Part shown: piece by piece, positions 1 through 64,000 of the stretch
Layout of the letters: every line of letters starts with the position of its first letter
How positions within the stretch are numbered: the first letter of the stretch is position 1
Assembly: GCF_013282625.1 (NCBI RefSeq)
Contig: NZ_CP054020.1
Location: forward strand, 372,001 to 436,000
Length of the DNA stretch: 64,000 nt
Reading direction: 5' to 3'
Source: Thiomicrorhabdus xiamenensis
Lineage (GTDB): Bacteria; Pseudomonadota; Gammaproteobacteria; Thiomicrospirales; Thiomicrospiraceae
Position numbers and translations under genes: made by a program
Notes under the pieces: model-generated
What the model saw: only the letters and a program-made list of their open reading frames with translations
What the model was told of the DNA's origin: nothing
The model's database searches: none

Positions 1-997
1 CGCCGATTGCCGCAGCGGTCAAAAGAAAGTCCTGAATCTGTCGGTCATCGGCATTTTCATGTTGCACCAGATAATACAGAACTGCCGGGATAACGCCTGC
101 CGCGCCATTGGTTGGCGCGGTCACCACCATGTGACCGGCGGCATTCTCTTCGTTGACGGCCATTGCATAAGCACACAGCCAATCATTTACATTGGCATTG
201 CTGTCATGCTTGACGAGCTGCTGATAGAGGTTTTTGGCGCGTCGCTTCACTTTCAACCCGCCCGGCAAGATTCCCTCCGCTTGCAATCCCGATTCCACAC
301 AGCGCCGCATGGCAAGCCAGATGTGCTGAATTTTCTCATCGATAAACGCTCGAGACAGATGCTGCTGTTCGTTGCGCCGTTTTAATTCGGCAATCGTCAG
401 CCTGTTGTCTGATGTCATCGTCAGCATCGATTCGGAAGAATTAAACGGGTAAGGCGAGTGTGCGGCCGGTTCGCCCTTTATCGGTGCCTGTATCGAGTCG
501 ATTTCAGCCAGTGTACTGATGAAACCGCCGCCGATGGAAAAGTAGGTTTCGCTGAACAGGGAGCTGCCTTGTGCATCCAGCGCTTCGATAACCATGGCGT
601 TCGGATGCTGTGGCAAGGGATTGTCATAATCGAAAACAATGTCCTCCTGCGGATTGAATGCGACGTTCATCGGCTCCAGTGACGCAATCGGTGTCGGGCG
701 TTCAAGGGTCTGTAGCAATCCGGGGATATCGGTTTCAATCAGATCGGCAGGGTGATAACCGTGGATGCCGAGCAAAACGGCTTTATCGGTTGCATGGCCC
801 TGTCCGGTAAAGGCCAGCGAACCCTTAAGCAGACAGCGAACACGTGCGACGGTTGCTTGTTCGGAAAGCGTATCTTGTGCCTTCTCATGGCGGGTGAGTT
901 CGTCGATAAAACGACGCGCAGCAACCATCGGACCCATCGTATGCGAGCTGGAAGGACCGATGCCGATTTTAAAAATGTCGAAAATACTGATAAACAT
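1..997 (-). CDS. sdaA: L-serine dehydratase, iron-sulfur type (3' end off window)
   Basis: Deaminates L-serine to pyruvate and ammonia in the cytoplasm using a [4Fe-4S] cluster. Reading the minus strand from the ATG at 997 gives an open frame of 332 codons to the left edge; the family is about 455 residues, so roughly the last quarter is missing. The N terminus carries the signature GPSSSHTMGPM near residue 15. The alpha-chain signature TAPTNGAAGVIPAVL lies close to the window edge. Both halves are in one frame, so this is the fused single-chain form. The start is supported by a purine-rich GGTAGG just upstream and by the usual family N terminus (MFISIFDIFKIGIGPSSSHT). It is divergent from the glycosyltransferase gene. 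Family assignment is firm; sdaA versus sdaB cannot be told. Confidence 0.93.
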   Translation of the reverse strand, partial: MFISIFDIFKIGIGPSSSHTMGPMVAARRFIDELTRHEKAQDTLSEQATVARVRCLLKGSLAFTGQGHATDKAVLLGIHGYHPADLIETDIPGLLQTLERPTPIASLEPMNVAFNPQEDIVFDYDNPLPQHPNAMVIEALDAQGSSLFSETYFSIGGGFISTLAEIDSIQAPIKGEPAAHSPYPFNSSESMLTMTSDNRLTIAELKRRNEQQHLSRAFIDEKIQHIWLAMRRCVESGLQAEGILPGGLKVKRRAKNLYQQLVKHDSNANVNDWLCAYAMAVNEENAAGHMVVTAPTNGAAGVIPAVLYYLVQHENADDRQIQDFLLTAAAIG

Positions 998-1183
998 AAT
1001 GACCTACCGAAAGAGCCTGCGAATTAACTCATCATACACAGGATAGGAAAAGCACGGATTACGGAAGTTAATGTTGATCATTAAACTCTGTCATTGAGAT
1101 GTCGTCAGTTTGTCAAATGAGTGTCACCCGCACGGTCGGAGATTTTTCTAGACTGAAACCGGTTGTTTAAGCAGGGAGTTGTC

Positions 1184-2362
1184 ATGCGGGTCTGTCTCTT
1201 TACCGATACATTGGGCGATTTGAACGGCGTATCCCGTTTTATCAGTGATATGGGAACTTTGGCGCTCGAGCATGACTGGCAGCTGCATCTGATCACTTCA
1301 ACAGCCAAGCCTTTGCCGGAATTGGACAATCTCCGTAATCTTCCCGCGAAGATGCGTCTGCCGATGCCGTTTTATCAGGAGTTGGACTTGGTCTGGGCGG
1401 ACAGTCGCCGCATCCGTGCTCTTCTACTCGAACTTAAGCCGGATCTGGTGCATATCTCAACTCCGGGGCCTTTTGGCTGGCAAGCCAAGCGGCAGGCGGA
1501 GAAACTCGGCATTCCGTTGATCGGAACCTATCACACGGATTTCCCGGCTTATATCTATGATCTGACCGGGCTTCACTTTATGAAGCGGCGAACCGATCGG
1601 GTTATGGCCAACTTTTACCGGCCTTTTGAAAAGGTCTTATCGCGTTCAGTCGCCTATACCGAAGTCATGGCGAATGATCTGTATATGGCGCACGAAAAAA
1701 TGGCGGTGATTCGTCCGGGCACGAATCTGCAGAAATTCAATCCGCAGCATGAAGACCGCAGCGTCTGGCAGGATTTCGGCCTGCAGGAAAAGCGTTTAAA
1801 AGTCCTGTATGTCGGGAGGATCAATGTTGAAAAGAACATTCCCTTTCTTTGTGAACTTTGGCAAGCGTTTCAGCAGACATTGATTGCGCGTAGTCTGCCG
1901 CTCAAGGTGGATCTGGTGCTGGTCGGCGAGGGGCGTTATCGTAAATGGACTGATAAGATGCGGCCGTTTCACGGCTATTTTCTAGGTCCAGTGGTCGGCG
2001 AGTCGCTTTCCAAAGTCTACGCTTCTTCGGATCTGTTTATTTTTCCTTCGGTGACCGATACCCTCGGTCAGGTGGTCATGGAAGCGCAAGCCAGCGGTTT
2101 AGGCTGTCTGGTCAGCGATATCGGCGGTCCGCAAAGTCTGGTGCTGGAAAATCAGACCGGACGGGTTGTTCCGGCCGGCGAGACCGATTTATGGGTAAAG
2201 GCGCTGCTAGAGGTGCTTTCCGACAAGCCGCTGCGCCAACAGTGGCGCCATCGAGCGCCGCAACACATGCAGGCGTATGACATAGAGGATTCGTTCGAGG
2301 ATTTTCGACAGATTCACGAGCAAGTTTATTCTCAGTTAGCGGAGCCTTTACCGTTAAAATAG
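1184..2362 (+). CDS. Glycosyltransferase family 4 (GT-B fold)
   Basis: Predicted cytoplasmic, membrane-associated sugar transferase using a nucleotide sugar; the acceptor is unknown. The 392-residue protein opens with the GT4 N-terminal strand (RVCLFTDTLGDLNGVSRF) and has the acceptor-side motif GTYHTDFPAY. The C-terminal donor domain begins near VLYVGRINVEKN and carries the E-x7-E region as TDTLGQVVMEAQASG at about residues 291-305, with Asp in place of the first Glu. This pattern resembles the MgtA/SQDG-synthase-like and diacylglycerol glycosyltransferase branch. I chose ATG 1184 because GGGAG sits five bases upstream; a TTG at 1163 would add seven residues. The next gene follows on the same strand, so they may be co-transcribed. 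Confidence 0.85.
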   Translation: MRVCLFTDTLGDLNGVSRFISDMGTLALEHDWQLHLITSTAKPLPELDNLRNLPAKMRLPMPFYQELDLVWADSRRIRALLLELKPDLVHISTPGPFGWQAKRQAEKLGIPLIGTYHTDFPAYIYDLTGLHFMKRRTDRVMANFYRPFEKVLSRSVAYTEVMANDLYMAHEKMAVIRPGTNLQKFNPQHEDRSVWQDFGLQEKRLKVLYVGRINVEKNIPFLCELWQAFQQTLIARSLPLKVDLVLVGEGRYRKWTDKMRPFHGYFLGPVVGESLSKVYASSDLFIFPSVTDTLGQVVMEAQASGLGCLVSDIGGPQSLVLENQTGRVVPAGETDLWVKALLEVLSDKPLRQQWRHRAPQHMQAYDIEDSFEDFRQIHEQVYSQLAEPLPLK

Positions 2363-2395
2363 CGCTCAGAATTGATTGCTTGGGAAGGCGTTTTG

Positions 2396-3283
2396 TTGAA
2401 TTTTTGCTGTCCAAAATTTTTCCGCCATTACAAAGGGGAAACCTACAGTCTGGCGCTTACGCTGCTGGAATCCTGGTTTCCGGTGGTTGCCGCGATGAGT
2501 GTAGCCGCGCTCGGCTCTCTGCACAGTTACTTCTACAGCCTGGCCTTAGCTTCGCTGGTTCTGTTTTTGTGGTGGTGGCGCAGCGGTAAATTGAATGACC
2601 TTCGTCAGAAGGCCGCGTATTGGCCGTTGTTTATGACCAGCTTTCTCATTACCAGCCTGTATATACTGCTTTTCATTGCATTGCAGCTGACCAGTGCCAC
2701 CAATGTGGCGCTGATTCTGTTTCTGCAGGTTCTGTTCGGTTATCTTTTTCTTGGCAGGCGTCATGAGGAGAAGCTGGGAGTTATCCATCTGATCGGTGCG
2801 CTGATGATGATGTTTGGCGCCATGATAGTGCTTTTTCCGGGGGAGCTGGAATTCAGGTTGGGGGATTTTCTGGTGCTGTTGGCGGCGATGATTGCGCCGG
2901 TTGCGAATTTATATCAGAAGCAGGCGCGGCTGCATGTCTCCAGCCAATCGATTCTGATGATCCGCTCGGTTATCGCCTTGCCGTTTGTGTATCTTTTGGC
3001 ATCAATATTTGAGCCATCTCCTGCTTGGGAGCTTCTGCTCTCGCAATTCTGGCAACTGGCGTTTGTCGGCGTCATGATACTGGTCATGGCCAAGGTTCTG
3101 TGGATCGAGGCGATTCACCTGTTGCCGATCACCAAGGTCAGTGCCATGTTTGCTTTTACCCCTTTGTTGACTTTGTTGTGGAGTGACTGGTTTTTGCAGC
3201 AGAGTCCGCACTGGTCGCAACTGGTCGGAGCAATTCCGATACTGCTTGGCAGTGTGTTGCTGACCGTGCGCAAGTCTTCTTAG
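2396..3283 (+). CDS. EamA/DMT-family permease
   Basis: Inner-membrane protein of the drug/metabolite transporter superfamily; the substrate is unknown. About 295 residues with ten hydrophobic segments arranged as two EamA repeats (first near LESWFPVVAAMSV, second beginning near FLVLLAAMIAPVANLYQKQ). No ATG lies near the N terminus. TTG at 2396 has a good Shine-Dalgarno sequence (GGAAGG, seven bases upstream), with TTG 2393 and TTG 2372 as alternatives. It follows the glycosyltransferase gene by about 30 bases and ends nine bases from the convergent lipoprotein gene. Confidence 0.8.
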   Translation: MNFCCPKFFRHYKGETYSLALTLLESWFPVVAAMSVAALGSLHSYFYSLALASLVLFLWWWRSGKLNDLRQKAAYWPLFMTSFLITSLYILLFIALQLTSATNVALILFLQVLFGYLFLGRRHEEKLGVIHLIGALMMMFGAMIVLFPGELEFRLGDFLVLLAAMIAPVANLYQKQARLHVSSQSILMIRSVIALPFVYLLASIFEPSPAWELLLSQFWQLAFVGVMILVMAKVLWIEAIHLLPITKVSAMFAFTPLLTLLWSDWFLQQSPHWSQLVGAIPILLGSVLLTVRKSS

Positions 3284-3292
3284 ATGCGGTTA

Positions 3293-3871
3293 TTAGGGTT
3301 TTGGCGGGAAGTTGACCAGAATCTTATCGACCAGTGCCTGAATCTGCTGTTCGGATTCCTGCGGTGTATCGGACAGATCCGGATCGAACTCGGCTTTTCC
3401 TCGCCAGACCACTTCATACAACGGGTTGTAAATATCGATCACCAGCCTGTATTCCTGCTCTTCAATCAAAGGTTCGCTGCCGCCAAACATTAAACCGCCG
3501 TGACGACCAAAGGTTCCAACGCCGACATGAAAGGTAACCGGATCCTGTACCAGATATTTTTCCGTTTCCAGATGATAGCTGATGTAACCGTTAGCGGGGT
3601 CTTTCTCAATGCCGATGCCTTTTGCCTGCAGGCTCTTTTGAATGGCTGTTTTGACTCTTTGTGCGAGCAGCGGATGCTGGTTTGTAAAACTGATAATGGC
3701 CGGATTGGGCGCTTTGTCTTGCGGCAGGTAGTTCAATTGCTGGTAACGGCTGAAATCCACCTGCGGGTTATAATCTTTCTGTGCCGGGGTGCTGCAGGCG
3801 CCGAGTCCCAGAGCAAGAACACCGACGGCAAGAATGGATGGAATGCGGTGCAAAGAAAGCGTTTTGAACAT
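3293..3871 (-). CDS. DUF4136-type outer-membrane lipoprotein
   Basis: Predicted lipoprotein of 192 residues. The N terminus is a lipoprotein signal with lipobox LGAC, giving Cys26 as the acylated residue; the residues after it (STPAQKDYNPQVDFSRYQQ) give no obvious inner-membrane retention signal. The body contains the DUF4136-like pattern of a beta-rich domain ending in DIYNPLYEVVWRGKAEF and a helical tail (QIQALVDKILVNFPPKP). I start at ATG 3871 because AGGAGA lies upstream and the signal peptide follows at once; a longer frame to 3928 would put 19 extra residues before it. Function is unknown for the family. Confidence 0.78.
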   Translation of the reverse strand: MFKTLSLHRIPSILAVGVLALGLGACSTPAQKDYNPQVDFSRYQQLNYLPQDKAPNPAIISFTNQHPLLAQRVKTAIQKSLQAKGIGIEKDPANGYISYHLETEKYLVQDPVTFHVGVGTFGRHGGLMFGGSEPLIEEQEYRLVIDIYNPLYEVVWRGKAEFDPDLSDTPQESEQQIQALVDKILVNFPPKP

Positions 3872-3962
3872 AGCGGTTCTCCTGTCGAAACTTTCTCCAT
3901 TTTCGACGACTTTCCCGCTTTTTGGCAATAGATAACCCTTAAATGAGTTTGACGGTTTGCTG

Positions 3963-4163
3963 TTAATTGTCGTTTAGCGTTTTTTGGCGTGACTTATCGG
4001 TCAGCCGGAATGAGAGCCAGAATGCCGGCAACATAATTGCAAAACTGAAAATAAGGCTTAAAACGGCGGTCAGCAGGCTTTCTCCCTGATAAATGGCGAG
4101 CGCACAGATAATAATGGCGAGCAGGGCGCTGTTGCGTAATGCTTTTTTAATCGCGGGACTCAT
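3963..4163 (-). CDS. Small two-helix membrane protein, unknown
   Basis: A 66-residue hypothetical protein. It has a basic N terminus (MSPAIKKALRN), two hydrophobic stretches (about residues 13-27 and 30-50) and a polar basic tail (RLTDKSRQKTLNDN), so a two-pass inner-membrane protein with both ends cytoplasmic is the simplest reading. No Shine-Dalgarno sequence is obvious at normal spacing. It lies directly upstream of the lipoprotein gene on the same strand. I recognise no family. That it is a gene rests only on composition, membrane pattern and compact placement. Confidence 0.55.
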   Translation of the reverse strand: MSPAIKKALRNSALLAIIICALAIYQGESLLTAVLSLIFSFAIMLPAFWLSFRLTDKSRQKTLNDN

Positions 4164-4778
4164 AGGTGTCGGATCTCTTTAACGGTTTGCCAGCATTCTA
4201 GTGCAAAAACAGTGCCTTGCCTATCTGAGACGAAGATGAAAAGAGAGCGTGAAAAGAGAGCAGGCCACTTTGAGGTTTAAGCAGTCTGCCTAGTCAGAGG
4301 ATAGAGACTATAAAAATAAATAAAACGCAGTTTTATTTTGCAATAACCTTTGATCGATTCATTTGTGTTGCGCCCGGACCGTCAGATCTAAGCAGGCAGA
4401 ATCCACCTTGTTCAGAGTTCTATTGTTTTGCGGCAAACGCCGGATAAACAGTATTCCTGAAGTGTTTTGCTGATCTAAGAGTAAAGAGGGCCATAAAAAG
4501 CGTCAAGAGTAGAGTATTTTTACTCTGTAGGAAGGGGCCTGTAAGCTGAATCTCGTTGTGGCTATTGAATAGGTCAACGGCGACGAAATGGTCGGTTTTT
4601 TTAGACGCAGTTGTTTTGTGGCTATGGAAAATGGCCGTTAATAGAGGGCATTTATGCGTCGAGAGTAAGGCATTTTTCTTGCATCTGGTAAGGGAAAAAG
4701 CCAATATAGATGATTGTTTCCCCATTCGTCGGGACGAGAATTCAAAATCAATTTTCAAAATAACGCAGAGACCAGTCT
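4164..4778. other. 615-base gene-poor stretch before pgm
   Basis: AT-rich, with no convincing gene; the open frames on either strand give low-complexity, non-protein-like sequence. Visible structure: a 12-base direct repeat TGAAAAGAGAGC at 4237-4248 and 4250-4261; an AT-only hairpin with a 9-bp stem (AAATAAAAC/GTTTTATTT) and GCA loop at 4318-4338; a small hairpin AGAGTA-TTTT-TACTCT near 4511-4526; and CGAC-GAAATG-GTCG followed by a T run near 4581-4600. It must hold the promoters for the divergent small membrane-protein gene and pgm. I could not place a good -35/-10 pair. Confidence 0.5.
4237..4261. repeat. Tandem 12-base direct repeat, 13-base period
   Basis: TGAAAAGAGAGC occurs twice, separated by a single G. 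The spacing is just over one helical turn, as for tandem half-sites of a response regulator. It lies about 75 bases upstream of the minus-strand small membrane-protein start. Regulator and function are unknown. Confidence 0.5.
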
Positions 4779-6422
4779 ATGTCACTATCGCCATTAGCGG
4801 GTAAAAAAGCCCCTGTTTCGATCCTGGAAAATATCCCCAAGTTAATGACCGACTACTACTGTTTGTTGCCGGATGTTTCCAATCCGGCGCAAGCGGTCAG
4901 TTTCGGGACTTCCGGTCATCGTGGCTGCTCGTCAAAGAAGACCTTCAATGACACCCATATCGCGGCCGTTTGTCAGGCGATAGTCGATTATCGACGTTTG
5001 GAAAATATTAATGGTCCGATGTTTATCGGTATGGATACCCATGCCTTGTCCGAAGCGGCGCATGCAACCGCAATCGAAGTTTTTGCCGCCAATCAGGTTA
5101 AGGTGATTATTCAGAGCAATGGGCGTTATACGCCGACACCGGTCGTTTCGAATGCCATTCTGATGTACAACGAAGGGCGTCAGGGTGGTTTCGCGGACGG
5201 CGTGATTATTACGCCGTCGCACAACCCTCCGCAGGATGGTGGCTTTAAATATAATCCGCCGAACGGCGGGCCGGCTGACACTGACGTGACCGACTGGGTT
5301 CAGGAACGGGCCAATACGATTATTGCCAATGGTTCGGCGGATGTTAAGCGCATGGACCTTGCCAGCGCTATGGACTCGGAATTTGTCGAACCGACCGATC
5401 TGATGACTCCTTATATTGATGGTTTGGAGAAAGTGATCAATATGCAGGCGATCAAGGACGCTGGATTGAAGCTGGCGGTGGATCCGATGGGCGGCGCGGC
5501 GGTCGAGTTCTGGGAGCCGATCGGTGAGCGTTACGGGCTGGACATTACTGTCGTCAATCGTCAGGTGGATTCGGCTTTCTCGTTTATGCATGTCGATAAA
5601 GACGGCAAAATCCGTATGGATTGTTCTTCGCCGTATGCCATGGCAGGATTGATCGATCTGAAAGACAATTACGATCTTGCTTTCGGTAACGACCCGGATG
5701 TGGATCGTCACGGGATTGTGACGAAATCTTCAGGTTTGATGAACCCGAACCATTATCTGGCGGTGGCGATCGATTATCTGTTTAGTCATCGTCCGGATTG
5801 GCCCGAGAATGCGGCAGTCGGTAAGACTTTGGTTTCCAGTTCAATGATTGACCGTGTCGCCAAAGCATCTGGCCTGAATCTGTGCGAAGTGCCGGTCGGC
5901 TTCAAGTGGTTTGTTGAAGGATTACAGACCGGTAGTTTCGGTTTTGGCGGCGAAGAGTCGGCAGGCGCCTCTTTCCTTCGTCTGGACGGCGGCCCGTGGA
6001 GTACCGATAAGGACGGCATTATTTTGAACCTGCTGGCGGCGGAAATTACCGCGGTTACCGGTAAGGATCCGGGTCAGCTATATCAGGAACTGACCGAAAA
6101 ATTCGGAGAACCGGTTTATACGCGAATCGACGCGCCGGCGGATCGCGAACAGAAAGCGATTTTGAAAAATCTGTCGCCGGAAATGGTGCAGGCTAAGACG
6201 CTGGCCGGTGAGGAGATTCTCGAAAAACTGACACATGCACCGGGTAACGGAGCAGCGATCGGAGGTCTGAAAATCACCACCGAAAATGGCTGGTTTGCTG
6301 CCCGTCCATCGGGAACCGAAGATATCTATAAGATCTACGCGGAAAGCTTTAAAGGTCAGGCGCATCTCGAAGAGATCCTGCTGGAGGCGAAATCGATTGT
6401 CAGTGCCGCTTTAGAAGCTTGA
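4779..6422 (+). CDS. pgm: Phosphoglucomutase, alpha-D-glucose specific
   Basis: Interconverts glucose 1-phosphate and glucose 6-phosphate in the cytoplasm, linking glycogen and nucleotide-sugar metabolism to glycolysis. It has 547 residues, the usual length of the bacterial Pgm subfamily (E. coli about 546). The phosphoserine loop [11 protein letters not shown] has the catalytic Ser at residue 147. The metal-binding loop is DPDVDRHG at about residues 305-312. The sugar-binding loop is [10 protein letters not shown] near residue 391. The phosphate-binding C-terminal loop is RPSGTED. It is a single-gene unit followed by a strong terminator. Confidence 0.97.
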
Positions 6423-6450
6423 TTACCGATCCAATCGGCCTACTGAAACA

Positions 6451-6487
6451 AGCCCCTCAGATGTAATGTCTGCGGGGCTTTTTCTTT
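6451..6487 (+). terminator. Rho-independent terminator after pgm
   Basis: AGCCCC and GGGGCT form the base of the hairpin, CAGA and TCTG extend the stem, and a T-rich tail (TTTTTCTTT) follows. It lies 28 bases after the pgm stop. Confidence 0.85.
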
Positions 6488-6511
6488 ATGGTGACATTTT
6501 CTTGAAAAATG

Positions 6512-6540
6512 TAACAAGATTTTAGGGAAGCCATTATAAT
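6512..6540 (+). promoter_or_regulatory. Candidate sigma-70 promoter for the YdjM-like gene
   Basis: A perfect -10 box TATAAT (6535-6540) lies 17 bases after TAACAA (6512-6517), a poor -35. A better -35 (TTGAAA, 6502) is too far away at 27 bases. The position just after the pgm terminator and about 30 bases before the next start supports a promoter. Confidence 0.45.
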
Positions 6541-6570
6541 GCGCTGCTTTGGCAATCTTAAGGGAATAGG

Positions 6571-7080
6571 ATGCTGGCAGCTTCGCATGTGGTCTTTGGC
6601 TCTGGGCTCTATCTGTTGAGCAGTCCGTGTCTGGGCTTCGGGTATCCGGAGGTTTACGGCTTTCTACCGTTGGTTATTCTCGGGGCGCTGGTACCGGATC
6701 TTGATGCACGTCAGTCGGTATTGAAGCGTTTCTGGCTGATTCGCGGGCTGTTTTTACCCCTGTCGCTTCTGGGGCACAGAACCTGGACCCACTCTTTGGT
6801 CGCGCTTGTTTTGCTGACGATGCCTTTATTTTCCTTGAGCGATGGCGCTTATCAGGCGCTATTGGCCTTTAATATCGGCTATGGCAGTCATATTTTTGCC
6901 GATTGGTTGACGCATCGAGGGGTACCGCTTTTTTATCCGTCTAAAACCGCATTCAAATCCCCGTTCCCGTTTCGAACCGGGTCTATGCTGGAATTACCTG
7001 TCGCCCTGCTGCCGTTTTTAATCATGGCTGGGGTTTATCTGTCAGAGAGCGCTCGGTGTTTGCTAAAATCATGGCACTGA
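6571..7080 (+). CDS. YdjM/DUF457-family inner-membrane metal-dependent hydrolase
   Basis: A 169-residue multi-pass membrane protein of the LexA-binding, inner-membrane-associated hydrolase-like family. The family pattern is visible: an N-terminal SHVVFG, the acidic GALVPDLDARQS, LGHRTWTHSL with paired His, and GSHIFADWLTHRGVPLFYP near residue 110-125. The conserved His and Asp residues sit at helix ends, consistent with a membrane-embedded metal site. The biological role of the family is not settled. It sits between pgm and dut on the same strand and may be co-transcribed with dut (57-base gap). Confidence 0.82.
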   Translation: MLAASHVVFGSGLYLLSSPCLGFGYPEVYGFLPLVILGALVPDLDARQSVLKRFWLIRGLFLPLSLLGHRTWTHSLVALVLLTMPLFSLSDGAYQALLAFNIGYGSHIFADWLTHRGVPLFYPSKTAFKSPFPFRTGSMLELPVALLPFLIMAGVYLSESARCLLKSWH

Positions 7081-7136
7081 ACGACAGCGGAGAGTGCATT
7101 ATTCCGCTGCATATAACCGCTTAGAGGAAATAACCG

Positions 7137-7598
7137 ATGACTATTCAAGTGCAATATAAAATCCTGGATCCGCGTTTGGGCAAAGAGATCGATATGCCGC
7201 ATTACGGCACCAAAGGATCCGCAGGGCTTGATTTGCGTGCCTGTATTGATGAAGCGATGACGATCGAGCCGGGACAGACCGTATTGATTCCGACCGGTAT
7301 GGCGATTCATCTGGACGACCCGGGTCTGGCTGCAATGCTGCTGCCGCGTTCCGGGTTGGGGCACAAGCACGGTATTGTTCTTGGAAATCTGGTTGGCTTG
7401 ATCGATTCCGATTACCAGGGGCCACTGATGGTTTCCTGCTGGAATCGTGGCGATACCGCCTATACTGTCGAAATTGGTGAGCGCATCGCGCAGATGGTGA
7501 TCGTGCCGGTTCTGCAACCGGTCTTTACCGAGGTTGAGGAATTCGGCGATGCGACCGAACGCGGTCAGGGCGGGTTCGGACATACCGGCACAAAATAA
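7137..7598 (+). CDS. dut: dUTP diphosphatase (dUTPase)
   Basis: Hydrolyses dUTP to dUMP and pyrophosphate, keeping uracil out of DNA and feeding thymidylate synthesis. At 153 residues it matches the homotrimeric dUTPase family. The motifs are in order: SAGLDLRA (I), [11 protein letters not shown] (II), [11 protein letters not shown] (III, uridine hairpin), GERIAQMVI (IV) and the C-terminal GQGGFGHTG arm (V). An AGAGGAAA ribosome site precedes the ATG. In many gammaproteobacteria dut lies next to coaBC; here it is separate. Confidence 0.97.
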
Positions 7599-7899
7599 AA
7601 CGCATTTTATTGTCACGGGAACGGGCGTTGGCGTTAGCCCGTTTCTACCAGTTTTCTCGATGACGCATGCCGTGAACCTCTAGTTCTGCTTCCGGCCATC
7701 CAATCCGATACGACTCAATCAGTCTTTCTATTCTGCACTGCCCGGTGCATGATTTTGCATTGTTTATAACTGTTTATTAAGTAAGTTAATTGCTATCAAG
7801 TTTTAGCATTTTCTTATGTGTTTTTCCTTGCTGTCACCTATGCAAGTATTGCCGCGGATGCTAGCTTAAAGCTTTGATTTTGCTTTAAAAGGGGGCGAT
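7599..7899 (+). other. 301-base intergenic stretch, dut to Usp-like gene
   Basis: No gene is visible. Near its start is a hairpin with a 9-bp stem (GGAACGGGC/GCCCGTTTC, 7618-7645) that could end the dut transcript, although it lacks a T run. The second half is AT-rich (around 7755-7815) and presumably holds the promoter of the Usp/ATPase unit. I cannot assign -35 and -10 boxes with confidence. GGGGGCG lies before the ATG at 7900. Confidence 0.5.
7618..7645 (+). terminator. Hairpin after dut, possible terminator
   Basis: A perfect 7-bp core AACGGGC/GCCCGTT, extended by two more pairs, with a 10-base loop. The following bases (TACCAG) are not T-rich, so intrinsic termination would be weak; RNA stabilisation is an alternative role. 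Confidence 0.4.
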
Positions 7900-8670
7900 A
7901 TGCGGGTGGTGTCAATGATTAACGGTTCTCTGTTGTCGGAAGCTGCAAGTTTTTACGCTTTTTCCTATGCACAGGCGGTTCAACTCCCTTTTACCGCCCT
8001 GTTTGTCGATAACGGAAGAGAGTCCGAAGAACGGGTACAACAGTCGGTGAACGCTCTGCAGGAGCTGGCGAATGCGAACGAGGTGGAATTCGAGTTTGTC
8101 CGCCTCGAGGGGGAAGTGGTTCCGCAATTGCAGCATTATTGCCAACTCTATGCTGTAGATACTTTGTTCTGCGCCACTCGGAGAGAATCCCATCTACGTT
8201 CTTTCAGCGAAAATATTGTTGCCTCCGGAATAGAAACCGATATCGCCGTCGTCAAGGTCAAAAATGTCTCTCATGTGCGCAGCGCCAAGCGGATGATGCT
8301 GGTTTCCAGTGAGTATATCAATCCGCATGTGTATGCGATGTGGCTAGGGCTTCTGAAAGTCAACGAAGGGTCCGGACGAATCTATCTTTCCGCCGAAAAA
8401 GCTTTTGCCAAAGCTTCGACCAAATCCGGTCTGAAATACCAGGCAGCCCCTTTTATGCAGATTGCGACCTTAAGCGGAATTGCCGCCGAGAAGCTGGAAG
8501 TGATTAATGCGCTTAAGCCGATGGATCCCGAAGCGCTGCTACGCTATCTGGTAGAAAACAATATTGATCTGGTGGTATTCCGCTCGGGCGTTTATCCGGC
8601 AGCAACGCTGAACAGGATCGGCGACCACAGCAGTGTCAATTCCATTACTTTCTACCCTTGGAAAGGATAA
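7900..8670 (+). CDS. Double universal-stress-protein-like domain protein
   Basis: A 256-residue soluble protein that reads as two Rossmann-like UspA folds. The first runs from MRVVSMINGSLLSEAASFYAF through LYAVDTLFCATRRES; the second from SAKRMMLVSSEYINPHVYAM through NNIDLVVFRSG. The Usp ATP-binding glycine motif (G-2x-G-9x-G-S/T) is not clearly present in either half, so nucleotide binding is uncertain. It lies three bases upstream of the P-type ATPase gene and is almost certainly co-translated with it, suggesting a regulatory or sensing role for the pump. That link is inference; the family call is moderate. Confidence 0.6.
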   Translation: MRVVSMINGSLLSEAASFYAFSYAQAVQLPFTALFVDNGRESEERVQQSVNALQELANANEVEFEFVRLEGEVVPQLQHYCQLYAVDTLFCATRRESHLRSFSENIVASGIETDIAVVKVKNVSHVRSAKRMMLVSSEYINPHVYAMWLGLLKVNEGSGRIYLSAEKAFAKASTKSGLKYQAAPFMQIATLSGIAAEKLEVINALKPMDPEALLRYLVENNIDLVVFRSGVYPAATLNRIGDHSSVNSITFYPWKG

Positions 8671-8673
8671 TGC

Positions 8674-11355
8674 ATGTTATTTCGCGAACCAGTTGAAAGA
8701 GTCTTTGCCCATCTGAAAAGTTCTCCAGAAGGGCTGAATAATGGTGAAATCATGCGCCGTCTGCGCGATTTCGGACAAAACCAGATTGCACAGAGTAAAA
8801 AGAAAGACTACCGCATTGAATATCTTAAAGAGTACATCAGCTTTTTTCCGATTCTGCTTGAAGTCGCCGGGGTGCTGGCGCTGGTCGCCGATTATTTTCA
8901 GCCGGGCGAAGGCAACGATATTCTTGCCTATGCGGTATTTGCCGCGGTCTTTATTAATGCGACCTTTACCTTCTGGCAAAAGTTCAAAGCCGACAAGGCG
9001 ATGGAAGCGCTACTTAAGCTGGTGCGTTCCGAAGCAACCGTATTGCGCGACGGCAAGACCGTCAATATCGATGCAACACAGGTGGTGCCGGGCGATATTC
9101 TGATTCTGAGCGAAGGGGATAAGGTGGCCGCCGACGCGATTCTCTTTGAAGCCAATGATCTGTATCTGAATTTGTCGGTTTTGAACGGGGAATCGACGCC
9201 GTCGCTACGCAAATTGGAGGCGGGGGATGCGCGGCGTGAATTGGATGCCAAAAACATGGTGTTTGCCGGCGCCTCTATCACTAACGGGAACGGCTTGGCA
9301 GTGGTTTCGGCGACCGGTGAGGCGACGGAATTCGGTAAAATCGCACGTATGACGGCGGAAGTCGGCAAAACAGAAACGCCGATCGAAAAAGAGATCAAAC
9401 ATATGACCGCCATTCTAACCGTCCTGGCACTGGCGGCCGGAGTGGTCTTTTTCCTTTTAGGATGGTTTTCCGATCGAGGACTGCTGATTTCGGCGATCTT
9501 CGCGCTGTCACTGATTGTCGCCAATGTTCCGGAAGGCTTACTGCCAACGATCACCTTGTCTCTATCCCTTGCATCGCAGCGTATGGCGCGGCGACAGGCG
9601 TTGATTAAGAACCTGAATTCGGTTGAAACGCTCGGTTCGGCAACCGTGATCTGCACCGACAAAACCGGAACCCTGACCCAGAACGAGATGACGGTTCAGA
9701 TGGCCTGGCTTGCAGACGGCTGTCACTGCTCGGTTTCCGGCAACGGCTACTTCGAAAAAGGCGAGTGGCGCTTTGCAGAATCGGGTCGACAAAGTAACGA
9801 GAGGCTGGCGTCTATGCTGCAGGTGGCTGCGGTAAACACCCGCGCCAATGTCGACCATGCTGCTAGAAATGCATTCGGAGACCCGACAGAAATCGCTTTG
9901 CTGGTTGCGGCCAAGAAATCCGCGGCTTCGATAGAAGGTTGGGAAAAGGTTAAAGAGTATGCCTTTTCTTCCGATCGCAAGATGATGTCTACGCTGGTTG
10001 AACCGGCCGACAACAGTGAGCAGATTCTAACGGTAAAAGGTGCTTTGGAGGCGGTGCTTCCGCTATGCACGCACTGGCAGTCGGCAAACGGGATTGAAAC
10101 GCTGGATGAGCATAAGATCGCAGACATTAATTCGCAAAACCAGAAAATGGCCGAGCAGGCATACCGAGTGTTGGCAATCGCCAAAAAGATCGGCGACGGC
10201 GAAAATGACCTGATTTTTCTCGGATTGCTGGGCTTGATGGATCCGCCGCGAAGCGGGGTTAAGGAAGCGATCGAACAGTGCTATTCGGCACATATCCGGA
10301 TCATGATGATTACCGGCGATAACCCTGTGACAGCACGTGCGATCGGGGAAAGAATCGGGCTGAAAATTGATGAAGTACTCACCGGGCACGAGTTGGATAA
10401 CTTAAGCGATACGGTGTTGCGCGCAAAACTCAGCGAGTCGCACCTGCTGTTCGCACGAATGGCCTCGGCGCAGAAATTGCGCATCGCTCAGTTGTTGCAG
10501 GAAAACGGCGAGGTAGTCGCCATGACCGGCGACGGCGTCAACGACTCTCCGGCTTTGAAGCAGGCGGATATCGGTATCGCCATGGGATCGGGAACCGATG
10601 TCGCGAAGGAGTCCGGCGATATGATTCTGCTGGACGATAATTTTCGTTCGATCGTCGCGTCGGTTGAAGAGGGACGCACGGTTTACTTCAATATTAAGAA
10701 GCTGACGACCTATATCCTCAGTTCGAATGTGCCGGAGATTGTGCCTTATGTGCTCTCGTTCTTTCTCAAAATTCCGATGCCGCTTTCCGTTATCCAGATT
10801 CTGTTGATTGACCTGGGGACCGACCAGCTTCCCGGTCTTGGCCTGGGATCGGAAAAACCGGAAAAACATATTATGCAACGTCCGCCGGTCGGCAAGAACG
10901 AGCGTATTCTCGATTGGGAAGTCTTCAAGCGCGGTTACTTTATGAACGGTGTCTTTGAAGGTGCTGCGGCGATGTTCGCATTTCTTGGTTTCCTGTTTCT
11001 GTCGGGGTGGCAATACGGTGATCTGTCTATCTCCGATGAATATCACCGCCAGGCGATGACCATGACTCTGCTTGGCGCCATTACCTGTCAGATGGCCAAC
11101 GTCTTCACCTTGCGATCCTGGGAGGATTCGATCTGGAATTTACGCGGCGTTAACAAGATGATCTGGTTTGGGGTTGGAACCGAGATTCTCTTTGTTCTAC
11201 TGATTTTGTATGCGCCACCGGTACAGACCGTATTCAATACCGCGACGGTGCCGTTGGCGTATCTGTTGCTGCTGATTCCGTTTCCGGTTCTGCTGTTGCT
11301 GAACCATGAATGGTATAAGAAGCGTTTACGCAACAGATGGGCCGCCGCGGCTTAA
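8674..11355 (+). CDS. P-type cation ATPase, Na,K-ATPase-like (P2 class)
   Basis: An 893-residue membrane pump. It has an N-terminal cation-ATPase domain (ERVFAHLKSSPEGLNNGEIM), an A-domain loop written NGES instead of TGES at residues 171-174, and M4 motif PEGLLPT at about 286. The phosphorylation site is DKTGTLTQNEMT (Asp329), the KGA nucleotide site is present, and the hinge is TGDGVNDSPALK near residue 620. The stretch after the hinge (DMILLDDNFRSIVASVEEGR, then NVPEI and IDLGTDQLPG) matches the Na,K-/H,K-ATPase class more closely than SERCA or PMA1. The transported ion cannot be read from sequence; Na+, K+ or H+ are candidates. It pairs with the Usp-like gene upstream. Ends 20 bases from the convergent cusC-like gene. 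Confidence 0.88.
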   Translation: MLFREPVERVFAHLKSSPEGLNNGEIMRRLRDFGQNQIAQSKKKDYRIEYLKEYISFFPILLEVAGVLALVADYFQPGEGNDILAYAVFAAVFINATFTFWQKFKADKAMEALLKLVRSEATVLRDGKTVNIDATQVVPGDILILSEGDKVAADAILFEANDLYLNLSVLNGESTPSLRKLEAGDARRELDAKNMVFAGASITNGNGLAVVSATGEATEFGKIARMTAEVGKTETPIEKEIKHMTAILTVLALAAGVVFFLLGWFSDRGLLISAIFALSLIVANVPEGLLPTITLSLSLASQRMARRQALIKNLNSVETLGSATVICTDKTGTLTQNEMTVQMAWLADGCHCSVSGNGYFEKGEWRFAESGRQSNERLASMLQVAAVNTRANVDHAARNAFGDPTEIALLVAAKKSAASIEGWEKVKEYAFSSDRKMMSTLVEPADNSEQILTVKGALEAVLPLCTHWQSANGIETLDEHKIADINSQNQKMAEQAYRVLAIAKKIGDGENDLIFLGLLGLMDPPRSGVKEAIEQCYSAHIRIMMITGDNPVTARAIGERIGLKIDEVLTGHELDNLSDTVLRAKLSESHLLFARMASAQKLRIAQLLQENGEVVAMTGDGVNDSPALKQADIGIAMGSGTDVAKESGDMILLDDNFRSIVASVEEGRTVYFNIKKLTTYILSSNVPEIVPYVLSFFLKIPMPLSVIQILLIDLGTDQLPGLGLGSEKPEKHIMQRPPVGKNERILDWEVFKRGYFMNGVFEGAAAMFAFLGFLFLSGWQYGDLSISDEYHRQAMTMTLLGAITCQMANVFTLRSWEDSIWNLRGVNKMIWFGVGTEILFVLLILYAPPVQTVFNTATVPLAYLLLLIPFPVLLLLNHEWYKKRLRNRWAAAA

Positions 11356-11375
11356 GGTCTTGCGTTTAAAAATTC

Positions 11376-12725
11376 TCAGTTAGCGAAGTCGAGTCGTCCA
11401 AAGGTCCATAAAAGCTGTTTTTCCAGAAGGCCGATTTCGGCTTCCAGTTCAGGAAAAGTGCTTTGAACCTGATCGACCTGCCGCTGGGCATCGAGCAGTT
11501 CGATAATATCGCTATCCCCGCTGCTTAATGCCTGTTCAATCGCTTCGAGATAACAGCGCGTGCTCTTGAGCGCTTTTTGCTGAATGGAGAGCTGTTGGTA
11601 ACGGCTGGTCAACTGCTGCCACAGGTTATGTACCCGGGTGCTGAAAGCGTTTATCTCTTTACGGCGCATCGCCTGCAGTTTCAGCAGCTCGGCGCGAGCC
11701 TGAGCAATCCTTGCCTTATCCTCTCCGGCCAGATAAATCGGCGCTTCGATGCGAATACCGGCTTTTATTCCGGCCATATCGTCATAAAACTGTTTATCCG
11801 ATTCGTTGTAGACCAGAGAGCTGAAAGCCTCGACTTTCGGGGTTTCGAACGCTTTTTGCTGGTGGATTTTCTGTTCTGCACTGAGAATTTGCTGGTCAAT
11901 CGCTTTGACTCGTGGATTTTGTTCAACCAACGAGAGCCAGCCGAGGTCGGGATCGCTGGAAAAATCCGTCAGTTGCTGCGCGGACAGATATTTTTCGAGG
12001 ATGTCTTCTTCGCTTAACGGAGCGGGAGCGGGTGCTTGTGGCGCCTGTAAAGAGGGAAGCGGAATTTCCGGCCGATCGGCGATCCCCACCAGTTCGCGCA
12101 GATTGTTTTCCAAGGTCGCCAGTTCGCTGTTCAGCTGTTGACGCTGTTTCTGGTTGTAGTGCAGGCGACTTTCTACCTGCGCTAGGTCATCCAACGCTTC
12201 AAGCCCCAGTTGCATACGCTCCTCGATCTGAAACAGCAGGTCAATCAGAAAATCCTTCTCCTGATGGAGGTAGTCCCATTGCGCCTGCTTTTGCCAGTAG
12301 GCATAGAACGTCCGGGCGATGGCCAGACGGATTTGCTGTTCACCGGCTGCAAACAGATATTCCTGAGCCTGATAGTCGCTTAAGGCAATCTCTTTGCCCC
12401 GTTCCAGCATAGGATCAAACAGAGGGTAGTTGACCGTCAGGCGGTTAGCGAAACGCGGATAATCTTTGTTGTCTGTAACCGTGTAACTGAGTTCGCTGGC
12501 GAGTTTGACCTGCGGCCGGAGCTGAGCTTCCAGCTCCTGAAGTTTGCCGAAGGAGAGTGCCTGATCGGCTTTCAGATAACTCAGTTGAGGATGGTTTTGT
12601 TCGGCCAGATGCCACAACTGTTCAAGCGTGGAACTCTGCTTTTGCTCCTTTGTCGAAGCTTGCGCCTGCACTGCCAAGATACCGAGTATCGCGGAGATCA
12701 TTAAGTGGATAAAGTGTTTTTTCAT
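11376..12725 (-). CDS. cusC: Outer-membrane efflux channel, TolC/CusC-like
   Basis: A 449-residue outer-membrane factor that would form the exit duct of the CusCBA-type pump. It has a cleavable signal peptide (MKKHFIHLMISAILGILAVQAQA) and two long alpha-helical repeats typical of outer-membrane efflux proteins. No lipobox is seen, unlike E. coli CusC. The conserved ends of the repeats (for example LARTFYAYWQKQ; LLDAQRQVDQVQ) fit the family. Its ATG lies one base after the cusA-like stop, with the AAGGAG ribosome site inside the upstream gene, so it is the last gene of the operon. Confidence 0.85.
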   Translation of the reverse strand: MKKHFIHLMISAILGILAVQAQASTKEQKQSSTLEQLWHLAEQNHPQLSYLKADQALSFGKLQELEAQLRPQVKLASELSYTVTDNKDYPRFANRLTVNYPLFDPMLERGKEIALSDYQAQEYLFAAGEQQIRLAIARTFYAYWQKQAQWDYLHQEKDFLIDLLFQIEERMQLGLEALDDLAQVESRLHYNQKQRQQLNSELATLENNLRELVGIADRPEIPLPSLQAPQAPAPAPLSEEDILEKYLSAQQLTDFSSDPDLGWLSLVEQNPRVKAIDQQILSAEQKIHQQKAFETPKVEAFSSLVYNESDKQFYDDMAGIKAGIRIEAPIYLAGEDKARIAQARAELLKLQAMRRKEINAFSTRVHNLWQQLTSRYQQLSIQQKALKSTRCYLEAIEQALSSGDSDIIELLDAQRQVDQVQSTFPELEAEIGLLEKQLLWTFGRLDFAN

Positions 12726-12726
12726 T

Positions 12727-15700
12727 TTAAACTCCTTTCTGTTCCGTGCTCTGTAGCGTTCCTTTGTTAAGGCGGTACAGCATCAGCAGATAGGTAAGCG
12801 TCGGTAACAGAATCATGGAAACCAGTGGGGCCGAGATCATGCCGCCGATCATCGGCGCGGCAATGCGCTGCATGACGTCCGAACCGGTTCCCTGACCAAA
12901 CATGATCGGCAGTAGGCCGAGTACGATGACACTGACGGTCATGGCTTTGGGGCGCACTCTCTGTACGGCACCCTGCAAAATGGCTGCTCGTAACTGTTCG
13001 CTATTCTGCAGACGGTTTTCCGCCTGCGCCTGATCGATCGCCTGTTTGAGATAGAGCAGCATGACGACGCCGAATTCGGCGGCGACCCCGGCCAAAGCGA
13101 TCATTCCGACCGCGACGGCAATCGAATAATCGAATCCAAGCCAGAAGATAAACCATACGGAACCGAGCAGAGCGAAAGGCACCACCAGCATGATCATCAA
13201 GGCTTCGAGCATGTTTTTGAAGATCGCATACAGCAACACGAAGATGATCAGTAGTGTCAGAGGGACGATCTGCTGCAGACTCTGTTGCGCTTTGAGCAGA
13301 TATTCATATTGGCCGCTCCAGGTCAGGCTGTAACCGGCGGGGAGCCGAAGCTCGTCATTGACGATTTTCTGTGCCCGTTCGATGTAGCCTGCCAGATCCG
13401 TTCCGGGCTGCAGGTCGACAAAGGTCCAACCGTTAAGGCGGGCATTTTCCGACTTAATCATCGGCGGGCCGAGTTTGATTACAATGTCGGCGACCATGCC
13501 GAGTTGCAGCTGGCGTCCCTGCGATGTAACGATCGGAAGCTCCTGCAAGCCTTGCACCGAATCGCGCCACGTTTGAGGATAGCGCAAATTGATGCTGTAG
13601 CGTTCTCTGCCCTCCAGGGTCGTCTGCAGCTTTTTACCCCCCACGGCTGTAGCGACGATATCGGCCAGCTCCCCGGCTTGCAGTCCATAGAGCGCCAGCT
13701 GTTTAAGGCGTGGCAGGATTTCGATATAGCGTCCGCCCTCAGAGCGATCGGAGTAAGCGGAAAGGGTACCGTCGATTTTAGAAAGAATCGCTTCGAGTGA
13801 TTTACCGATGTTTTCGATCTGACTGAGGTCGTCACCGGAAATCTTAATGCCGATCGGGGTCTTGATTCCGGTCGACAGCATATCGATACGGGTTTTGATC
13901 GGCTGAACCCAGGCATTGGTCACGCCAGGGAGTTTGACCGTCTGATTCAGCTCGGCAATCAGTTTGTCCAGCGTCATACCGTCGCGCCATTGGCTTTTGT
14001 CCTTAAGCTGGATAGTTGTTTCAATCATCGTTAAAGGCGCCGGGTCGGTGGCGGTGTCGGCTCGGCCGATTTTACCGAAAACGCTTTTGACTTCCGGAAA
14101 CTGTTTAATCAACCGGTCGGTCTGTTGAAGCAGAGCCTGCGCATTCCCGATAGACAGTCCCGGCAAGGTGGTCGGCATATACAACAGATCACCTTCTTCG
14201 AGTTCCGGCATGAATTCCGAACCAAGCTGTTGCCACGGATAGATGATGGTCGCCATGGAAAGTGTCGCCAGTAGAATCACGGTTTTCGGCCATTGCAGAA
14301 GAAAAGCCATAACAGGATGATAAAGTGCGATGAGAAAGCGGTTAAGCGGGTTTTTCGATTCTTTAGGCAGTTTGCCGCGCACAAAATATCCCAGCAGAAC
14401 CGGTACCAATGTGATCGCCAGACCGGCTGCTACGGCCATAGACAGGGTTTTTGTCAGTGCCAAAGGCGTGAACAGTCGGCCTGCTTGTTCCTGCAGAGCG
14501 AAGACCGGTATGAAGCTCATGGCGATAATCAGCAGCGATAGAAACAGGGCGCCGCCGACTTCTTTTGACGCCTTAAGAACCAATGCCCAATGTTCTTTCG
14601 GATTCGGCAGTCGTGCATTCTGCTGTTCGAATTGTTCCATCTGTTTGTGGGTGTTTTCGATCATCACAATGGCGGCATCAACCATGGTCCCTATGGCGAT
14701 AGCAATCCCCGCCAAACTCATGATGTTGGCACTGATGCCAAGCCAGTTCATAATGATAAATGCGCCCAGAATCCCCAGCGGCAAGCTGACAATGGCGACC
14801 AGCGCAGAACGTAGGTGGAACAAAAACAGAATCGAAACCAAGGCGACCACCAGCATCTCTTCGAGCAGTTTGTCTCCGAGGTTGTCGATCGAGCGTTCGA
14901 TCAGCGCTGAACGGTCATAGGTTTCGACCAGTTCAACGCCGTCGGGCAGGCCTTTTTTCAATGACTCGAGCTTGTTTTTAACCGCTTGGATAACGTCGAG
15001 CGCATTCTCTCCGGAGCGCATGACGACGATACCGCCGACCACTTCACCTTCACCGTTGAGTTCGGCAATTCCCCGGCGCGATTCGGCCCCGAATTTCACC
15101 TTGGCGATATCCCCTAAAAGCAGTGGGATGCCGGCCGAAGATTCTACGCCGATGCTCAGCTGTTGCAGGTCTTCGAGACGGGTGGCGTAACCTTTGAAGG
15201 CGACCATATATTCGGCTTCGCCCTGCTCCAAAACGGAGGCACCGAGCTCGGCCGAACTGTTTTTAATCGCTTGCTGCACCTGTTGCAGATTGATGCCGTA
15301 GGCGCGCAGTTTATTCGGGTCAATCTCGACCTGATATTGGCGCAACAGACCGCCGAGAGAGGCGACTTCGGATACGCCCGGAACGGATTGCAGTTCATAC
15401 TTGAGAAACCAATCTTGCAGCGAACGCAGCTGAGCCAGATCATGCCGATGACTGTAATCGACCAGTGCATACTGATAGACCCAGCCGACCCCGGATGCAT
15501 CAGGCCCGAGAGTTGGCTGGACTGCGTCAGGCAAGCTGTTTTTAACCTGCGACAGATATTCGAGAACGCGTGAACGGGCCCAGTAAGGGTCGGTTCCATC
15601 CTCGAAGAGCACATAAACATAAGAGTCGCCAAAGAAGGAATAACCGCGTACGGCTTTGGCTTTGGGGACCGACATCATCAGGCTGGAGACCGGATAGGTG

Positions 15701-15894
15701 ATCTGGTCTTCAACCACTTGCGGGGTTTGCCCCGGATAGTTGGTTTTAATGATGACCTGTACGTCCGACAGATCGGGGATCGCATCCAGCGGCGTCTTAT
15801 GCAGCGACTGCCATCCGACAATGGCGATCGCAGCACTCACCAGAAGTACCAGCAGGCGGTTGCGGATGGAATATTCGATAATCTGATTTAACAT
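12727..15894 (-). CDS. cusA: Heavy-metal RND efflux pump, CusA-like (Cu+/Ag+)
   Basis: A proton-driven inner-membrane pump of 1055 residues. The HME-RND pattern is clear: an N-terminal NRLLVLLVSAAIAIVGW helix, then DAIPDLSDVQVIIKT, and MVDAAIVMIENTHK in TM4. The three methionines that form the copper site in E. coli CusA (M573, M623, M672) occur here at the same numbers: M573 in LLYMPTTLPG, M623 in PLTMIETT and M672 in RIDMLSTG. This supports monovalent copper or silver over zinc, cobalt or nickel. An AGGAGG ribosome site overlaps the end of the adaptor gene. The operon reads metal-binding protein, cusB, cusA, cusC. Confidence 0.94.
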   Translation of the reverse strand: MLNQIIEYSIRNRLLVLLVSAAIAIVGWQSLHKTPLDAIPDLSDVQVIIKTNYPGQTPQVVEDQITYPVSSLMMSVPKAKAVRGYSFFGDSYVYVLFEDGTDPYWARSRVLEYLSQVKNSLPDAVQPTLGPDASGVGWVYQYALVDYSHRHDLAQLRSLQDWFLKYELQSVPGVSEVASLGGLLRQYQVEIDPNKLRAYGINLQQVQQAIKNSSAELGASVLEQGEAEYMVAFKGYATRLEDLQQLSIGVESSAGIPLLLGDIAKVKFGAESRRGIAELNGEGEVVGGIVVMRSGENALDVIQAVKNKLESLKKGLPDGVELVETYDRSALIERSIDNLGDKLLEEMLVVALVSILFLFHLRSALVAIVSLPLGILGAFIIMNWLGISANIMSLAGIAIAIGTMVDAAIVMIENTHKQMEQFEQQNARLPNPKEHWALVLKASKEVGGALFLSLLIIAMSFIPVFALQEQAGRLFTPLALTKTLSMAVAAGLAITLVPVLLGYFVRGKLPKESKNPLNRFLIALYHPVMAFLLQWPKTVILLATLSMATIIYPWQQLGSEFMPELEEGDLLYMPTTLPGLSIGNAQALLQQTDRLIKQFPEVKSVFGKIGRADTATDPAPLTMIETTIQLKDKSQWRDGMTLDKLIAELNQTVKLPGVTNAWVQPIKTRIDMLSTGIKTPIGIKISGDDLSQIENIGKSLEAILSKIDGTLSAYSDRSEGGRYIEILPRLKQLALYGLQAGELADIVATAVGGKKLQTTLEGRERYSINLRYPQTWRDSVQGLQELPIVTSQGRQLQLGMVADIVIKLGPPMIKSENARLNGWTFVDLQPGTDLAGYIERAQKIVNDELRLPAGYSLTWSGQYEYLLKAQQSLQQIVPLTLLIIFVLLYAIFKNMLEALMIMLVVPFALLGSVWFIFWLGFDYSIAVAVGMIALAGVAAEFGVVMLLYLKQAIDQAQAENRLQNSEQLRAAILQGAVQRVRPKAMTVSVIVLGLLPIMFGQGTGSDVMQRIAAPMIGGMISAPLVSMILLPTLTYLLMLYRLNKGTLQSTEQKGV

Positions 15895-15903
15895 TCCGGC
15901 CTC

Positions 15904-17166
15904 CTATTGCGTTTTCAGGAGGCGGCGCAGATTACTTTTGATCTGGCTTTCCGAGTCGATCAGGAACTGCCCGGAGGTAACGATCTCCTGACCGTTCTGC
16001 AGTCCGGACAGAACTTCGACTATGTCGCGCGACTGCATGCCGGTCATAATCTCGACCACTTCAAACTGATTGTCGTTCAGACGCTTGACGACGCGCTTCT
16101 GCCGGCCATCGTCAATCACAGCCTCCAGCGGAATCGCAAGTACATTCGCTTTCGGGCCGCCGAAAATTTCTACATCCATCAACATGTTCGGTCTTAAGGC
16201 GCCGTCTTGGTTGTCCAGAGGAATTCGCACGCGGGTAGCCTGGGTCTTTTTATCGGTCACCGGATAAATGTAGCTGATCATTCCTTCCCAGCGTCGTCCC
16301 GGAAAAGCATTAGAGGTGACATTCGCGGTCAGATCTTCGGCCAGCCACGCCTGCTGTAATGGCAACACTTCGGCCTCCAGCCAGACGGTCGATAGATCCT
16401 GCAGGCTCATTAGCTCGGTCTGTGGTTGAACATACATACCGTTCTGAACGCTCAGGTTGACGACCACGCCGTCCTGTTCGGCGTAGACGGGTATCTCGTT
16501 ATACGGCGTTTTACGCTTTTCCAGCGCTTTGATGGTGCCTCCGCTGATGCCCAGAAAACGCAGACGATTTTTGAGTGCCTCCAGAATTTCGCTGCCACCG
16601 CGGCGCAATTGCGATTTTTTCAGCGCCAGCAGGAAATCCTGTTGTGCGGAAACGATTTCCGGAGAATAGACTTTATACAGCAGCTGACCCTTTTTAACGG
16701 CTTCGCCGTTGTCGCGAACTGCTAAATGGCTGATCCAACCACTGGCTCGAGGGTGTACATGAATCACTTTCGATTCGTCGGCCACTACGGTGCCGAATGT
16801 AGGGATGTATTTCCACAAAGTCGTGTTCTGCACGCGGGTGGTACGGATTGCAAATCCCTGTTTGATGTCTCCCGGCATGGATTGCCCGCTTGCAATCTGT
16901 AATTGATTGCTCTGCTGCTCAAAAGCCTGACGCACCAGAGCCATACCGCAGATCGGACAGGTGCCTTCATGGTCACGGATAATCTGCGGGTGCATCGGAC
17001 AGACGTATTTGTACAGCGTATCGGAAGCATGATCGGATTCTTCCGCTCCGAGTGTATCAAGCCCATTGTGCTCTTCAGAGGAATGAGCATGTTGTTGTGT
17101 ATCCTGTTGTGCAAAGACATTCAGGCTGAGTGCGCAAAAAAGCACACCGATAATTCGTGCTGACAT
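15904..17166 (-). CDS. cusB: Periplasmic adaptor, CusB-like, with heavy-metal-binding domain
   Basis: A 420-residue membrane-fusion protein joining the pump to the outer channel. Signal peptide (about residues 1-19), then a His/Asp/Glu-rich stretch, then a heavy-metal-binding domain at residues 54-78 with YVCPMHP and CPICGM (C56, M58, H59, C70, C73, M75). The barrel-sandwich, alpha-hairpin and beta-barrel regions follow (VIHVHPRASGWISHLAVRDN; GMYVQPQTELMSL; TRVRIPLDNQDGALRPNMLMDV). E. coli CusB lacks this added domain, which probably passes Cu(I) to the pump as CusF does. It lies 78 bases downstream of the metal-rich protein gene. Confidence 0.92.
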   Translation of the reverse strand: MSARIIGVLFCALSLNVFAQQDTQQHAHSSEEHNGLDTLGAEESDHASDTLYKYVCPMHPQIIRDHEGTCPICGMALVRQAFEQQSNQLQIASGQSMPGDIKQGFAIRTTRVQNTTLWKYIPTFGTVVADESKVIHVHPRASGWISHLAVRDNGEAVKKGQLLYKVYSPEIVSAQQDFLLALKKSQLRRGGSEILEALKNRLRFLGISGGTIKALEKRKTPYNEIPVYAEQDGVVVNLSVQNGMYVQPQTELMSLQDLSTVWLEAEVLPLQQAWLAEDLTANVTSNAFPGRRWEGMISYIYPVTDKKTQATRVRIPLDNQDGALRPNMLMDVEIFGGPKANVLAIPLEAVIDDGRQKRVVKRLNDNQFEVVEIMTGMQSRDIVEVLSGLQNGQEIVTSGQFLIDSESQIKSNLRRLLKTQ

Positions 17167-17244
17167 AGTTAAAGCCCTTTAAAATCAAGAAAAGAGAACC
17201 GCTGACATCTTCAAGTGGATTGGCGGTTATGGTCTGTTTTCGGT

Positions 17245-17667
17245 TTACAGGCTTTGTGGCGGGCGTTCAGGCAGGTTGGGCATGCCGCTGCTTAGAGCAG
17301 GTGCAGGTGTGATTTCGTGCTTTTGTACGGTAAGACTTACAGTGAAAGAAGCAGCTTCGGGCAGAGTGATTGACCCGATATGCAAATGCTTGACGCAATC
17401 GCATTGATCGCCACAGTCAGGGCATGGTCCGGAATGAAAGTGATTGTGATGGTCGCAGCAGGAATCCGCCATTTGGGCTTCATGCATGTCGCAGTGAACG
17501 GCATGGTCTTCTGTCTGCATCATGTGCGCATGAGTAGCGTGCATCTCAGCAGCCGATTCGGAAGCTGGCTGAGCGTCGGGCAGCAGAACGGCTTCCGCCA
17601 ATACCGGACGAAGCAGAATGCTCAAACTGAGCATAATCAGAATAATTCCTTTTACCGCTTGCATCAT
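17245..17667 (-). CDS. Secreted His/Cys/Met-rich putative metal-binding protein
   Basis: A 140-residue protein with an N-terminal signal (GIILIMLSLSILLRPVLAEA). The middle, about residues 42-96, is dense in possible ligands: MHATHAHMM, HCDMHEAQM, SCCDHHNHFH, CPDCGDQCDC, KHLHIG. The C-terminal third is ordinary and proline-rich. It is the first gene of the Cus-like operon, so a role as periplasmic copper/silver buffer or chaperone is likely; no CusF gene is seen. I do not recognise a named family. ATG 17667 and ATG 17664 are equally possible starts. Confidence 0.75.
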   Translation of the reverse strand: MMQAVKGIILIMLSLSILLRPVLAEAVLLPDAQPASESAAEMHATHAHMMQTEDHAVHCDMHEAQMADSCCDHHNHFHSGPCPDCGDQCDCVKHLHIGSITLPEAASFTVSLTVQKHEITPAPALSSGMPNLPERPPQSL

Positions 17668-17715
17668 TTCTGTTCTCTGAATTTATCTGGGCGGAGTCAC
17701 CCCGAACTTTTTTCG

Positions 17716-17746
17716 AGTATAGCTCACTTTTTTTATGTCGATTCAA
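17716..17746 (-). promoter_or_regulatory. Candidate promoter of the Cus-like operon, 19-base spacer
   Basis: On the minus strand TTGAAT (17746-17741) and TATACT (17721-17716) are separated by 19 bases. Long spacers of 19-20 bases are typical of MerR/CueR-controlled promoters, which fits a metal-efflux operon. No clear dyad is visible in the spacer, so CueR-type control is only a suggestion. The site overlaps the end of the upstream aminotransferase region. Confidence 0.5.
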
Positions 17747-17750
17747 TAAA

Positions 17751-18926
17751 TTAGGCGTGTAAAGTTCGAACAAAAGCTTGAATTCTTTCCACAGCTTCCT
17801 CAATTCGTTCACTGGTATAGGCCAGGCGAACATAGTGGTTTCCCTGACTGGAACCGAAATCGGTGCCGGGAGTGATCGCCACACCAGTGGCTTGTAAGAG
17901 GTCAGCGCAGAACTGCTCAGAATCCCGGCTCCACTGCGAAATGTCCCAGTACAGGTAAAAAGCGCCTTGTGGCAGTGTTTTCAGATTGAAACCGGCTTGC
18001 TGCATAGCGCTATGCAAACGGTCGCGACGTTGCTGAAAAATTTGTCGGCGCTGTTCCAATTCGGTCAAGGCGTCTTCTTCCAGTACCGCTAAGGCGCCAT
18101 ACTGTGACGGTGTCGGCGCACTGAGGTAGAGGTTCTGCCCGAGGCGATCCAGCACATCGACAAGATGCGTGGGGGCTACCGTCCAACCTAAACGCCAGCC
18201 GGTCATACCGAAGAATTTGGAAAAGGAGTTAATGACAATCACATTATCCGGCAAGTCGCGCTGGGCCAGAATACTTTCCGCCGGGCGGTCGTAAACCAGT
18301 CCCTGATAAATCTCGTCGACGATAAGGTAGCAGTCGCGTTCGCTTAGAAATTGCGCCATGTCGTGCAAGGCGTCCTGTTCAATCAAGGTACCGGTCGGGT
18401 TGGCCGGGCTGGCGACCATCACCGCTTTGATCTCTTTTGACCAGTGCTGCTCCAGGAGTTTCAGGGAGAGTTGGTACTGAGTATCGGCGTCAACCGGTAC
18501 TGCTTTAACCTTGCCGTGCAGCAATTCGACAAACTGGCGGTTGCACGGATAGGTCGGGTCGGCCATCAGAACCTGATCCGATGGGTTAAGGATGGCTGTC
18601 AGAACCAGTTGCAGCGCCGAAGAGGAACCGGGGGTGATGATAATGTTGCTCGCGGCAACCTTGGCATGATAAAAACTACGGTAAAACTGCGCCAGTTTCT
18701 TACGCAGGGAAGGGAGACCAAGTGTTGGCGTGTAGTGTGTCAGTCCCTGTTCTGCAGCCTTCATGGCGGCGCGATGGACGCAAGCCAGAGAAGGAAAATC
18801 CGGTTCGCCGATTTCCATGTGAATAATATCTTTGCCCTCGGCTTCAAGTGTTTTGGCCTGGCCGAGTATTTTCATGACTCGAAAAGGGGCGATTTGCTCA
18901 GCGGTTCGGGAGATTGGCAGTGTCAT
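17751..18926 (-). CDS. Class I/II PLP-dependent aminotransferase
   Basis: A 391-residue fold-type I aminotransferase. Seen: MEIGEPDF near the N terminus, PGSSSALQL for cofactor phosphate binding, PANPTGT, IVDEIYQGLVY (Asp/Tyr contacting PLP) and SFSKFFGMTGWRLGW with Schiff-base Lys237. The Arg contacting the substrate carboxylate is probably in YVRLAYTSE. The family includes aspartate, alanine and aromatic aminotransferases; the amino-group donor cannot be set from sequence. ATG 18926 was chosen because AGGAG precedes it; a longer frame to 18983 lacks one. Divergent from yajQ. Confidence 0.88.
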   Translation of the reverse strand: MTLPISRTAEQIAPFRVMKILGQAKTLEAEGKDIIHMEIGEPDFPSLACVHRAAMKAAEQGLTHYTPTLGLPSLRKKLAQFYRSFYHAKVAASNIIITPGSSSALQLVLTAILNPSDQVLMADPTYPCNRQFVELLHGKVKAVPVDADTQYQLSLKLLEQHWSKEIKAVMVASPANPTGTLIEQDALHDMAQFLSERDCYLIVDEIYQGLVYDRPAESILAQRDLPDNVIVINSFSKFFGMTGWRLGWTVAPTHLVDVLDRLGQNLYLSAPTPSQYGALAVLEEDALTELEQRRQIFQQRRDRLHSAMQQAGFNLKTLPQGAFYLYWDISQWSRDSEQFCADLLQATGVAITPGTDFGSSQGNHYVRLAYTSERIEEAVERIQAFVRTLHA

Positions 18927-19035
18927 GGGACTCCTATGCTTGAAATTTTCGCCAAGTCGCGGCCTCTTGAAAAACTCTTTCAAGCTTCATGGTAAAATTA
19001 ATGGTTTGGTGAATTTTAAATGAATAGGAGGCGAA

Positions 19036-20440
<1,405 letters not shown>

Positions 20441-20470
20441 ATTTGATTCTTTTAAAAGTTCGGAGGAGAG

Positions 20471-21298
20471 ATGAACTTTGATTTCGATTTAAACCATTTG
20501 GTTAATGACGTTGCGATTCCATGGGGAACCAATATCGCGCTGGCAATTGCGATTTTCCTGCTCGGGCGCATTGTCATCAGTTTCGTACTCTCTTTGCTGG
20601 AAAGAGTTTTCAAACGTTCGAGCAAAGTCGATGCGATGCTTTCGGAATTTATTCTCTCTCTGAGCAAGGCGTTTATGCTGCTGGTTCTGGTTATCGCAGT
20701 ACTGAGCCAGCTCGGTGTCGATACCACGTCGCTGGTGGCCTTGGTCGGTGCGGCCGGTTTGGCAGTAGGTCTGGCATTGAAGGATTCATTGCAGAATTTT
20801 GCTTCCGGGGTGATGCTGTTGGTTTTAAAGCCGTTTAAAACCGGAGACTTTGTCGAAGCCGGCGGGGTGATGGGTGTTGTCGAAAAAATTCATATCTTCA
20901 ACACGGTTATGCGTACCGGGGACAATAAAGAGATCATTATTCCGAACGGTTCCATTTACAGCGACTCCATTACCAACTATTCAGCCCGCGATACGCGCCG
21001 TGTTGATATGGTTTTCGGGATCAGTTACGACGACGATATCAAGTTGGCCAAGGAAATTCTGCAGCGTCTTATCTCCGAGGATGAACGCGTTCTTCCCGAG
21101 CCAGAGCCGGTAATCGCTTTAGGTGAGCTGGGTGCCAGCAGCATCGATTTCATTGTTCGCCCATGGGTCAACAGCGCCGATTACTGGAAAGTGAAGTGGG
21201 AGATGAACGAAAAGGTCAAAATGGCGTTTGACGAAGCAGGTATTTCGATTCCTTATCCGCAGATGGATGTCCATCTGTTTTCGGAAACAAAAGAATAA
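20471..21298 (+). CDS. mscS: Small-conductance mechanosensitive channel (MscS family)
   Basis: Stretch-gated inner-membrane channel releasing solutes on osmotic downshock. The 275-residue protein has three hydrophobic segments, with the pore helix near VALVGAAGLAVGLALKDSLQNFASGVMLL split below. The beta domain begins KPFKTGDFVEAGGVMGVVEKI and the C-terminal alpha/beta domain ends IPYPQMDVHL, as in E. coli MscS (286 residues). A strong ribosome site (CGGAGGAG) precedes the ATG. A terminator follows. argB upstream is 30 bases away. Confidence 0.93.
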   Translation: MNFDFDLNHLVNDVAIPWGTNIALAIAIFLLGRIVISFVLSLLERVFKRSSKVDAMLSEFILSLSKAFMLLVLVIAVLSQLGVDTTSLVALVGAAGLAVGLALKDSLQNFASGVMLLVLKPFKTGDFVEAGGVMGVVEKIHIFNTVMRTGDNKEIIIPNGSIYSDSITNYSARDTRRVDMVFGISYDDDIKLAKEILQRLISEDERVLPEPEPVIALGELGASSIDFIVRPWVNSADYWKVKWEMNEKVKMAFDEAGISIPYPQMDVHLFSETKE

Positions 21299-21344
21299 AA
21301 CCGACCTTTGGCGCCATTTGACTCTGGCGTAGAAGGGTATGTAG

Positions 21345-21373
21345 GGGGCGAATGAAAGTTCGCCCCTTTTTTA
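21345..21373 (+). terminator. Rho-independent terminator after mscS
   Basis: An 8-bp perfect stem GGGGCGAA/TTCGCCCC with a six-base loop (TGAAAG), followed by TTTTTT. Confidence 0.93.
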
Positions 21374-21437
21374 TTTATTGATCTCGGGCCGTCAGTGAGT
21401 TCTGCCGGTCGTTTTATATTAAGTTGTATGCGCTTTG

Positions 21438-22208
21438 ATGGATATTTTTGACCAGTTTGTTTTATTGATTATCTCGCTGATTGCCAACCTATTTTCCGCA
21501 TTGGCCGGCGGCGGAGCCGGGTTGTTGCAGTTGCCGGCGCTGCTCTTTCTGGGATTGCCGTTCGGCGTCGCTTTAGCGACTCATAAGGTCGCTAGCGTTT
21601 TTCTCGGTCTTGGTGCGACGGCAAGGCATATGAAATCCTCGAGTATGGATTGGAAGTTCGCCGCTTTTATTCTGGCACTGGGCTTGCCTGGAGTTGTGCT
21701 TGGTGCCAGTGTCATTCTGCAGGTAGACGATCGTATTTCGCAGGGTGCGCTTGGCGTGTTAACTTTGGGGCTTGGTCTGTATTCCTGGTTTAAACCCGAG
21801 TTGGGACAGGTCATTGATACCAAGCATCGTGATTTAAGCGGCTATGTAATCGGTGGGGCGGTGCTGTTTTTTATCGGGGCCTTAAACGGCTCTTTAACTT
21901 CTGGAACGGGGCTTTTTGTGACGCTCTGGTTGGTGCGCTGGTTCGGACTGGATTATAAGTCTGCGGTTGCATATACGCTGGTTCTGGTCGGGATTTTCTG
22001 GAACGGTTCCGGTGCCTTGACCTTGGGAATTCTTGGCGAGATTGAGTGGAGCTGGCTTCCGGCTCTGATTGTCGGTTCGCTTTTGGGAGGCTATTTGGGT
22101 GCGCACTTTGCCATTGTCAAAGGCAACCGTCTGGTCAAGCGAAGTTTTGAAGTGGTGACGATTCTGGTGGGTGTGAGTCTGATGGCGAAAGCGACTATGG
22201 CAGGCTGA
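21438..22208 (+). CDS. TSUP-family (TauE/SafE) permease
   Basis: A 256-residue inner-membrane protein with about eight hydrophobic helices in two repeats; the N-terminal LFSALAGGGAGLLQLPALLF and the mid-protein GALNGSLTSGTGLFVTLWLV carry the Gly-rich turns of the family. Members export sulfite or sulfoacetate or take up other organosulfur and sulfur oxyanions; direction and substrate are unknown here. It starts at ATG 21438 with a TTG codon immediately before it. It ends before a bidirectional terminator shared with the OmpA-family gene. Confidence 0.85.
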   Translation: MDIFDQFVLLIISLIANLFSALAGGGAGLLQLPALLFLGLPFGVALATHKVASVFLGLGATARHMKSSSMDWKFAAFILALGLPGVVLGASVILQVDDRISQGALGVLTLGLGLYSWFKPELGQVIDTKHRDLSGYVIGGAVLFFIGALNGSLTSGTGLFVTLWLVRWFGLDYKSAVAYTLVLVGIFWNGSGALTLGILGEIEWSWLPALIVGSLLGGYLGAHFAIVKGNRLVKRSFEVVTILVGVSLMAKATMAG

Positions 22209-22240
22209 TTGATCCGAAGTGACAAAGGTATCTCGGAAAC

Positions 22241-22270
22241 AAAAATACCCGCTTAATGCGGGTATTTTTT
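22241..22270. terminator. Bidirectional terminator, permease / OmpA-like gene
   Basis: AAAAATACCCGC, loop TTAAT, GCGGGTATTTTTT: a near-perfect stem with A and T runs on both flanks, so it can end transcripts from both strands. It lies between two convergent genes. Confidence 0.93.
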
Positions 22271-22288
22271 ATGTAGAAGAACCGTTAA

Positions 22289-23155
22289 TTATTTAACGAT
22301 TTCAATTTCTACGCGACGGTTTTGAGCGCGACCGTCTTTAGTCTTGTTGCTGGCGATTGGTGAAGATTCACCCATACCGATAGCCGTCATACGATCACCG
22401 GCGATGCCTTGCTCTTCAAGATAGGTTTTAACTGCGCTTGCACGACGCTCAGATAGAGCCTGGTTATAAGCTTTAGCACCAACGCTGTCAGTGTGACCAG
22501 TGATCTTCAGAGTTACATCGTCAACTGCTTTCATGTAGTCGGCATAGTCGTTCAGCTGAGTTTTTGCTTTTGCATTCAGGTTGTTTGAATCGAAGTCGAA
22601 GAAACCTTGGAAATGAATCGGCTCATTAACCGGCATTGGCTTAACTTCCGGAGCTGGAGCAGGGAATGGCTTGATTTCAGGCTTCGGTGCTGCAACCGGA
22701 GCTGGAGTCGGAGCCGCTGGTTTTTCTTCTTCCCAGCCTTCGCATTTCGCGATAGCGCTATCTTTGCTCCATTTGGTAGAGCGAACACAGCGGTTCATTG
22801 AATCGCGAACGATACGTCCTTGGCTGTCAACAACATAAGCGCCCATTCCGTTGTCCATAATGGTTTCGGAAGTGTACTTAGACGCTGCGGCCGCCGCTGC
22901 TGCCGGAGCGGCAGCAGTCATTGCTGGTGCTTCGGTTGTTGCCGCTGCAGCCGGAGCAGCCGTTTTGGCTTCACAGCTGGCAATCGCTTTTTCAGGTGTC
23001 CATGCACTGCTACGCACGCATTGGCCTGAGCTATCCTTAACGATGGCGCCATTTGCATCAGTGACATAACCGCTGGTATCTTCAGCGGCATTTGCAGCTG
23101 GCATCATTGCTGCGGCAGAAACAAAAGCGATTAAAGGCAGTAGCTTTGTTTTCAT
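22289..23155 (-). CDS. OmpA-family protein with duplicated Cys-containing N-terminal module
   Basis: A 288-residue secreted protein with a signal peptide cut after ANA (about residue 23). Two similar modules follow: residues 29-62 (GYVTDANGAIVKDSSGQCV...) and 105-140 (GAYVVDSQGRIVRDSMNRCV...), each with two cysteines 15 residues apart (C46/C61 and C123/C138). An Ala-rich linker separates them and a Pro-rich linker leads to a C-terminal OmpA peptidoglycan-binding domain (DFDSNNLNAKAKTQL ... ITGHTDSVGAKAYNQALSERRA ... QNRRVEIEI). There is no transmembrane beta-barrel, so this is a periplasmic or surface protein anchored to peptidoglycan rather than a classical OmpA. Confidence 0.9.
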   Translation of the reverse strand: MKTKLLPLIAFVSAAAMMPAANAAEDTSGYVTDANGAIVKDSSGQCVRSSAWTPEKAIASCEAKTAAPAAAATTEAPAMTAAAPAAAAAAASKYTSETIMDNGMGAYVVDSQGRIVRDSMNRCVRSTKWSKDSAIAKCEGWEEEKPAAPTPAPVAAPKPEIKPFPAPAPEVKPMPVNEPIHFQGFFDFDSNNLNAKAKTQLNDYADYMKAVDDVTLKITGHTDSVGAKAYNQALSERRASAVKTYLEEQGIAGDRMTAIGMGESSPIASNKTKDGRAQNRRVEIEIVK

Positions 23156-23187
23156 ATCTTAATCCTCAGTAGAAATTAAAAAGTTCG

Positions 23188-23209
23188 AGTGAATAATAAC
23201 ATATTCACT
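23188..23209 (-). promoter_or_regulatory. Hairpin in the leader of the OmpA-family gene
   Basis: A perfect 8-bp inverted repeat AGTGAATA/TATTCACT with a six-base loop, 33 bases upstream of the minus-strand start. It could be a 5' mRNA stabiliser, as in ompA leaders, or an operator. Confidence 0.5.
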
Positions 23210-23355
23210 TGTTTTTAAACTTAAAGTAAGTCAATTCCCTTATTGAATATGGGGTTTGACCTAATCGATAGTTATACACTATATCGAAAAAATTCCAATA
23301 TCGGTGGTAAATTTATGAAAGATCTAGGATTTATCCACGTAATCTCTAAGCGTTT

Positions 23356-23886
23356 TTACGCTGTTTTAGCGCTATGCTCACTGTGTTTGATATCTCTCGG
23401 ACGGATGAATTGTTGCAGAATACCATCACCGGCTTCGAGGTTATGCCAGTTTTCCGGGAGAATGAAGTGCGCCACCGAGGCGGTTGGGAAAAGATGGGTA
23501 TCGCCTTCCAACGGTTTATTCTGCAAAAAGCAGAATAGTTTTTCCAAGCCCGGGTTGTGGCCGATAATCATGACCCTGTTGGCTTCCTCTACGGAAGAAA
23601 GAAGCTGTTTCAGGGTATCCAGTTCCGCCATATAGAGAGCATCTACGGTTTGCGACAGGGCAGGACACTCGCTACAAATTCTTCTTAGTGTCTGTTGTGC
23701 GCGCTGAGCGGGAGAGACCAGGATCAGATCGGGAAGCAAGCCTTGATTCAATAGCCATTTTCCGATCTTTTTGGCGTTTTTTTTGCCTTTGTCGGAAAGC
23801 GGTCGGTCAAGATCTTCCTGATCCGGTTCCTTCCAATCGGACTTGGCATGTCGAACCAAGAGTAATTCACGCAGTTTATTGGCCAT
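23356..23886 (-). CDS. sixA: SixA-type phosphohistidine phosphatase
   Basis: Removes phosphate from histidine in phosphorelay or PTS proteins. The 176-residue histidine-phosphatase-superfamily protein has catalytic LLLVRHAKSDW (RH motif at about residue 12) and second His in MIIGHNPGLEKL. E. coli SixA is about 161 residues, so it is slightly long, mainly at the C terminus. It is read just downstream of pyrE on the same strand (26-base gap). Confidence 0.88.
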   Translation of the reverse strand: MANKLRELLLVRHAKSDWKEPDQEDLDRPLSDKGKKNAKKIGKWLLNQGLLPDLILVSPAQRAQQTLRRICSECPALSQTVDALYMAELDTLKQLLSSVEEANRVMIIGHNPGLEKLFCFLQNKPLEGDTHLFPTASVAHFILPENWHNLEAGDGILQQFIRPRDIKHSEHSAKTA

Positions 23887-23912
23887 TTTGCCCCCTTTAA
23901 ACCAAGCCGGGA

Positions 23913-24557
23913 TCAGTTAATCCCGTATTCCTGACGATAGGTCTGCATCGCGGAAAGGTAGCTCTGGTTTTGCTCATCCTCGGAGGTTTGCAGATAATCA
24001 ATGATATCGTTCAGGGAGATAATGCTGACAACCGGAATGCCGTAATCCCGTTCAACTTCCTGGATCGCCGAAAGTTCGGTTTTACCTTTTTCCATTCGAT
24101 CAAGCGCGATGACAACGCCGGCCGGTTCGGCACCGTTGGCCTTGATGATATCGATCGCTTCGCGAATAGCCGTTCCTGCCGTAATCACATCGTCAATAAT
24201 CAGAACTTTGCCTTGCAGCGGATGTCCGACAATATTGCCGCCTTCGCCGTGATCTTTCGCTTCTTTGCGGTTGAAGGCGTAAGGTTTGTCCAGCTGGTGG
24301 TTGTTGGCAAGTGCAACAGAGGTGGTCGCGGCCAGAGGAATACCTTTGTAGGCCGGTCCGAAAAGGACGTCGAAATCCAAGCCGGATTCGGCAATCGCTG
24401 AGGCATAGCCATTCGCCAGAGTGCTTAACTGGGCGCCGGTATTGAACAGGCCAGCATTGAAGAAATACGGACTTTGACGCCCGGATTTGAGGGTGAATTC
24501 GCCAAGTTTCAGAACACCGGTCTGCATCACGAATTCAATAAAATGATTTTTATCCAT
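23913..24557 (-). CDS. pyrE: Orotate phosphoribosyltransferase
   Basis: Joins orotate and PRPP to make orotidine 5'-phosphate in pyrimidine synthesis. The 214-residue protein has the substrate loop [14 protein letters not shown], the flexible [10 protein letters not shown] loop and the PRPP signature [14 protein letters not shown]. Length equals E. coli PyrE (213). GAGG precedes the ATG. A class-I-like dihydroorotase, the preceding step of the same pathway, lies 12 kb away in this window. Confidence 0.97.
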
Positions 24558-24687
24558 TGAGGAGGTAAATCCTTTGCGGTAATTACAATTATCTTACTCC
24601 AAGCAAAAAGTCTGGCGCAAGGCTGTGAATGTTGATTATTTTAATCGAAAAATTGGCCGATTTTATGGGGACTTGCTGCGCATTTTG

Positions 24688-25527
24688 TTAATAGCCGGCA
24701 AATGCTTTTAATTGGGCGATTTCCTGCGGCCATAAATCCGGTTCGATGGTTTCCAGTGTCATCGGAATATTATCAATTCGCGTATCCTGCATCAGCTTTT
24801 CGAAAAACGCCCAGCCGATTTCGCCCTGTCCCAGAGAATGGTGCCGGTCGAGTTTTTGTCCCAAGGTGGCTTTGGAATCGTTGAGGTGCATGCCTTTTAG
24901 GTATTCGAGTCCGATGACATCGACCAGATTCTGTATAAATCCCTCGTAGTCGTTTTTAAGATCATAGCCCGCGGCATAGGCGTGACAGGTGTCAATGCAA
25001 ACGCCAACCCGGGTTTTATCCTCAACTTTGTCGATGATATAAGCCAGTTGTTCATGGGTATACCCGAGATTGGAGCCTTGTCCGGCGGTGTTTTCCAAAA
25101 CGGCCGTTACGCCGGAAGTTTGATCCAGTGCAAAGTTGATTGATTCGGCAATCAGATTCATGCACTGTTGTTCGCTGATTTCGCGCAGGTGGCTGCCGGG
25201 ATGAAAGTTCAGGCGGTCTATGCCGAGCTGTTCACAGCGTTGCAGTTCATCGATAAAGGCATCCAGTGATTTCTGGCGTTTATCGACGTCGGGATGACCA
25301 AGGTTAATCAGATAGCTGTCGTGCGGCAGAATTTGACCAGGGCCGTAGCCATAGCGTTCACAACGCTCTTTGAAAAGATCGATGCTTTTGGGTGTCAAAG
25401 GTTTGGCAACCCACTGTCGTTGGTTCTTGGTAAACAGGGCAAAAGCGGTTGCGCCGATTTCATATGCGCGTAAAGGCGCGTTTTCAACGCCTCCGGCAGC
25501 GGAAACATGGGCTCCGATGTATTTCAT
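24688..25527 (-). CDS. nfo: Endonuclease IV (AP endonuclease)
   Basis: Cuts DNA at abasic sites in base-excision repair using three zinc ions. The 279-residue TIM-barrel protein starts [21 protein letters not shown] and has metal-site motifs [32 protein letters not shown] and HLNDSK, all intact. Family length is met exactly. It lies upstream of pyrE on the same strand with 130 bases between, so probably a separate unit. Confidence 0.97.
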
Positions 25528-25731
25528 AATTCACGATCTCTGTATGTTTGCATGGCTTTTGTATTTTGGCACACTTTAAGCTTAAGACCTTTGTGCTGGC
25601 CGGTTAACAGGTGGTTTTGGGTCGCAGGATGCGACTCGGCCGGTGCATTATAGCAATCGTGCAGGAATTAAGCCGGAAAGCGCTTTTATACATATCGCGT
25701 TTTTATGGCAAGCAAGATAGAGGGATAGAAA

Positions 25732-26247
25732 ATGGCAATTGATTTAAGTAATGTTCAGCCTTTGGGATCTAAAAGCGTGCTGATGGAACAAGCGATGCGC
25801 CGCCAGAAAGAACGCAATAAAATGGGCGCGACCGCTAATTACTTTGCAGATATGGATATTGATGACGATATGTTGCATTCGGATTTCAAATGGTTGAAAG
25901 AAGATCAGACGGCGATTAAAAATCTGGTCGGCCAGATGGACTCATCGGTTTCTCAGTTGTCGCGCCATCTGAACGAAGTCGAAAGCAAAACGGATCGTTC
26001 ACGCAAGTATATTGAGAAAGAACAGCAGCTGCTCTTTAAGCAGATCCATACCTTGAACGGACTGCTGAAAAAACAGGTGAATGTATTCGAAAATATCGAG
26101 CGACAAATTTCCGACACCCAGATCCAGCAGAAAAAAGTCTGGATGAATGTCGGTATTGCCGTGGTGGCCGGTTTGGCATCTTCCATCACTATTCTGGCGG
26201 CATCACCGTTTGCGGTCATGTTGTTCCAGCGTTTGAGTGCTGCCTGA
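25732..26247 (+). CDS. Coiled-coil protein with C-terminal membrane anchor, unknown
   Basis: A 171-residue hypothetical protein. The N-terminal 55 residues are polar. Residues about 60-130 form a strong predicted coiled coil (charged heptad-like stretch from DQTAIKNLVGQMDSSVSQLS to ENIERQISDTQIQQKK). A single hydrophobic helix follows (about 139-165, WMNVGIAVVAGLASSITILA), with a short tail. This looks like a tail-anchored cytoplasmic coiled coil. AGAGGG precedes the ATG. It resembles no family I recognise; size and pattern are like small septum, phage-shock or mobility-associated anchors. Divergent from nfo. Confidence 0.7.
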   Translation: MAIDLSNVQPLGSKSVLMEQAMRRQKERNKMGATANYFADMDIDDDMLHSDFKWLKEDQTAIKNLVGQMDSSVSQLSRHLNEVESKTDRSRKYIEKEQQLLFKQIHTLNGLLKKQVNVFENIERQISDTQIQQKKVWMNVGIAVVAGLASSITILAASPFAVMLFQRLSAA

Positions 26248-26274
26248 TTTTCTGGAAACAGCCCGTTTGTGCGT

Positions 26275-26340
26275 AATGCCTGGAAGTTAATTCAGGCGTT
26301 AATCAAGAGCCGTTTCCCTCTATAACGGCTCGGACTCTCT
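26275..26340 (+). terminator. Tandem hairpins after the coiled-coil gene
   Basis: First hairpin AATGCCTG/CAGGCGTT (26275-26300, one G-T pair); second GAGCCGTT/AACGGCTC (26307-26331, perfect 8 bp) followed by a pyrimidine run (CTCTCTTCTTTTC). The second is a plausible terminator; the first may stabilise the message. Confidence 0.55.
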
Positions 26341-26414
26341 TCTTTTCTTATGCGGTTTCTCGATAAGGACTCTGGTGCTATGATGTTGCCATCTTTTTAG
26401 CCAGTGGTTCCAAA

Positions 26415-27488
26415 ATGCAACTTCAAATCACTCAATCACAACTTCTGACACCACACTCCGCGATTAAATCGGTCTATCTCGTAACATTGCAGCACCCGCA
26501 GGGTGAGCGTTTATCCTATCAACCGGGAGACTGGTTAACCGTGCAAGCCGTTAATCCTGCCGGCTTGGTTCGACAGATCCTCGAGCGCCTGAATTTGTCC
26601 GGATCAGAAGTCGTCCGCTTGCGTAAAGCAGGCGAGGTCAGTGTGTCCGACGCGCTTGGCCGGCATTTGGAAATTACTCAGTTGAACCCGGCGATACTCA
26701 ATAAAATGCAGCGTCAACTTCAGTTGGGTGAGTGGTCAGGCCGTGCTGCGATGATCGAGTATGCCTACGGACGCGATATTCTTGATCTGCTAACGGAGTT
26801 TCCACAGATGGCGCAAATGGGAATTGAGTTTCTCGATTGGCTTGCCCCTTTGGCCCCGCGTTATTATTCGATTGCTTCCGCCTCCGATAAAACCGTGCAG
26901 GTGCTTTTTAAAGCGGTCCGTTACCGATTTAATGACAGAGAGAAAAGCGGCGTTGCCTCCAATTTTCTGGCCGGCTTGAGCTGCGGCGATCTGATCGAAG
27001 CGGAGTTTAAAGAAAATCCAATGTTCAAGCTGCCCGACGATCCGCTGACGCCGATTGTAATGTTCGGTGCCGGAACCGGCTTGGCGCCTTTCCTTGGTTT
27101 TATGCAGCAGCGCGTACAACAGGCAAACGGTGGTGACAATCTATTGTTTTTCGGTGAAACCGAGAAGGCGCATGCCTGTCTCTGTTGCGATCAGCTCGAG
27201 GAGTGGAAAGCGGCCGGGCGTCTTGATCTGTTTTTGGCTTTTTCCCGCGATCAGGCGGACAAGCGCTATGTACAGCATCTTATGCAGGAGCAGAAAGAAA
27301 AGCTTTGGGCGCTGTGGGAGGCGGGGGCTGTAATCTATATCTGTGGTAGCCAGCAACATTTGGCTCCGGCTCTGGAAGCGCTTTGGCAGAAGTGGTTTAT
27401 GGAAGAACTTGGGCTTGATGCTTCTGCCGCCCTGGCATTATGGCAGCAGAGCCGCAAGCAGAAGCGTATCCAGTTAGACGTCTATTAA
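26415..27488 (+). CDS. CysJ-like FAD/NADPH reductase lacking a flavodoxin domain
   Basis: A 357-residue flavoprotein reductase. The FAD part has PRYYSIAS (R149-S152) and GVASNFL, in place of the usual GVCS. The connecting helical domain is present (residues about 70-140). The NADPH part has GAGTGLAPFLGF (from about 218), FFGE and YICGS, with an aromatic C-terminal residue (Tyr). The FMN/flavodoxin domain of CysJ or P450 reductase is absent, so another protein must accept the electrons. Odd: ACLCCD at about 254-259, a Cys cluster in the loop after the FFGE motif. It is near sulfur-related permeases, but no sulfite reductase haemoprotein gene is adjacent. Weak ribosome site. Confidence 0.82.
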   Translation: MQLQITQSQLLTPHSAIKSVYLVTLQHPQGERLSYQPGDWLTVQAVNPAGLVRQILERLNLSGSEVVRLRKAGEVSVSDALGRHLEITQLNPAILNKMQRQLQLGEWSGRAAMIEYAYGRDILDLLTEFPQMAQMGIEFLDWLAPLAPRYYSIASASDKTVQVLFKAVRYRFNDREKSGVASNFLAGLSCGDLIEAEFKENPMFKLPDDPLTPIVMFGAGTGLAPFLGFMQQRVQQANGGDNLLFFGETEKAHACLCCDQLEEWKAAGRLDLFLAFSRDQADKRYVQHLMQEQKEKLWALWEAGAVIYICGSQQHLAPALEALWQKWFMEELGLDASAALALWQQSRKQKRIQLDVY

Positions 27489-27514
27489 TCTTGTTTGACC
27501 TCGATTCGAGCGGC

Positions 27515-29074
27515 TTATTTAAACTCCAGATTAAAGTTGATCTGTGCCAGTCGTTTGGCTTCAACTTTAAGGTCCATCTGACTCAGAGGGTGTTGGTCCA
27601 GCCAGTTATCGGCAAAGATCAGACAGAGGTTGGTCTCTTTCTTGATCAGCAGTTCCGGTTTGATCTGTTCCAGATCCCGTCCGCGGTGGATACGTACGGC
27701 CAGACGAAGGAGAACGGTCAGATAACGGATTTTCTGGGCTTGTTCTTTGTCAAAGTCGTCTAGTGCGGAACTGATGAATTTTCCTCTGTGGTTGAGCAGA
27801 AGTGCACTCAGAATCTGTTTTTCCTGCTGGTCAAAACCAGCCATATCCGACTGCGCGACCAGATATGCGCTGTGCTGCCGATAGCGCTTGTAACTGATGG
27901 CAATTCCACATTCGTGCAAGCGACAGGCCCAGTCCAGCAGCTGCCGGTAATTGATTTCTTCGGAATGAAGCTCCCAACAATTGTGCGCCTGCTTGAAGAG
28001 GTGACGTGCCGTTGCCGCTACGGCGTCGGCCTGTTTACTGTCGACCTTCATCCATTTTTGCATCGCCTGTACACTGACATCGCGGACATCTTCGGCATAC
28101 AGACGTCCCAGAGTATCGAATACCAGGCCTTCACGCAGTGCATTGGGTGAGACGTGCATTACGTCGATATTGAGTTCCATAAAGGTAGCGATCAGTACCG
28201 CTAGTCCGCCACTGATAACCGGGCGCCGCTCATCCTTCAGGCCGGAAATTTTCAGTTCGTCCAGCTCTCCGGATTCAATCAGAGCCTGTTTCAGTTGGAG
28301 CATGCCATCAAGCGTTATACCGCCTTCCGACCACTGGTTTTGCTCTAAAATCTGACCGATCGATTTAATGGTTCCGGATGCGCCTATGGCGTTGTCCCAC
28401 GACAAGGCGATCAGCTTGTTACGATGCGGGCGCAGCACCTGACGGCACCGGTCGATCGCTTTCTGCATCGCTTCGGCGGTAATTTTGTTATTCGCGAAAT
28501 GGGCCTGGGTAATGCTGACACAGCCCATTTCGGTACTGGTCAGGTGCTGATAGCGGTTGCGCTGGCCGATAATGTATTCAGTACTGCCGCCGCCAATGTC
28601 CATGACCAGGCGCTGCTCGTCGCTCTTAGGCAGTCCAAGGGACACGCCAAGGTAGATGAGACGCGCCTCTTCCTGGCCGGAAATAATCTGAATGCCGATT
28701 CCCAAAGCTTCACGGGCGGCATTCAGAAACTGGCGACTGTTTTTGGCGTTGCGTAGGGTGTTGGTTCCGACGGCGCGGATATTCTGGTGTGGAATGCCTT
28801 TGATGCGCTGTCCGAAACGTTCCAGGCAGGCGATGCCGCTGGCAAAGGCTTCTTCGCTCAAGTAACCGCTTTTATCCAGTCCGGAACGCAGTCGAACCAT
28901 CTCTTTGTGTTTATCGATCACCTGCATCTGTCCGTGCGTCTGACGGGCGATGATCATATGAAAACTGTTCGATCCCAGATCGATTGCAGCATACAGCGCG
29001 TTCTCTTCGCTGTCGTCAATGCCGAGGCTTTGGCTGTTGATCGCTGGGTACTGGAGAAGGGTCTCTTGATTCAT
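27515..29074 (-). CDS. ppx: Exopolyphosphatase / pppGpp phosphatase
   Basis: Removes terminal phosphate from polyphosphate, or the gamma phosphate of pppGpp. The 519-residue Ppx/GppA-family protein (E. coli Ppx 513) starts its first ASKHA domain at AAIDLGSNSFHMIIARQ. MDIGGGSTEYIIG is the second phosphate loop, then IGASGTIKSIGQ. Domain III has an HD-like helical fold (WACRLHECGIAISYKRYRQHSAY). It follows the polyphosphate kinase gene on the same strand (161-base gap), the classical ppk-ppx order, so polyphosphate turnover is the likely role. Confidence 0.92.
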   Translation of the reverse strand: MNQETLLQYPAINSQSLGIDDSEENALYAAIDLGSNSFHMIIARQTHGQMQVIDKHKEMVRLRSGLDKSGYLSEEAFASGIACLERFGQRIKGIPHQNIRAVGTNTLRNAKNSRQFLNAAREALGIGIQIISGQEEARLIYLGVSLGLPKSDEQRLVMDIGGGSTEYIIGQRNRYQHLTSTEMGCVSITQAHFANNKITAEAMQKAIDRCRQVLRPHRNKLIALSWDNAIGASGTIKSIGQILEQNQWSEGGITLDGMLQLKQALIESGELDELKISGLKDERRPVISGGLAVLIATFMELNIDVMHVSPNALREGLVFDTLGRLYAEDVRDVSVQAMQKWMKVDSKQADAVAATARHLFKQAHNCWELHSEEINYRQLLDWACRLHECGIAISYKRYRQHSAYLVAQSDMAGFDQQEKQILSALLLNHRGKFISSALDDFDKEQAQKIRYLTVLLRLAVRIHRGRDLEQIKPELLIKKETNLCLIFADNWLDQHPLSQMDLKVEAKRLAQINFNLEFK

Positions 29075-29235
29075 CGAAGTTCTCTTGAGTGTTCTTTCAG
29101 AGCGCTAGTTTACTCTGTCTGTTTTTAGGTGTGTAGTGATTTGCCCCAAAAGACGCGGTTTCCGGCCAGGTTAACCGATAAAATAAGCGGTTTTACCTAG
29201 CCAGAATTGCGGCGTTCGATTGAGGCGTGTGCGGT

Positions 29236-31359
29236 TTAGCCTTCACTGTATTTTTCGATCAGATATTGCTGGGCATTATAGGCCGGACGTCCTTCAGGGA
29301 TTGCTTGAAGATAGTTGCCGTCCGCCTGCAGCTTCCAGGCGCCGGTGTTGTCTTCCAGATAAACGCCGAGTCCTTCCGTATAAACCTGCTGGAAAAGTCG
29401 CGGATCAAGGATCGGGAAGCAGGTTTCCACTCGGGCCAGAAGGTTACGGCGCATCCAGTCGGCACTTGAGCAGAACAGTTCCGGTTTGCCGCCGGCATTT
29501 TCGAAATAGTACACGCGGTGATGTTCAAGGAAACGACCGATAATCGATGTTACGGTAATGTTTTCCGAAAGCCCCGGGACGCCCGGTCTGAGGCTACAGA
29601 TTCCGCGGACGATCAGATCGATTTCGACACCGGCCTGCGATGCTTCATACAGATTGTCGATGATTTCCTGTTCTTCGAGACCGTTCATTTTGGCGATGAT
29701 ACGAGCTGGTTTACCCTGACGGGCATTTTCCGCTTCGCGTTGAATGCGTTCCAGCATTCCGCTATGCAGGGTGAACGGCGATTGCAGTAAGACTTCGAGA
29801 TCCTTGGTCTCTCCGAGGCTGGTCAGTTGCTGGAAAACCTTGGAGGCGTCGCGGCCAATTGACTGATTAGCCGTCAGCAGCCCGAAATCCGAATAGAAAC
29901 GGGTCGTGATATGGTGGTAGTTCCCGGTTCCCATATGGGTGTAGTAGCGAATGCGGTCGTTTTCTCGGCGCACTACCAGAATCATTTTTGCATGGGTTTT
30001 GTAGCCGACGACCCCGTAAACAACATGTACGCCGGCATCTTGCAGACGGGTCGCCTGAATGATATTGGTATCTTCGTCGAAACGGGCGCGCAGTTCGACG
30101 ACAGCAGTAACCTCTTTGCCGTTCTGCGCCGCCTTCATCAGCGCTTTGATAATATCCGAATCTTCACCGGTACGGTATAGCGTCATGCGAATCGCCAGAA
30201 CGTCAGGGTCCTTGGATGCCTCTTTAAGGAAGTCGATAACCGGCGTAAAGGCCTCATAAGGGTGGTGCAACAGAATGTCTTTCTGCGCGATACGGGCAAA
30301 CAGCGAGTCGTTTTTCTTCTGGCGTGTAAACAGTTTGAAGGCCTTTTTAACGCTTTTCTTGGTCAGTTGTCGCTGGGTGTAAGGTTCGAACTGCAAATCC
30401 GGGCGGTTGACTCTATCCGGCAGAGCGCTCAGGCGGTGCAGGTTAACCGGACCATTGACCTGATAGAGCGCTTTTTCGGTCAGGTTGAAACGGTCCAGCA
30501 GGTAGTCCACCATATGCGGAGGACAGTTGTCCGCGACTTCGAGACGGATTGCGCCACCATAGTCTCGTGTAGAGAGTTCGCCACGCAGAGCGCTCATGAT
30601 ATCGTCAACCTCTTCTTCGTCGATAAAGAGGTTGGTGTTACGGGTGACACGGAACTGGTAGCAGCCGGTGACCGTCATTCCCGGGAAAAGCAGCGACACA
30701 TTCGCGTGCAGTACCGAAGAGAGGAAGACAAAGTCGTTATCACCTTCTGTCGCTTCAGGCGGAAGTTTAATAATACGTGGCAATGAACGCGGGACCGGAA
30801 CGATTGCCAGGCCGTTTGAGCGTCCGAAGGCGTCGGCACCTTCCAGAGAAACAATGAAATTCAAACTCTTGTTCAGAACACGCGGGAAAGGGTGCGACGG
30901 GTCAAGTCCAACAGCACTCAGAACCGGCTGTAAAGACTGGATAAAGTACTCTTTAATCCATGCCCGCTGGGTATCATTCCAGTGGTTGCGGCGTAGGAAA
31001 TTGATGTTTTCCTTCTGTAGCTCCGGAATCAGGATATGGTTCAGCGTACTGTACTGTTGCTCGACGATCTCGTGTGCCGTGTCGGAGAGCATGTCGATCG
31101 CTTCGTTCGGATCCATTCCGTCCGGGCGGGTCAGGGTGCCCGGCTGATTGGCCACTTCATACAGACTGGCAAGACGGACTTCGAAGAACTCGTCCATGTT
31201 ACTGCTGGAAATACACAGGTACTTAAGGCGTTCCAGTAACGGGATATCCGGGTTTTTAGCTTGGGCCAGAACCCGGCGGTTAAACTCCAATAAGCTTTGT
31301 TCGCGGTTGATATAGCGAGGGTAGTCGGTGGCAAGAGGTGGTAGATCGTTTGCGCTCAT
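29236..31359 (-). CDS. ppk: Polyphosphate kinase 1
   Basis: Reversibly polymerises the gamma phosphate of ATP into polyphosphate at the membrane. The 707-residue protein has the N-terminal domain (YINREQSLLEFNRRVLAQA), the head domain and the two PLD-like catalytic halves. The phosphorylated His is in YYTHMGTGNY; the second essential His is in LEHHRVYYF. Length is near E. coli Ppk (688). It is upstream of ppx. The start at 31359 is supported by AGGGA nine bases upstream. Confidence 0.97.
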   Translation of the reverse strand: MSANDLPPLATDYPRYINREQSLLEFNRRVLAQAKNPDIPLLERLKYLCISSSNMDEFFEVRLASLYEVANQPGTLTRPDGMDPNEAIDMLSDTAHEIVEQQYSTLNHILIPELQKENINFLRRNHWNDTQRAWIKEYFIQSLQPVLSAVGLDPSHPFPRVLNKSLNFIVSLEGADAFGRSNGLAIVPVPRSLPRIIKLPPEATEGDNDFVFLSSVLHANVSLLFPGMTVTGCYQFRVTRNTNLFIDEEEVDDIMSALRGELSTRDYGGAIRLEVADNCPPHMVDYLLDRFNLTEKALYQVNGPVNLHRLSALPDRVNRPDLQFEPYTQRQLTKKSVKKAFKLFTRQKKNDSLFARIAQKDILLHHPYEAFTPVIDFLKEASKDPDVLAIRMTLYRTGEDSDIIKALMKAAQNGKEVTAVVELRARFDEDTNIIQATRLQDAGVHVVYGVVGYKTHAKMILVVRRENDRIRYYTHMGTGNYHHITTRFYSDFGLLTANQSIGRDASKVFQQLTSLGETKDLEVLLQSPFTLHSGMLERIQREAENARQGKPARIIAKMNGLEEQEIIDNLYEASQAGVEIDLIVRGICSLRPGVPGLSENITVTSIIGRFLEHHRVYYFENAGGKPELFCSSADWMRRNLLARVETCFPILDPRLFQQVYTEGLGVYLEDNTGAWKLQADGNYLQAIPEGRPAYNAQQYLIEKYSEG

Positions 31360-31552
31360 AGAGTAGGTCCCTGAAATCCCTTATTTGAGTATTAAAAAGT
31401 GATTAATGTCGGGTGCCGTTTTTCCACTGTTTCATCTACGTAAATACGGCACAATTTTCTATTCTAGCGCACTTGAATGACGCTGTAGTCGAAGAAATTG
31501 TGAAATATTTATGGCTGAGATCAGTCGCTTTAAATGAGAAAGGTTGCGAGCT

Positions 31553-31834
31553 TTATTGCTGTTTGTCGGGATTCTGTTGTTTGGATTTTTTCTGCGCATC
31601 GCAAGAACAGGGCGGAACGGGGTCGATTCCACCGGGGTTCCCTGGATGGCAGCGGCTGATGCGTTTGATCGCCAGCCAGGAACCTTTGATGACACCATGC
31701 GTTTTGAGAGCTTCGATGGTGTAATTGGAGCAGCTTGGATAGAAGCGACAGCGTGGTCCGAGCAACGGGCTGATAAAGAGTTGATAAAAGCGGATGATGG
31801 CGTAAAACAGCCAATAAACAGGATTCCATTTCAT
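31553..31834 (-). CDS. yidD: YidD membrane-insertion efficiency factor
   Basis: A 93-residue amphipathic protein that aids YidC-dependent membrane insertion. The signature is complete: [28 protein letters not shown] ... [24 protein letters not shown] (shown in part), with the conserved cysteines. In most bacteria yidD lies between rnpA and yidC; here it is an orphan copy just downstream of a c-di-GMP gene (56-base gap). Confidence 0.93.
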
Positions 31835-31890
31835 TGTTTAGATTTGCGCTCTTTGTTGCATGGCCGCTGTCCTTTTCCGAGTCGTCAGGC

Positions 31891-34668
31891 TTAGTTTCTT
31901 AAAGCGCGGTAGGTTGCGCTCTGATAGAAATTCTCGGCATGTTCGGTCAGCCAGACTTCCAAATCGTCACTCTTAAGTGGTTTGCTGATGACAAAGCCCT
32001 GAATGTATTCACACTGCCTCTCTTCGAGGAAGTTCAGTTGTTTGAGTGTCTCCACGCCTTCCGCGACAACCCGGACGTTCAGGTTGTGCGCCAGATGCAG
32101 AATCGCTTCACTGATGCTGATATCTTCTTCATCCATTGGCAGGCCGTCGATAAAACTTTTATCGATTTTGAGAATGCTCAGAGGGAAGCGCTTCAAGTAG
32201 CTCAAAGACGAGTAGCCGGTGCCGAAATCGTCAACGGCCAGCTCGAAGCCGAGTTTTCTGAGTTCCCGTAAAAGCTTGATGTTGGTATCGGCGTTTGTCA
32301 TTACGGTACTTTCGGTCAGCTCGATTTCCAAAAGGCGGTTCGGAACGTCCGCCTCTTGCATTTTAGTCGCCAGGTTGGTGATGAAGCCTTCCGCGCTGAA
32401 CTGACTGCTGCTGATGTTGATGGCGATGGATAGATCCTGGAAAGGTGTATTGCGCCATGATTTCAGTTGCTTGACGGTCTGGTCGACGACCCAGTGACTG
32501 ATCGGCAGAATAATCCGCGTCTCTTCGGCAATCGGAATAAAAACATTCGGCGGCACCAGACCAAGTTCCGGATTTCGCCAGCGCAATAGGGCTTCAACGC
32601 CGATGATTTTACCGGTGGTGATTTCCATTTTCGGCTGATAGCACAGGTACATTTCATTGTTGCTCAGAGCGTTGCGCAGATGTTTTTCCATTTGCAGGCG
32701 TGCAGAGACGTGCTGGCTCATCTGTTCCTGATAGATGGCAAAGGTGTTTTTACCCTGGGCCTTGGCTTCATACATCGCAGTATCGGCATGACGCAACAGC
32801 GTATCGACGCTCTGACCGTTTTGCGGGTAGAAGGCGATCCCGATACTGGCGCTGACGCGAAGATCGTGATTGTCGATCTTAATGGTTCGTTCGATATTGT
32901 TGAGGATGCGCAGCGCGATAGACGAAATATTGTAAATATCCGCGTCACGCAGCATCAGAACGAACTCGTCTCCTCCGAAACGACAGATATGGGATTGATC
33001 GCCGACGCCTTTGATATTGTGTGTCAGGCGTTTGGCGATCACCTTGAGCAGTTCGTCGCCGATATTATGTCCAAGCGAGTCGTTGACCTGTTTGAAACCG
33101 TCGAGATCCATAAACAGTATGGCAAAGCTCTGATCGGGACGTTCGGCGAGCTGTTCTTCGATCTGGGATTTGAAGTAAACGCGGTTTTCCAGTTGAGTCA
33201 GGGAGTCGTAAAACGCGTATTGACGGATCTCTTTCTCGGTTTTGCGCTGATTGGTAATATCTTTGATGAACAGACTGATTTCGGGCTCGTCGTTAATCAT
33301 TAATACCGAATAGGAAATTTCAGCCAGAATTTTTTCGCCGGAGCGGGTCAGCAAGGACATCTCCAATTTGGAGGCTTTGGTGTTTTGATGCCCATGTTCC
33401 GAAGTCGTGATAAACAGATCCAGTAGCGTGCCCGAGTCGCCGAAGACGGTTTTGATGGTGTAGCGATCGAAGAGTAGCTGAACCAATGAATTCTGCAGCG
33501 CTTCCCGGCGTGTATAGCCGAATAGCTCTTCGGCATAAGGGTTCCAGACTTTGATGATGCCGAACTTGTCGGTAATGATAATAGCGTCCTGTGACGAATC
33601 CAGCAGTTCCTGAAGGCGGTTGTGCATTTCCGACAAGATGCGTGTTTTATTCAGGATGGAGAGGGTCGCAATCGATAGCAGGATAAAAATCAATGCACTT
33701 ATCAGTCCGAAAATCACGGCTTTCTGTTTGTCGATCTCTTGCCAGTCGAGATGATTGGTGATCGTAATGCGGCAGTTATGACAGCTTAGCGAGGGAACCA
33801 GTACCGTCTCGAAACGTTTCCAGTATGAAGTTGGCGGCTTTTCCATCTTTGCGGAGTTCCAGGACCAGCCTGTGTTGTAGTTGTCGGAAACACGCCTGAA
33901 AGAGACCTCGACCGCATCGTCTCGGAAAGCTTTCTGAATCGGCTTGGTCAGTGCAGAGTGGGTATTGACCAGAAAAACAATTGCGCCGGTTACCCATTCG
34001 GAGCGGTCTTCCTGATGGATGTTTGTTGGCTCTGTGGCGTACACGGGATGGGTGACTACCGCCAAGGATTTATTCGGGTGGGTCTGCTCCAGCCAGAAGA
34101 TCGCCGTTCTGTTTTCTTTGACTTGACTGTCGAAGCGTTTTTCGATTTCCGGAATGCTGAAAAGGTCTTCGGCGATATAGGATGCGTTGTCCGGTGTGAG
34201 CGGTTCAACCTGATTGATGGCCAGAAAGTAGGGGGAGGCATTTTCCTTCTCTTGAAGAAAAATGCCCTTCGGTCGAATTTTAAAGGATTCGAATCCGAGC
34301 TGTTTTTGTTTTTCTTCAAATGAAGATAACTGTGTTTTCTTGGCGTAAGTCGCCAGCCCCATCGCCTCGATATAAGGGTAATCGTTCAACAGCCCCTGTG
34401 CGAAAATGCTGATGTCGTGTGAGGACTTAATATATTGCCCTGAATACTGCTGAGCGATGGCTTCAATCAGCGAGCTGATTTTCTGTTCCTCGATCAGGTA
34501 ATTCTGGCGGATATCCTGAACTTCTTTGAGGAAAGCGGTGCGTTTCTCGCTTGCCTGATCTTCAATGTGCAGAAAGATGAATCCGATGACCCAGAAAGGC
34601 ATTAGAAGCCAGACTAATTTCTGTCTTTTGCTGAGTTTGGTCGAGAAAGGGCCGATACGGTCATTCAT
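31891..34668 (-). CDS. CHASE-PAS-GGDEF-EAL c-di-GMP turnover protein
   Basis: An inner-membrane sensor of about 925 residues. TM1 is at 12-30, then a large periplasmic region (about 40-320) with a CHASE-type fold, TM2 near 325-347, PAS (LLDSSQDAIIITDKFGIIKVWN, from about 356), GGDEF and EAL. The cyclase motif is RFGGDEF near 563, intact; the phosphodiesterase motif is GVEALLRW near 690 and ENTI-type residues follow, also looking intact. The start at 34668 overlaps the stop of the binding-protein gene by eight bases and has AAGGAG ten bases upstream; ATG 34692 is less likely. The overlap implies translational coupling to that gene, so its ligand may be what this protein senses. Confidence 0.9.
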   Translation of the reverse strand: MNDRIGPFSTKLSKRQKLVWLLMPFWVIGFIFLHIEDQASEKRTAFLKEVQDIRQNYLIEEQKISSLIEAIAQQYSGQYIKSSHDISIFAQGLLNDYPYIEAMGLATYAKKTQLSSFEEKQKQLGFESFKIRPKGIFLQEKENASPYFLAINQVEPLTPDNASYIAEDLFSIPEIEKRFDSQVKENRTAIFWLEQTHPNKSLAVVTHPVYATEPTNIHQEDRSEWVTGAIVFLVNTHSALTKPIQKAFRDDAVEVSFRRVSDNYNTGWSWNSAKMEKPPTSYWKRFETVLVPSLSCHNCRITITNHLDWQEIDKQKAVIFGLISALIFILLSIATLSILNKTRILSEMHNRLQELLDSSQDAIIITDKFGIIKVWNPYAEELFGYTRREALQNSLVQLLFDRYTIKTVFGDSGTLLDLFITTSEHGHQNTKASKLEMSLLTRSGEKILAEISYSVLMINDEPEISLFIKDITNQRKTEKEIRQYAFYDSLTQLENRVYFKSQIEEQLAERPDQSFAILFMDLDGFKQVNDSLGHNIGDELLKVIAKRLTHNIKGVGDQSHICRFGGDEFVLMLRDADIYNISSIALRILNNIERTIKIDNHDLRVSASIGIAFYPQNGQSVDTLLRHADTAMYEAKAQGKNTFAIYQEQMSQHVSARLQMEKHLRNALSNNEMYLCYQPKMEITTGKIIGVEALLRWRNPELGLVPPNVFIPIAEETRIILPISHWVVDQTVKQLKSWRNTPFQDLSIAINISSSQFSAEGFITNLATKMQEADVPNRLLEIELTESTVMTNADTNIKLLRELRKLGFELAVDDFGTGYSSLSYLKRFPLSILKIDKSFIDGLPMDEEDISISEAILHLAHNLNVRVVAEGVETLKQLNFLEERQCEYIQGFVISKPLKSDDLEVWLTEHAENFYQSATYRALRN

Positions 34669-35728
34669 CGAGTTCCGGCTCCTTGGATTCATAGGGTTGT
34701 GCCTGCATTAGGAAGGCGTTCGGCAGTGGTGCGGTCGATTCCTGAATAAGCGTCGGATTATACCAAAATACAAAACTATTGTTGGCGACGACCTCCTGTC
34801 GATCAATCGGCATACCGTCTAAAGTATGGATGGCGGAAAGGCCGGCCCAGGTGCCCTGTTCTTCAGGTTTGTTGGTCAACCCGAGCATGACATACGGCAT
34901 GACCCAGTCATTATTGGTGACGGTCAGTTTCTTGGAGTAGCGTTTGACCCAGTTTAAATTAACGTCCCTGTCCCACTCCGGGAAGGATGCGAAATTATCA
35001 AACAGAATAATGTCGGTGTTTTCATCTTCCTGTAATTGCTTGAATAGCTGACGCCAATCTTGCTGAGTTTGGGCTTGAAATGCGCTGCTCGGAATGTCGA
35101 ACTCTTTTACGATTTGGTGAAAGGCGACCACGTTTTTGGCGGCAGTTGTTCCCGGACCGGCCAGATAGGCGACATGGGTCTTACCTGGATTTATCTGGAA
35201 CAGTAATTCCAGTAGTTGGCGGACCGGTGCGACTTCCAGCATGCCGGTGGTATTACTGTAAGGCAGGCTGTAATTGATGCCGCTGTTATTGATGCCGCAG
35301 AATATAAAAGGCAGTTCAGAACCGTTGAAATAGGGGGCGAGTACATACTCGACTGCATTGTCGTCGGACACAATGACCAAGTCGGGTTGTGTCTGTTCAA
35401 TAAATTGTTTTGCTTTTAGGCCCGAGGCAGTAAGTTGCGACTCCGTATTCAGCTTCTTACTATCCATATAAAAGGTCTGTATTTCGCAATGCTTGCGCAG
35501 TGTACTGAATAAGGCGGATTCAAGCCGATCCTGCCATTCATAGCCGGGCGCATAGGACGCGATGTAGGTACATTTTGGCAGTTTGACCTTATCCATTTTG
35601 TCTACAGTTTTTTGAACCGTTGGCCCAGGAGAAGACCCTGCAAAAGAGGGGGGAGGAGGAAGTGCGAATACCGTCAGAGAGATGAAAGCCAGGAGTAGCA
35701 CTGTTCGGTTTAAGAATGTGTTTTGCAT
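34661..35728 (-). CDS. Periplasmic ABC-type substrate-binding-like protein
   Basis: A 355-residue secreted protein with a signal peptide (MQNTFLNRTVLLLAFISLTVFA) and a type-I periplasmic binding fold like the ABC_sub_bind family (YIASYAPGYEWQDRLESAL; PDLVIVSDDNAVEYVL; FIFCGINNSGINY; NPGKTHVAYLAGPG). No ABC permease or ATPase gene is adjacent, so it is probably a sensor subunit rather than a transporter. It begins at ATG 35728; a GTG at 35755 would add nine residues. It overlaps the c-di-GMP gene by eight bases and is read first. Confidence 0.82.
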   Translation of the reverse strand: MQNTFLNRTVLLLAFISLTVFALPPPPSFAGSSPGPTVQKTVDKMDKVKLPKCTYIASYAPGYEWQDRLESALFSTLRKHCEIQTFYMDSKKLNTESQLTASGLKAKQFIEQTQPDLVIVSDDNAVEYVLAPYFNGSELPFIFCGINNSGINYSLPYSNTTGMLEVAPVRQLLELLFQINPGKTHVAYLAGPGTTAAKNVVAFHQIVKEFDIPSSAFQAQTQQDWRQLFKQLQEDENTDIILFDNFASFPEWDRDVNLNWVKRYSKKLTVTNNDWVMPYVMLGLTNKPEEQGTWAGLSAIHTLDGMPIDRQEVVANNSFVFWYNPTLIQESTAPLPNAFLMQAQPYESKEPELDE

Positions 35729-36118
35729 GGAAGTAAACCTGGAATAGGGAGCCACTTTAAGCTTTCGGAAGACGTTGGTTAAAGGAAAGCACGGTTTCTT
35801 AACGGAGCCTTTCGAGGGCTGTCGTCAAAGGGAACCGGCTATTTTTTATCAAAAGCGTACAAATGCATTAAGATAATTGTCTTGCAGTATCACGCCTTTA
35901 GAAAAAATCTTACAATGTTTAGACTTATAAACCAATTCAAAAGTGTGTATTCGATTGATTTTGAGAGACACTTATTTGATTTTAACCCGTTTAAATTGCG
36001 CACTCTTACAGAGTGACGGCGATTAATCGTTTAAACTGTTGGATAATTTAATCCCCGCTATCGCTGCACGGTCATAGTGATAGCCAAGCCCAAACCAAAG
36101 TAACAAGGATTTCTCTGT
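35729..36118. other. 390-base divergent intergenic region
   Basis: AT-rich and without a gene. It must carry promoters for the binding-protein/c-di-GMP unit (leftward) and the dihydroorotase gene (rightward). A hairpin CACTCT-TAC-AGAGTG is at 36001-36015 on the dihydroorotase side. No -35/-10 pair stands out. Confidence 0.5.
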
Positions 36119-37465
36119 ATGCCAGGCACCCGCAACGCTTTTTTAATCTCGCAAGCCACTATTGTTAACGAAGGACAGCAATCGGTTGCTGATGTTCTTA
36201 TCGAAAACGGGCGTATTGCCTGCATAGGTAACAATCTGAGCGCACCGGAGGGTGTCGAGGTCATCGACGCGAAGGGCTTGCATCTGCTTCCGGGATTTAT
36301 TGACGATCAGGTGCATTTTCGCGAGCCGGGCCTGACCAGTAAGGCGGATATTGAATCAGAATCCAAAGCGGCAGTAGCAGGCGGAACGACAACCTTCATG
36401 GAAATGCCGAACGTCAAGCCGCCGACGGTGACCATTGAACGCCTTGAAGAAAAATATGCACTGGGTGCGAGTAAATCCTGGGCCAACTACTCTTTTTATT
36501 TCGGGGCGACCAATGACAACCTGCAGGAGCTGAAGAAAGTTAACCCGCGCAACGTTTGCGGTGTGAAAGTCTTTATGGGATCTTCGACCGGAAATATGTT
36601 GGTCGACGAAGAGCAGGCGCTGCGCGATATTTTTACGCACAGTCCGACGCTGATTGCGACCCACTGTGAAGATACGCCTATGATTAAGGCGAATGAGGAA
36701 AAATGGCTGGAGAAGTTCGGCGAAGACATTCCGGCTGCCGAGCATCCGAATATCCGCAGTCGCGAAGCCTGTTATAAATCTTCTTCGATGGCGGTGAAGC
36801 TGGCTAAAGAGACCGGTGCGCGTCTGCATATCCTGCATATTACGACGGCGGATGAGCTGGAACTGTTTGAACCGGGGCCGGTTGCAGGCAAGAAAATTAC
36901 CGCTGAAGCTTGTACCCACCATTTGTGGTTCAGCGAAGAAGACTATGCGACAAAAGGACATTACATTAAATGCAATCCGGCGATTAAGACGCAGTCGGAT
37001 CGCGATGCCATTCGTCAGGCTCTGATTGAAGGGCGTATTGATGTCGTTGCAACCGACCACGCGCCTCACCTTGAAGAGGAAAAGCATAACCCGTACTTTT
37101 CTGCGCCGGCCGGTTTGCCTCAGGTACAGCAATCATTGAGTGTTCTTCTGGATTTGGTCAAACAAGGCGTCTTTACGCTTGAGCAGGTAGTCGAAAAAAT
37201 GGCGCATAACGTGGCCACCTTATACGAAATCGAAGAGCGCGGTTATATTCGCGAAGGCTATTGGGCGGACCTGGTACTGGTGGATCTCAATAAACCACAT
37301 ACTGACCTTAAGGACGAAGTGTTGTACAAGTGCGGCTGGTCGCCTTGGGAAGGGCATGAGTTTTCGTCCAGTGTGATCGGAACTTTTGTTTCCGGCGAGT
37401 TGAAATACTATCAGGGCGAATTTGCCGACTTTACTCCGGGACAGCGTTTGCTGTTTAACCGATAA
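36119..37465 (+). CDS. pyrC: Dihydroorotase, class-I-like
   Basis: Closes carbamoyl aspartate to dihydroorotate in pyrimidine synthesis. The 448-residue amidohydrolase has the FREPG motif, bridging-lysine segment GVKVFMGSSTG, metal-site His in ATHCEDT and HILHITT, and catalytic Asp in VATDHAPH. The first metal motif reads DDQVHFREPG, so the usual HxH is QxH. I believe a dihydroorotase subgroup has this Gln, but I cannot check it here. It is a long type distinct from the 348-residue E. coli PyrC. The next gene follows by about 27 bases. Confidence 0.88.
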   Translation: MPGTRNAFLISQATIVNEGQQSVADVLIENGRIACIGNNLSAPEGVEVIDAKGLHLLPGFIDDQVHFREPGLTSKADIESESKAAVAGGTTTFMEMPNVKPPTVTIERLEEKYALGASKSWANYSFYFGATNDNLQELKKVNPRNVCGVKVFMGSSTGNMLVDEEQALRDIFTHSPTLIATHCEDTPMIKANEEKWLEKFGEDIPAAEHPNIRSREACYKSSSMAVKLAKETGARLHILHITTADELELFEPGPVAGKKITAEACTHHLWFSEEDYATKGHYIKCNPAIKTQSDRDAIRQALIEGRIDVVATDHAPHLEEEKHNPYFSAPAGLPQVQQSLSVLLDLVKQGVFTLEQVVEKMAHNVATLYEIEERGYIREGYWADLVLVDLNKPHTDLKDEVLYKCGWSPWEGHEFSSSVIGTFVSGELKYYQGEFADFTPGQRLLFNR

Positions 37466-37492
37466 ACCGCGTTTAATGAGGAGATGAATACG

Positions 37493-38860
37493 ATGATGCA
37501 ATCCATTAATCCGGCCAACGGGGAATTGTTAGCGGAATTCGAAACATGGGATGACGAAACCCTGGATTATGTCGTGACTCAAGCCGGCTATATGTTCGGC
37601 GACTGGGGCAAGCTGACACCAATCGAAGATCGTTGTGCTCTGATGAAGCGAGTTGCGGATGTTCTGCGCGATGATGTCGATCTGCTGGCCGAGTTGATTA
37701 CTCTGGAAATGGGGAAATCCTACGCAGAGGCAAAAGCGGAAGTTGAAAAGAGTGCCTGGGTGTGCGAATACTACGCTGAAAAAGGGCCGCAATTTCTGGC
37801 CGACGAGCCGGTTGAAACCGACGCATCGAAAAGTTATGTCGCTTATTTGCCTCTGGGCGTTGTTCTGGCGGTTATGCCGTGGAATTTCCCTTTCTGGCAG
37901 GTATTCCGTTTTGCGGCACCAGCGCTGATTGCCGGTAATATCGGCTTGTTGAAACATGCGTCGAATGTTCCGCAATGCGCCTTGGCGATTGAAGAAGTTT
38001 TCCGTAAAGCGGGTTTCCCCGATCACATCTTTTCGACACTGATGATCGGTTCAGACAAGGTTGAAGCTGTGATTCGTCACCCGGCCGTCAAAGCGGTAAC
38101 CCTGACCGGTTCCGAGCCTGCGGGGCGTAAGGTTGCGGCGATTGCCGGTTCGGAACTGAAAAAGACCGTGCTGGAGCTGGGTGGTTCCGATGCCTTTATC
38201 GTTCTGGATGACGTCAGTATGAATACGGTAGTCGAAAATGCCGTTAAAGGACGTTTTATCAATATGGGTCAGAGCTGTATTGCTTCTAAACGTTTTATTG
38301 TCGATCAAATGCAGGCCGACAAGTTTACTCAGCAGTTTAAAGAAGCGATCGAGTCGCATTTCGTCGCCGGAGATCCAATGGACGAAAGCACGACTCTGGC
38401 GCCAATGGCGCGTCAGGATTTGCTGGACGAGTTGCACGATCAGGTCATGCGTTCGGTCGAGATGGGGGCGACGCTGGTGTGCGGCGGTTATCAGTTGGAT
38501 CGTCCGGGCTGTTACTACGCGCCGACTATTCTTGCCGATGTTAACAGCAGTATGCCTGCCTGGAACGAGGAGTTTTTCGGTCCGGTGGCAATTATTATCA
38601 AATCAACCGAGCCGGCGCACGCTTTAGGTATTGCCAATTCGGTCGACTTTGGGCTGGGTGGTTCTATCTGGACGTCGGATATGGCGACCGCGGAAACCAT
38701 GGCACGTGGAATGGAGTCCGGGGCAACGTTTGTTAACAGTATTACTTTCTCGGATCCGCGTATGCCGTTCGGCGGCGTGAAAAATTCCGGTTACGGTCGT
38801 GAGCTCTCGGTGCAGGGGATTCGCGAATTTACCAACGTGAAGTCGATCTGGATTAAATAA
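37493..38860 (+). CDS. Aldehyde dehydrogenase, succinate-semialdehyde type (Sad/YneI-like)
   Basis: NAD(P)-dependent oxidation of an aldehyde, probably succinate semialdehyde. The 455-residue protein resembles E. coli Sad (YneI): SINPANGEL at the start, MPWNFPFWQVFRFAAPAL, cofactor motif LTGSEPAGRKVA, catalytic Glu in VLELGGSDAF and catalytic Cys in MGQSCIASKRF. ATG 37493 has AGGAG nine bases upstream; ATG 37484 directly abuts it. It probably shares a transcript with the dihydroorotase gene; a functional link is not evident. Substrate is inferred from family resemblance. Confidence 0.88.
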   Translation: MMQSINPANGELLAEFETWDDETLDYVVTQAGYMFGDWGKLTPIEDRCALMKRVADVLRDDVDLLAELITLEMGKSYAEAKAEVEKSAWVCEYYAEKGPQFLADEPVETDASKSYVAYLPLGVVLAVMPWNFPFWQVFRFAAPALIAGNIGLLKHASNVPQCALAIEEVFRKAGFPDHIFSTLMIGSDKVEAVIRHPAVKAVTLTGSEPAGRKVAAIAGSELKKTVLELGGSDAFIVLDDVSMNTVVENAVKGRFINMGQSCIASKRFIVDQMQADKFTQQFKEAIESHFVAGDPMDESTTLAPMARQDLLDELHDQVMRSVEMGATLVCGGYQLDRPGCYYAPTILADVNSSMPAWNEEFFGPVAIIIKSTEPAHALGIANSVDFGLGGSIWTSDMATAETMARGMESGATFVNSITFSDPRMPFGGVKNSGYGRELSVQGIREFTNVKSIWIK

Positions 38861-38933
38861 GCGACTATCAATCCATCACGATCAAAGCAATCATTCCGTC
38901 AGGTTGGTTGCTTTTGTTTTTTAAAGGCTATTT

Positions 38934-39698
38934 ATGTTTGATTTGTGGTTAAAGACGCTAGGGGATTTAAAAGAGCCTAAAATTTTGGTTCGGCTTTTCG
39001 TTCCGTTTGTTGCGGCGATTATTCTGGTTTCGCTGCTCGGCTACGGCGTTTTCGGGGTGCTGATGTTCAGCGATTTCGTGACGCAGAATCCGCTGGTGAT
39101 GGAAATGCAGGAGTTCGGTAATGAGGTCGAACAGACGGTTGGCGCAATTCCTCTGATCGGTTCGGCACTTTTATGGGTCGGAGGTCTGATTATGGCGGTG
39201 ATCGCCGGTGTTCTGGGGGTCTTGCTGGGCAGTTATCTGATTCTGTTGTTTGCGATGATTATTACCGGTTTTATGACCGATTCACTGGTTAAGGTGGTAC
39301 GCGATAAGCACTACCCGGGACTGGATTATCAGGGGCATGGTTCGATCGGCGATATGTTGTGGAAACTGACGAAATTCGGTCTGCTGATGCTGCTGTTATT
39401 TATTGTTACGATTCCGATGCTGTTCATTCCTCTGATCAACGCGATCTGGTTCTGGTTACTGGGTTTTCTTTTTTTTCGTTACTCGATTGTTCTGGATGTC
39501 GGTCAGGTGATTTTGCCGGAGGCTTTGTTTAATAAGCTTAAATCCGTTGATAACTGGACGCCGACGCTGACATTGGCATCGATGTTTTTCCTCAGTACCT
39601 TGCCGCTGGTCGGGCTCTTTATGCCGGTGCTGGGAGTTATTGCCATGGCGCATTATTACTTTGATAAATTGTCGGTTGCGACGGATGCCGAAAAGTAA
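38934..39698 (+). CDS. EI24-domain-type inner-membrane protein
   Basis: A 254-residue membrane protein with four to six hydrophobic segments. It resembles the EI24/CysZ superfamily: conserved N-terminal DLKEPKILVRLFVPFVA, a hairpin of two helices after residue 80 (VGGLIMAVIAGVLGVLLGSYL), a hydrophilic loop, the IPLINAIWFWLLGFLFFRYSIVLDV segment (shown in part) and LPLVGLFMPVLGVIAMAHYYF at the end. CysZ is a sulfate channel; whether this member carries sulfate is unknown. It is followed by a terminator. Confidence 0.75.
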   Translation: MFDLWLKTLGDLKEPKILVRLFVPFVAAIILVSLLGYGVFGVLMFSDFVTQNPLVMEMQEFGNEVEQTVGAIPLIGSALLWVGGLIMAVIAGVLGVLLGSYLILLFAMIITGFMTDSLVKVVRDKHYPGLDYQGHGSIGDMLWKLTKFGLLMLLLFIVTIPMLFIPLINAIWFWLLGFLFFRYSIVLDVGQVILPEALFNKLKSVDNWTPTLTLASMFFLSTLPLVGLFMPVLGVIAMAHYYFDKLSVATDAEK

Positions 39699-39727
39699 GT
39701 TTTCGGCTCTGTCGGATTGGCATTGAG

Positions 39728-39759
39728 AGGCGCATTTAAGATGCGCCTTTTTTATTTTT
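39728..39759 (+). terminator. Rho-independent terminator after the EI24 gene
   Basis: An 8-bp perfect stem AGGCGCAT/ATGCGCCT with a TTAAG loop and a long T-rich tail. Confidence 0.93.
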
Positions 39760-39806
39760 GAGCGCCTGTATATGCCTGTCTCAGGCCTTGTTCTCGATTT
39801 TTTTGA

Positions 39807-39835
39807 TTCAAAACGGATAGTTTAGTTGGTATGAT
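39807..39835 (+). promoter_or_regulatory. Candidate promoter for the XRE regulator
   Basis: TTCAAA (39807-39812), a 17-base spacer, and TATGAT (39830-39835). A leader of about 105 bases would follow. The -35 is weak, so this is tentative. Confidence 0.35.
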
Positions 39836-39946
39836 TCTTTTTGTAAGGGATTGTTACTGAAAGTTCCTGATTGGCTACGTAGGAATTATAGGTATGGCAG
39901 TGAGTGGGGTGATTACTTTACTCCGCTTTAGGGAAGATAAGGTCGA

Positions 39947-40858
39947 ATGATTAAGTTTGGGGAATATCTGCGCGTGTGTCGTGAACGCAAGGGCGTGACG
40001 CAGTCAGAGCTGGTCGAGGAGTTGGTCGCCGAGGATGCTTCTTTCAGTTCGCTGGATAGCACTACCCTCAGTCGTTGGGAGCGCGGTGTGTCGAAGCCGG
40101 CCATCAGTAAGCAGACTCTGATTATTCGTTATTTCTCGCGCAGCTTTAATCGTATCTATCCGTTTATCGGGGAGATGGAATCACTGGATATCGAAGCAAA
40201 CTTCTGTGCTATGGGGTTTTCCAAGTTTGTCGGCCGCCATCGGATGGTGGCCGATTTTCCCGTCAATCAGATGGATATCAAACAGCTTCAGGTACAGGAT
40301 GCGGTAAGTTCCGGAATGCATATGACCGCGTTGAGAAAAAATTATCTGGTCATCGAAGGATTATACGAGTTCGGTCTGGATGAAGATCTGCATCACCGTT
40401 TGGCGATGCAGCCGGGTAATTACTTTACGGTCTGTCAGTATCAGGAAGAGTATTTCGGGCATTTTCTGGCGCTTAAGTTGAATTCGGAATCTTTTCAGCG
40501 GGTTATGAATTTCTCGCTTGAGATCAGCCAGCTTGATGAACAGGATTTTGTTGGTAAGGATGAGGCTGGCGAATATTTTATTGTCGGCTTTTTCAGTATC
40601 GGTGATTTACCGATATCCATGTTATGGATTGGATTCTATGCGCATTTGATCCGCGAACAAATGAAAGTCGGCAAGGTCGGTGGTCTGGTGACAACAAAAG
40701 AGGGTGAGGCGATCGCTCGAAATCTGAATACCGAAATGCTGGCAAATACCCGCTACGGCGATAAATGTATGAAGAGCTATTATGCAGATATCGGTCAGAT
40801 GCTGCTGACCGATACAATCGTCAAGATGGTTTTCAACCCCGAGAGCTGTCCGCGTTAG
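39947..40858 (+). CDS. XRE-family regulator with large unrecognised C-terminal domain
   Basis: A 303-residue DNA-binding protein. Residues about 4-60 form an XRE helix-turn-helix (FGEYLRVCRERKGVTQSELVE ... STTLSRWERGVSKP, shown in part). The following 240 residues are of no family I know; they contain several Tyr/Phe-rich segments (MQPGNYFTVCQYQEEYFGHFLAL) and could be a ligand or dimerisation domain. The gene ends five bases from the convergent peptidase gene. Target genes are unknown; the M42-like peptidase and the EI24 gene are the nearest candidates. Confidence 0.8.
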   Translation: MIKFGEYLRVCRERKGVTQSELVEELVAEDASFSSLDSTTLSRWERGVSKPAISKQTLIIRYFSRSFNRIYPFIGEMESLDIEANFCAMGFSKFVGRHRMVADFPVNQMDIKQLQVQDAVSSGMHMTALRKNYLVIEGLYEFGLDEDLHHRLAMQPGNYFTVCQYQEEYFGHFLALKLNSESFQRVMNFSLEISQLDEQDFVGKDEAGEYFIVGFFSIGDLPISMLWIGFYAHLIREQMKVGKVGGLVTTKEGEAIARNLNTEMLANTRYGDKCMKSYYADIGQMLLTDTIVKMVFNPESCPR

Positions 40859-40863
40859 AGGAA

Positions 40864-42003
40864 TTATTCTTCAAGATGGATATTTCCCAAGCGGGTTAGA
40901 ACTTTTAAAAACGCTTTGCTGCTGTCGATCGATGCCGTTTCATTCATCGTGTGATAACCCGTAGTCGGGATTTGCAGGGTGGTGCCGTGCACCAAACCGT
41001 TCGACTTGTCTGTTATCCGCCCAAGTTCCGTGCGACCAAGGCTCATGGGAGGTTTGCTGGAACCAAGGTTGGCGTGATTGACCTGATCAATGTAGTGGTC
41101 TTTGAAGCTGTAGCTGACGCCGAGCGATGTACATACCTGCGCCAGCTTCTGGGTGGTTTCCAGATTGAAGTCGGCAAACTCGTCGCGGTTACGCAGTACA
41201 ATTTGTTGTCGATCGGCTTCTTCACGATTGCGGTAGGGGCTGGTATCGACGACATATAATTCATTAGTCGAACCGCCGAAACGGCGGAACCATTCCAGCA
41301 GGTAGCGCCAGCTGCCTCCCGATTCCTCTTCGGCAGTGAAGAAAGCGGTGCCCTGATAGCCTAAGCTGAACAGATGGACCAGTGCGGCGGCCGTCAGCAC
41401 ATTGTCGAGCTGTCCTGAAAGCAAGCCGTGATCGATTTTAAGACGATCCAGAAAGCCGACCGGGGTTCCAGCGACAAGGTGCTCCAGTCCTTCGACTTCG
41501 AAAATCAGGTTGTTTCGATATTCGCAAATAAACGCATTGTTGATGATGCCTCGCCCGCGATAGGCACCCGACCAGGGTTCGTAGGCGATTACAGGTGTGT
41601 TGTCAAAGCGATTCATCAGCGTCAACATTAACTCTTCACTGACCGATTTCCCTAAAAGGTCGCTCATCTGTCCAGCGACGAAAGCGGCAAACTGAAATTC
41701 GTTCGGGCCGGTGCATATCAGTCCATGACGATCGATATGGCTGGAAAACATCGAGCTGTGCGGGTCATTGCCATGGGCAACCAGCAAACCTTCGTACCAG
41801 GTGACCTGGGCACCGCGCTCTTCGAGTTCTCGTTGCAGAACCCGGAAAAAGGCGTGCTCGGCTCCGACAACGGAAGGTTCGCGAATCAGTGATTTTAACA
41901 GGTCGATAAATTCGGCAAAGCGAAGCGGGTCGTTTGACGCTTGCGGGGATGTGTCCGTGTGGGAAAAAAGCGTTTCAGAGGTGTCTGGGGAATTGGCGTT
42001 CAT
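40864..42003 (-). CDS. Zinc-dependent peptidase, M42/M20-like
   Basis: A 379-residue metal-dependent hydrolase. The likely ligands are in order: SHIDRHG (His/Asp), GQLDNVLTAA (bridging Asp), TAEEESGG (Glu pair), YVVDTSP (Asp) and TTGYHTMNETAS (His), all of which are present. The layout is closest to aminopeptidase M42 / M20 relatives, and the extended acidic N terminus (NSPDTSETLFSHTDTSPQ) is unusual. Substrate unknown. Bounded by a convergent regulator and followed upstream by bioA. Confidence 0.75.
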   Translation of the reverse strand: MNANSPDTSETLFSHTDTSPQASNDPLRFAEFIDLLKSLIREPSVVGAEHAFFRVLQRELEERGAQVTWYEGLLVAHGNDPHSSMFSSHIDRHGLICTGPNEFQFAAFVAGQMSDLLGKSVSEELMLTLMNRFDNTPVIAYEPWSGAYRGRGIINNAFICEYRNNLIFEVEGLEHLVAGTPVGFLDRLKIDHGLLSGQLDNVLTAAALVHLFSLGYQGTAFFTAEEESGGSWRYLLEWFRRFGGSTNELYVVDTSPYRNREEADRQQIVLRNRDEFADFNLETTQKLAQVCTSLGVSYSFKDHYIDQVNHANLGSSKPPMSLGRTELGRITDKSNGLVHGTTLQIPTTGYHTMNETASIDSSKAFLKVLTRLGNIHLEE

Positions 42004-42127
42004 GGTTTACTCCACAAAGCGGCCTTGGCGCGATCGCGTTGGGCTGGCTAAAATTTGAATTTTATAGGGAAATCAGAAATTAGCCAGCGTTATTTACGAC
42101 TTGAGTTAATCAGGCGAACACAATGCG

Positions 42128-43429
42128 TTAAAGGGCTTGTGCCTGGGTGACTGCCGTTACGATCGCTTTGCTCAGTATGCCGAGTTGGGTTTCAGGGATG
42201 TTGAACGCCGGCATGGTGTAAATCAATTTTCCGAAAGGGCGGATCCAGGCACCTGCTTCCAGGGCAGCAGCCTGAATTTGTGGCCCAAGATCGCTTCTTT
42301 CCAACTCGACCACGCCGATCGCGCCAAGCACGCGGACGTCTGTGACGCCATCGAGTTTTGATAAAGGCGTCAGTTCGCTGTGCAAGTGTTGTTCGATCTG
42401 CTTGATCTGTTGCTGCCATGGCGATTCCATTAACAAGTCGATCGAGGCAATGGCCGTTGCACAGGCTAGCGGGTTGGCCATGAAGGTTGGGCCATGCATT
42501 AATACGCCGGGGTCGCCCTCGCAGATCGTGTTGCTGACGGTTTCGGTGCACAGGGTTGCCGCCAGGGTCAGGTTACCGCCGGTCAGCGCTTTGCCGACAG
42601 TCATAATATCCGGAGTTATGCCAGCCCATTCGCAGGCAAACAGTTTCCCTGTGCGTCCAAAGCCGGTGGCGATTTCATCTGAAATCATTAATACGTCGTA
42701 TTTTGTGCACAGCTCGCGCACTGCTTCAAGGTATGCAGGCCGGTAAAAGCGCATGCCGCCAGCGCCTTGCACTATAGGTTCTAAAGTCAGGGCGGCGATT
42801 TCATGCCGATGCTGTTGGAGCAATCGTTCCAACTCGAGAATGTCTTGATCGTCGGATTCAGTGGCAAAGCCCATTTGTGGAGCAGGGGCAAAGAGGCTCT
42901 GGCGTAATACATCGTTAAACAAGTGGTGCATGCCGTTGACCGGGTCGCAGACCGCCATGGTGGCAAAGGTGTCACCGTGATAGCCATTACGAATCGAAAG
43001 CAGGCGGTTTTTCTGCGACTGCTGGCGGCTGATCCAGTATTGCAGGGCGATTTTAATCGCTACTTCCATTGATACTGAACCGGAATCGGCAAAGAAGACT
43101 TTATCCAAGCCCGCGGGAGTCAGCTCGACCAGACGTTTGGCCAGCTCAACGGCCGGTTCGTGGGTAAGGCCGCCAAACATAATATGTGGCATAGTATCGA
43201 TTTGCGCTTTCATAGCTGCATTGATTTGTGGGTGGTTATAACCGTGAATCGCCGCCCACCATGAACTCATGCCGTCGACCACTTGGCGGTTGTCCGCTAA
43301 AGTTATCAAAGAGCCTTGCGTCGATTTTACGCCAAGCGGCGCGACCGGATTTGGCGAGGAGGAGTAAGGGTGCCAGATATGCTGTTGGTCGTAGTCTATA
43401 AGGGATTGCCAGTGTTCGGAATAATTCAT
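42128..43429 (-). CDS. bioA: Adenosylmethionine-8-amino-7-oxononanoate aminotransferase
   Basis: Makes 7,8-diaminononanoate in biotin synthesis, using S-adenosylmethionine as amino donor and PLP. The 433-residue class III aminotransferase starts with the BioA-typical HIWHPYSS, has GMSSWWAAIHGYNHP, VFFADSGSVSMEVAIK, the Asp in MISDEIATGFGRTG and the PLP Lys in MTVGKALTGGNLTLA. Length is close to E. coli BioA (429). No other bio gene is within the window, so the pathway genes are split. Confidence 0.96.
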   Translation of the reverse strand: MNYSEHWQSLIDYDQQHIWHPYSSSPNPVAPLGVKSTQGSLITLADNRQVVDGMSSWWAAIHGYNHPQINAAMKAQIDTMPHIMFGGLTHEPAVELAKRLVELTPAGLDKVFFADSGSVSMEVAIKIALQYWISRQQSQKNRLLSIRNGYHGDTFATMAVCDPVNGMHHLFNDVLRQSLFAPAPQMGFATESDDQDILELERLLQQHRHEIAALTLEPIVQGAGGMRFYRPAYLEAVRELCTKYDVLMISDEIATGFGRTGKLFACEWAGITPDIMTVGKALTGGNLTLAATLCTETVSNTICEGDPGVLMHGPTFMANPLACATAIASIDLLMESPWQQQIKQIEQHLHSELTPLSKLDGVTDVRVLGAIGVVELERSDLGPQIQAAALEAGAWIRPFGKLIYTMPAFNIPETQLGILSKAIVTAVTQAQAL

Positions 43430-43444
43430 AGGGTTTAGTGTCGG

Positions 43445-44212
43445 TTAGAGGGTTTGAAAATATTTAAGCATGGCACATTCTAAATTGAGTGCGTTTAACG
43501 TTTGTACAAAGTCATTCTGTAATGGCGCCTGAATGCAGGTACGTTGCTCGGTCAGCGGGTGGCTGAATTCCAGTGCAGTTGCCGCGAGATAGAGACGATG
43601 GTATCCGCGCCAGTCATTAAAAAGGTGGTTATGATTGCGGTCACCGTAATTTACGTCGCCGATGATCGGGTGACTGATTCCGTTCAGGTGGCGGCGAATC
43701 TGGTGTTTGCGTCCGGTTTTCGGCGATAACGCTAAAAGTGAGTAGCGCTGTTGTTCAAATTTTCCGAGCGGCTTGTCCAAGGTTGTCTGCGCCAAAGTAT
43801 GGTAAGCGGTAAAGGCTTCCTGTGCTTCGGTAGGCTCTTGTTTGTCCCGGTCGCCGTATTTGTCTTTCTTATATAGGAGCGGTTTGTCGATCTCTCCATA
43901 ATCTTGAGTCCAGCCGCGAACCAGTGCGATATAAGACTTCTGCAATGAATGATCCATAAATTGCACGCTTAGATGACGTGCTGCGTCCTTGTTCAGGGCA
44001 AAGAGTAGTAAACCTGATGTCGCTTTGTCCAGACGGTGTACAGGAAAAACGTCTTGTCCGATCAGGTCTCGGGTCAACTGGACTGCGAACTGGGTCTCGC
44101 GTTTATCGATCGGCGATCGGTGAACCAGAAGGGCGGCAGGCTTGTGAATCGCCACAAGGCTTTCATCCTGATAGAGTATTTGTAAGCTGTCGAGCTGGCA
44201 TTGCGTTTGCAT
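43445..44212 (-). CDS. truC: tRNA pseudouridine(65) synthase
   Basis: Converts U65 to pseudouridine in some tRNAs. The 255-residue RluA-family protein has the catalytic Asp in VFPVHRLDKATSGLLLF, the N-terminal ILYQDESLVAIHKPAALLVHRS, and LSPKTGRKHQIRRHLNGISHPIIGD (shown in part), matching TruC rather than RluA/C/D. No S4 domain. I prefer the ATG at 44212, which fits the usual TruC N terminus; ATG 44257 would add 15 residues but lacks a ribosome site. It is just downstream of bioA's start (15 bases) on the same strand. Confidence 0.87.
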   Translation of the reverse strand: MQTQCQLDSLQILYQDESLVAIHKPAALLVHRSPIDKRETQFAVQLTRDLIGQDVFPVHRLDKATSGLLLFALNKDAARHLSVQFMDHSLQKSYIALVRGWTQDYGEIDKPLLYKKDKYGDRDKQEPTEAQEAFTAYHTLAQTTLDKPLGKFEQQRYSLLALSPKTGRKHQIRRHLNGISHPIIGDVNYGDRNHNHLFNDWRGYHRLYLAATALEFSHPLTEQRTCIQAPLQNDFVQTLNALNLECAMLKYFQTL

Positions 44213-44280
44213 TTCAATCACTCTGGCGTAAACTTTGCCGCTTATTTTAACGCTCATCGCATTATAGAAAAGGAAGACTG

Positions 44281-45018
44281 TTGGAATTTACGACTTTAGA
44301 GTGGTTTTTTATCGCGTTGATTTTTGTGTGGACAGGTTTTGTCCGAACCGGGTTGGGTTTTGGCGGGGCTGCTTTAGGGTTGCCGTTTATGCTGATGATC
44401 GAAGACGATCTACTTTACTGGTTGCCGATTATCGGGATTCATCTGCTGTTTTTCTCCAGTCTGACATTAAGTAAGGCGTTAAAGCAGGTCGATTGGGCCT
44501 ATCTGAAACGTAGTTTGGGCTGGATATTACCGCCGATGATCGTCGGTGTTTTCGGGTTAGTCAGTCTGCCGACGCAGTGGCTGGTGATTTTTGTGTACAG
44601 TATCACCTTGTTTTATGCGGCCCTGTGGATGTTGGATAAAGCGATACATAGTGAGAATTCCTGGGTTGATCGCGGGTTATTGGTTACCGGTGGCTATGTG
44701 GCGGGCACATCGCTGACTGGAGCGCCATTAATGGTTGCGGTATTTGCCCGTCACATCGATACGCATATGTTGCGCAATACTCTATTTGTACTTTGGTTTA
44801 TTCTGGTCTCGATCAAAATGAGCACTTTTGTCATGCTGAGTGTCAAAATCGAATGGGAGACGGCGCTCATGCTGATTCCGGTTGCGGCCATCGGGCATGT
44901 TACGGGACTTAAAGCGCACGAATTTATTCTGCATAACAGTCGTGTCTTCAAGCGTGTGATGGGGTCGATGCTGTTAATCGTGAGCAGTATCGGTCTGGGA
45001 GTGACTCTGCTTAAGTAA
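44281..45018 (+). CDS. TSUP-family (TauE/SafE) permease, second copy
   Basis: A 245-residue inner-membrane permease with about eight helices, of the same superfamily as the gene at 21.4 kb but only distantly alike. VRTGLGFGGAALGLPFMLMI and TGGYVAGTSLTGAPLMVAVFARH carry the family glycine and polar turns. It begins at TTG 44281, with AAGGAAG four bases upstream. The divergent truC start is about 70 bases away. Substrate and direction unknown; sulfite, thiosulfate-related anions or organosulfonates are possible. Confidence 0.82.
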   Translation: MEFTTLEWFFIALIFVWTGFVRTGLGFGGAALGLPFMLMIEDDLLYWLPIIGIHLLFFSSLTLSKALKQVDWAYLKRSLGWILPPMIVGVFGLVSLPTQWLVIFVYSITLFYAALWMLDKAIHSENSWVDRGLLVTGGYVAGTSLTGAPLMVAVFARHIDTHMLRNTLFVLWFILVSIKMSTFVMLSVKIEWETALMLIPVAAIGHVTGLKAHEFILHNSRVFKRVMGSMLLIVSSIGLGVTLLK

Positions 45019-45048
45019 GCTATTTTTGGCTTTTTTTGTAAAAAGGGC

Positions 45049-45076
45049 TTGTTATTTATTCGGGGATGCTTAAAAT
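45049..45076 (+). promoter_or_regulatory. Candidate distal promoter of the tRNA-tufB unit
   Basis: TTGTTA (45049-45054), 16-base spacer, TAAAAT (45071-45076), followed by a GC-rich CGCGCC start region. It lies 116 bases upstream of the stronger promoter, giving a tandem P1/P2 arrangement if real. Confidence 0.5.
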
Positions 45077-45191
45077 ACGCGCCTATCTGCTTCGCGGCAT
45101 ACTTTTTCACTTGCTGAAAAGGCTGAAAGCGAGGTCAGAAGTATTCGCTGGATAAGCTGGAAAATACTTAGAATTTTTTTAAAAATTTGGG

Positions 45192-45219
45192 TTGACACCG
45201 ACTGAATTATCTATAGAAT
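45192..45219 (+). promoter_or_regulatory. Promoter of the tRNA-tufB unit
   Basis: A consensus -35 TTGACA (45192-45197), 16-base spacer and TAGAAT (45214-45219). Transcription would begin near 45226, just before tRNA-Tyr. A GC-rich discriminator (CGCTC) fits a stringently controlled stable-RNA promoter. Confidence 0.88.
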
Positions 45220-45234
45220 ACGCTCTCACAATCT

Positions 45235-45319
45235 GGAGGGTTTCCCGAGCGGCCAAAGGGGGCAGACTGTAAATCTGCTGGCTCAGCCTTCGGTGGTTCG
45301 AATCCACCACCCTCCACCA
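45235..45319 (+). tRNA. tRNA-Tyr (anticodon GTA)
   Basis: 85 bases including CCA. Acceptor GGAGGGT pairs with ACCCTCC; anticodon GTA is in CTGTAAATC; a long variable arm is present, as in type II tRNAs; T-loop GGTTCGAATCC. CCA is encoded. Confidence 0.98.
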
Positions 45320-45320
45320 T

Positions 45321-45395
45321 GCGGGTATCGTATATCGGCTATTACCTCGGCCTTCCAAGCCGATGAGGGGGGTTCGATTCCCCCTACCCGCTCCA
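45321..45395 (+). tRNA. tRNA-Gly (anticodon TCC)
   Basis: 75 bases with encoded CCA. Acceptor GCGGGTA pairs with TACCCGC; anticodon loop CTTCCAA gives TCC; T-loop GGTTCGATTCC. It starts one base after tRNA-Tyr, so processing must separate them. Confidence 0.98.
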
Positions 45396-45401
45396 GTTTT
45401 T

Positions 45402-45446
45402 AAGAGGTTCTCTTTGTTTTTCAGGAAATGGAGAGAGCCTTTTTTA
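45402..45446 (+). terminator. Terminator-like hairpin between tRNA-Gly and tRNA-Thr
   Basis: AAGAGGTTCTCT pairs with AGAGAGCCTTTT (12 bp with two G-T pairs) across an 18-base loop, and the 3' arm runs into a T run. It lies inside the tRNA operon and could attenuate tufB or serve as a processing structure. Confidence 0.5.
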
Positions 45447-45453
45447 CTATCCT

Positions 45454-45529
45454 GCTTCCATAGCTCAGTAGGTAGAGCGCATCCATGGTAAGGATGAGGT
45501 CACCAGTTCGATCCTGGTTGGAAGCTCCA
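45454..45529 (+). tRNA. tRNA-Thr (anticodon GGT)
   Basis: 76 bases with encoded CCA. Acceptor GCTTCCA pairs with TGGAAGC; anticodon loop ATGGTAA gives GGT; T-loop AGTTCGATCC. It is the last tRNA before tufB, as in E. coli thrT. Confidence 0.98.
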
Positions 45530-45603
45530 TTTTCTTGATTTGTGTTTAAAATTAAGCGCCGACGAGTTGGGAGATGAGTCGCTGCTAACATGGAGTTTGC
45601 ATC

Positions 45604-46794
45604 ATGGCAAAAGAAAAGTTTGAACGTTCGAAACCGCACGTAAACGTAGGTACTATCGGTCACGTTGACCATGGTAAGACAACTCTTACTGCGGCTCTAA
45701 CAATCGTACAAGGTAAAAAATTCGGTGGTGAAGCGAAAGACTACAGCGCGATCGATAACGCTCCTGAAGAGCGTGAGCGTGGTATCACCATCTCAACTGC
45801 ACACGTTGAGTATGAGTCAGAAACTCGTCACTATGCGCACGTAGACTGCCCAGGTCACGCTGACTATGTTAAAAACATGATCACTGGTGCGGCACAGATG
45901 GATGGTGCGATCCTAGTATGTTCTGCAGCGGATGGCCCAATGCCACAGACTCGTGAGCACATCCTTCTGTCACGTCAGGTAGGTGTACCATACATCGTTG
46001 TTTACCTAAACAAAGCTGACATGGTTGATGATGAAGAGCTTATGGAACTTGTTGAAATGGAAGTTCGTGAGCTTCTAGACGAGTACGAATTCCCAGGTGA
46101 TGATACTCCAGTTATCATGGGTTCTGCGCTTAAAGCAATCGAAGGCGATCAGTCTGAAATCGGTGAGCCATCTATCGCACGTCTAATCGAAGCGCTAGAT
46201 ACTTACATTCCAGAGCCTACTCGTGAAACTGACAAGCCGTTCCTGATGCCAGTAGAAGATATCTTCTCAATCCAGGGTCGTGGTACAGTTGCGACTGGTC
46301 GTGTTGAGACTGGTATCATCAAAGTTGGTGAAGAGATCGAGATCGTTGGTATTCGTCCAACTCAGGTAACTACAGTTACTGGTGTTGAGATGTTCCGTAA
46401 GCTTCTAGATCAAGGTGAAGCAGGTGATAACGTTGGTATCCTACTACGTGGTACTAAGCGTGAAGACATCGAGCGTGGTCAGGTACTAGCACACAAAGGT
46501 ACTGTAAACCCACACACCAAGTTCGAAGCGGAAGTATATGTACTTTCAAAAGATGAAGGTGGACGTCACACTCCATTCTTCAATGGTTACCGTCCACAGT
46601 TCTATTTCCGTACAACTGACGTAACTGGTGCTTGTGAGCTACCAGCAGGTACAGAAATGGTAATGCCAGGTGATAACGTACAGATGACTGTTGAACTAAT
46701 CGCTCCAATCGCGATGTCTGATGGTCTACGTTTCGCTATCCGTGAAGGTGGTCGTACCGTAGGTGCAGGTGTTGTTGCGAAAATCATCGAGTAA
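45604..46794 (+). CDS. tufB: Elongation factor Tu, copy B
   Basis: GTPase that brings aminoacyl-tRNA to the ribosome. 396 residues. G1 is GHVDHGKT, then DCPGHADYV (G3) and NKADMVD (G4). The protein is identical to the second tuf copy at 61970-63160, and the DNA is identical up to 46778. Position after tRNA-Thr is the gammaproteobacterial tufB context. Leu codons are mostly CTA/CTT, unlike the left half of the window. A terminator follows. Confidence 0.99.
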
Positions 46795-46797
46795 CAC

Positions 46798-46826
46798 TTG
46801 CCAAAGCAAAAAAAGCGCTGTATAAT
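46798..46826 (+). promoter_or_regulatory. Promoter for tRNA-Trp, overlapping the tufB terminator
   Basis: TTGCCA (46798-46803), a 17-base spacer and a perfect TATAAT (46821-46826). The -35 begins three bases after the tufB stop, and the -10 lies in the loop of the tufB terminator hairpin. Transcription would begin about 46833. Confidence 0.78.
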
Positions 46827-46837
46827 GCGCTTTTTTT
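46808..46837 (+). terminator. Rho-independent terminator after tufB
   Basis: AAAAAAAGCGC pairs with GCGCTTTTTTT around the loop TGTATAAT. The stem and T run are strong. The loop contains the -10 box of the next promoter. Confidence 0.88.
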
Positions 46838-46849
46838 GTGAATAGCTCC

Positions 46850-46926
46850 AGGGGTATAGCTCCAATTGGCAGAGCACCGGATTCCAAATCCGGGTGTTGG
46901 GGGTTCGAATCCCTCTACCCCTGCCA
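46850..46926 (+). tRNA. tRNA-Trp (anticodon CCA)
   Basis: 77 bases with encoded CCA. Acceptor AGGGGTA pairs with TACCCCT; anticodon loop TTCCAAA gives CCA; T-loop GGTTCGAATCC. Lies between tufB and secE, as in many gammaproteobacteria. Confidence 0.98.
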
Positions 46927-46935
46927 TATTTCATG

Positions 46936-46973
46936 ACGACCTGCACTTTTAACTAAGTGCGGGTCGTTTTTTT
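46936..46973 (+). terminator. Strong terminator between tRNA-Trp and secE
   Basis: A 13-bp stem (one G-T pair), ACGACCTGCACTT against AAGTGCGGGTCGT, with a six-base loop and a 7-T run. It ends 19 bases before the secE start, leaving no room for another promoter. Confidence 0.9.
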
Positions 46974-46992
46974 ACCTAAGCTGATAGATTTT

Positions 46993-47376
46993 ATGAGTAA
47001 AGAACAAAGTTCACAGAGCGCCCGTTCATCGTTAGATACGATTAAATTGGTTGCTTCATTGGCAGTATTGATTCTGTCGCTTGCCGGTTATTACACTTTT
47101 GATCAGATGCATGCCGTAGTGCGTGTTCTGGGCGTAGTAGCGGGGGCAGCAGTTGCTGTATTTATTTTTTACCAAACAACTATCGGTAGAAGCTGGTTTC
47201 AATATCTGTCTCACGCCAAGCGTGAAGTACGCCAGGTAGTCTGGCCGACCCGTCCAGAAACCATTCAGATGACGCTGATTGTATTTGTGGTTGTAATTCT
47301 GATGGGAATCTTTTTATGGTTGGTTGACATGTTCTTCCTATGGGCTGTCAAGCTATTAACAGGACAGGGTGGTTAA
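46993..47376 (+). CDS. secE: Preprotein translocase subunit SecE
   Basis: Part of the SecYEG channel. 127 residues, the same as E. coli SecE, with three hydrophobic helices and the conserved cytoplasmic segment [19 protein letters not shown]. The true start is ATG 46993. No Shine-Dalgarno sequence is visible upstream, where a terminator ends 19 bases away. nusG begins 2 bases after its stop. Confidence 0.97.
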
Positions 47377-47378
47377 GA

Positions 47379-47912
47379 ATGGCGCAAAGATGGTATGTCG
47401 TTCATGCTTATTCAGGGTATGAAAAGAAAGTACAGAAAAGCTTGGCTGAGTATATCGAGCGAGCGGGTTTAGGTCACCAGTTCGGTGATATTCTTGTACC
47501 GTCCGAAGAGGTCGTTGAGATCCGTGATGGGAAGAAGCGTACCAGTGAACGTAAGTTCTTTCCTGGGTATGTTTTGGTACAGATGGATATGAATGAAGAT
47601 ACCTGGCATTTGGTTAAAAGTGTTCCGAATGTAATGGGCTTCATTGGTGGGACGTCTGACCGTCCGGCACCGATTACGCAGAAGGAAGTGGATCGAATCC
47701 TTCAGCGCGTAAATACCAATACCGATAAACCACGTCCTAAGGTTATCTACGAAGCGGGCGAAATGGTTCGTGTTATCGATGGACCTTTCAAAGACTTCGA
47801 AGCGGTTGTTGAAGGCGTGGATTACGAGAAAAACAAACTTCAAGTATCAGTGCTTATTTTTGGACGTTCTACGCCGGTTGAACTTGAGTTCACTCAGGTA
47901 GAAAAGAACTAA
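47379..47912 (+). CDS. nusG: Transcription termination/antitermination protein NusG
   Basis: Binds RNA polymerase, Rho or S10, and couples transcription to translation. 177 residues (E. coli 181), with NGN domain ([19 protein letters not shown]) and C-terminal KOW motif ([19 protein letters not shown]). Starts at ATG 47379, two bases after the secE stop. The ribosomal protein genes follow after a 63-base gap. Confidence 0.98.
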
Positions 47913-47975
47913 TTAAGTTCTGATTATTTAAACGGGGAGCTGTAAAAAGCGTTTGACCCAATCTAGGAGAAAATC

Positions 47976-48404
47976 ATGGCTAAAAAAGTCTCTGGCTATA
48001 TTAAGCTGCAAGTTCCAGCTGGTAATGCAAACCCTAGTCCACCGGTTGGTCCTGCTCTAGGTCAGCACGGTGTTAACATTATGGAGTTCTGTAAGGCGTT
48101 CAATGCTCAAACTCAGAGCATGGAAAACGGTCTTCCAATTCCGGTAATCATTACTGTATATGGCGACAAGTCATTTACATTCGTAACTAAGACTCCTCCA
48201 GCGTCAATTCTTCTTAAGAAAGCTGTTGGTATTAAATCAGGTTCTGCGGTTCCTAACATGAACAAAGTGGGTACAGTTACTCGCGCGCAGCTTGAAGAAA
48301 TTGCCAACACTAAAATGGCTGATTTGAATGCAAACGATCTGGATGCAGCGGTTAAGATTATCGCTGGTTCTGCTCGTTCAATGGGCTTGAATGTAGAGGA
48401 CTAA
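47976..48404 (+). CDS. rplK: 50S ribosomal protein L11
   Basis: 142 residues, the family length, with N-terminal [20 protein letters not shown] and C-terminal RNA-binding domain. Forms the GTPase-associated centre with 23S rRNA. AGGAGA precedes the ATG. The rplA ATG is four bases downstream of its stop. Confidence 0.99.
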
Positions 48405-48408
48405 TACG

Positions 48409-49098
48409 ATGGCAAAACTAACTAAAAAGCAAAAGCTGTTTGCGGAAAAAGTTGACCGCAATGCATCATATGACATCGTTGAAGGTCTTAACCTAGTTAA
48501 AGATCTTGCAACTGCTAAGTTCACCGAGTCTGTTGATGTTGCTATCCGTTTGGGTATTGATCCTCGTAAATCTGACCAGGTTGTACGTGGTGCGACTGTT
48601 ATGCCTAACGGTACTGGAAAAGATGTACGTATCGCTGTGTTTACTGGTGAAGCAAATGCTGAAGCAGCTAAAGAAGCGGGTGCGGATTTCGTCGGTATGG
48701 ACGAGCTTGCTGCCGAAGTTAAAGGCGGAATGATGGATTTCGACGTTGTAATCGCTTCTCCAGATGCGATGCGCGTTGTTGGTATGCTAGGTCAGGTTCT
48801 AGGTCCTCGTGGTCTTATGCCTAACCCTAAGACTGGTACTGTTACTCCTGACGTTGTTGGTGCAATCAAAAAAGCCAAAGCCGGTCAGGTTCGTTTCCGT
48901 GCCGACAAGTCTGGTATTATCCACGCTTCTATCGGTACCGTTGCTTTCGATGCTGACAAGCTGAAAGAAAACTTAAATGCCTTGGTGGATGACCTTGTTA
49001 AAGCGAAGCCTGCTTCTGCTAAAGGGACTTACATCAAGAAAGTGACTATCTCTTCAACTATGGGCCCTGGCCTAACTGTTGATCAGTCGTCTCTATAA
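48409..49098 (+). CDS. rplA: 50S ribosomal protein L1
   Basis: 229 residues (E. coli 234). L1 stalk protein and, in E. coli, a translational repressor of its own L11 operon; the region upstream of rplK is the expected target here. Conserved [12 protein letters not shown] is present. The ribosome site overlaps the end of rplK. Confidence 0.99.
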
Positions 49099-49281
49099 TG
49101 ATGTGTGTGCCAATTAAATTTGGTGCAGGCATTATTTGCGAATTGGGTCTCCGAAAATCAGTATTGATTCGCGAGTGCCCATCGCAGACCGTAGGTGAAT
49201 GCAAGGCGCATTCTTAATCGTAATAAGCCTACGTAGATGGACCGGTTTGATAGGCCACTATCGAACTGTTTTGGAGGTTAT
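49099..49281 (+). promoter_or_regulatory. L10 leader region upstream of rplJ
   Basis: 183 bases between rplA and rplJ. Two stacked stems are visible: CGTAGG (49190-49195) with CCTACG (49228-49233), and, inside, GAATGC (49197-49202) with GCATTC (49208-49213). In E. coli the L10-L12 complex binds such a leader and represses rplJL translation. The same function is inferred from position and shape. Confidence 0.65.
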
Positions 49282-49779
49282 ATGGCACTCAATATTCAAG
49301 ATAAAAAGCAAGTCGTTGAAGAAGTTGCTGCAATTGCTGCAGAAGCTGGTTCAGTCGTCGCAGCTGAATATCGTGGTTTGACTGTAGAGCAAATGACCAA
49401 CCTTCGTATTGAAGCGCGTAAAGCAAACGTTCAGGTTCGTGTTGTTAAAAACACACTTGCACGTCGTGCACTTCAAGGTACGAAATTTGAAGACATGGCT
49501 GAGACCTTTACTGGTCCGCTTGTTTACGCTTTCTCTGGTGAAGAGTTGGGTAACGCGGCGCGTGTTTTCAAAAACTTTGCGAAAGATAACGACGCTCTAG
49601 TTGTTCGTTCACTGTCTATCGGTGAAGGTGTAATGGATGCAGGTTCTCTAGCGCAGGTTGCTGCTCTGCCTACTTACGATGAAGCGGTTGCGAAACTTCT
49701 ATTTGTTATGAAAGAGCCTGTTGCAAAACTTGCTCGCGCACTTACTGCGATCAAAGAACAAAAAGAAGCCGAAGCTTAA
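49282..49779 (+). CDS. rplJ: 50S ribosomal protein L10
   Basis: 165 residues, as in E. coli. Anchors L7/L12 to the ribosome; starts MALNIQDKKQVVEEV, and the conserved VVAAEYRGLTVEQMTNLR is present. ATG 49282 follows TTTGGAGG at good spacing. Leu-rich C-terminal helix ends KEQKEAEA. Confidence 0.98.
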   Translation: MALNIQDKKQVVEEVAAIAAEAGSVVAAEYRGLTVEQMTNLRIEARKANVQVRVVKNTLARRALQGTKFEDMAETFTGPLVYAFSGEELGNAARVFKNFAKDNDALVVRSLSIGEGVMDAGSLAQVAALPTYDEAVAKLLFVMKEPVAKLARALTAIKEQKEAEA

Positions 49780-49831
49780 TTATTGTTTATTTAAATTTAA
49801 TACTATCATTTAAAAAAATTTGGAGATTACA

Positions 49832-50203
49832 ATGTCTGTATCTAAAGATGATATTCTAGAAGCCGTTGCAAACATGTCTGTAATGGAAGTTGTTGAACTA
49901 GTTGAAGCAATGGAAGAAAAATTCGGTGTTTCTGCAGCTGCTATGGTTGCTGCTGGTCCTGCTGGTGACGCTGGCGCGGGCGCTGAAGAGAAAACTGAAT
50001 TTGATGTTGTTCTTACTGGTGCTGGTGACAACAAAGTTGCTGCGATCAAAGCTGTTCGTGGTGCAACTGGTCTTGGTCTTAAAGAAGCGAAAGCAGCTGT
50101 TGAAGGCGCGCCTTTCACTCTTAAAGAAGGTGTTTCTAAAGAAGAAGCAGAAGCTATGGCTAAAGACCTTAAAGATGCTGGTATTGAAGTCGAAATCAAG
50201 TAA
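49832..50203 (+). CDS. rplL: 50S ribosomal protein L7/L12
   Basis: 123 residues. The N-terminal dimer domain, the Ala/Gly hinge (about 36-52) and the C-terminal factor-binding domain ([21 protein letters not shown]) are all present. GGAG precedes ATG 49832. A terminator-like attenuator separates it from rpoB. Confidence 0.99.
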
Positions 50204-50236
50204 TTTCGTTTTTCAAGCTGGTTTTCAGCAAGAATT

Positions 50237-50270
50237 GGCTGGTGTTTCAAACACCGGCCTTTTCTCGTTT
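50237..50270 (+). terminator. Attenuator between rplL and rpoB
   Basis: GGCTGGTGT pairs with ACACCGGCC (9 bp, one G-T pair), loop TTCAA, followed by CTTTTCTCGTTTT. The same intergenic location holds an attenuator in E. coli. Partial termination would lower rpoBC relative to ribosomal protein. Confidence 0.75.
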
Positions 50271-50338
50271 TAACAGTGTGTAAAAGTGTGTTAGTAACTT
50301 GTGGATAACAGCTACCACAGTTTTATGCATTTTATTCA

Positions 50339-50370
50339 GTAACAGATTGTTACGAAACTTCTGACAATCT
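50339..50370 (+). promoter_or_regulatory. Alternative hairpins in the rpoB leader
   Basis: GTAAC-AGATT-GTTAC (50339-50353) and AGATTGT (50344-50350) with ACAATCT (50364-50370) share bases and cannot form together. They end 17 bases before the rpoB start. Confidence 0.4.
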
Positions 50371-50387
50371 TATCGTCGAGGTAAACG

Positions 50388-53300
50388 ATGACTTACTCTT
50401 TAACCGAAAAGAAACGCGTCCGTAAGGATTTTGCGACGCGCCCGTCGATTCTTGAAGTACCTTACCTGCTATCCTTGCAGAAGGGGTCTTTCCACGATTT
50501 TCTACAATTAGAAAAGAAACCTGCAGAACGCCAGAATATGGGTCTGCATGCCGCTTTTTCATCGGTTTTTCCGATTGAAGGTGTAGCAGGTACCGCTGAT
50601 CTTGAATATGTGAGTTATCACATGGGTCAGCCTGAGTTTGATGTTAAAGAATGTAAGCAGCGTGGTGTTACTTACGCTGCACCTCTACGCGTGAAAATGC
50701 GTCTGGTCATCTATGATAAAGATGCGCCGGCTGGTAAACGTCCTGTTAAAGACATGAAAGAGCAAGAGGTTTACCTGGGTGATATTCCTCTTATGACCGA
50801 TAACGGAACGTTTGTTATCAATGGTACTGAGCGTGTTATCGTGACACAGTTGCACCGTTCTCCTGGTGTTATTTTCGATAGCGATAAAGGTAAGTCGCAT
50901 ACCTCCGGTAAATTGCTTTTCAACGCCCGCGTAATTCCTTACCGTGGTTCATGGTTGGATTTCGAATTCGATCACAATGACTGTCTGTTCACTCGTATCG
51001 ACCGTCGCCGTAAGCTTCCGGTTTCCGTGTTGCTTCGCGCTATGGGTTACAGCAATGAAGATATTCTTGGTCTGTTTACCGAAACCAATTCGATCCACGT
51101 CACTAAAGACGCCTTTATGCTGGACTTCGATATTGCCCAGTTCAAAGGTAAAGAGATGCCGTTCGATCTTGAGCATGATGGTGAAGTGCTTGTTGCAGAA
51201 GGTAAGAAAGTTACTGCTCGTACCGTTAAGCAGGTCGATGCGGCCGGTATCAAGCAGGTTGCCGTAACTCCGGATTATCTGCTAGGCAAAGTACTGGCTT
51301 CCGGTATTGTTGACGAGTCAACCGGTGAACTGGTTGCGCGTACAAACGAAGTTCTGACTGCGGATACGATCGCTAAAATCTCGAACATCACTGGTATTGA
51401 AATTAAAGTTCTGTATATCGACGAGCTTGAGAACGGACCTTATATTTCCGATACGTTGAACTTGGATAGCACGACTTCTGCAACTGAAGCGCAGATGGAA
51501 ATCTATCGCATGATGCGTCCGGGTGAGCCGCCGACACAGGAATCTTCACAGGCGCTATTCGAAAGCCTGTTCTTCGACGAAGCACGTTATGACCTGTCAA
51601 ACGTCGGTCGCATGAAACTGAACCGTCGTCTTGGTCGTAAAGAGAACCAGGGTAGTGCGGTTCTTGAGAAAGAAGACATCATTGATGTTATCCGCGAGTT
51701 GATCAATATCCGTAACGGTCTGAGCACCATTGACGATATCGATACTCTGGGTAATCGTCGTATCCGTGCCGTAGGAGAGATGGCTGAAAACGCTTTCCGT
51801 GTCGGTCTGGTACGTGTCGAGCGCGCGGTTAAAGAGCGTTTGAACCAGGCGGAATCTGATGGCCTGATGCCACAAGATCTGATTAATGCTAAGCCTGTTT
51901 CTGCAGCAATCAAAGAGTTCTTCGGTTCTTCTCAGTTGTCGCAGTTCATGGATCAGGTTAACCCGCTTTCTGAAGTTACTCACAAGCGTCGTGTTTCGGC
52001 TCTTGGGCCAGGTGGTTTGACGCGTGAGCGTGCCGGTTTCGAGGTACGTGACGTACACCCTACACACTATGGTCGTGTTTGTCCGATCGAAACGCCTGAA
52101 GGGCCAAACATCGGTTTGATTAACACTCTGGCGATTTACGCAAAAACCAACGAGTACGGTTTCCTGGAAACGCCATACCGTAAAGTTGTCGACGGTAAAG
52201 TTACTGAAGAGATCGAATATGTTTCTGCAATCGATGAAGCACAATTCGTAATCGCACAGGCGTCTGCAAACGTTGATGCTGATGGTAAGTTTGTTGATAA
52301 CCTGGTTTCAGCCCGTCACCAAAACGAATTCACCCTGTCTTCATCTGCGGATGTTGATTATATGGACGTTTCTCCGAAGCAGATCGTATCGGTTGCTGCG
52401 GCATTGATTCCGTTCCTTGAGCACGATGATGCTAACCGTGCCCTAATGGGGGCAAACATGCAGCGTCAGGCCGTTCCAAACCTGCGTGCCGAGAAGCCGC
52501 TAGTTGGTACCGGTATCGAGAAGACGGTTGCGATCGACTCTGGTGTAACAGTCGTTGCCGAGCGTGGTGGTGAAGTGCTTTCTTCAGATGCAGCGCGTAT
52601 TGTGGTTCGCGTCAACCAGGAAGAGATCAGCGAAGGTGAGTCTGGGGTTGATATCTATAACATGGTTAAGTACCAGCGTTCTAACCAGAACACTTGTATC
52701 AACCAGCGCCCAGTCGTTAAGGCCGGTGATATTGTTAAGCGCGGCGATGTAATGGCTGATGGTCCTTCAACGGATCTTGGTGAATTGGCGCTTGGTCAGA
52801 ACATGCGTATCGCGTTCATGCCTTGGAACGGTTATAACTTCGAGGATTCGATCCTGGTTTCTGAGCGTGTTGTTCAGCAGGACCGTTATACAACTATCCA
52901 TATCGAAGAGCTAACGTGTTTAGCGCGTGATACTAAGCTAGGGCCTGAAGAGATTACTGCGGATATTCCTAACGTTGGTGAATCTGCTCTGGCACGTCTT
53001 GATGAGTGCGGTATCGTTCACATCGGTGCGGAAGTTAAGCAGGGTGATATCCTGGTTGGTAAGGTCACGCCTAAAGGTGAAACTCAGCTGACTCCAGAAG
53101 AGAAGCTGCTGCGTGCAATTTTCGGTGAGAAAGCGTCGGATGTTAAAGATACTTCTTTGCGTGTAACCAAAGGTGTTGAAGGTACGGTTATCGATGTGCA
53201 GGTCTTCACGCGCGAGGGTGTCCAAAAAGACGCACGTGCTTTGGCGATCCAAGAAGAAGAGTTGTCGCACATCCGTAAAGACATCGATGAACAGTACAAG

Positions 53301-54446
53301 ATCCTTGAAGCGGACACTATCGGTCGTCTGCGCGGTATGTTGGTTGGTCACAAGTTGGTTGACGGCACTAAGATCGACGAAGCGTTCCTTGAAACGGTTC
53401 CGTCCGAGCGCTGGTTTGGCCTGAACGTTGACGATGCAGACATGATGCATCAGTTGGAAGTGCTTGAATCACACCTGAAAGACAAGCGTAAAGCCTTTAA
53501 CGATGCGTACGAAGAGAAGCGTAAGAAACTTACTCAGGGTGACGATCTGGCTCCGGGCGTTTCGAAGATGGTTAAGGTTTATGTTGCCATTAAACGTCGT
53601 ATCCAGCCTGGTGACAAGATGGCCGGTCGTCACGGTAACAAAGGTGTTATCTCGCGCATTGCTCCAGTTGAAGATATGCCGTTTGATGAAACCGGTCGTC
53701 CGGTTGACATCTGTCTGAACCCTCTGGGTGTACCATCGCGTATGAACGTTGGTCAGATCCTGGAAGTTCACTTGGGGCTGGCGGCCGAAGGTCTTGGTTC
53801 TAAGATCAATGACATGATTCAGCAGCAGAAAGATATTGCGGAAATCCGTGGTTTCCTAGACAAGATCTATAACGAGACGCAAGGTCAAAATGTTGATCTG
53901 GATAGTTTCTCCGATGAAGAAATTACCGAGTTGGCCATGAACCTGCGTAAAGGTGTGCCGCTAGCGTCACCGGTATTCGATGGTGCTTCGGAAGATCAGA
54001 TTAAAGCGCTGCTGCGTTTGGCAGATCTTCCTGAATCCGGTCAGATGAAACTGTTCGACGGTCTAACCGGTGAAGAGTTCGATCGTCCGGTAACGGTTGG
54101 TTATATGTACTATCTGAAACTGAACCACTTGGTTGACGATAAGATGCACGCACGTTCAACAGGTCCTTACTCGCTGGTTACTCAGCAGCCGCTGGGTGGT
54201 AAAGCGCAGTTCGGTGGACAGCGTTTCGGTGAGATGGAGGTATGGGCACTTGAAGCTTATGGTGCAGCCTTCACTCTGCAAGAGATGCTGACAGTTAAGT
54301 CGGATGACTTGAACGGTCGTACTCGTATGTATAAGAACATCGTTGACGGTAACGAATATATGGAACCTGGTATGCCTGAATCCTTCAGCGTACTACGCAA
54401 AGAGATTCGTGCACTAGGTATTGATATTGAGTTGGAGCAAGATTAA
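50388..54446 (+). CDS. rpoB: RNA polymerase subunit beta
   Basis: 1352 residues (E. coli 1342), the catalytic beta subunit. The rifampicin region reads [20 protein letters not shown], with the usual Asp, His and Ser of the binding pocket unchanged ([14 protein letters not shown]). DNA clamp and C-terminal [19 protein letters not shown] are present. The stop overlaps the rpoC start by one base (TAATG), so translation is coupled. GTCGAGGT precedes the ATG. Confidence 0.99.
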
Positions 54447-57400
54447 TGAAAGATCTAATTGGTTTTCTTAAAAAGCAAAATGTAAGCAGTGATTTCGATG
54501 CCATTAAGGTATCTCTTGCTTCACCTGAAAAAATTCGTTCATGGTCTTACGGCGAAGTAAAAAAGCCGGAGACTATTAACTACCGTACTTTCAAGCCGGA
54601 GCGTGATGGTCTTTTCTGTGCCAAAATCTTCGGGCCTATCCGTGACTACGAATGCTTGTGTGGTAAATACAAGCGTCTGAAGCACCGCGGTGTAATCTGT
54701 GAGAAGTGTGGGGTTGAAGTTACTCAGTCTAAAGTGCGTCGTGAGCGTATGGGTCATATCGACCTTGCAACCTCTGTTGCGCACATCTGGTTCCTGAAGT
54801 CGCTACCTTCTCGTATCGGTTTGATGCTGGATATGACGCTTAAAGAGATTGAAGCGGTTCTTTACTTCGAAGCGTTCATGGTAACGGATCCTGGTTTGAC
54901 TCCGCTTGAGCCTTGGCAGCTTCTTTCTGAAGAAGAGTATCTGGATGCACTTGAAGAGCACGGTGACGAGTTCGAAGCGCAAATGGGTGCGGAAGCGATC
55001 AAGAAGATGCTTCAGTCTATCGATCTTGAGTACGAAGCGGAACATCTGCGTACCGAGATGGATAACACCAACTCTGAAACTAAACAGAAGAAACTTTCCA
55101 AGCGTCTTAAGTTGATCGAGTCATTCCTGCAGTCTGGTAACAAGCCAGAGTGGATGATTCTTGACGTACTACCGGTTCTACCACCGGAATTACGTCCGCT
55201 GGTACCGCTGGATGGTGGTCGTTTTGCGACTTCGGATCTGAACGATCTTTACCGTCGTGTTATCAACCGTAACAACCGTTTGAAGCGTCTTCTAGATCTT
55301 ATGGCGCCGGATATTATCGTCCGTAACGAAAAACGTATGCTGCAGGAGTCGGTTGACTCGCTATTGGATAACGGTCGTCGTGGTCGTGCGGTAACCGGTA
55401 CTAACAAGCGTCAGCTTAAATCTTTGGCAGATATGATCAAAGGTAAGCAAGGTCGTTTCCGTCAAAACCTTCTTGGTAAGCGTGTTGACTACTCCGGCCG
55501 TTCGGTAATCGTGGTTGGTCCGACTCTGCGTCTGCACCAGTGTGGTCTACCGAAGAAAATGGCATTGGAACTGTTTAAGCCATTTATCTTCTCTAAACTG
55601 CAGAAACGCGGTATGGCTCCGACGATCAAAGCGGCTAAGAAAATGGTTGAACTAGGTTTGCCGGAAGTATGGGATGTATTGGATGAAGTCATCCGTGAGC
55701 ATCCGGTACTGCTTAACCGTGCGCCGACACTTCACCGTCTTGGTATCCAAGCGTTTGAGCCGGTTCTGATCGAAGGTAAAGCGATTAACCTGCATCCGCT
55801 AGTATGTTCGGCATTTAACGCCGACTTCGATGGTGACCAGATGGCTGTTCACGTGCCTCTGTCACTGGAAGCACAGCTTGAAGCGCGTACCCTGATGATG
55901 TCAACCAACAACCTGCTTTCTCCTGCGAACGGTGACCCGATCATCGTACCTTCTCAGGACGTTGTACTGGGTCTGTACTACATTTCCCGTGAGCGTATCA
56001 ATGCGAAGGGTGAGGGTATGGTCTTCGCTAGCTGGCAGGAAGTGGATCGTGCTTTGAATGCGAAAGAAGTTCATTTGCACACCAAGATCAAGATGAAGAT
56101 TGATGAAGTGGTTGTCGATGACGAAGGCATTGAAACTGCCGGTACTCGTATCGTTGAAACGACTGCCGGTCGTGCGCTTCTGAGTCGTATTCTTCCTCGT
56201 GGTCTGTCGTTTGACATGATTAACACCAACTTGACCAAGAAGAATATCTCTAAGGTCTTGAACGAGTGTTACCGTAAGCTAGGGCCGAAAGAGACGGTTA
56301 TCTTTGCTGACCAGCTAATGTATGCCGGTTTCAAATGGTCGACTCTGGCAGGTTTGTCTTTCTGTTCTGATGATATGTTGATCCCGGATTCGAAAGCAGA
56401 AATCATCGATCGTGCCGAAGCGCAGGTTGAAGAGATCCAGAACCAGTTCTCACAAGGTCTGGTCACCGAAGGTGAGCGTTACAACAAGGTTGTTGATATC
56501 TGGTCACACACGAATGAAGTGGTTACCAAGTCGATGATGGAAGAGCTACAGACTGAAACGGTTATTAATAAAGAGGGTGAGGAAGTTGAGCAGACTTCAT
56601 TCAACTCTGTATATATGATGGCGGATTCCGGAGCACGTGGTAGTGTGGCTCAGATGCGTCAGCTAGGTGGTATGCGTGGTCTGATGGCAAAACCGGATGG
56701 ATCGATTATCGAAACACCGATCACGGCTAACTTCCGTGAAGGTCTGAACGTACTTCAGTACTTCATCTCGACACACGGTGCACGTAAAGGTCTTGCGGAT
56801 ACAGCACTTAAAACCGCTAACTCCGGTTATCTGACACGTCGTCTGGTTGATGTTGCTCAGGATGTGGTTGTTACCGAAGATGATTGTGGTACCGATGCAG
56901 GTATCCGTATGACGGCACACGTAGAGGGTGGTGATATCATCGAATCTCTACGCGATCGCGTACTTGGACGTGTTACTGCGAAAGATGTCATGACGGCAAG
57001 CGGAGAGTTGCTGGTTCCAGTTGATACAGTAATCGACGAACAGTTGGCGGATCTGATCGACAACAGCGGTGTTGACCATGTATTTGTTCGTTCGCCTATG
57101 ACCTGTGAAACACGCTTCGGTATCTGTAAGCAGTGTTATGGTCGTGACCTGGCACGCGGTCACCTAGTAAATATGGGTGAAGCTGTCGGTGTTATGGCGG
57201 CACAGTCAATCGGTGAGCCTGGTACTCAGCTTACTATGCGTACCTTCCACATCGGTGGTACCGCATCCGGTTCTGCGGCGCAGAGTTCGGTTGAAGTTAA
57301 GCATACAGGTACCGTTAAGTGGTTCAACCTGAAAACTCTGAAAAACTCGGAAGGTCAGATTGTGGTTACTTCCCGCTCCGGTGAAGTGTCTGTGATGGAT

Positions 57401-58672
57401 GAATCCGGCCGTGAACAGGAACGCTATAAGTTGAACTACGGTTCGATCCTGAATGTTGAGGATGGTGGTTCGATTAACGCCGGCGACGTACTGGCGAACT
57501 GGGATCCGCATACTCACCCGGTTATCACGGAAGCTGAAGGGATTATCAACTTCGGTAACTTCGAAGGAACGGTAGAAGAGCGTCTGGATGAGATTACCGG
57601 TCTGACTTCTCGTGTCGTCAAGGACGCGAAAGAGCGTTCTTCCGTCGCTAAGGAAGTGCGTCCGTACATCGAGCTGGTTGATGAAAAAGGTGAATCGATT
57701 TGTTTCCCTGGTACACAAACTCCGGCGATGTACTACCTGCCTGAAAATTCAATCGTTGTTGTTCAGGGTGGCGATAAAGTGGGTCGTGGTGATGTACTTG
57801 CACGTATTCCGCAAGCATCGTCGAAAAACAAGGATATCACCGGGGGTCTACCTCGAGTGGCTGACCTGTTTGAAGCACGTCAACCAAAAGAGCCTTCGAT
57901 TATGGCCGAGGTTGCCGGTGTTATCGGCTTCGGTAAAGAAACTAAAGGTAAGCAGCGTCTGACTATTACTCAGGATAGCGGCGAAGTTTATGAAACATTG
58001 ATTCCTAAGTGGCGTACCGTCAGCGTGTTCGAAGGTGAGCGCGTTGAGAAAGGGGATGTTGTGGTTGAAGGTAATCCGAATCCACACGACATTCTTCGCC
58101 TGTTGGGTATTGAAAAACTGGCGGAATACATTGTTGACGAAGTTCAGGATGTCTACCGTCTGCAAGGGGTTAAGATCAACGATAAGCACATCGAAACAAT
58201 CGTTCGTCAGATGCTGCGCAAAGTTGAAGTTAAGAACCCAGGTGATACCGCTCTGATTCGTGGTGAACAGGCTGAGTACTCGAAAGTGCTTGAGTTGAAC
58301 GAGAAAGCGCGTGAAGAAGGTAAGGTTGAAGCCTCATTCGAACGCGTACTACTGGGTATTACCAAAGCGTCTCTTGCGACCGAATCATTTATCTCGGCGG
58401 CGTCCTTCCAGGAAACTACTCGTGTCCTGACAGAAGCGGCGGTTTCCGGTAAGCGTGATACGTTGGTCGGTCTGAAAGAGAATGTTATCGTTGGTCGTCT
58501 GATTCCGGCCGGTACTGGTTTCGCTTATCATAAAGCGCGCCGTGCCGCGAGCGAGAAGTCGGCCGAAGAATTGAAAGCGTTTTTGAATGCGGATCACGAT
58601 CCGGTTGACGACGAAGTCGTCAGTGATGAAATGCTGGAAGTGATGGAAGGGAACGAACAGGCTGATGTTTAA
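54446..58672 (+). CDS. rpoC: RNA polymerase subunit beta prime
   Basis: 1408 residues (E. coli 1407). Zinc-binding Cys near residues 70-90 ([20 protein letters not shown]), active-site Mg loop [12 protein letters not shown], bridge helix and second zinc site ([19 protein letters not shown]) all intact. Overlaps the rpoB stop by one base. A promoter for rpsL follows 25 bases after its stop. Confidence 0.99.
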
Positions 58673-58697
58673 TTAAATAATTTCAAGCAGTTAAGGC

Positions 58698-58726
58698 TTG
58701 ACTTATTAAAATTACATCACTAAAAT
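58698..58726 (+). promoter_or_regulatory. Promoter of the rpsL-rpsG-fusA-tufA (str) unit
   Basis: TTGACT (58698-58703), exactly 17 bases, TAAAAT (58721-58726). Transcription would begin about 58733. A leader hairpin GTAGGTC/GGCCTAC (58742-58764) follows and may be the S7 or S12 regulatory target. Confidence 0.83.
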
Positions 58727-58810
58727 TCCCTCTCCTTATACGTAGGTCAATCTTTTTGGCCTACAGCTTCGTTTATGTGTAAGAGTAAATCTCAAATTTG
58801 GAGAAATTGA

Positions 58811-59182
58811 ATGGCTACTATTAACCAGTTGGTGCGTAAGCCGCGTAAAGATAAGCGTAAAGTTTCAAACGTTGCAGCGTTACAGGCATGTCCTCAGCGT
58901 CGTGGTGTTTGTACGCGTGTTTATACAACAACCCCTAAAAAGCCAAACTCTGCTCTACGTAAAGTTGCGCGTGTACGTTTAACGAACGGATATGAAGTCG
59001 CTTCCTATATTGGTGGTGAAGGTCATAACCTGCAAGAACACTCGGTTATTCTTATCCGTGGTGGTCGTGTTAAAGATTTGCCTGGTGTACGTTATCACAC
59101 AGTTCGCGGTGCTCTTGACTGCGCTGGTGTTGCTAATCGTAAACAAGGTCGTTCTAAGTACGGTGCAAAACGTCCAAAGTAA
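58811..59182 (+). CDS. rpsL: 30S ribosomal protein S12
   Basis: 123 residues. Decoding-site protein; streptomycin-related segments [15 protein letters not shown] and [16 protein letters not shown] carry the common sensitive-type residues. GGAG precedes the ATG. First gene of the str unit. Confidence 0.99.
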
Positions 59183-59252
59183 TCGTTTGATAACGATCCT
59201 TTAACATACGTTTTGCAATATTAGTGTTACATTTATACCGGAAGAGTTAAGA

Positions 59253-59726
59253 ATGGCAAGAAGAAGAGAAATTCCAAAGCGTCAGGTACTACCTGATCCG
59301 AAGTTTGGAGATGTGACGTTAACGAAATTCGTTAACATGATTATGGTTAGCGGTAAAAAATCCGTTGCTGAAAAAATCGTTTACGATGCGCTAGATGTTC
59401 TAGTTGAACGTAAAAACGGCGGCGAGCATGCTGCTCTATTAAAAGATGCGCTTGAAGCTGTAGGACCTATGGTCGAGGTTAAATCTCGTCGTGTTGGTGG
59501 TGCTACTTACCAAGTTCCAGTCGAAGTACGTCCTGAGCGTAAAATGGCATTGGCGATGCGTTGGATCGTTGAAGCCGCGCGTAAGCGTAGCGAAAAAGGC
59601 ATGATGCTTCGCTTGGCGGGTGAATTGGGTGACGCTCTTGAAGGGCGCGGTTCAGCAGTCAAGAAGAAAGAAGATACTCACAGAATGGCAGAAGCGAACA
59701 AAGCTTTCTCTCATTTCCGTTGGTAA
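59253..59726 (+). CDS. rpsG: 30S ribosomal protein S7
   Basis: 157 residues. Primary 16S rRNA binder and, in E. coli, repressor of the str operon. Starts [20 protein letters not shown] and ends [15 protein letters not shown], both conserved. A terminator follows 14 bases after its stop. Confidence 0.99.
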
Positions 59727-59740
59727 TCATCTGCTAATGG

Positions 59741-59768
59741 AGGCCCTTTTTAAGGGCCTTTATTTTTG
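59741..59768 (+). terminator. Terminator between rpsG and fusA
   Basis: AGGCCCTT/AAGGGCCT, a perfect 8-bp stem with three-base loop, followed by TTATTTTT. It ends 25 bases before the fusA GTG, so fusA transcripts must read through it or start inside rpsG. Confidence 0.85.
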
Positions 59769-59792
59769 GTTTTTAGTTAAAGGTTATTTAAA

Positions 59793-61904
59793 GTGGCACG
59801 TACTACCCCTCTAGATAGATACCGCAACATTGGGATTATGGCCCACATCGATGCGGGTAAAACAACCACAACCGAGCGTATCCTGTACTACACCGGTGTT
59901 TCTCACAAAATTGGTGAGGTTCACGACGGTGGTGCAACAATGGACTGGATGGAACAAGAGCAGGAACGTGGTATTACAATCACTTCTGCTGCGACAACCT
60001 GTTTCTGGTCTGGTATGGGTCGTCAATTCCCTGAGCACCGTATCAATATCATTGACACTCCGGGACACGTTGACTTCACAATCGAAGTAGAACGTTCTCT
60101 GCGTGTACTTGATGGTGCCGTTACTTGTTTCTGTTCTGTATCAGGTGTTGAGCCTCAGTCTGAGACTGTATGGCGTCAGGCTGATAAGTACGGCGTACCT
60201 CGTATGGGTTACGTAAACAAAATGGACCGTGCAGGTGCAAACTTCCTGAACGTTTGCCAGATGGTTACTGACCGTCTAGGTGCACAGCCAGTTCCTATGC
60301 AGCTACCTATCGGTGCTGAAGATTCTTTCCGCGGTATTGTTGACCTTGTGAAAATGCAAGCGATCTACTGGGAAGAAGAGAACATGGGTATGGAATACCG
60401 CTATGAAGACATTCCTGCAGAGATGCAAGATGAGTGTGAAGAATGGCGTGAAAAACTTGTTGAAACAGCAGCTGAAGCTTCTGAAGAGTTGATGGATAAA
60501 TACCTTGAAGAAGGTGATCTGTCTGAAGAAGATATTAAAGCAGGTATCCGTCAGCGTTGTATCGATGTAGAAATCGTTCCGATGTTCTGTGGTTCATCTT
60601 TCAAAAACAAAGGTGTTCAAACGCTACTAGATGCGGTTATCGAACTTATGCCTGCTCCGACTGATGTTCCTGCGATCAAGGGTGAGTTGGAAGACGGTAC
60701 TCCAGTTGAGCGTCACTCAACTGATGATGAGCCTTTCGCCGCTCTTGCGTTTAAAGTTATGACTGACCCTTATGTTGGTACGCTAACTTTCTTCCGTGTT
60801 TATTCAGGTGTTCTAGAAGCTGGTTCTCCAGTTATGAATACAGTTAAAGGTAAGCGTGAGCGTATCGGTCGTATCCTGCAGATGCACTCTAACTCTCGTG
60901 AAGAGATCAAAGAAGTGCGTGCTGGTGATATCGCGTGTGCGGTAGGTCTTAAAGATACGACTACTGGTGATACTCTGTGTGACATCGATAACCCAGTTAT
61001 CCTTGAGCGTATGGAATTCCCTGAGCCAGTTATCTCGATCGCTATCGAGCCTAAGACTAAAGCTGACCAAGAGAAAATGGGTATCGCACTGCAGAAGCTT
61101 GCAGCAGAAGATCCATCTTTCCGTGTTCATACTGATGAAGAAACCAACCAGACGATCATCTCTGGTATGGGTGAACTTCACCTTGATATCATCGTTGATC
61201 GTATGAAGCGTGAGTTTAAAGTTGAAGCGAACATTGGTGCGCCTCAGGTTTCTTACCGTGAAACGATCCGTTCAGCGGTTGAGTGCGAAGGTAAATTCGT
61301 ACGTCAGTCTGGTGGTCGCGGTCAATACGGTCACGTTGTGTTCAAGATCAAGCCGCTTGATGCTGATTCTGAAGCGGTTAACTTTGAATTCATCAACTCG
61401 ATCGTTGGTGGTGCTGTTCCTCGTGAATACATCGGTGCAGTTGAGAAGGGTGCTAAGCAACAGCTTGAAGCTGGTGTTGTTGCAGGCTTCCCAATGGTTG
61501 ATGTTTCTGTCGAGCTTATCGATGGTTCATACCACGATGTTGACTCGAACGAAATGGCGTTCCAGGTAGCAGCGAGCATGGGTATCAAGAATGGTGTTAC
61601 ACAAGCTAACCCAGTCGTTCTTGAGCCGGTAATGAAAGTTGAAGTTACTACCCCTGAAGAGTACATGGGTGATATTATTGGTGACCTAAACCGCCGTCGC
61701 GGTATGGTTTCAAGCATGGATGATATCCCTACTGGTAAGTCTGTTAAGGCAGAAGTACCGCTTTCAGAGATGTTTGGTTACTCAAACCAGATGCGTTCTT
61801 TGACTCAGGGTCGTGCTAACTACAGCATGGAGTTCTTGAAGTACGCTGAAGCGCCTAAGAACATCCAAGAAGAAATCATCGCTGCTTCTAAAAAAGGCGA
61901 ATAA
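59793..61904 (+). CDS. fusA: Elongation factor G
   Basis: 703-residue translocation GTPase (E. coli EF-G 704). G1 [16 protein letters not shown]2 [18 protein letters not shown]3 DTPGHVDF, G4 [10 protein letters not shown] are intact; domains II-V are complete. The start is GTG at 59793, with AAAGG further upstream. The tufA gene follows after 65 bases. Confidence 0.99.
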
Positions 61905-61969
61905 CTTAATTTAACTTTTAAACTTTAATCCAAGGCGGTTATGCCGCCCGTTACAAAGGTATTAATCTA

Positions 61970-63160
61970 ATGGCAAAAGAAAAGTTTGAACGTTCGAAAC
62001 CGCACGTAAACGTAGGTACTATCGGTCACGTTGACCATGGTAAGACAACTCTTACTGCGGCTCTAACAATCGTACAAGGTAAAAAATTCGGTGGTGAAGC
62101 GAAAGACTACAGCGCGATCGATAACGCTCCTGAAGAGCGTGAGCGTGGTATCACCATCTCAACTGCACACGTTGAGTATGAGTCAGAAACTCGTCACTAT
62201 GCGCACGTAGACTGCCCAGGTCACGCTGACTATGTTAAAAACATGATCACTGGTGCGGCACAGATGGATGGTGCGATCCTAGTATGTTCTGCAGCGGATG
62301 GCCCAATGCCACAGACTCGTGAGCACATCCTTCTGTCACGTCAGGTAGGTGTACCATACATCGTTGTTTACCTAAACAAAGCTGACATGGTTGATGATGA
62401 AGAGCTTATGGAACTTGTTGAAATGGAAGTTCGTGAGCTTCTAGACGAGTACGAATTCCCAGGTGATGATACTCCAGTTATCATGGGTTCTGCGCTTAAA
62501 GCAATCGAAGGCGATCAGTCTGAAATCGGTGAGCCATCTATCGCACGTCTAATCGAAGCGCTAGATACTTACATTCCAGAGCCTACTCGTGAAACTGACA
62601 AGCCGTTCCTGATGCCAGTAGAAGATATCTTCTCAATCCAGGGTCGTGGTACAGTTGCGACTGGTCGTGTTGAGACTGGTATCATCAAAGTTGGTGAAGA
62701 GATCGAGATCGTTGGTATTCGTCCAACTCAGGTAACTACAGTTACTGGTGTTGAGATGTTCCGTAAGCTTCTAGATCAAGGTGAAGCAGGTGATAACGTT
62801 GGTATCCTACTACGTGGTACTAAGCGTGAAGACATCGAGCGTGGTCAGGTACTAGCACACAAAGGTACTGTAAACCCACACACCAAGTTCGAAGCGGAAG
62901 TATATGTACTTTCAAAAGATGAAGGTGGACGTCACACTCCATTCTTCAATGGTTACCGTCCACAGTTCTATTTCCGTACAACTGACGTAACTGGTGCTTG
63001 TGAGCTACCAGCAGGTACAGAAATGGTAATGCCAGGTGATAACGTACAGATGACTGTTGAACTAATCGCTCCAATCGCGATGTCTGATGGTCTACGTTTC
63101 GCTATCCGTGAAGGTGGTCGTACCGTAGGTGCAGGTGTTGTTGCTAAGATTATCGAATAA
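61970..63160 (+). CDS. tufA: Elongation factor Tu, copy A
   Basis: 396 residues; the protein equals tufB. DNA identity with 45604-46794 runs from the ATG to 63144; the last six codons differ at four silent positions. AAAGGT precedes the ATG. Last gene of the str unit; a terminator follows. Confidence 0.99.
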
Positions 63161-63185
63161 TCTTTAGATAGCATTTTCATCTAAG

Positions 63186-63217
63186 AAAAAAAGGGAGCTT
63201 CGGCTCCCTTTTTTTGT
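63186..63217 (+). terminator. Rho-independent terminator after tufA
   Basis: AAAAAAAGGGAGC-TTCG-GCTCCCTTTTTTT: a UUCG-type tetraloop, perfect stem and long T run. The flanking A and T runs make it usable from both strands. Confidence 0.95.
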
Positions 63218-63242
63218 TTATTGTATGTGAATTGCTAAATGG

Positions 63243-63271
63243 TTGTTTTTAAAAAAAAATGCTGTTATAAT
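63243..63271 (+). promoter_or_regulatory. Promoter of the S10 ribosomal operon
   Basis: TTGTTT (63243-63248), 17-base spacer and a perfect TATAAT (63266-63271). The leader to rpsJ is about 60 bases. Confidence 0.8.
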
Positions 63272-63338
63272 TCGCGACCTTAGTTTGCAAGCAAATATAA
63301 CTGCTTGTTTTTCTTTTGATTAATTTGAGAGAAATTTT

Positions 63339-63650
63339 ATGGCGACTCAAAACATTCGTATTCGCTTAAAGGCTTTCGATCACCGTTTGATCGATCAGTC
63401 TGCACGTGAAATTACGGAAACGGCTAAGCGTACTGGTGCACAGGTTCGTGGTCCGATCCCAATGCCAACACGTAAAGAGCGTTTCACAGTGTTGATCTCT
63501 CCGCACGTAAACAAGGATGCACGTGATCAGTACGAACTTCGTACTCATAAACGTCTTCTAGATATCGTAGACCCAACTGATAAAACAGTTGATGCTCTTA
63601 TGAAACTAGACCTTGCTGCTGGTGTTGACGTTCAACTTGAATTGCGTTAA
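63339..63650 (+). CDS. rpsJ: 30S ribosomal protein S10
   Basis: 103 residues, as in E. coli, and also NusE in antitermination. N terminus [19 protein letters not shown] and C terminus [13 protein letters not shown] are conserved. First gene of the S10 operon. Confidence 0.99.
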
Positions 63651-63713
63651 TTAACGCGTTTGTTGGTCATCAATCGTAATGACTGACTGTTTTATAATAA
63701 TGAGGTTAATGAT

Positions 63714-64000
63714 ATGAGTATTGGTATCATTGGTAAAAAAATCGGCATGACTCGTGTGTTCAACGATGAGGGTGTTTCGACTCCGGTTACTGTTATTGAA
63801 GTAGCTCCGAATCGCATCACTCAAATCAAGACACTTGAGACTGACGGTTATTCTGCTATCCAGGTTACCACTGGTTCTGTACACGCTGGTCGTGTATCTA
63901 AGCCTGCAGCTGGTCACTTCGCTAAAGCGGGTGTTGAAGCAGGTGAAGGTCTTTGGGAATTCCGCGCTGAAGCTGCGGACATCGAAGGTCTTGAAGTTGG
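63714..64000 (+). CDS. rplC: 50S ribosomal protein L3 (3' end off window)
   Basis: 95 codons and two bases are present, open to the right edge; the family is about 210 residues. The N terminus [20 protein letters not shown] is diagnostic. It follows rpsJ by 63 bases in the usual S10 operon order, with TGAGG upstream of the ATG. Confidence 0.98.

Follow-up and report, generated by a model that had tools for sequence, protein, structure and literature searches.

A periplasmic binding protein as a probable ligand-sensing partner of divergent CHASE receptors

We analysed a 64,000-nucleotide stretch of the Thiomicrorhabdus xiamenensis genome (the window), in which the gene for a periplasmic binding protein (SBP) adjoins the gene for a membrane receptor of the CHASE-PAS-GGDEF-EAL type. 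Comparison of this pair with its relatives indicates that the SBP probably acts as the ligand-sensing co-receptor for a group of receptors with divergent CHASE domains, here controlling c-di-GMP. In the mechanism we propose, the SBP would be secreted to the periplasm, bind a small molecule and dock on the periplasmic CHASE region of the receptor. Ligand loading would then alter the receptor, presumably a dimer, and the second membrane helix and the PAS domain would pass the signal on, shifting the balance between the GGDEF cyclase and the EAL phosphodiesterase, both of which we expect to be active. A soluble SBP tied to a CHASE receptor offers a direct handle on what CHASE domains sense, which was still unknown as of 2021 according to the consulted part of PMC8294551. 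The open-licence PubMed Central literature, searched by title and the start of the abstract, yielded no description of an SBP-CHASE receptor pair, and none is given in the consulted parts of PMC12051071, PMC1592074, PMC11315295 and PMC8294551.

Two overlapping genes and their products

All features located here lie on the minus strand. The SBP gene (34661..35728; assigned from the ORF, Pfam and a profile match to PDB structures) runs from an ATG at 35728 to a stop at 34661 and encodes a PF04392-like periplasmic binding protein of 355 aa. A hydrophobic stretch at its N-terminus marks a predicted signal peptide of ~30 codons (35639..35728) with a putative cleavage site. The window SBP scores 25.5 bits with PF04392 (ABC_sub_bind), just below the cut-off of 25.9, and three homologues score 27.2, 30.9 and 69 bits. 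A profile of 17 aligned SBPs matches 3lft, 3lkv and 6hni in the PDB, and its best three PDB matches are of the SBP type. Distant SBP relatives also occur within a single polypeptide together with GGDEF(-EAL) or kinase modules, and six of the seven such fusions tested show PF04392, which favours a link between the two proteins.

The receptor (31891..34668; ORF and Pfam) has 925 aa and the architecture TM-CHASE-TM-PAS-GGDEF-EAL. By hydropathy, its periplasmic region (residues 37-317, 33718..34560) is flanked by two hydrophobic helices, and two membrane helices surround the periplasmic domain in all 54 of 54 receptors. The CHASE domain (residues 89-263, 33880..34404) reaches 53.2 bits with PF03924, for which the cut-off is 25, and the profile of its family matches two CHASE structures: 3t4j, that of histidine kinase 4, at E 4.4e-9, and 6k62, which we take to be PcrK, at E 2e-8. 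The PAS domain (residues 351-471, 33256..33618), the GGDEF domain (residues 485-641, 32746..33216) and the EAL domain (residues 663-897, 31978..32682) all score above their Pfam cut-offs. The window receptor carries RFGGDEF and the EAL residues E692, N751, E783, D813/D814, K834, E870, E873 and Q890, which we take to be catalytic; across 21 aligned receptors neither the GGDEF letters nor any of these EAL residues vary. Both domains thus appear catalytically intact, as originally predicted. The window receptor sequence has no RxxD site ahead of GGDEF. Structure predictions from two-row alignments (window protein plus its homologue at locus L023) gave a pLDDT too low to be of use, 47.0 for receptor residues 1-345 and 43.2 for the SBP.

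The stop of the SBP gene and the start of the receptor gene share eight bases, ATGAATGA (34661..34668, read from the sequence). This presupposes that the receptor starts at ATG 34668; the first in-frame ATG, at 34692, would make the overlap 32 bases. We favour 34668 because a Shine-Dalgarno-like AAGGAG within the end of the SBP gene (34679..34684, also read from the sequence) lies ten bases before this ATG and downstream of ATG 34692. Both frames are present, and with this start the eight-base overlap claimed in the original prediction holds. When longest frames are used, 45 of 53 pairs in relatives are spaced from -14 to +19 bases, an overlap of 4 bases being the commonest spacing (20/53). 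Sigma-70 and terminator scans were uninformative, with fewer matches than the means of shuffled sequence.

Genomic neighbours of the binding protein

A CHASE receptor is the next gene for 53 of the 62 close SBP homologues with at least 300 bases downstream, and the pairing spans 49 genomes and 20 families, the window counted. Because the same order recurs in relatives, the gene pair is not a product of chance, and the linkage supports the earlier suggestion that the binding protein is probably a ligand-sensing partner for the CHASE region; a lack of conserved linkage had been named beforehand as an outcome that would refute it. Could the two genes nevertheless be operon neighbours without a functional link? 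Within the genus of the window the arrangement pyrC-SBP-receptor-yidD-ppk recurs widely as a unit, so that adjacency there is by itself weak evidence and agrees with mere neighbourhood. In other genera and families, however, the flanking genes change and the SBP-receptor pair remains, which makes this explanation very improbable. The yidD gene (31553..31834; from the ORF, gene order in relatives and Pfam on a relative's copy) does trail the pair, as had been noted, but it belongs to this genus-level gene order and stands outside the conserved pair.

The SBP is tied to CHASE rather than to a c-di-GMP output, since its 53 CHASE partners comprise 35 GGDEF-EAL proteins and 18 histidine kinases (12 of the 18 checked with Pfam). 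In the original prediction the pair was a two-part small-molecule sensor controlling c-di-GMP; the constancy of the CHASE partner agrees with this, but the c-di-GMP output does not define the system. The output changes five times on the SBP tree, and the starred branches force just one or two of these changes. It is tempting to speculate that we are dealing with widespread two-part bacterial receptors, in which divergent CHASE would act as a docking platform, a dedicated SBP would recognise the ligand, and the output module would be freely interchangeable, either turning over c-di-GMP or feeding a phosphorelay; we put this generalization forward tentatively, as somewhat less than an even chance. 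Output modules exchanged behind one sensing pair would make a principle of modular signalling testable. The CHASE domains paired with an SBP are weak members of the CHASE family: in the class sample, none of the 85 top-scoring Pfam hits to CHASE has an SBP match as its neighbour. On the SBP side, eight proteins of one clade have no CHASE neighbour, and for the distant relatives at loci L042 and L130 the gene that follows encodes a GGDEF-EAL protein in which CHASE was not matched.

The SBP might alternatively serve an ABC transporter encoded elsewhere, its place beside the receptor then reflecting joint regulation of uptake and signalling. The name of PF04392 refers to ABC transport proteins, one ABC-type SBP is among the best solved-structure matches of the SBP profile, and one SBP clade sits apart from CHASE genes, all of which would fit such a role. 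Against it stand the 53 of 62 homologues that adjoin CHASE receptors, the coupling of SBP divergence to a single receptor domain (see below) and the scarcity of ABC-related genes among the scanned neighbours, and we consider it improbable. In the window, no ABC permease or ATPase is seen within 27515-38860, in agreement with the earlier reading of the locus; inspection by eye assigned the surrounding genes as yidD/ppk/ppx and pyrC/ALDH, and Pfam identified YidD and PP_kinase in the copies of the nearest relative. A motif scan covered 116 of the 117 first neighbours of SBP homologues, with 0 ABC-ATPase-like proteins, and 62 of the 70 second neighbours, with 1. Neighbours with at least five membrane helices were named from the Pfam lists or by further look-up, and no ABC family is among the 25 commonest Pfam neighbour families listed. 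Homologues regularly placed beside ABC permease genes had been singled out in advance as another outcome that would refute the pairing, and this did not occur, with two ABC-related genes among the 178 scanned neighbours: an ABC exporter at locus L126, adjoining an SBP without a CHASE partner, and a UPF0014 protein (presumably FetB-like, an ABC-type permease) at locus L115, a second neighbour on the opposite strand. A decarboxylase family present at 5 of 62 second neighbours was considered as a hint of a polyamine ligand and rejected: at loci L036-L039 the gene is lysA, for diaminopimelate decarboxylase.

Related two-part systems

In LuxP-LuxQ, TorT-TorS and XylFII-LytS the target of a separate type I SBP is the portion of a kinase that lies in the periplasm, and the 18 kinase partners found here may be likened to these systems by description. 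NspS of the NspS-MbaA system is PotD-like. PotD is absent from the 17 PDB matches of our SBP profile (up to E 1), which suggests, at the level of the profile, that the window SBP is of another type than NspS; in addition, partners of window-type SBPs can be kinases. YfiR-YfiN differs from the window pair in two respects: CHASE8 and CHASE are separate families, and YfiR is not known to be an SBP. XylFII-LytS and the TMAO receptor appear in reference titles in the consulted part of PMC9602780.

The likeness to NspS-MbaA, the polyamine sensor of Vibrio cholerae, lies in the arrangement. There, as part of PMC8079147 describes, the SBP gene is directly upstream of that for an inner-membrane GGDEF-EAL protein, the periplasmic domain of which receives the signal. 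The window SBP gene likewise adjoins a GGDEF-EAL receptor gene, with two helices around the periplasmic domain according to hydropathy, at a locus without a dedicated ABC transporter. A binding protein gene also accompanies a GGDEF-EAL gene in the scrABC operon of Vibrio parahaemolyticus, which encodes the periplasmic binding protein ScrB, the GGDEF-EAL protein ScrC and additionally the aminotransferase ScrA (PMC11315295, in part). By contrast, the lists of neighbour families for SBP relatives, which give the 25 commonest, contain no aminotransferase family. NspS-MbaA and ScrB-ScrC are precedents for the co-receptor role that we propose. According to a portion of PMC8294551, the cyclase of YfiR-YfiN (YfiBNR) is repressed by a periplasmic protein that is soluble, and a Pantoea relative has a CHASE8 domain; such periplasmic control of a cyclase is the likeness to the arrangement proposed for the window pair. 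The consulted part of a review presents PcrK and AHK4, which share the CHASE sensor domain with the window receptor as judged by the profile matches to 3t4j and 6k62, as receptors for cytokinin and mentions no SBP. It also states that opening of the PcrK pocket is thought to be mediated by an unidentified periplasmic molecule, for which a periplasmic SBP partner, if the generalization put forward above is true, would provide a model.

Shared divergence and receptors without the binding protein

In a mirror-tree comparison of 54 SBP-receptor pairs, the divergence of the two proteins correlated with r 0.78, the highest of 999 permutations reaching 0.19. For the 36 GGDEF-EAL pairs, SBP divergence had a partial r of 0.78 with the periplasmic part of the receptor versus 0.17 with the cytoplasmic part, and leaving out the family of the window (n=19) the values were 0.71 and -0.12. 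Within that family the cytoplasmic part does nearly as well (r 0.89, versus 0.93 for the periplasmic part). As judged from these sequence distances, SBP divergence tracks the periplasmic domain of the receptor and not its cytoplasmic part.

The pairing does not appear to be obligate. In six genomes of the window's family, from two clades, the same-locus receptor lacks the SBP. A reverse search from the receptor gave, among its best 33 places, 28 with an SBP and four without, 23 of the 28 having contributed to the search profile. Of the ten places outside the profile, five have an SBP, among them a near-copy of the window; another four have none, and the last is at a contig start. These receptors without an SBP, the half-paired independent places and the CHASE-less SBP clade speak against an obligate pair. 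Near the lone receptors at loci L052-L057 we found no convincing SBP remnant, the best being a 26% stretch (E 0.017) at L055, inside the receptor gene. We had expected the periplasmic domain to evolve under relaxed constraint, and hence faster, where the SBP was lost, but saw no such effect: the branch-length ratio of the periplasmic part to GGDEF-EAL is 3.05 without and 3.44 with an SBP.

The persistence of lone receptors in several lineages, under undiminished constraint, is what one would expect if the CHASE domain itself bound the ligand and the SBP merely delivered, concentrated or withheld it, taking no part in the sensing surface. The CHASE fold is retained, with a nearly invariant Asp (D168 of the receptor) in the block that aligns with 3t4j and 6k62, and PcrK is reported, in the consulted part of its source, to perceive isopentenyladenine. 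Direct binding alone, however, predicts neither joint divergence between the SBP and the periplasmic domain nor the weak family membership of the paired CHASE domains, and we regard it as unlikely. For the co-receptor role that we prefer, the SBP-less lineages constitute natural knock-outs. As a separate observation, at locus L058 the start of an SBP is fused onto the end of the receptor.

Conservation of the binding protein-CHASE receptor gene pair

Both genes lie on the minus strand of the window, the periplasmic binding protein (SBP) gene (355 aa, signal-like N-terminus) at 34661-35728 and the CHASE receptor gene (925 aa) at 31891-34668. The eight-base overlap described in the original prediction was borne out (34661-34668), and the receptor start at 34668 is favoured over an ATG at 34692, because a Shine-Dalgarno-like AAGGAG, read by eye from the sequence, is found at 34679-34684 on the minus strand. 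Pfam detected CHASE, PAS, GGDEF and EAL domains in the receptor and a weak PF04392 match in the SBP (25.5 bits vs a cut-off of 25.9). The GGDEF and EAL domains do appear intact, as had been proposed: the residues which we take to be catalytic are present in both and invariant in 21 aligned receptors. No RxxD site was found upstream of the GGDEF motif of the window receptor. Among named relatives, Thiomicrorhabdus sp. 6S3-12 comes closest (SBP identity 91%).

The SBP was found in 20 of 62 family genomes at E <= 0.001, and in 17 of the 62 with a wider profile at E 1e-25. Matches occurred in 43 of 369 class-sample genomes (E 1e-10) and 38 of 398 phylum-sample genomes (E 1e-25), both counts including distant relatives and the window's genome. 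Neighbourhoods were taken for strong and many weak SBP matches and scored with profiles built in this analysis. Close homologues were defined by a score of at least 300; below these came two broken copies, then scores of at most 172. Besides the window there were 66 such homologues, four of which, less than 300 bases from the downstream contig end, were dropped. A CHASE receptor was the next gene in 53 of the 62 counted, so the adjacency is conserved across genomes. These pairs are spread over 49 genomes and, by sample group codes and with the window included, 20 families. Their outputs are GGDEF-EAL (35) or histidine kinase (18); CHASE scored above the Pfam cut-off in all 12 kinase partners checked, the other six being assigned by in-house profiles. 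The output type changes at least five times on the SBP tree, of which well-supported branches force only one to two. Of the remaining nine homologues, one (L108) is a tandem SBP copy lying upstream of a pair, and the other eight come from two genomes and form a single clade on the SBP tree. In this clade (L121-L126, genomes G141 and G343) the SBP has multiplied to 2 and 6 copies with no CHASE neighbours, and one copy adjoins a dCache chemoreceptor gene.

Most genomes in the window's genus that carry the pair keep the order pyrC-SBP-receptor-yidD-ppk; quite different genes flank the pair in a second genus (L036-L039). There the receptor EAL motif reads EVL in L036, L037 and L039, and EIL in L038; EVL is reported as an EAL-motif variant of MbaA in an excerpt of PMC8079147. 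At locus L058 (5545-6063) a deletion joined the SBP gene start in frame to the receptor EAL end, and the resulting 172-aa fusion is a natural remnant of both genes. At L032 the receptor and ppk frames are both broken, perhaps through sequencing error. In L026 (3575-4774) and many relatives, pyrC (or its position) is separated from the ALDH gene by a gene for a 399-residue protein, EAL-like plus HDOD by eye; it is absent from the window, between 37465 and 37484. Pfam found HDOD in three of 116 first neighbours.

Neighbouring genes were scanned for transporters, covering 116 of the 117 first neighbours and 62 of the 70 second ones. No ABC family was among the first 25 of 137 Pfam families for first neighbours or the first 25 of 53 for second neighbours, and an ABC-ATPase motif scan gave no match in the 116 first and one in the 62 second neighbours. 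At least five membrane helices were present in 15 first and nine second neighbours, which were named by Pfam lists or direct scans (TerC, AI-2E, FtsK and IspA by size and place): mechanosensitive channels, TerC/DUF475, AI-2E transporters, sulfate permease, TauE, bile-acid symporters, a weak DoxX match, ammonium transporters, FtsK, IspA and a TLC carrier. The homologues are thus not regularly found beside ABC permeases, in line with the original prediction: the only ABC-related proteins named among the 178 neighbours, both in this many-helix group, are an ABC exporter (L126, adjoining SBPs that lack a CHASE partner) and a UPF0014 protein (L115), a FetB-like ABC-type permease.

Shared divergence of the SBP and the periplasmic region

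SBP distances correlated with those of the receptor periplasmic domain (r 0.78, 54 pairs; best of 999 label permutations 0.19), a correlation to which the common descent of adjoining genes contributes. For the 36 GGDEF-EAL pairs, r was 0.84 with the periplasmic vs 0.54 with the cytoplasmic part, the two receptor parts correlating with each other at 0.55; partial r of the SBP was 0.78 and 0.17, respectively. Leaving out the window's family (n=19) gave partial r of 0.71 (periplasmic) and -0.12 (cytoplasmic); inside it (n=17) the contrast was weaker, 0.73 vs 0.56. Since the distances are often large, with medians of 1.7 to 4.3 changes/site in the sets not restricted to the family, saturation adds noise to these correlations.

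Receptors without an adjoining SBP

The pairing is not strict. In six family genomes, representing two clades with assemblies 79-100% complete, the receptor occupies its usual place but the SBP is missing, and no SBP was found elsewhere in them at E 1e-25. Faster periplasmic evolution without the SBP was not found either (branch-length ratio 3.05 without vs 3.44 with SBP). The receptor must therefore be of use in the absence of the SBP, perhaps by binding a ligand directly or through a different partner.

The class sample of 369 genomes was also searched with a profile built from the periplasmic parts of paired receptors, which yielded 33 places scoring at least 149 bits (next score 125). By comparison with the SBP matches of the class-sample search, the SBP adjoins 28 of them (one a contig-end fragment, one frameshifted), a figure flattered by the fact that 23 of the 28 are rows of the search profile. 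One place lies at a contig start, with an SBP ending another contig of the same genome, and four lack the SBP (L210-L213). Ten places fall outside the profile: the SBP is present at five, one of these being a near-copy of the window, and absent at four, with one undecidable. In L212 and L213 the receptor follows the DNA ligase gene ligA and the SBP is missing; in L100, as in L101, L103 and L105, the pair comes after a DNA ligase gene. The SBP was either lost in the former or gained in the latter. When the class sample was searched with the Pfam CHASE model, independently of our profile, the top 85 matches adjoined no SBP match of the class-sample search (E 1e-10) and the first SBP-paired match ranked 86th (111 bits). 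Paired CHASE domains are thus weak members of the Pfam family; the paired-receptor family profile still matches CHASE structures.

Putative mechanism and related sensing units

By analogy with known systems, the loaded SBP would most likely dock on the CHASE dimer and shift the balance between GGDEF and EAL, in one direction or the other. Bound NspS suppresses the phosphodiesterase in NspS-MbaA (excerpt of PMC8079147), whereas bound ScrB triggers that of ScrC (excerpt of PMC11315295). Control of a GGDEF-EAL receptor by an SBP is in principle already known. As far as the literature searched shows, the new elements are the families to which the partners belong, the link to CHASE, the breadth of the pair and the swapping of outputs behind a common sensing pair.

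Residues Y59, W65, D122, D123, E165, W225 and E290 are invariant in 46 aligned SBP sequences, and these aromatic and acidic positions are candidates for the lining of the ligand site. Some distant SBP relatives form a single polypeptide with GGDEF, GGDEF-EAL or kinase modules, which suggests that the SBP fold serves as a sensor in cis; PF04392 was detected in six of seven fused relatives tested (E 0.001), two of the six being under the cut-off. Two other distant relatives (L042, L130) precede GGDEF-EAL proteins without a CHASE match, a further point against strict pairing. In L042 (5787-9325) the PF04392 binding protein gene overlaps that of a PAS-GGDEF-EAL protein by four bases, a further kind of SBP and c-di-GMP pair. 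Finally, distant relatives scoring about 120-165 in L129, L132, L133, L186 and L190 adjoin a membrane protein with cNMP-binding and Na+/sulfate-citrate symporter domains (five of five tested), which may represent another SBP-linked unit for sensing or transport.
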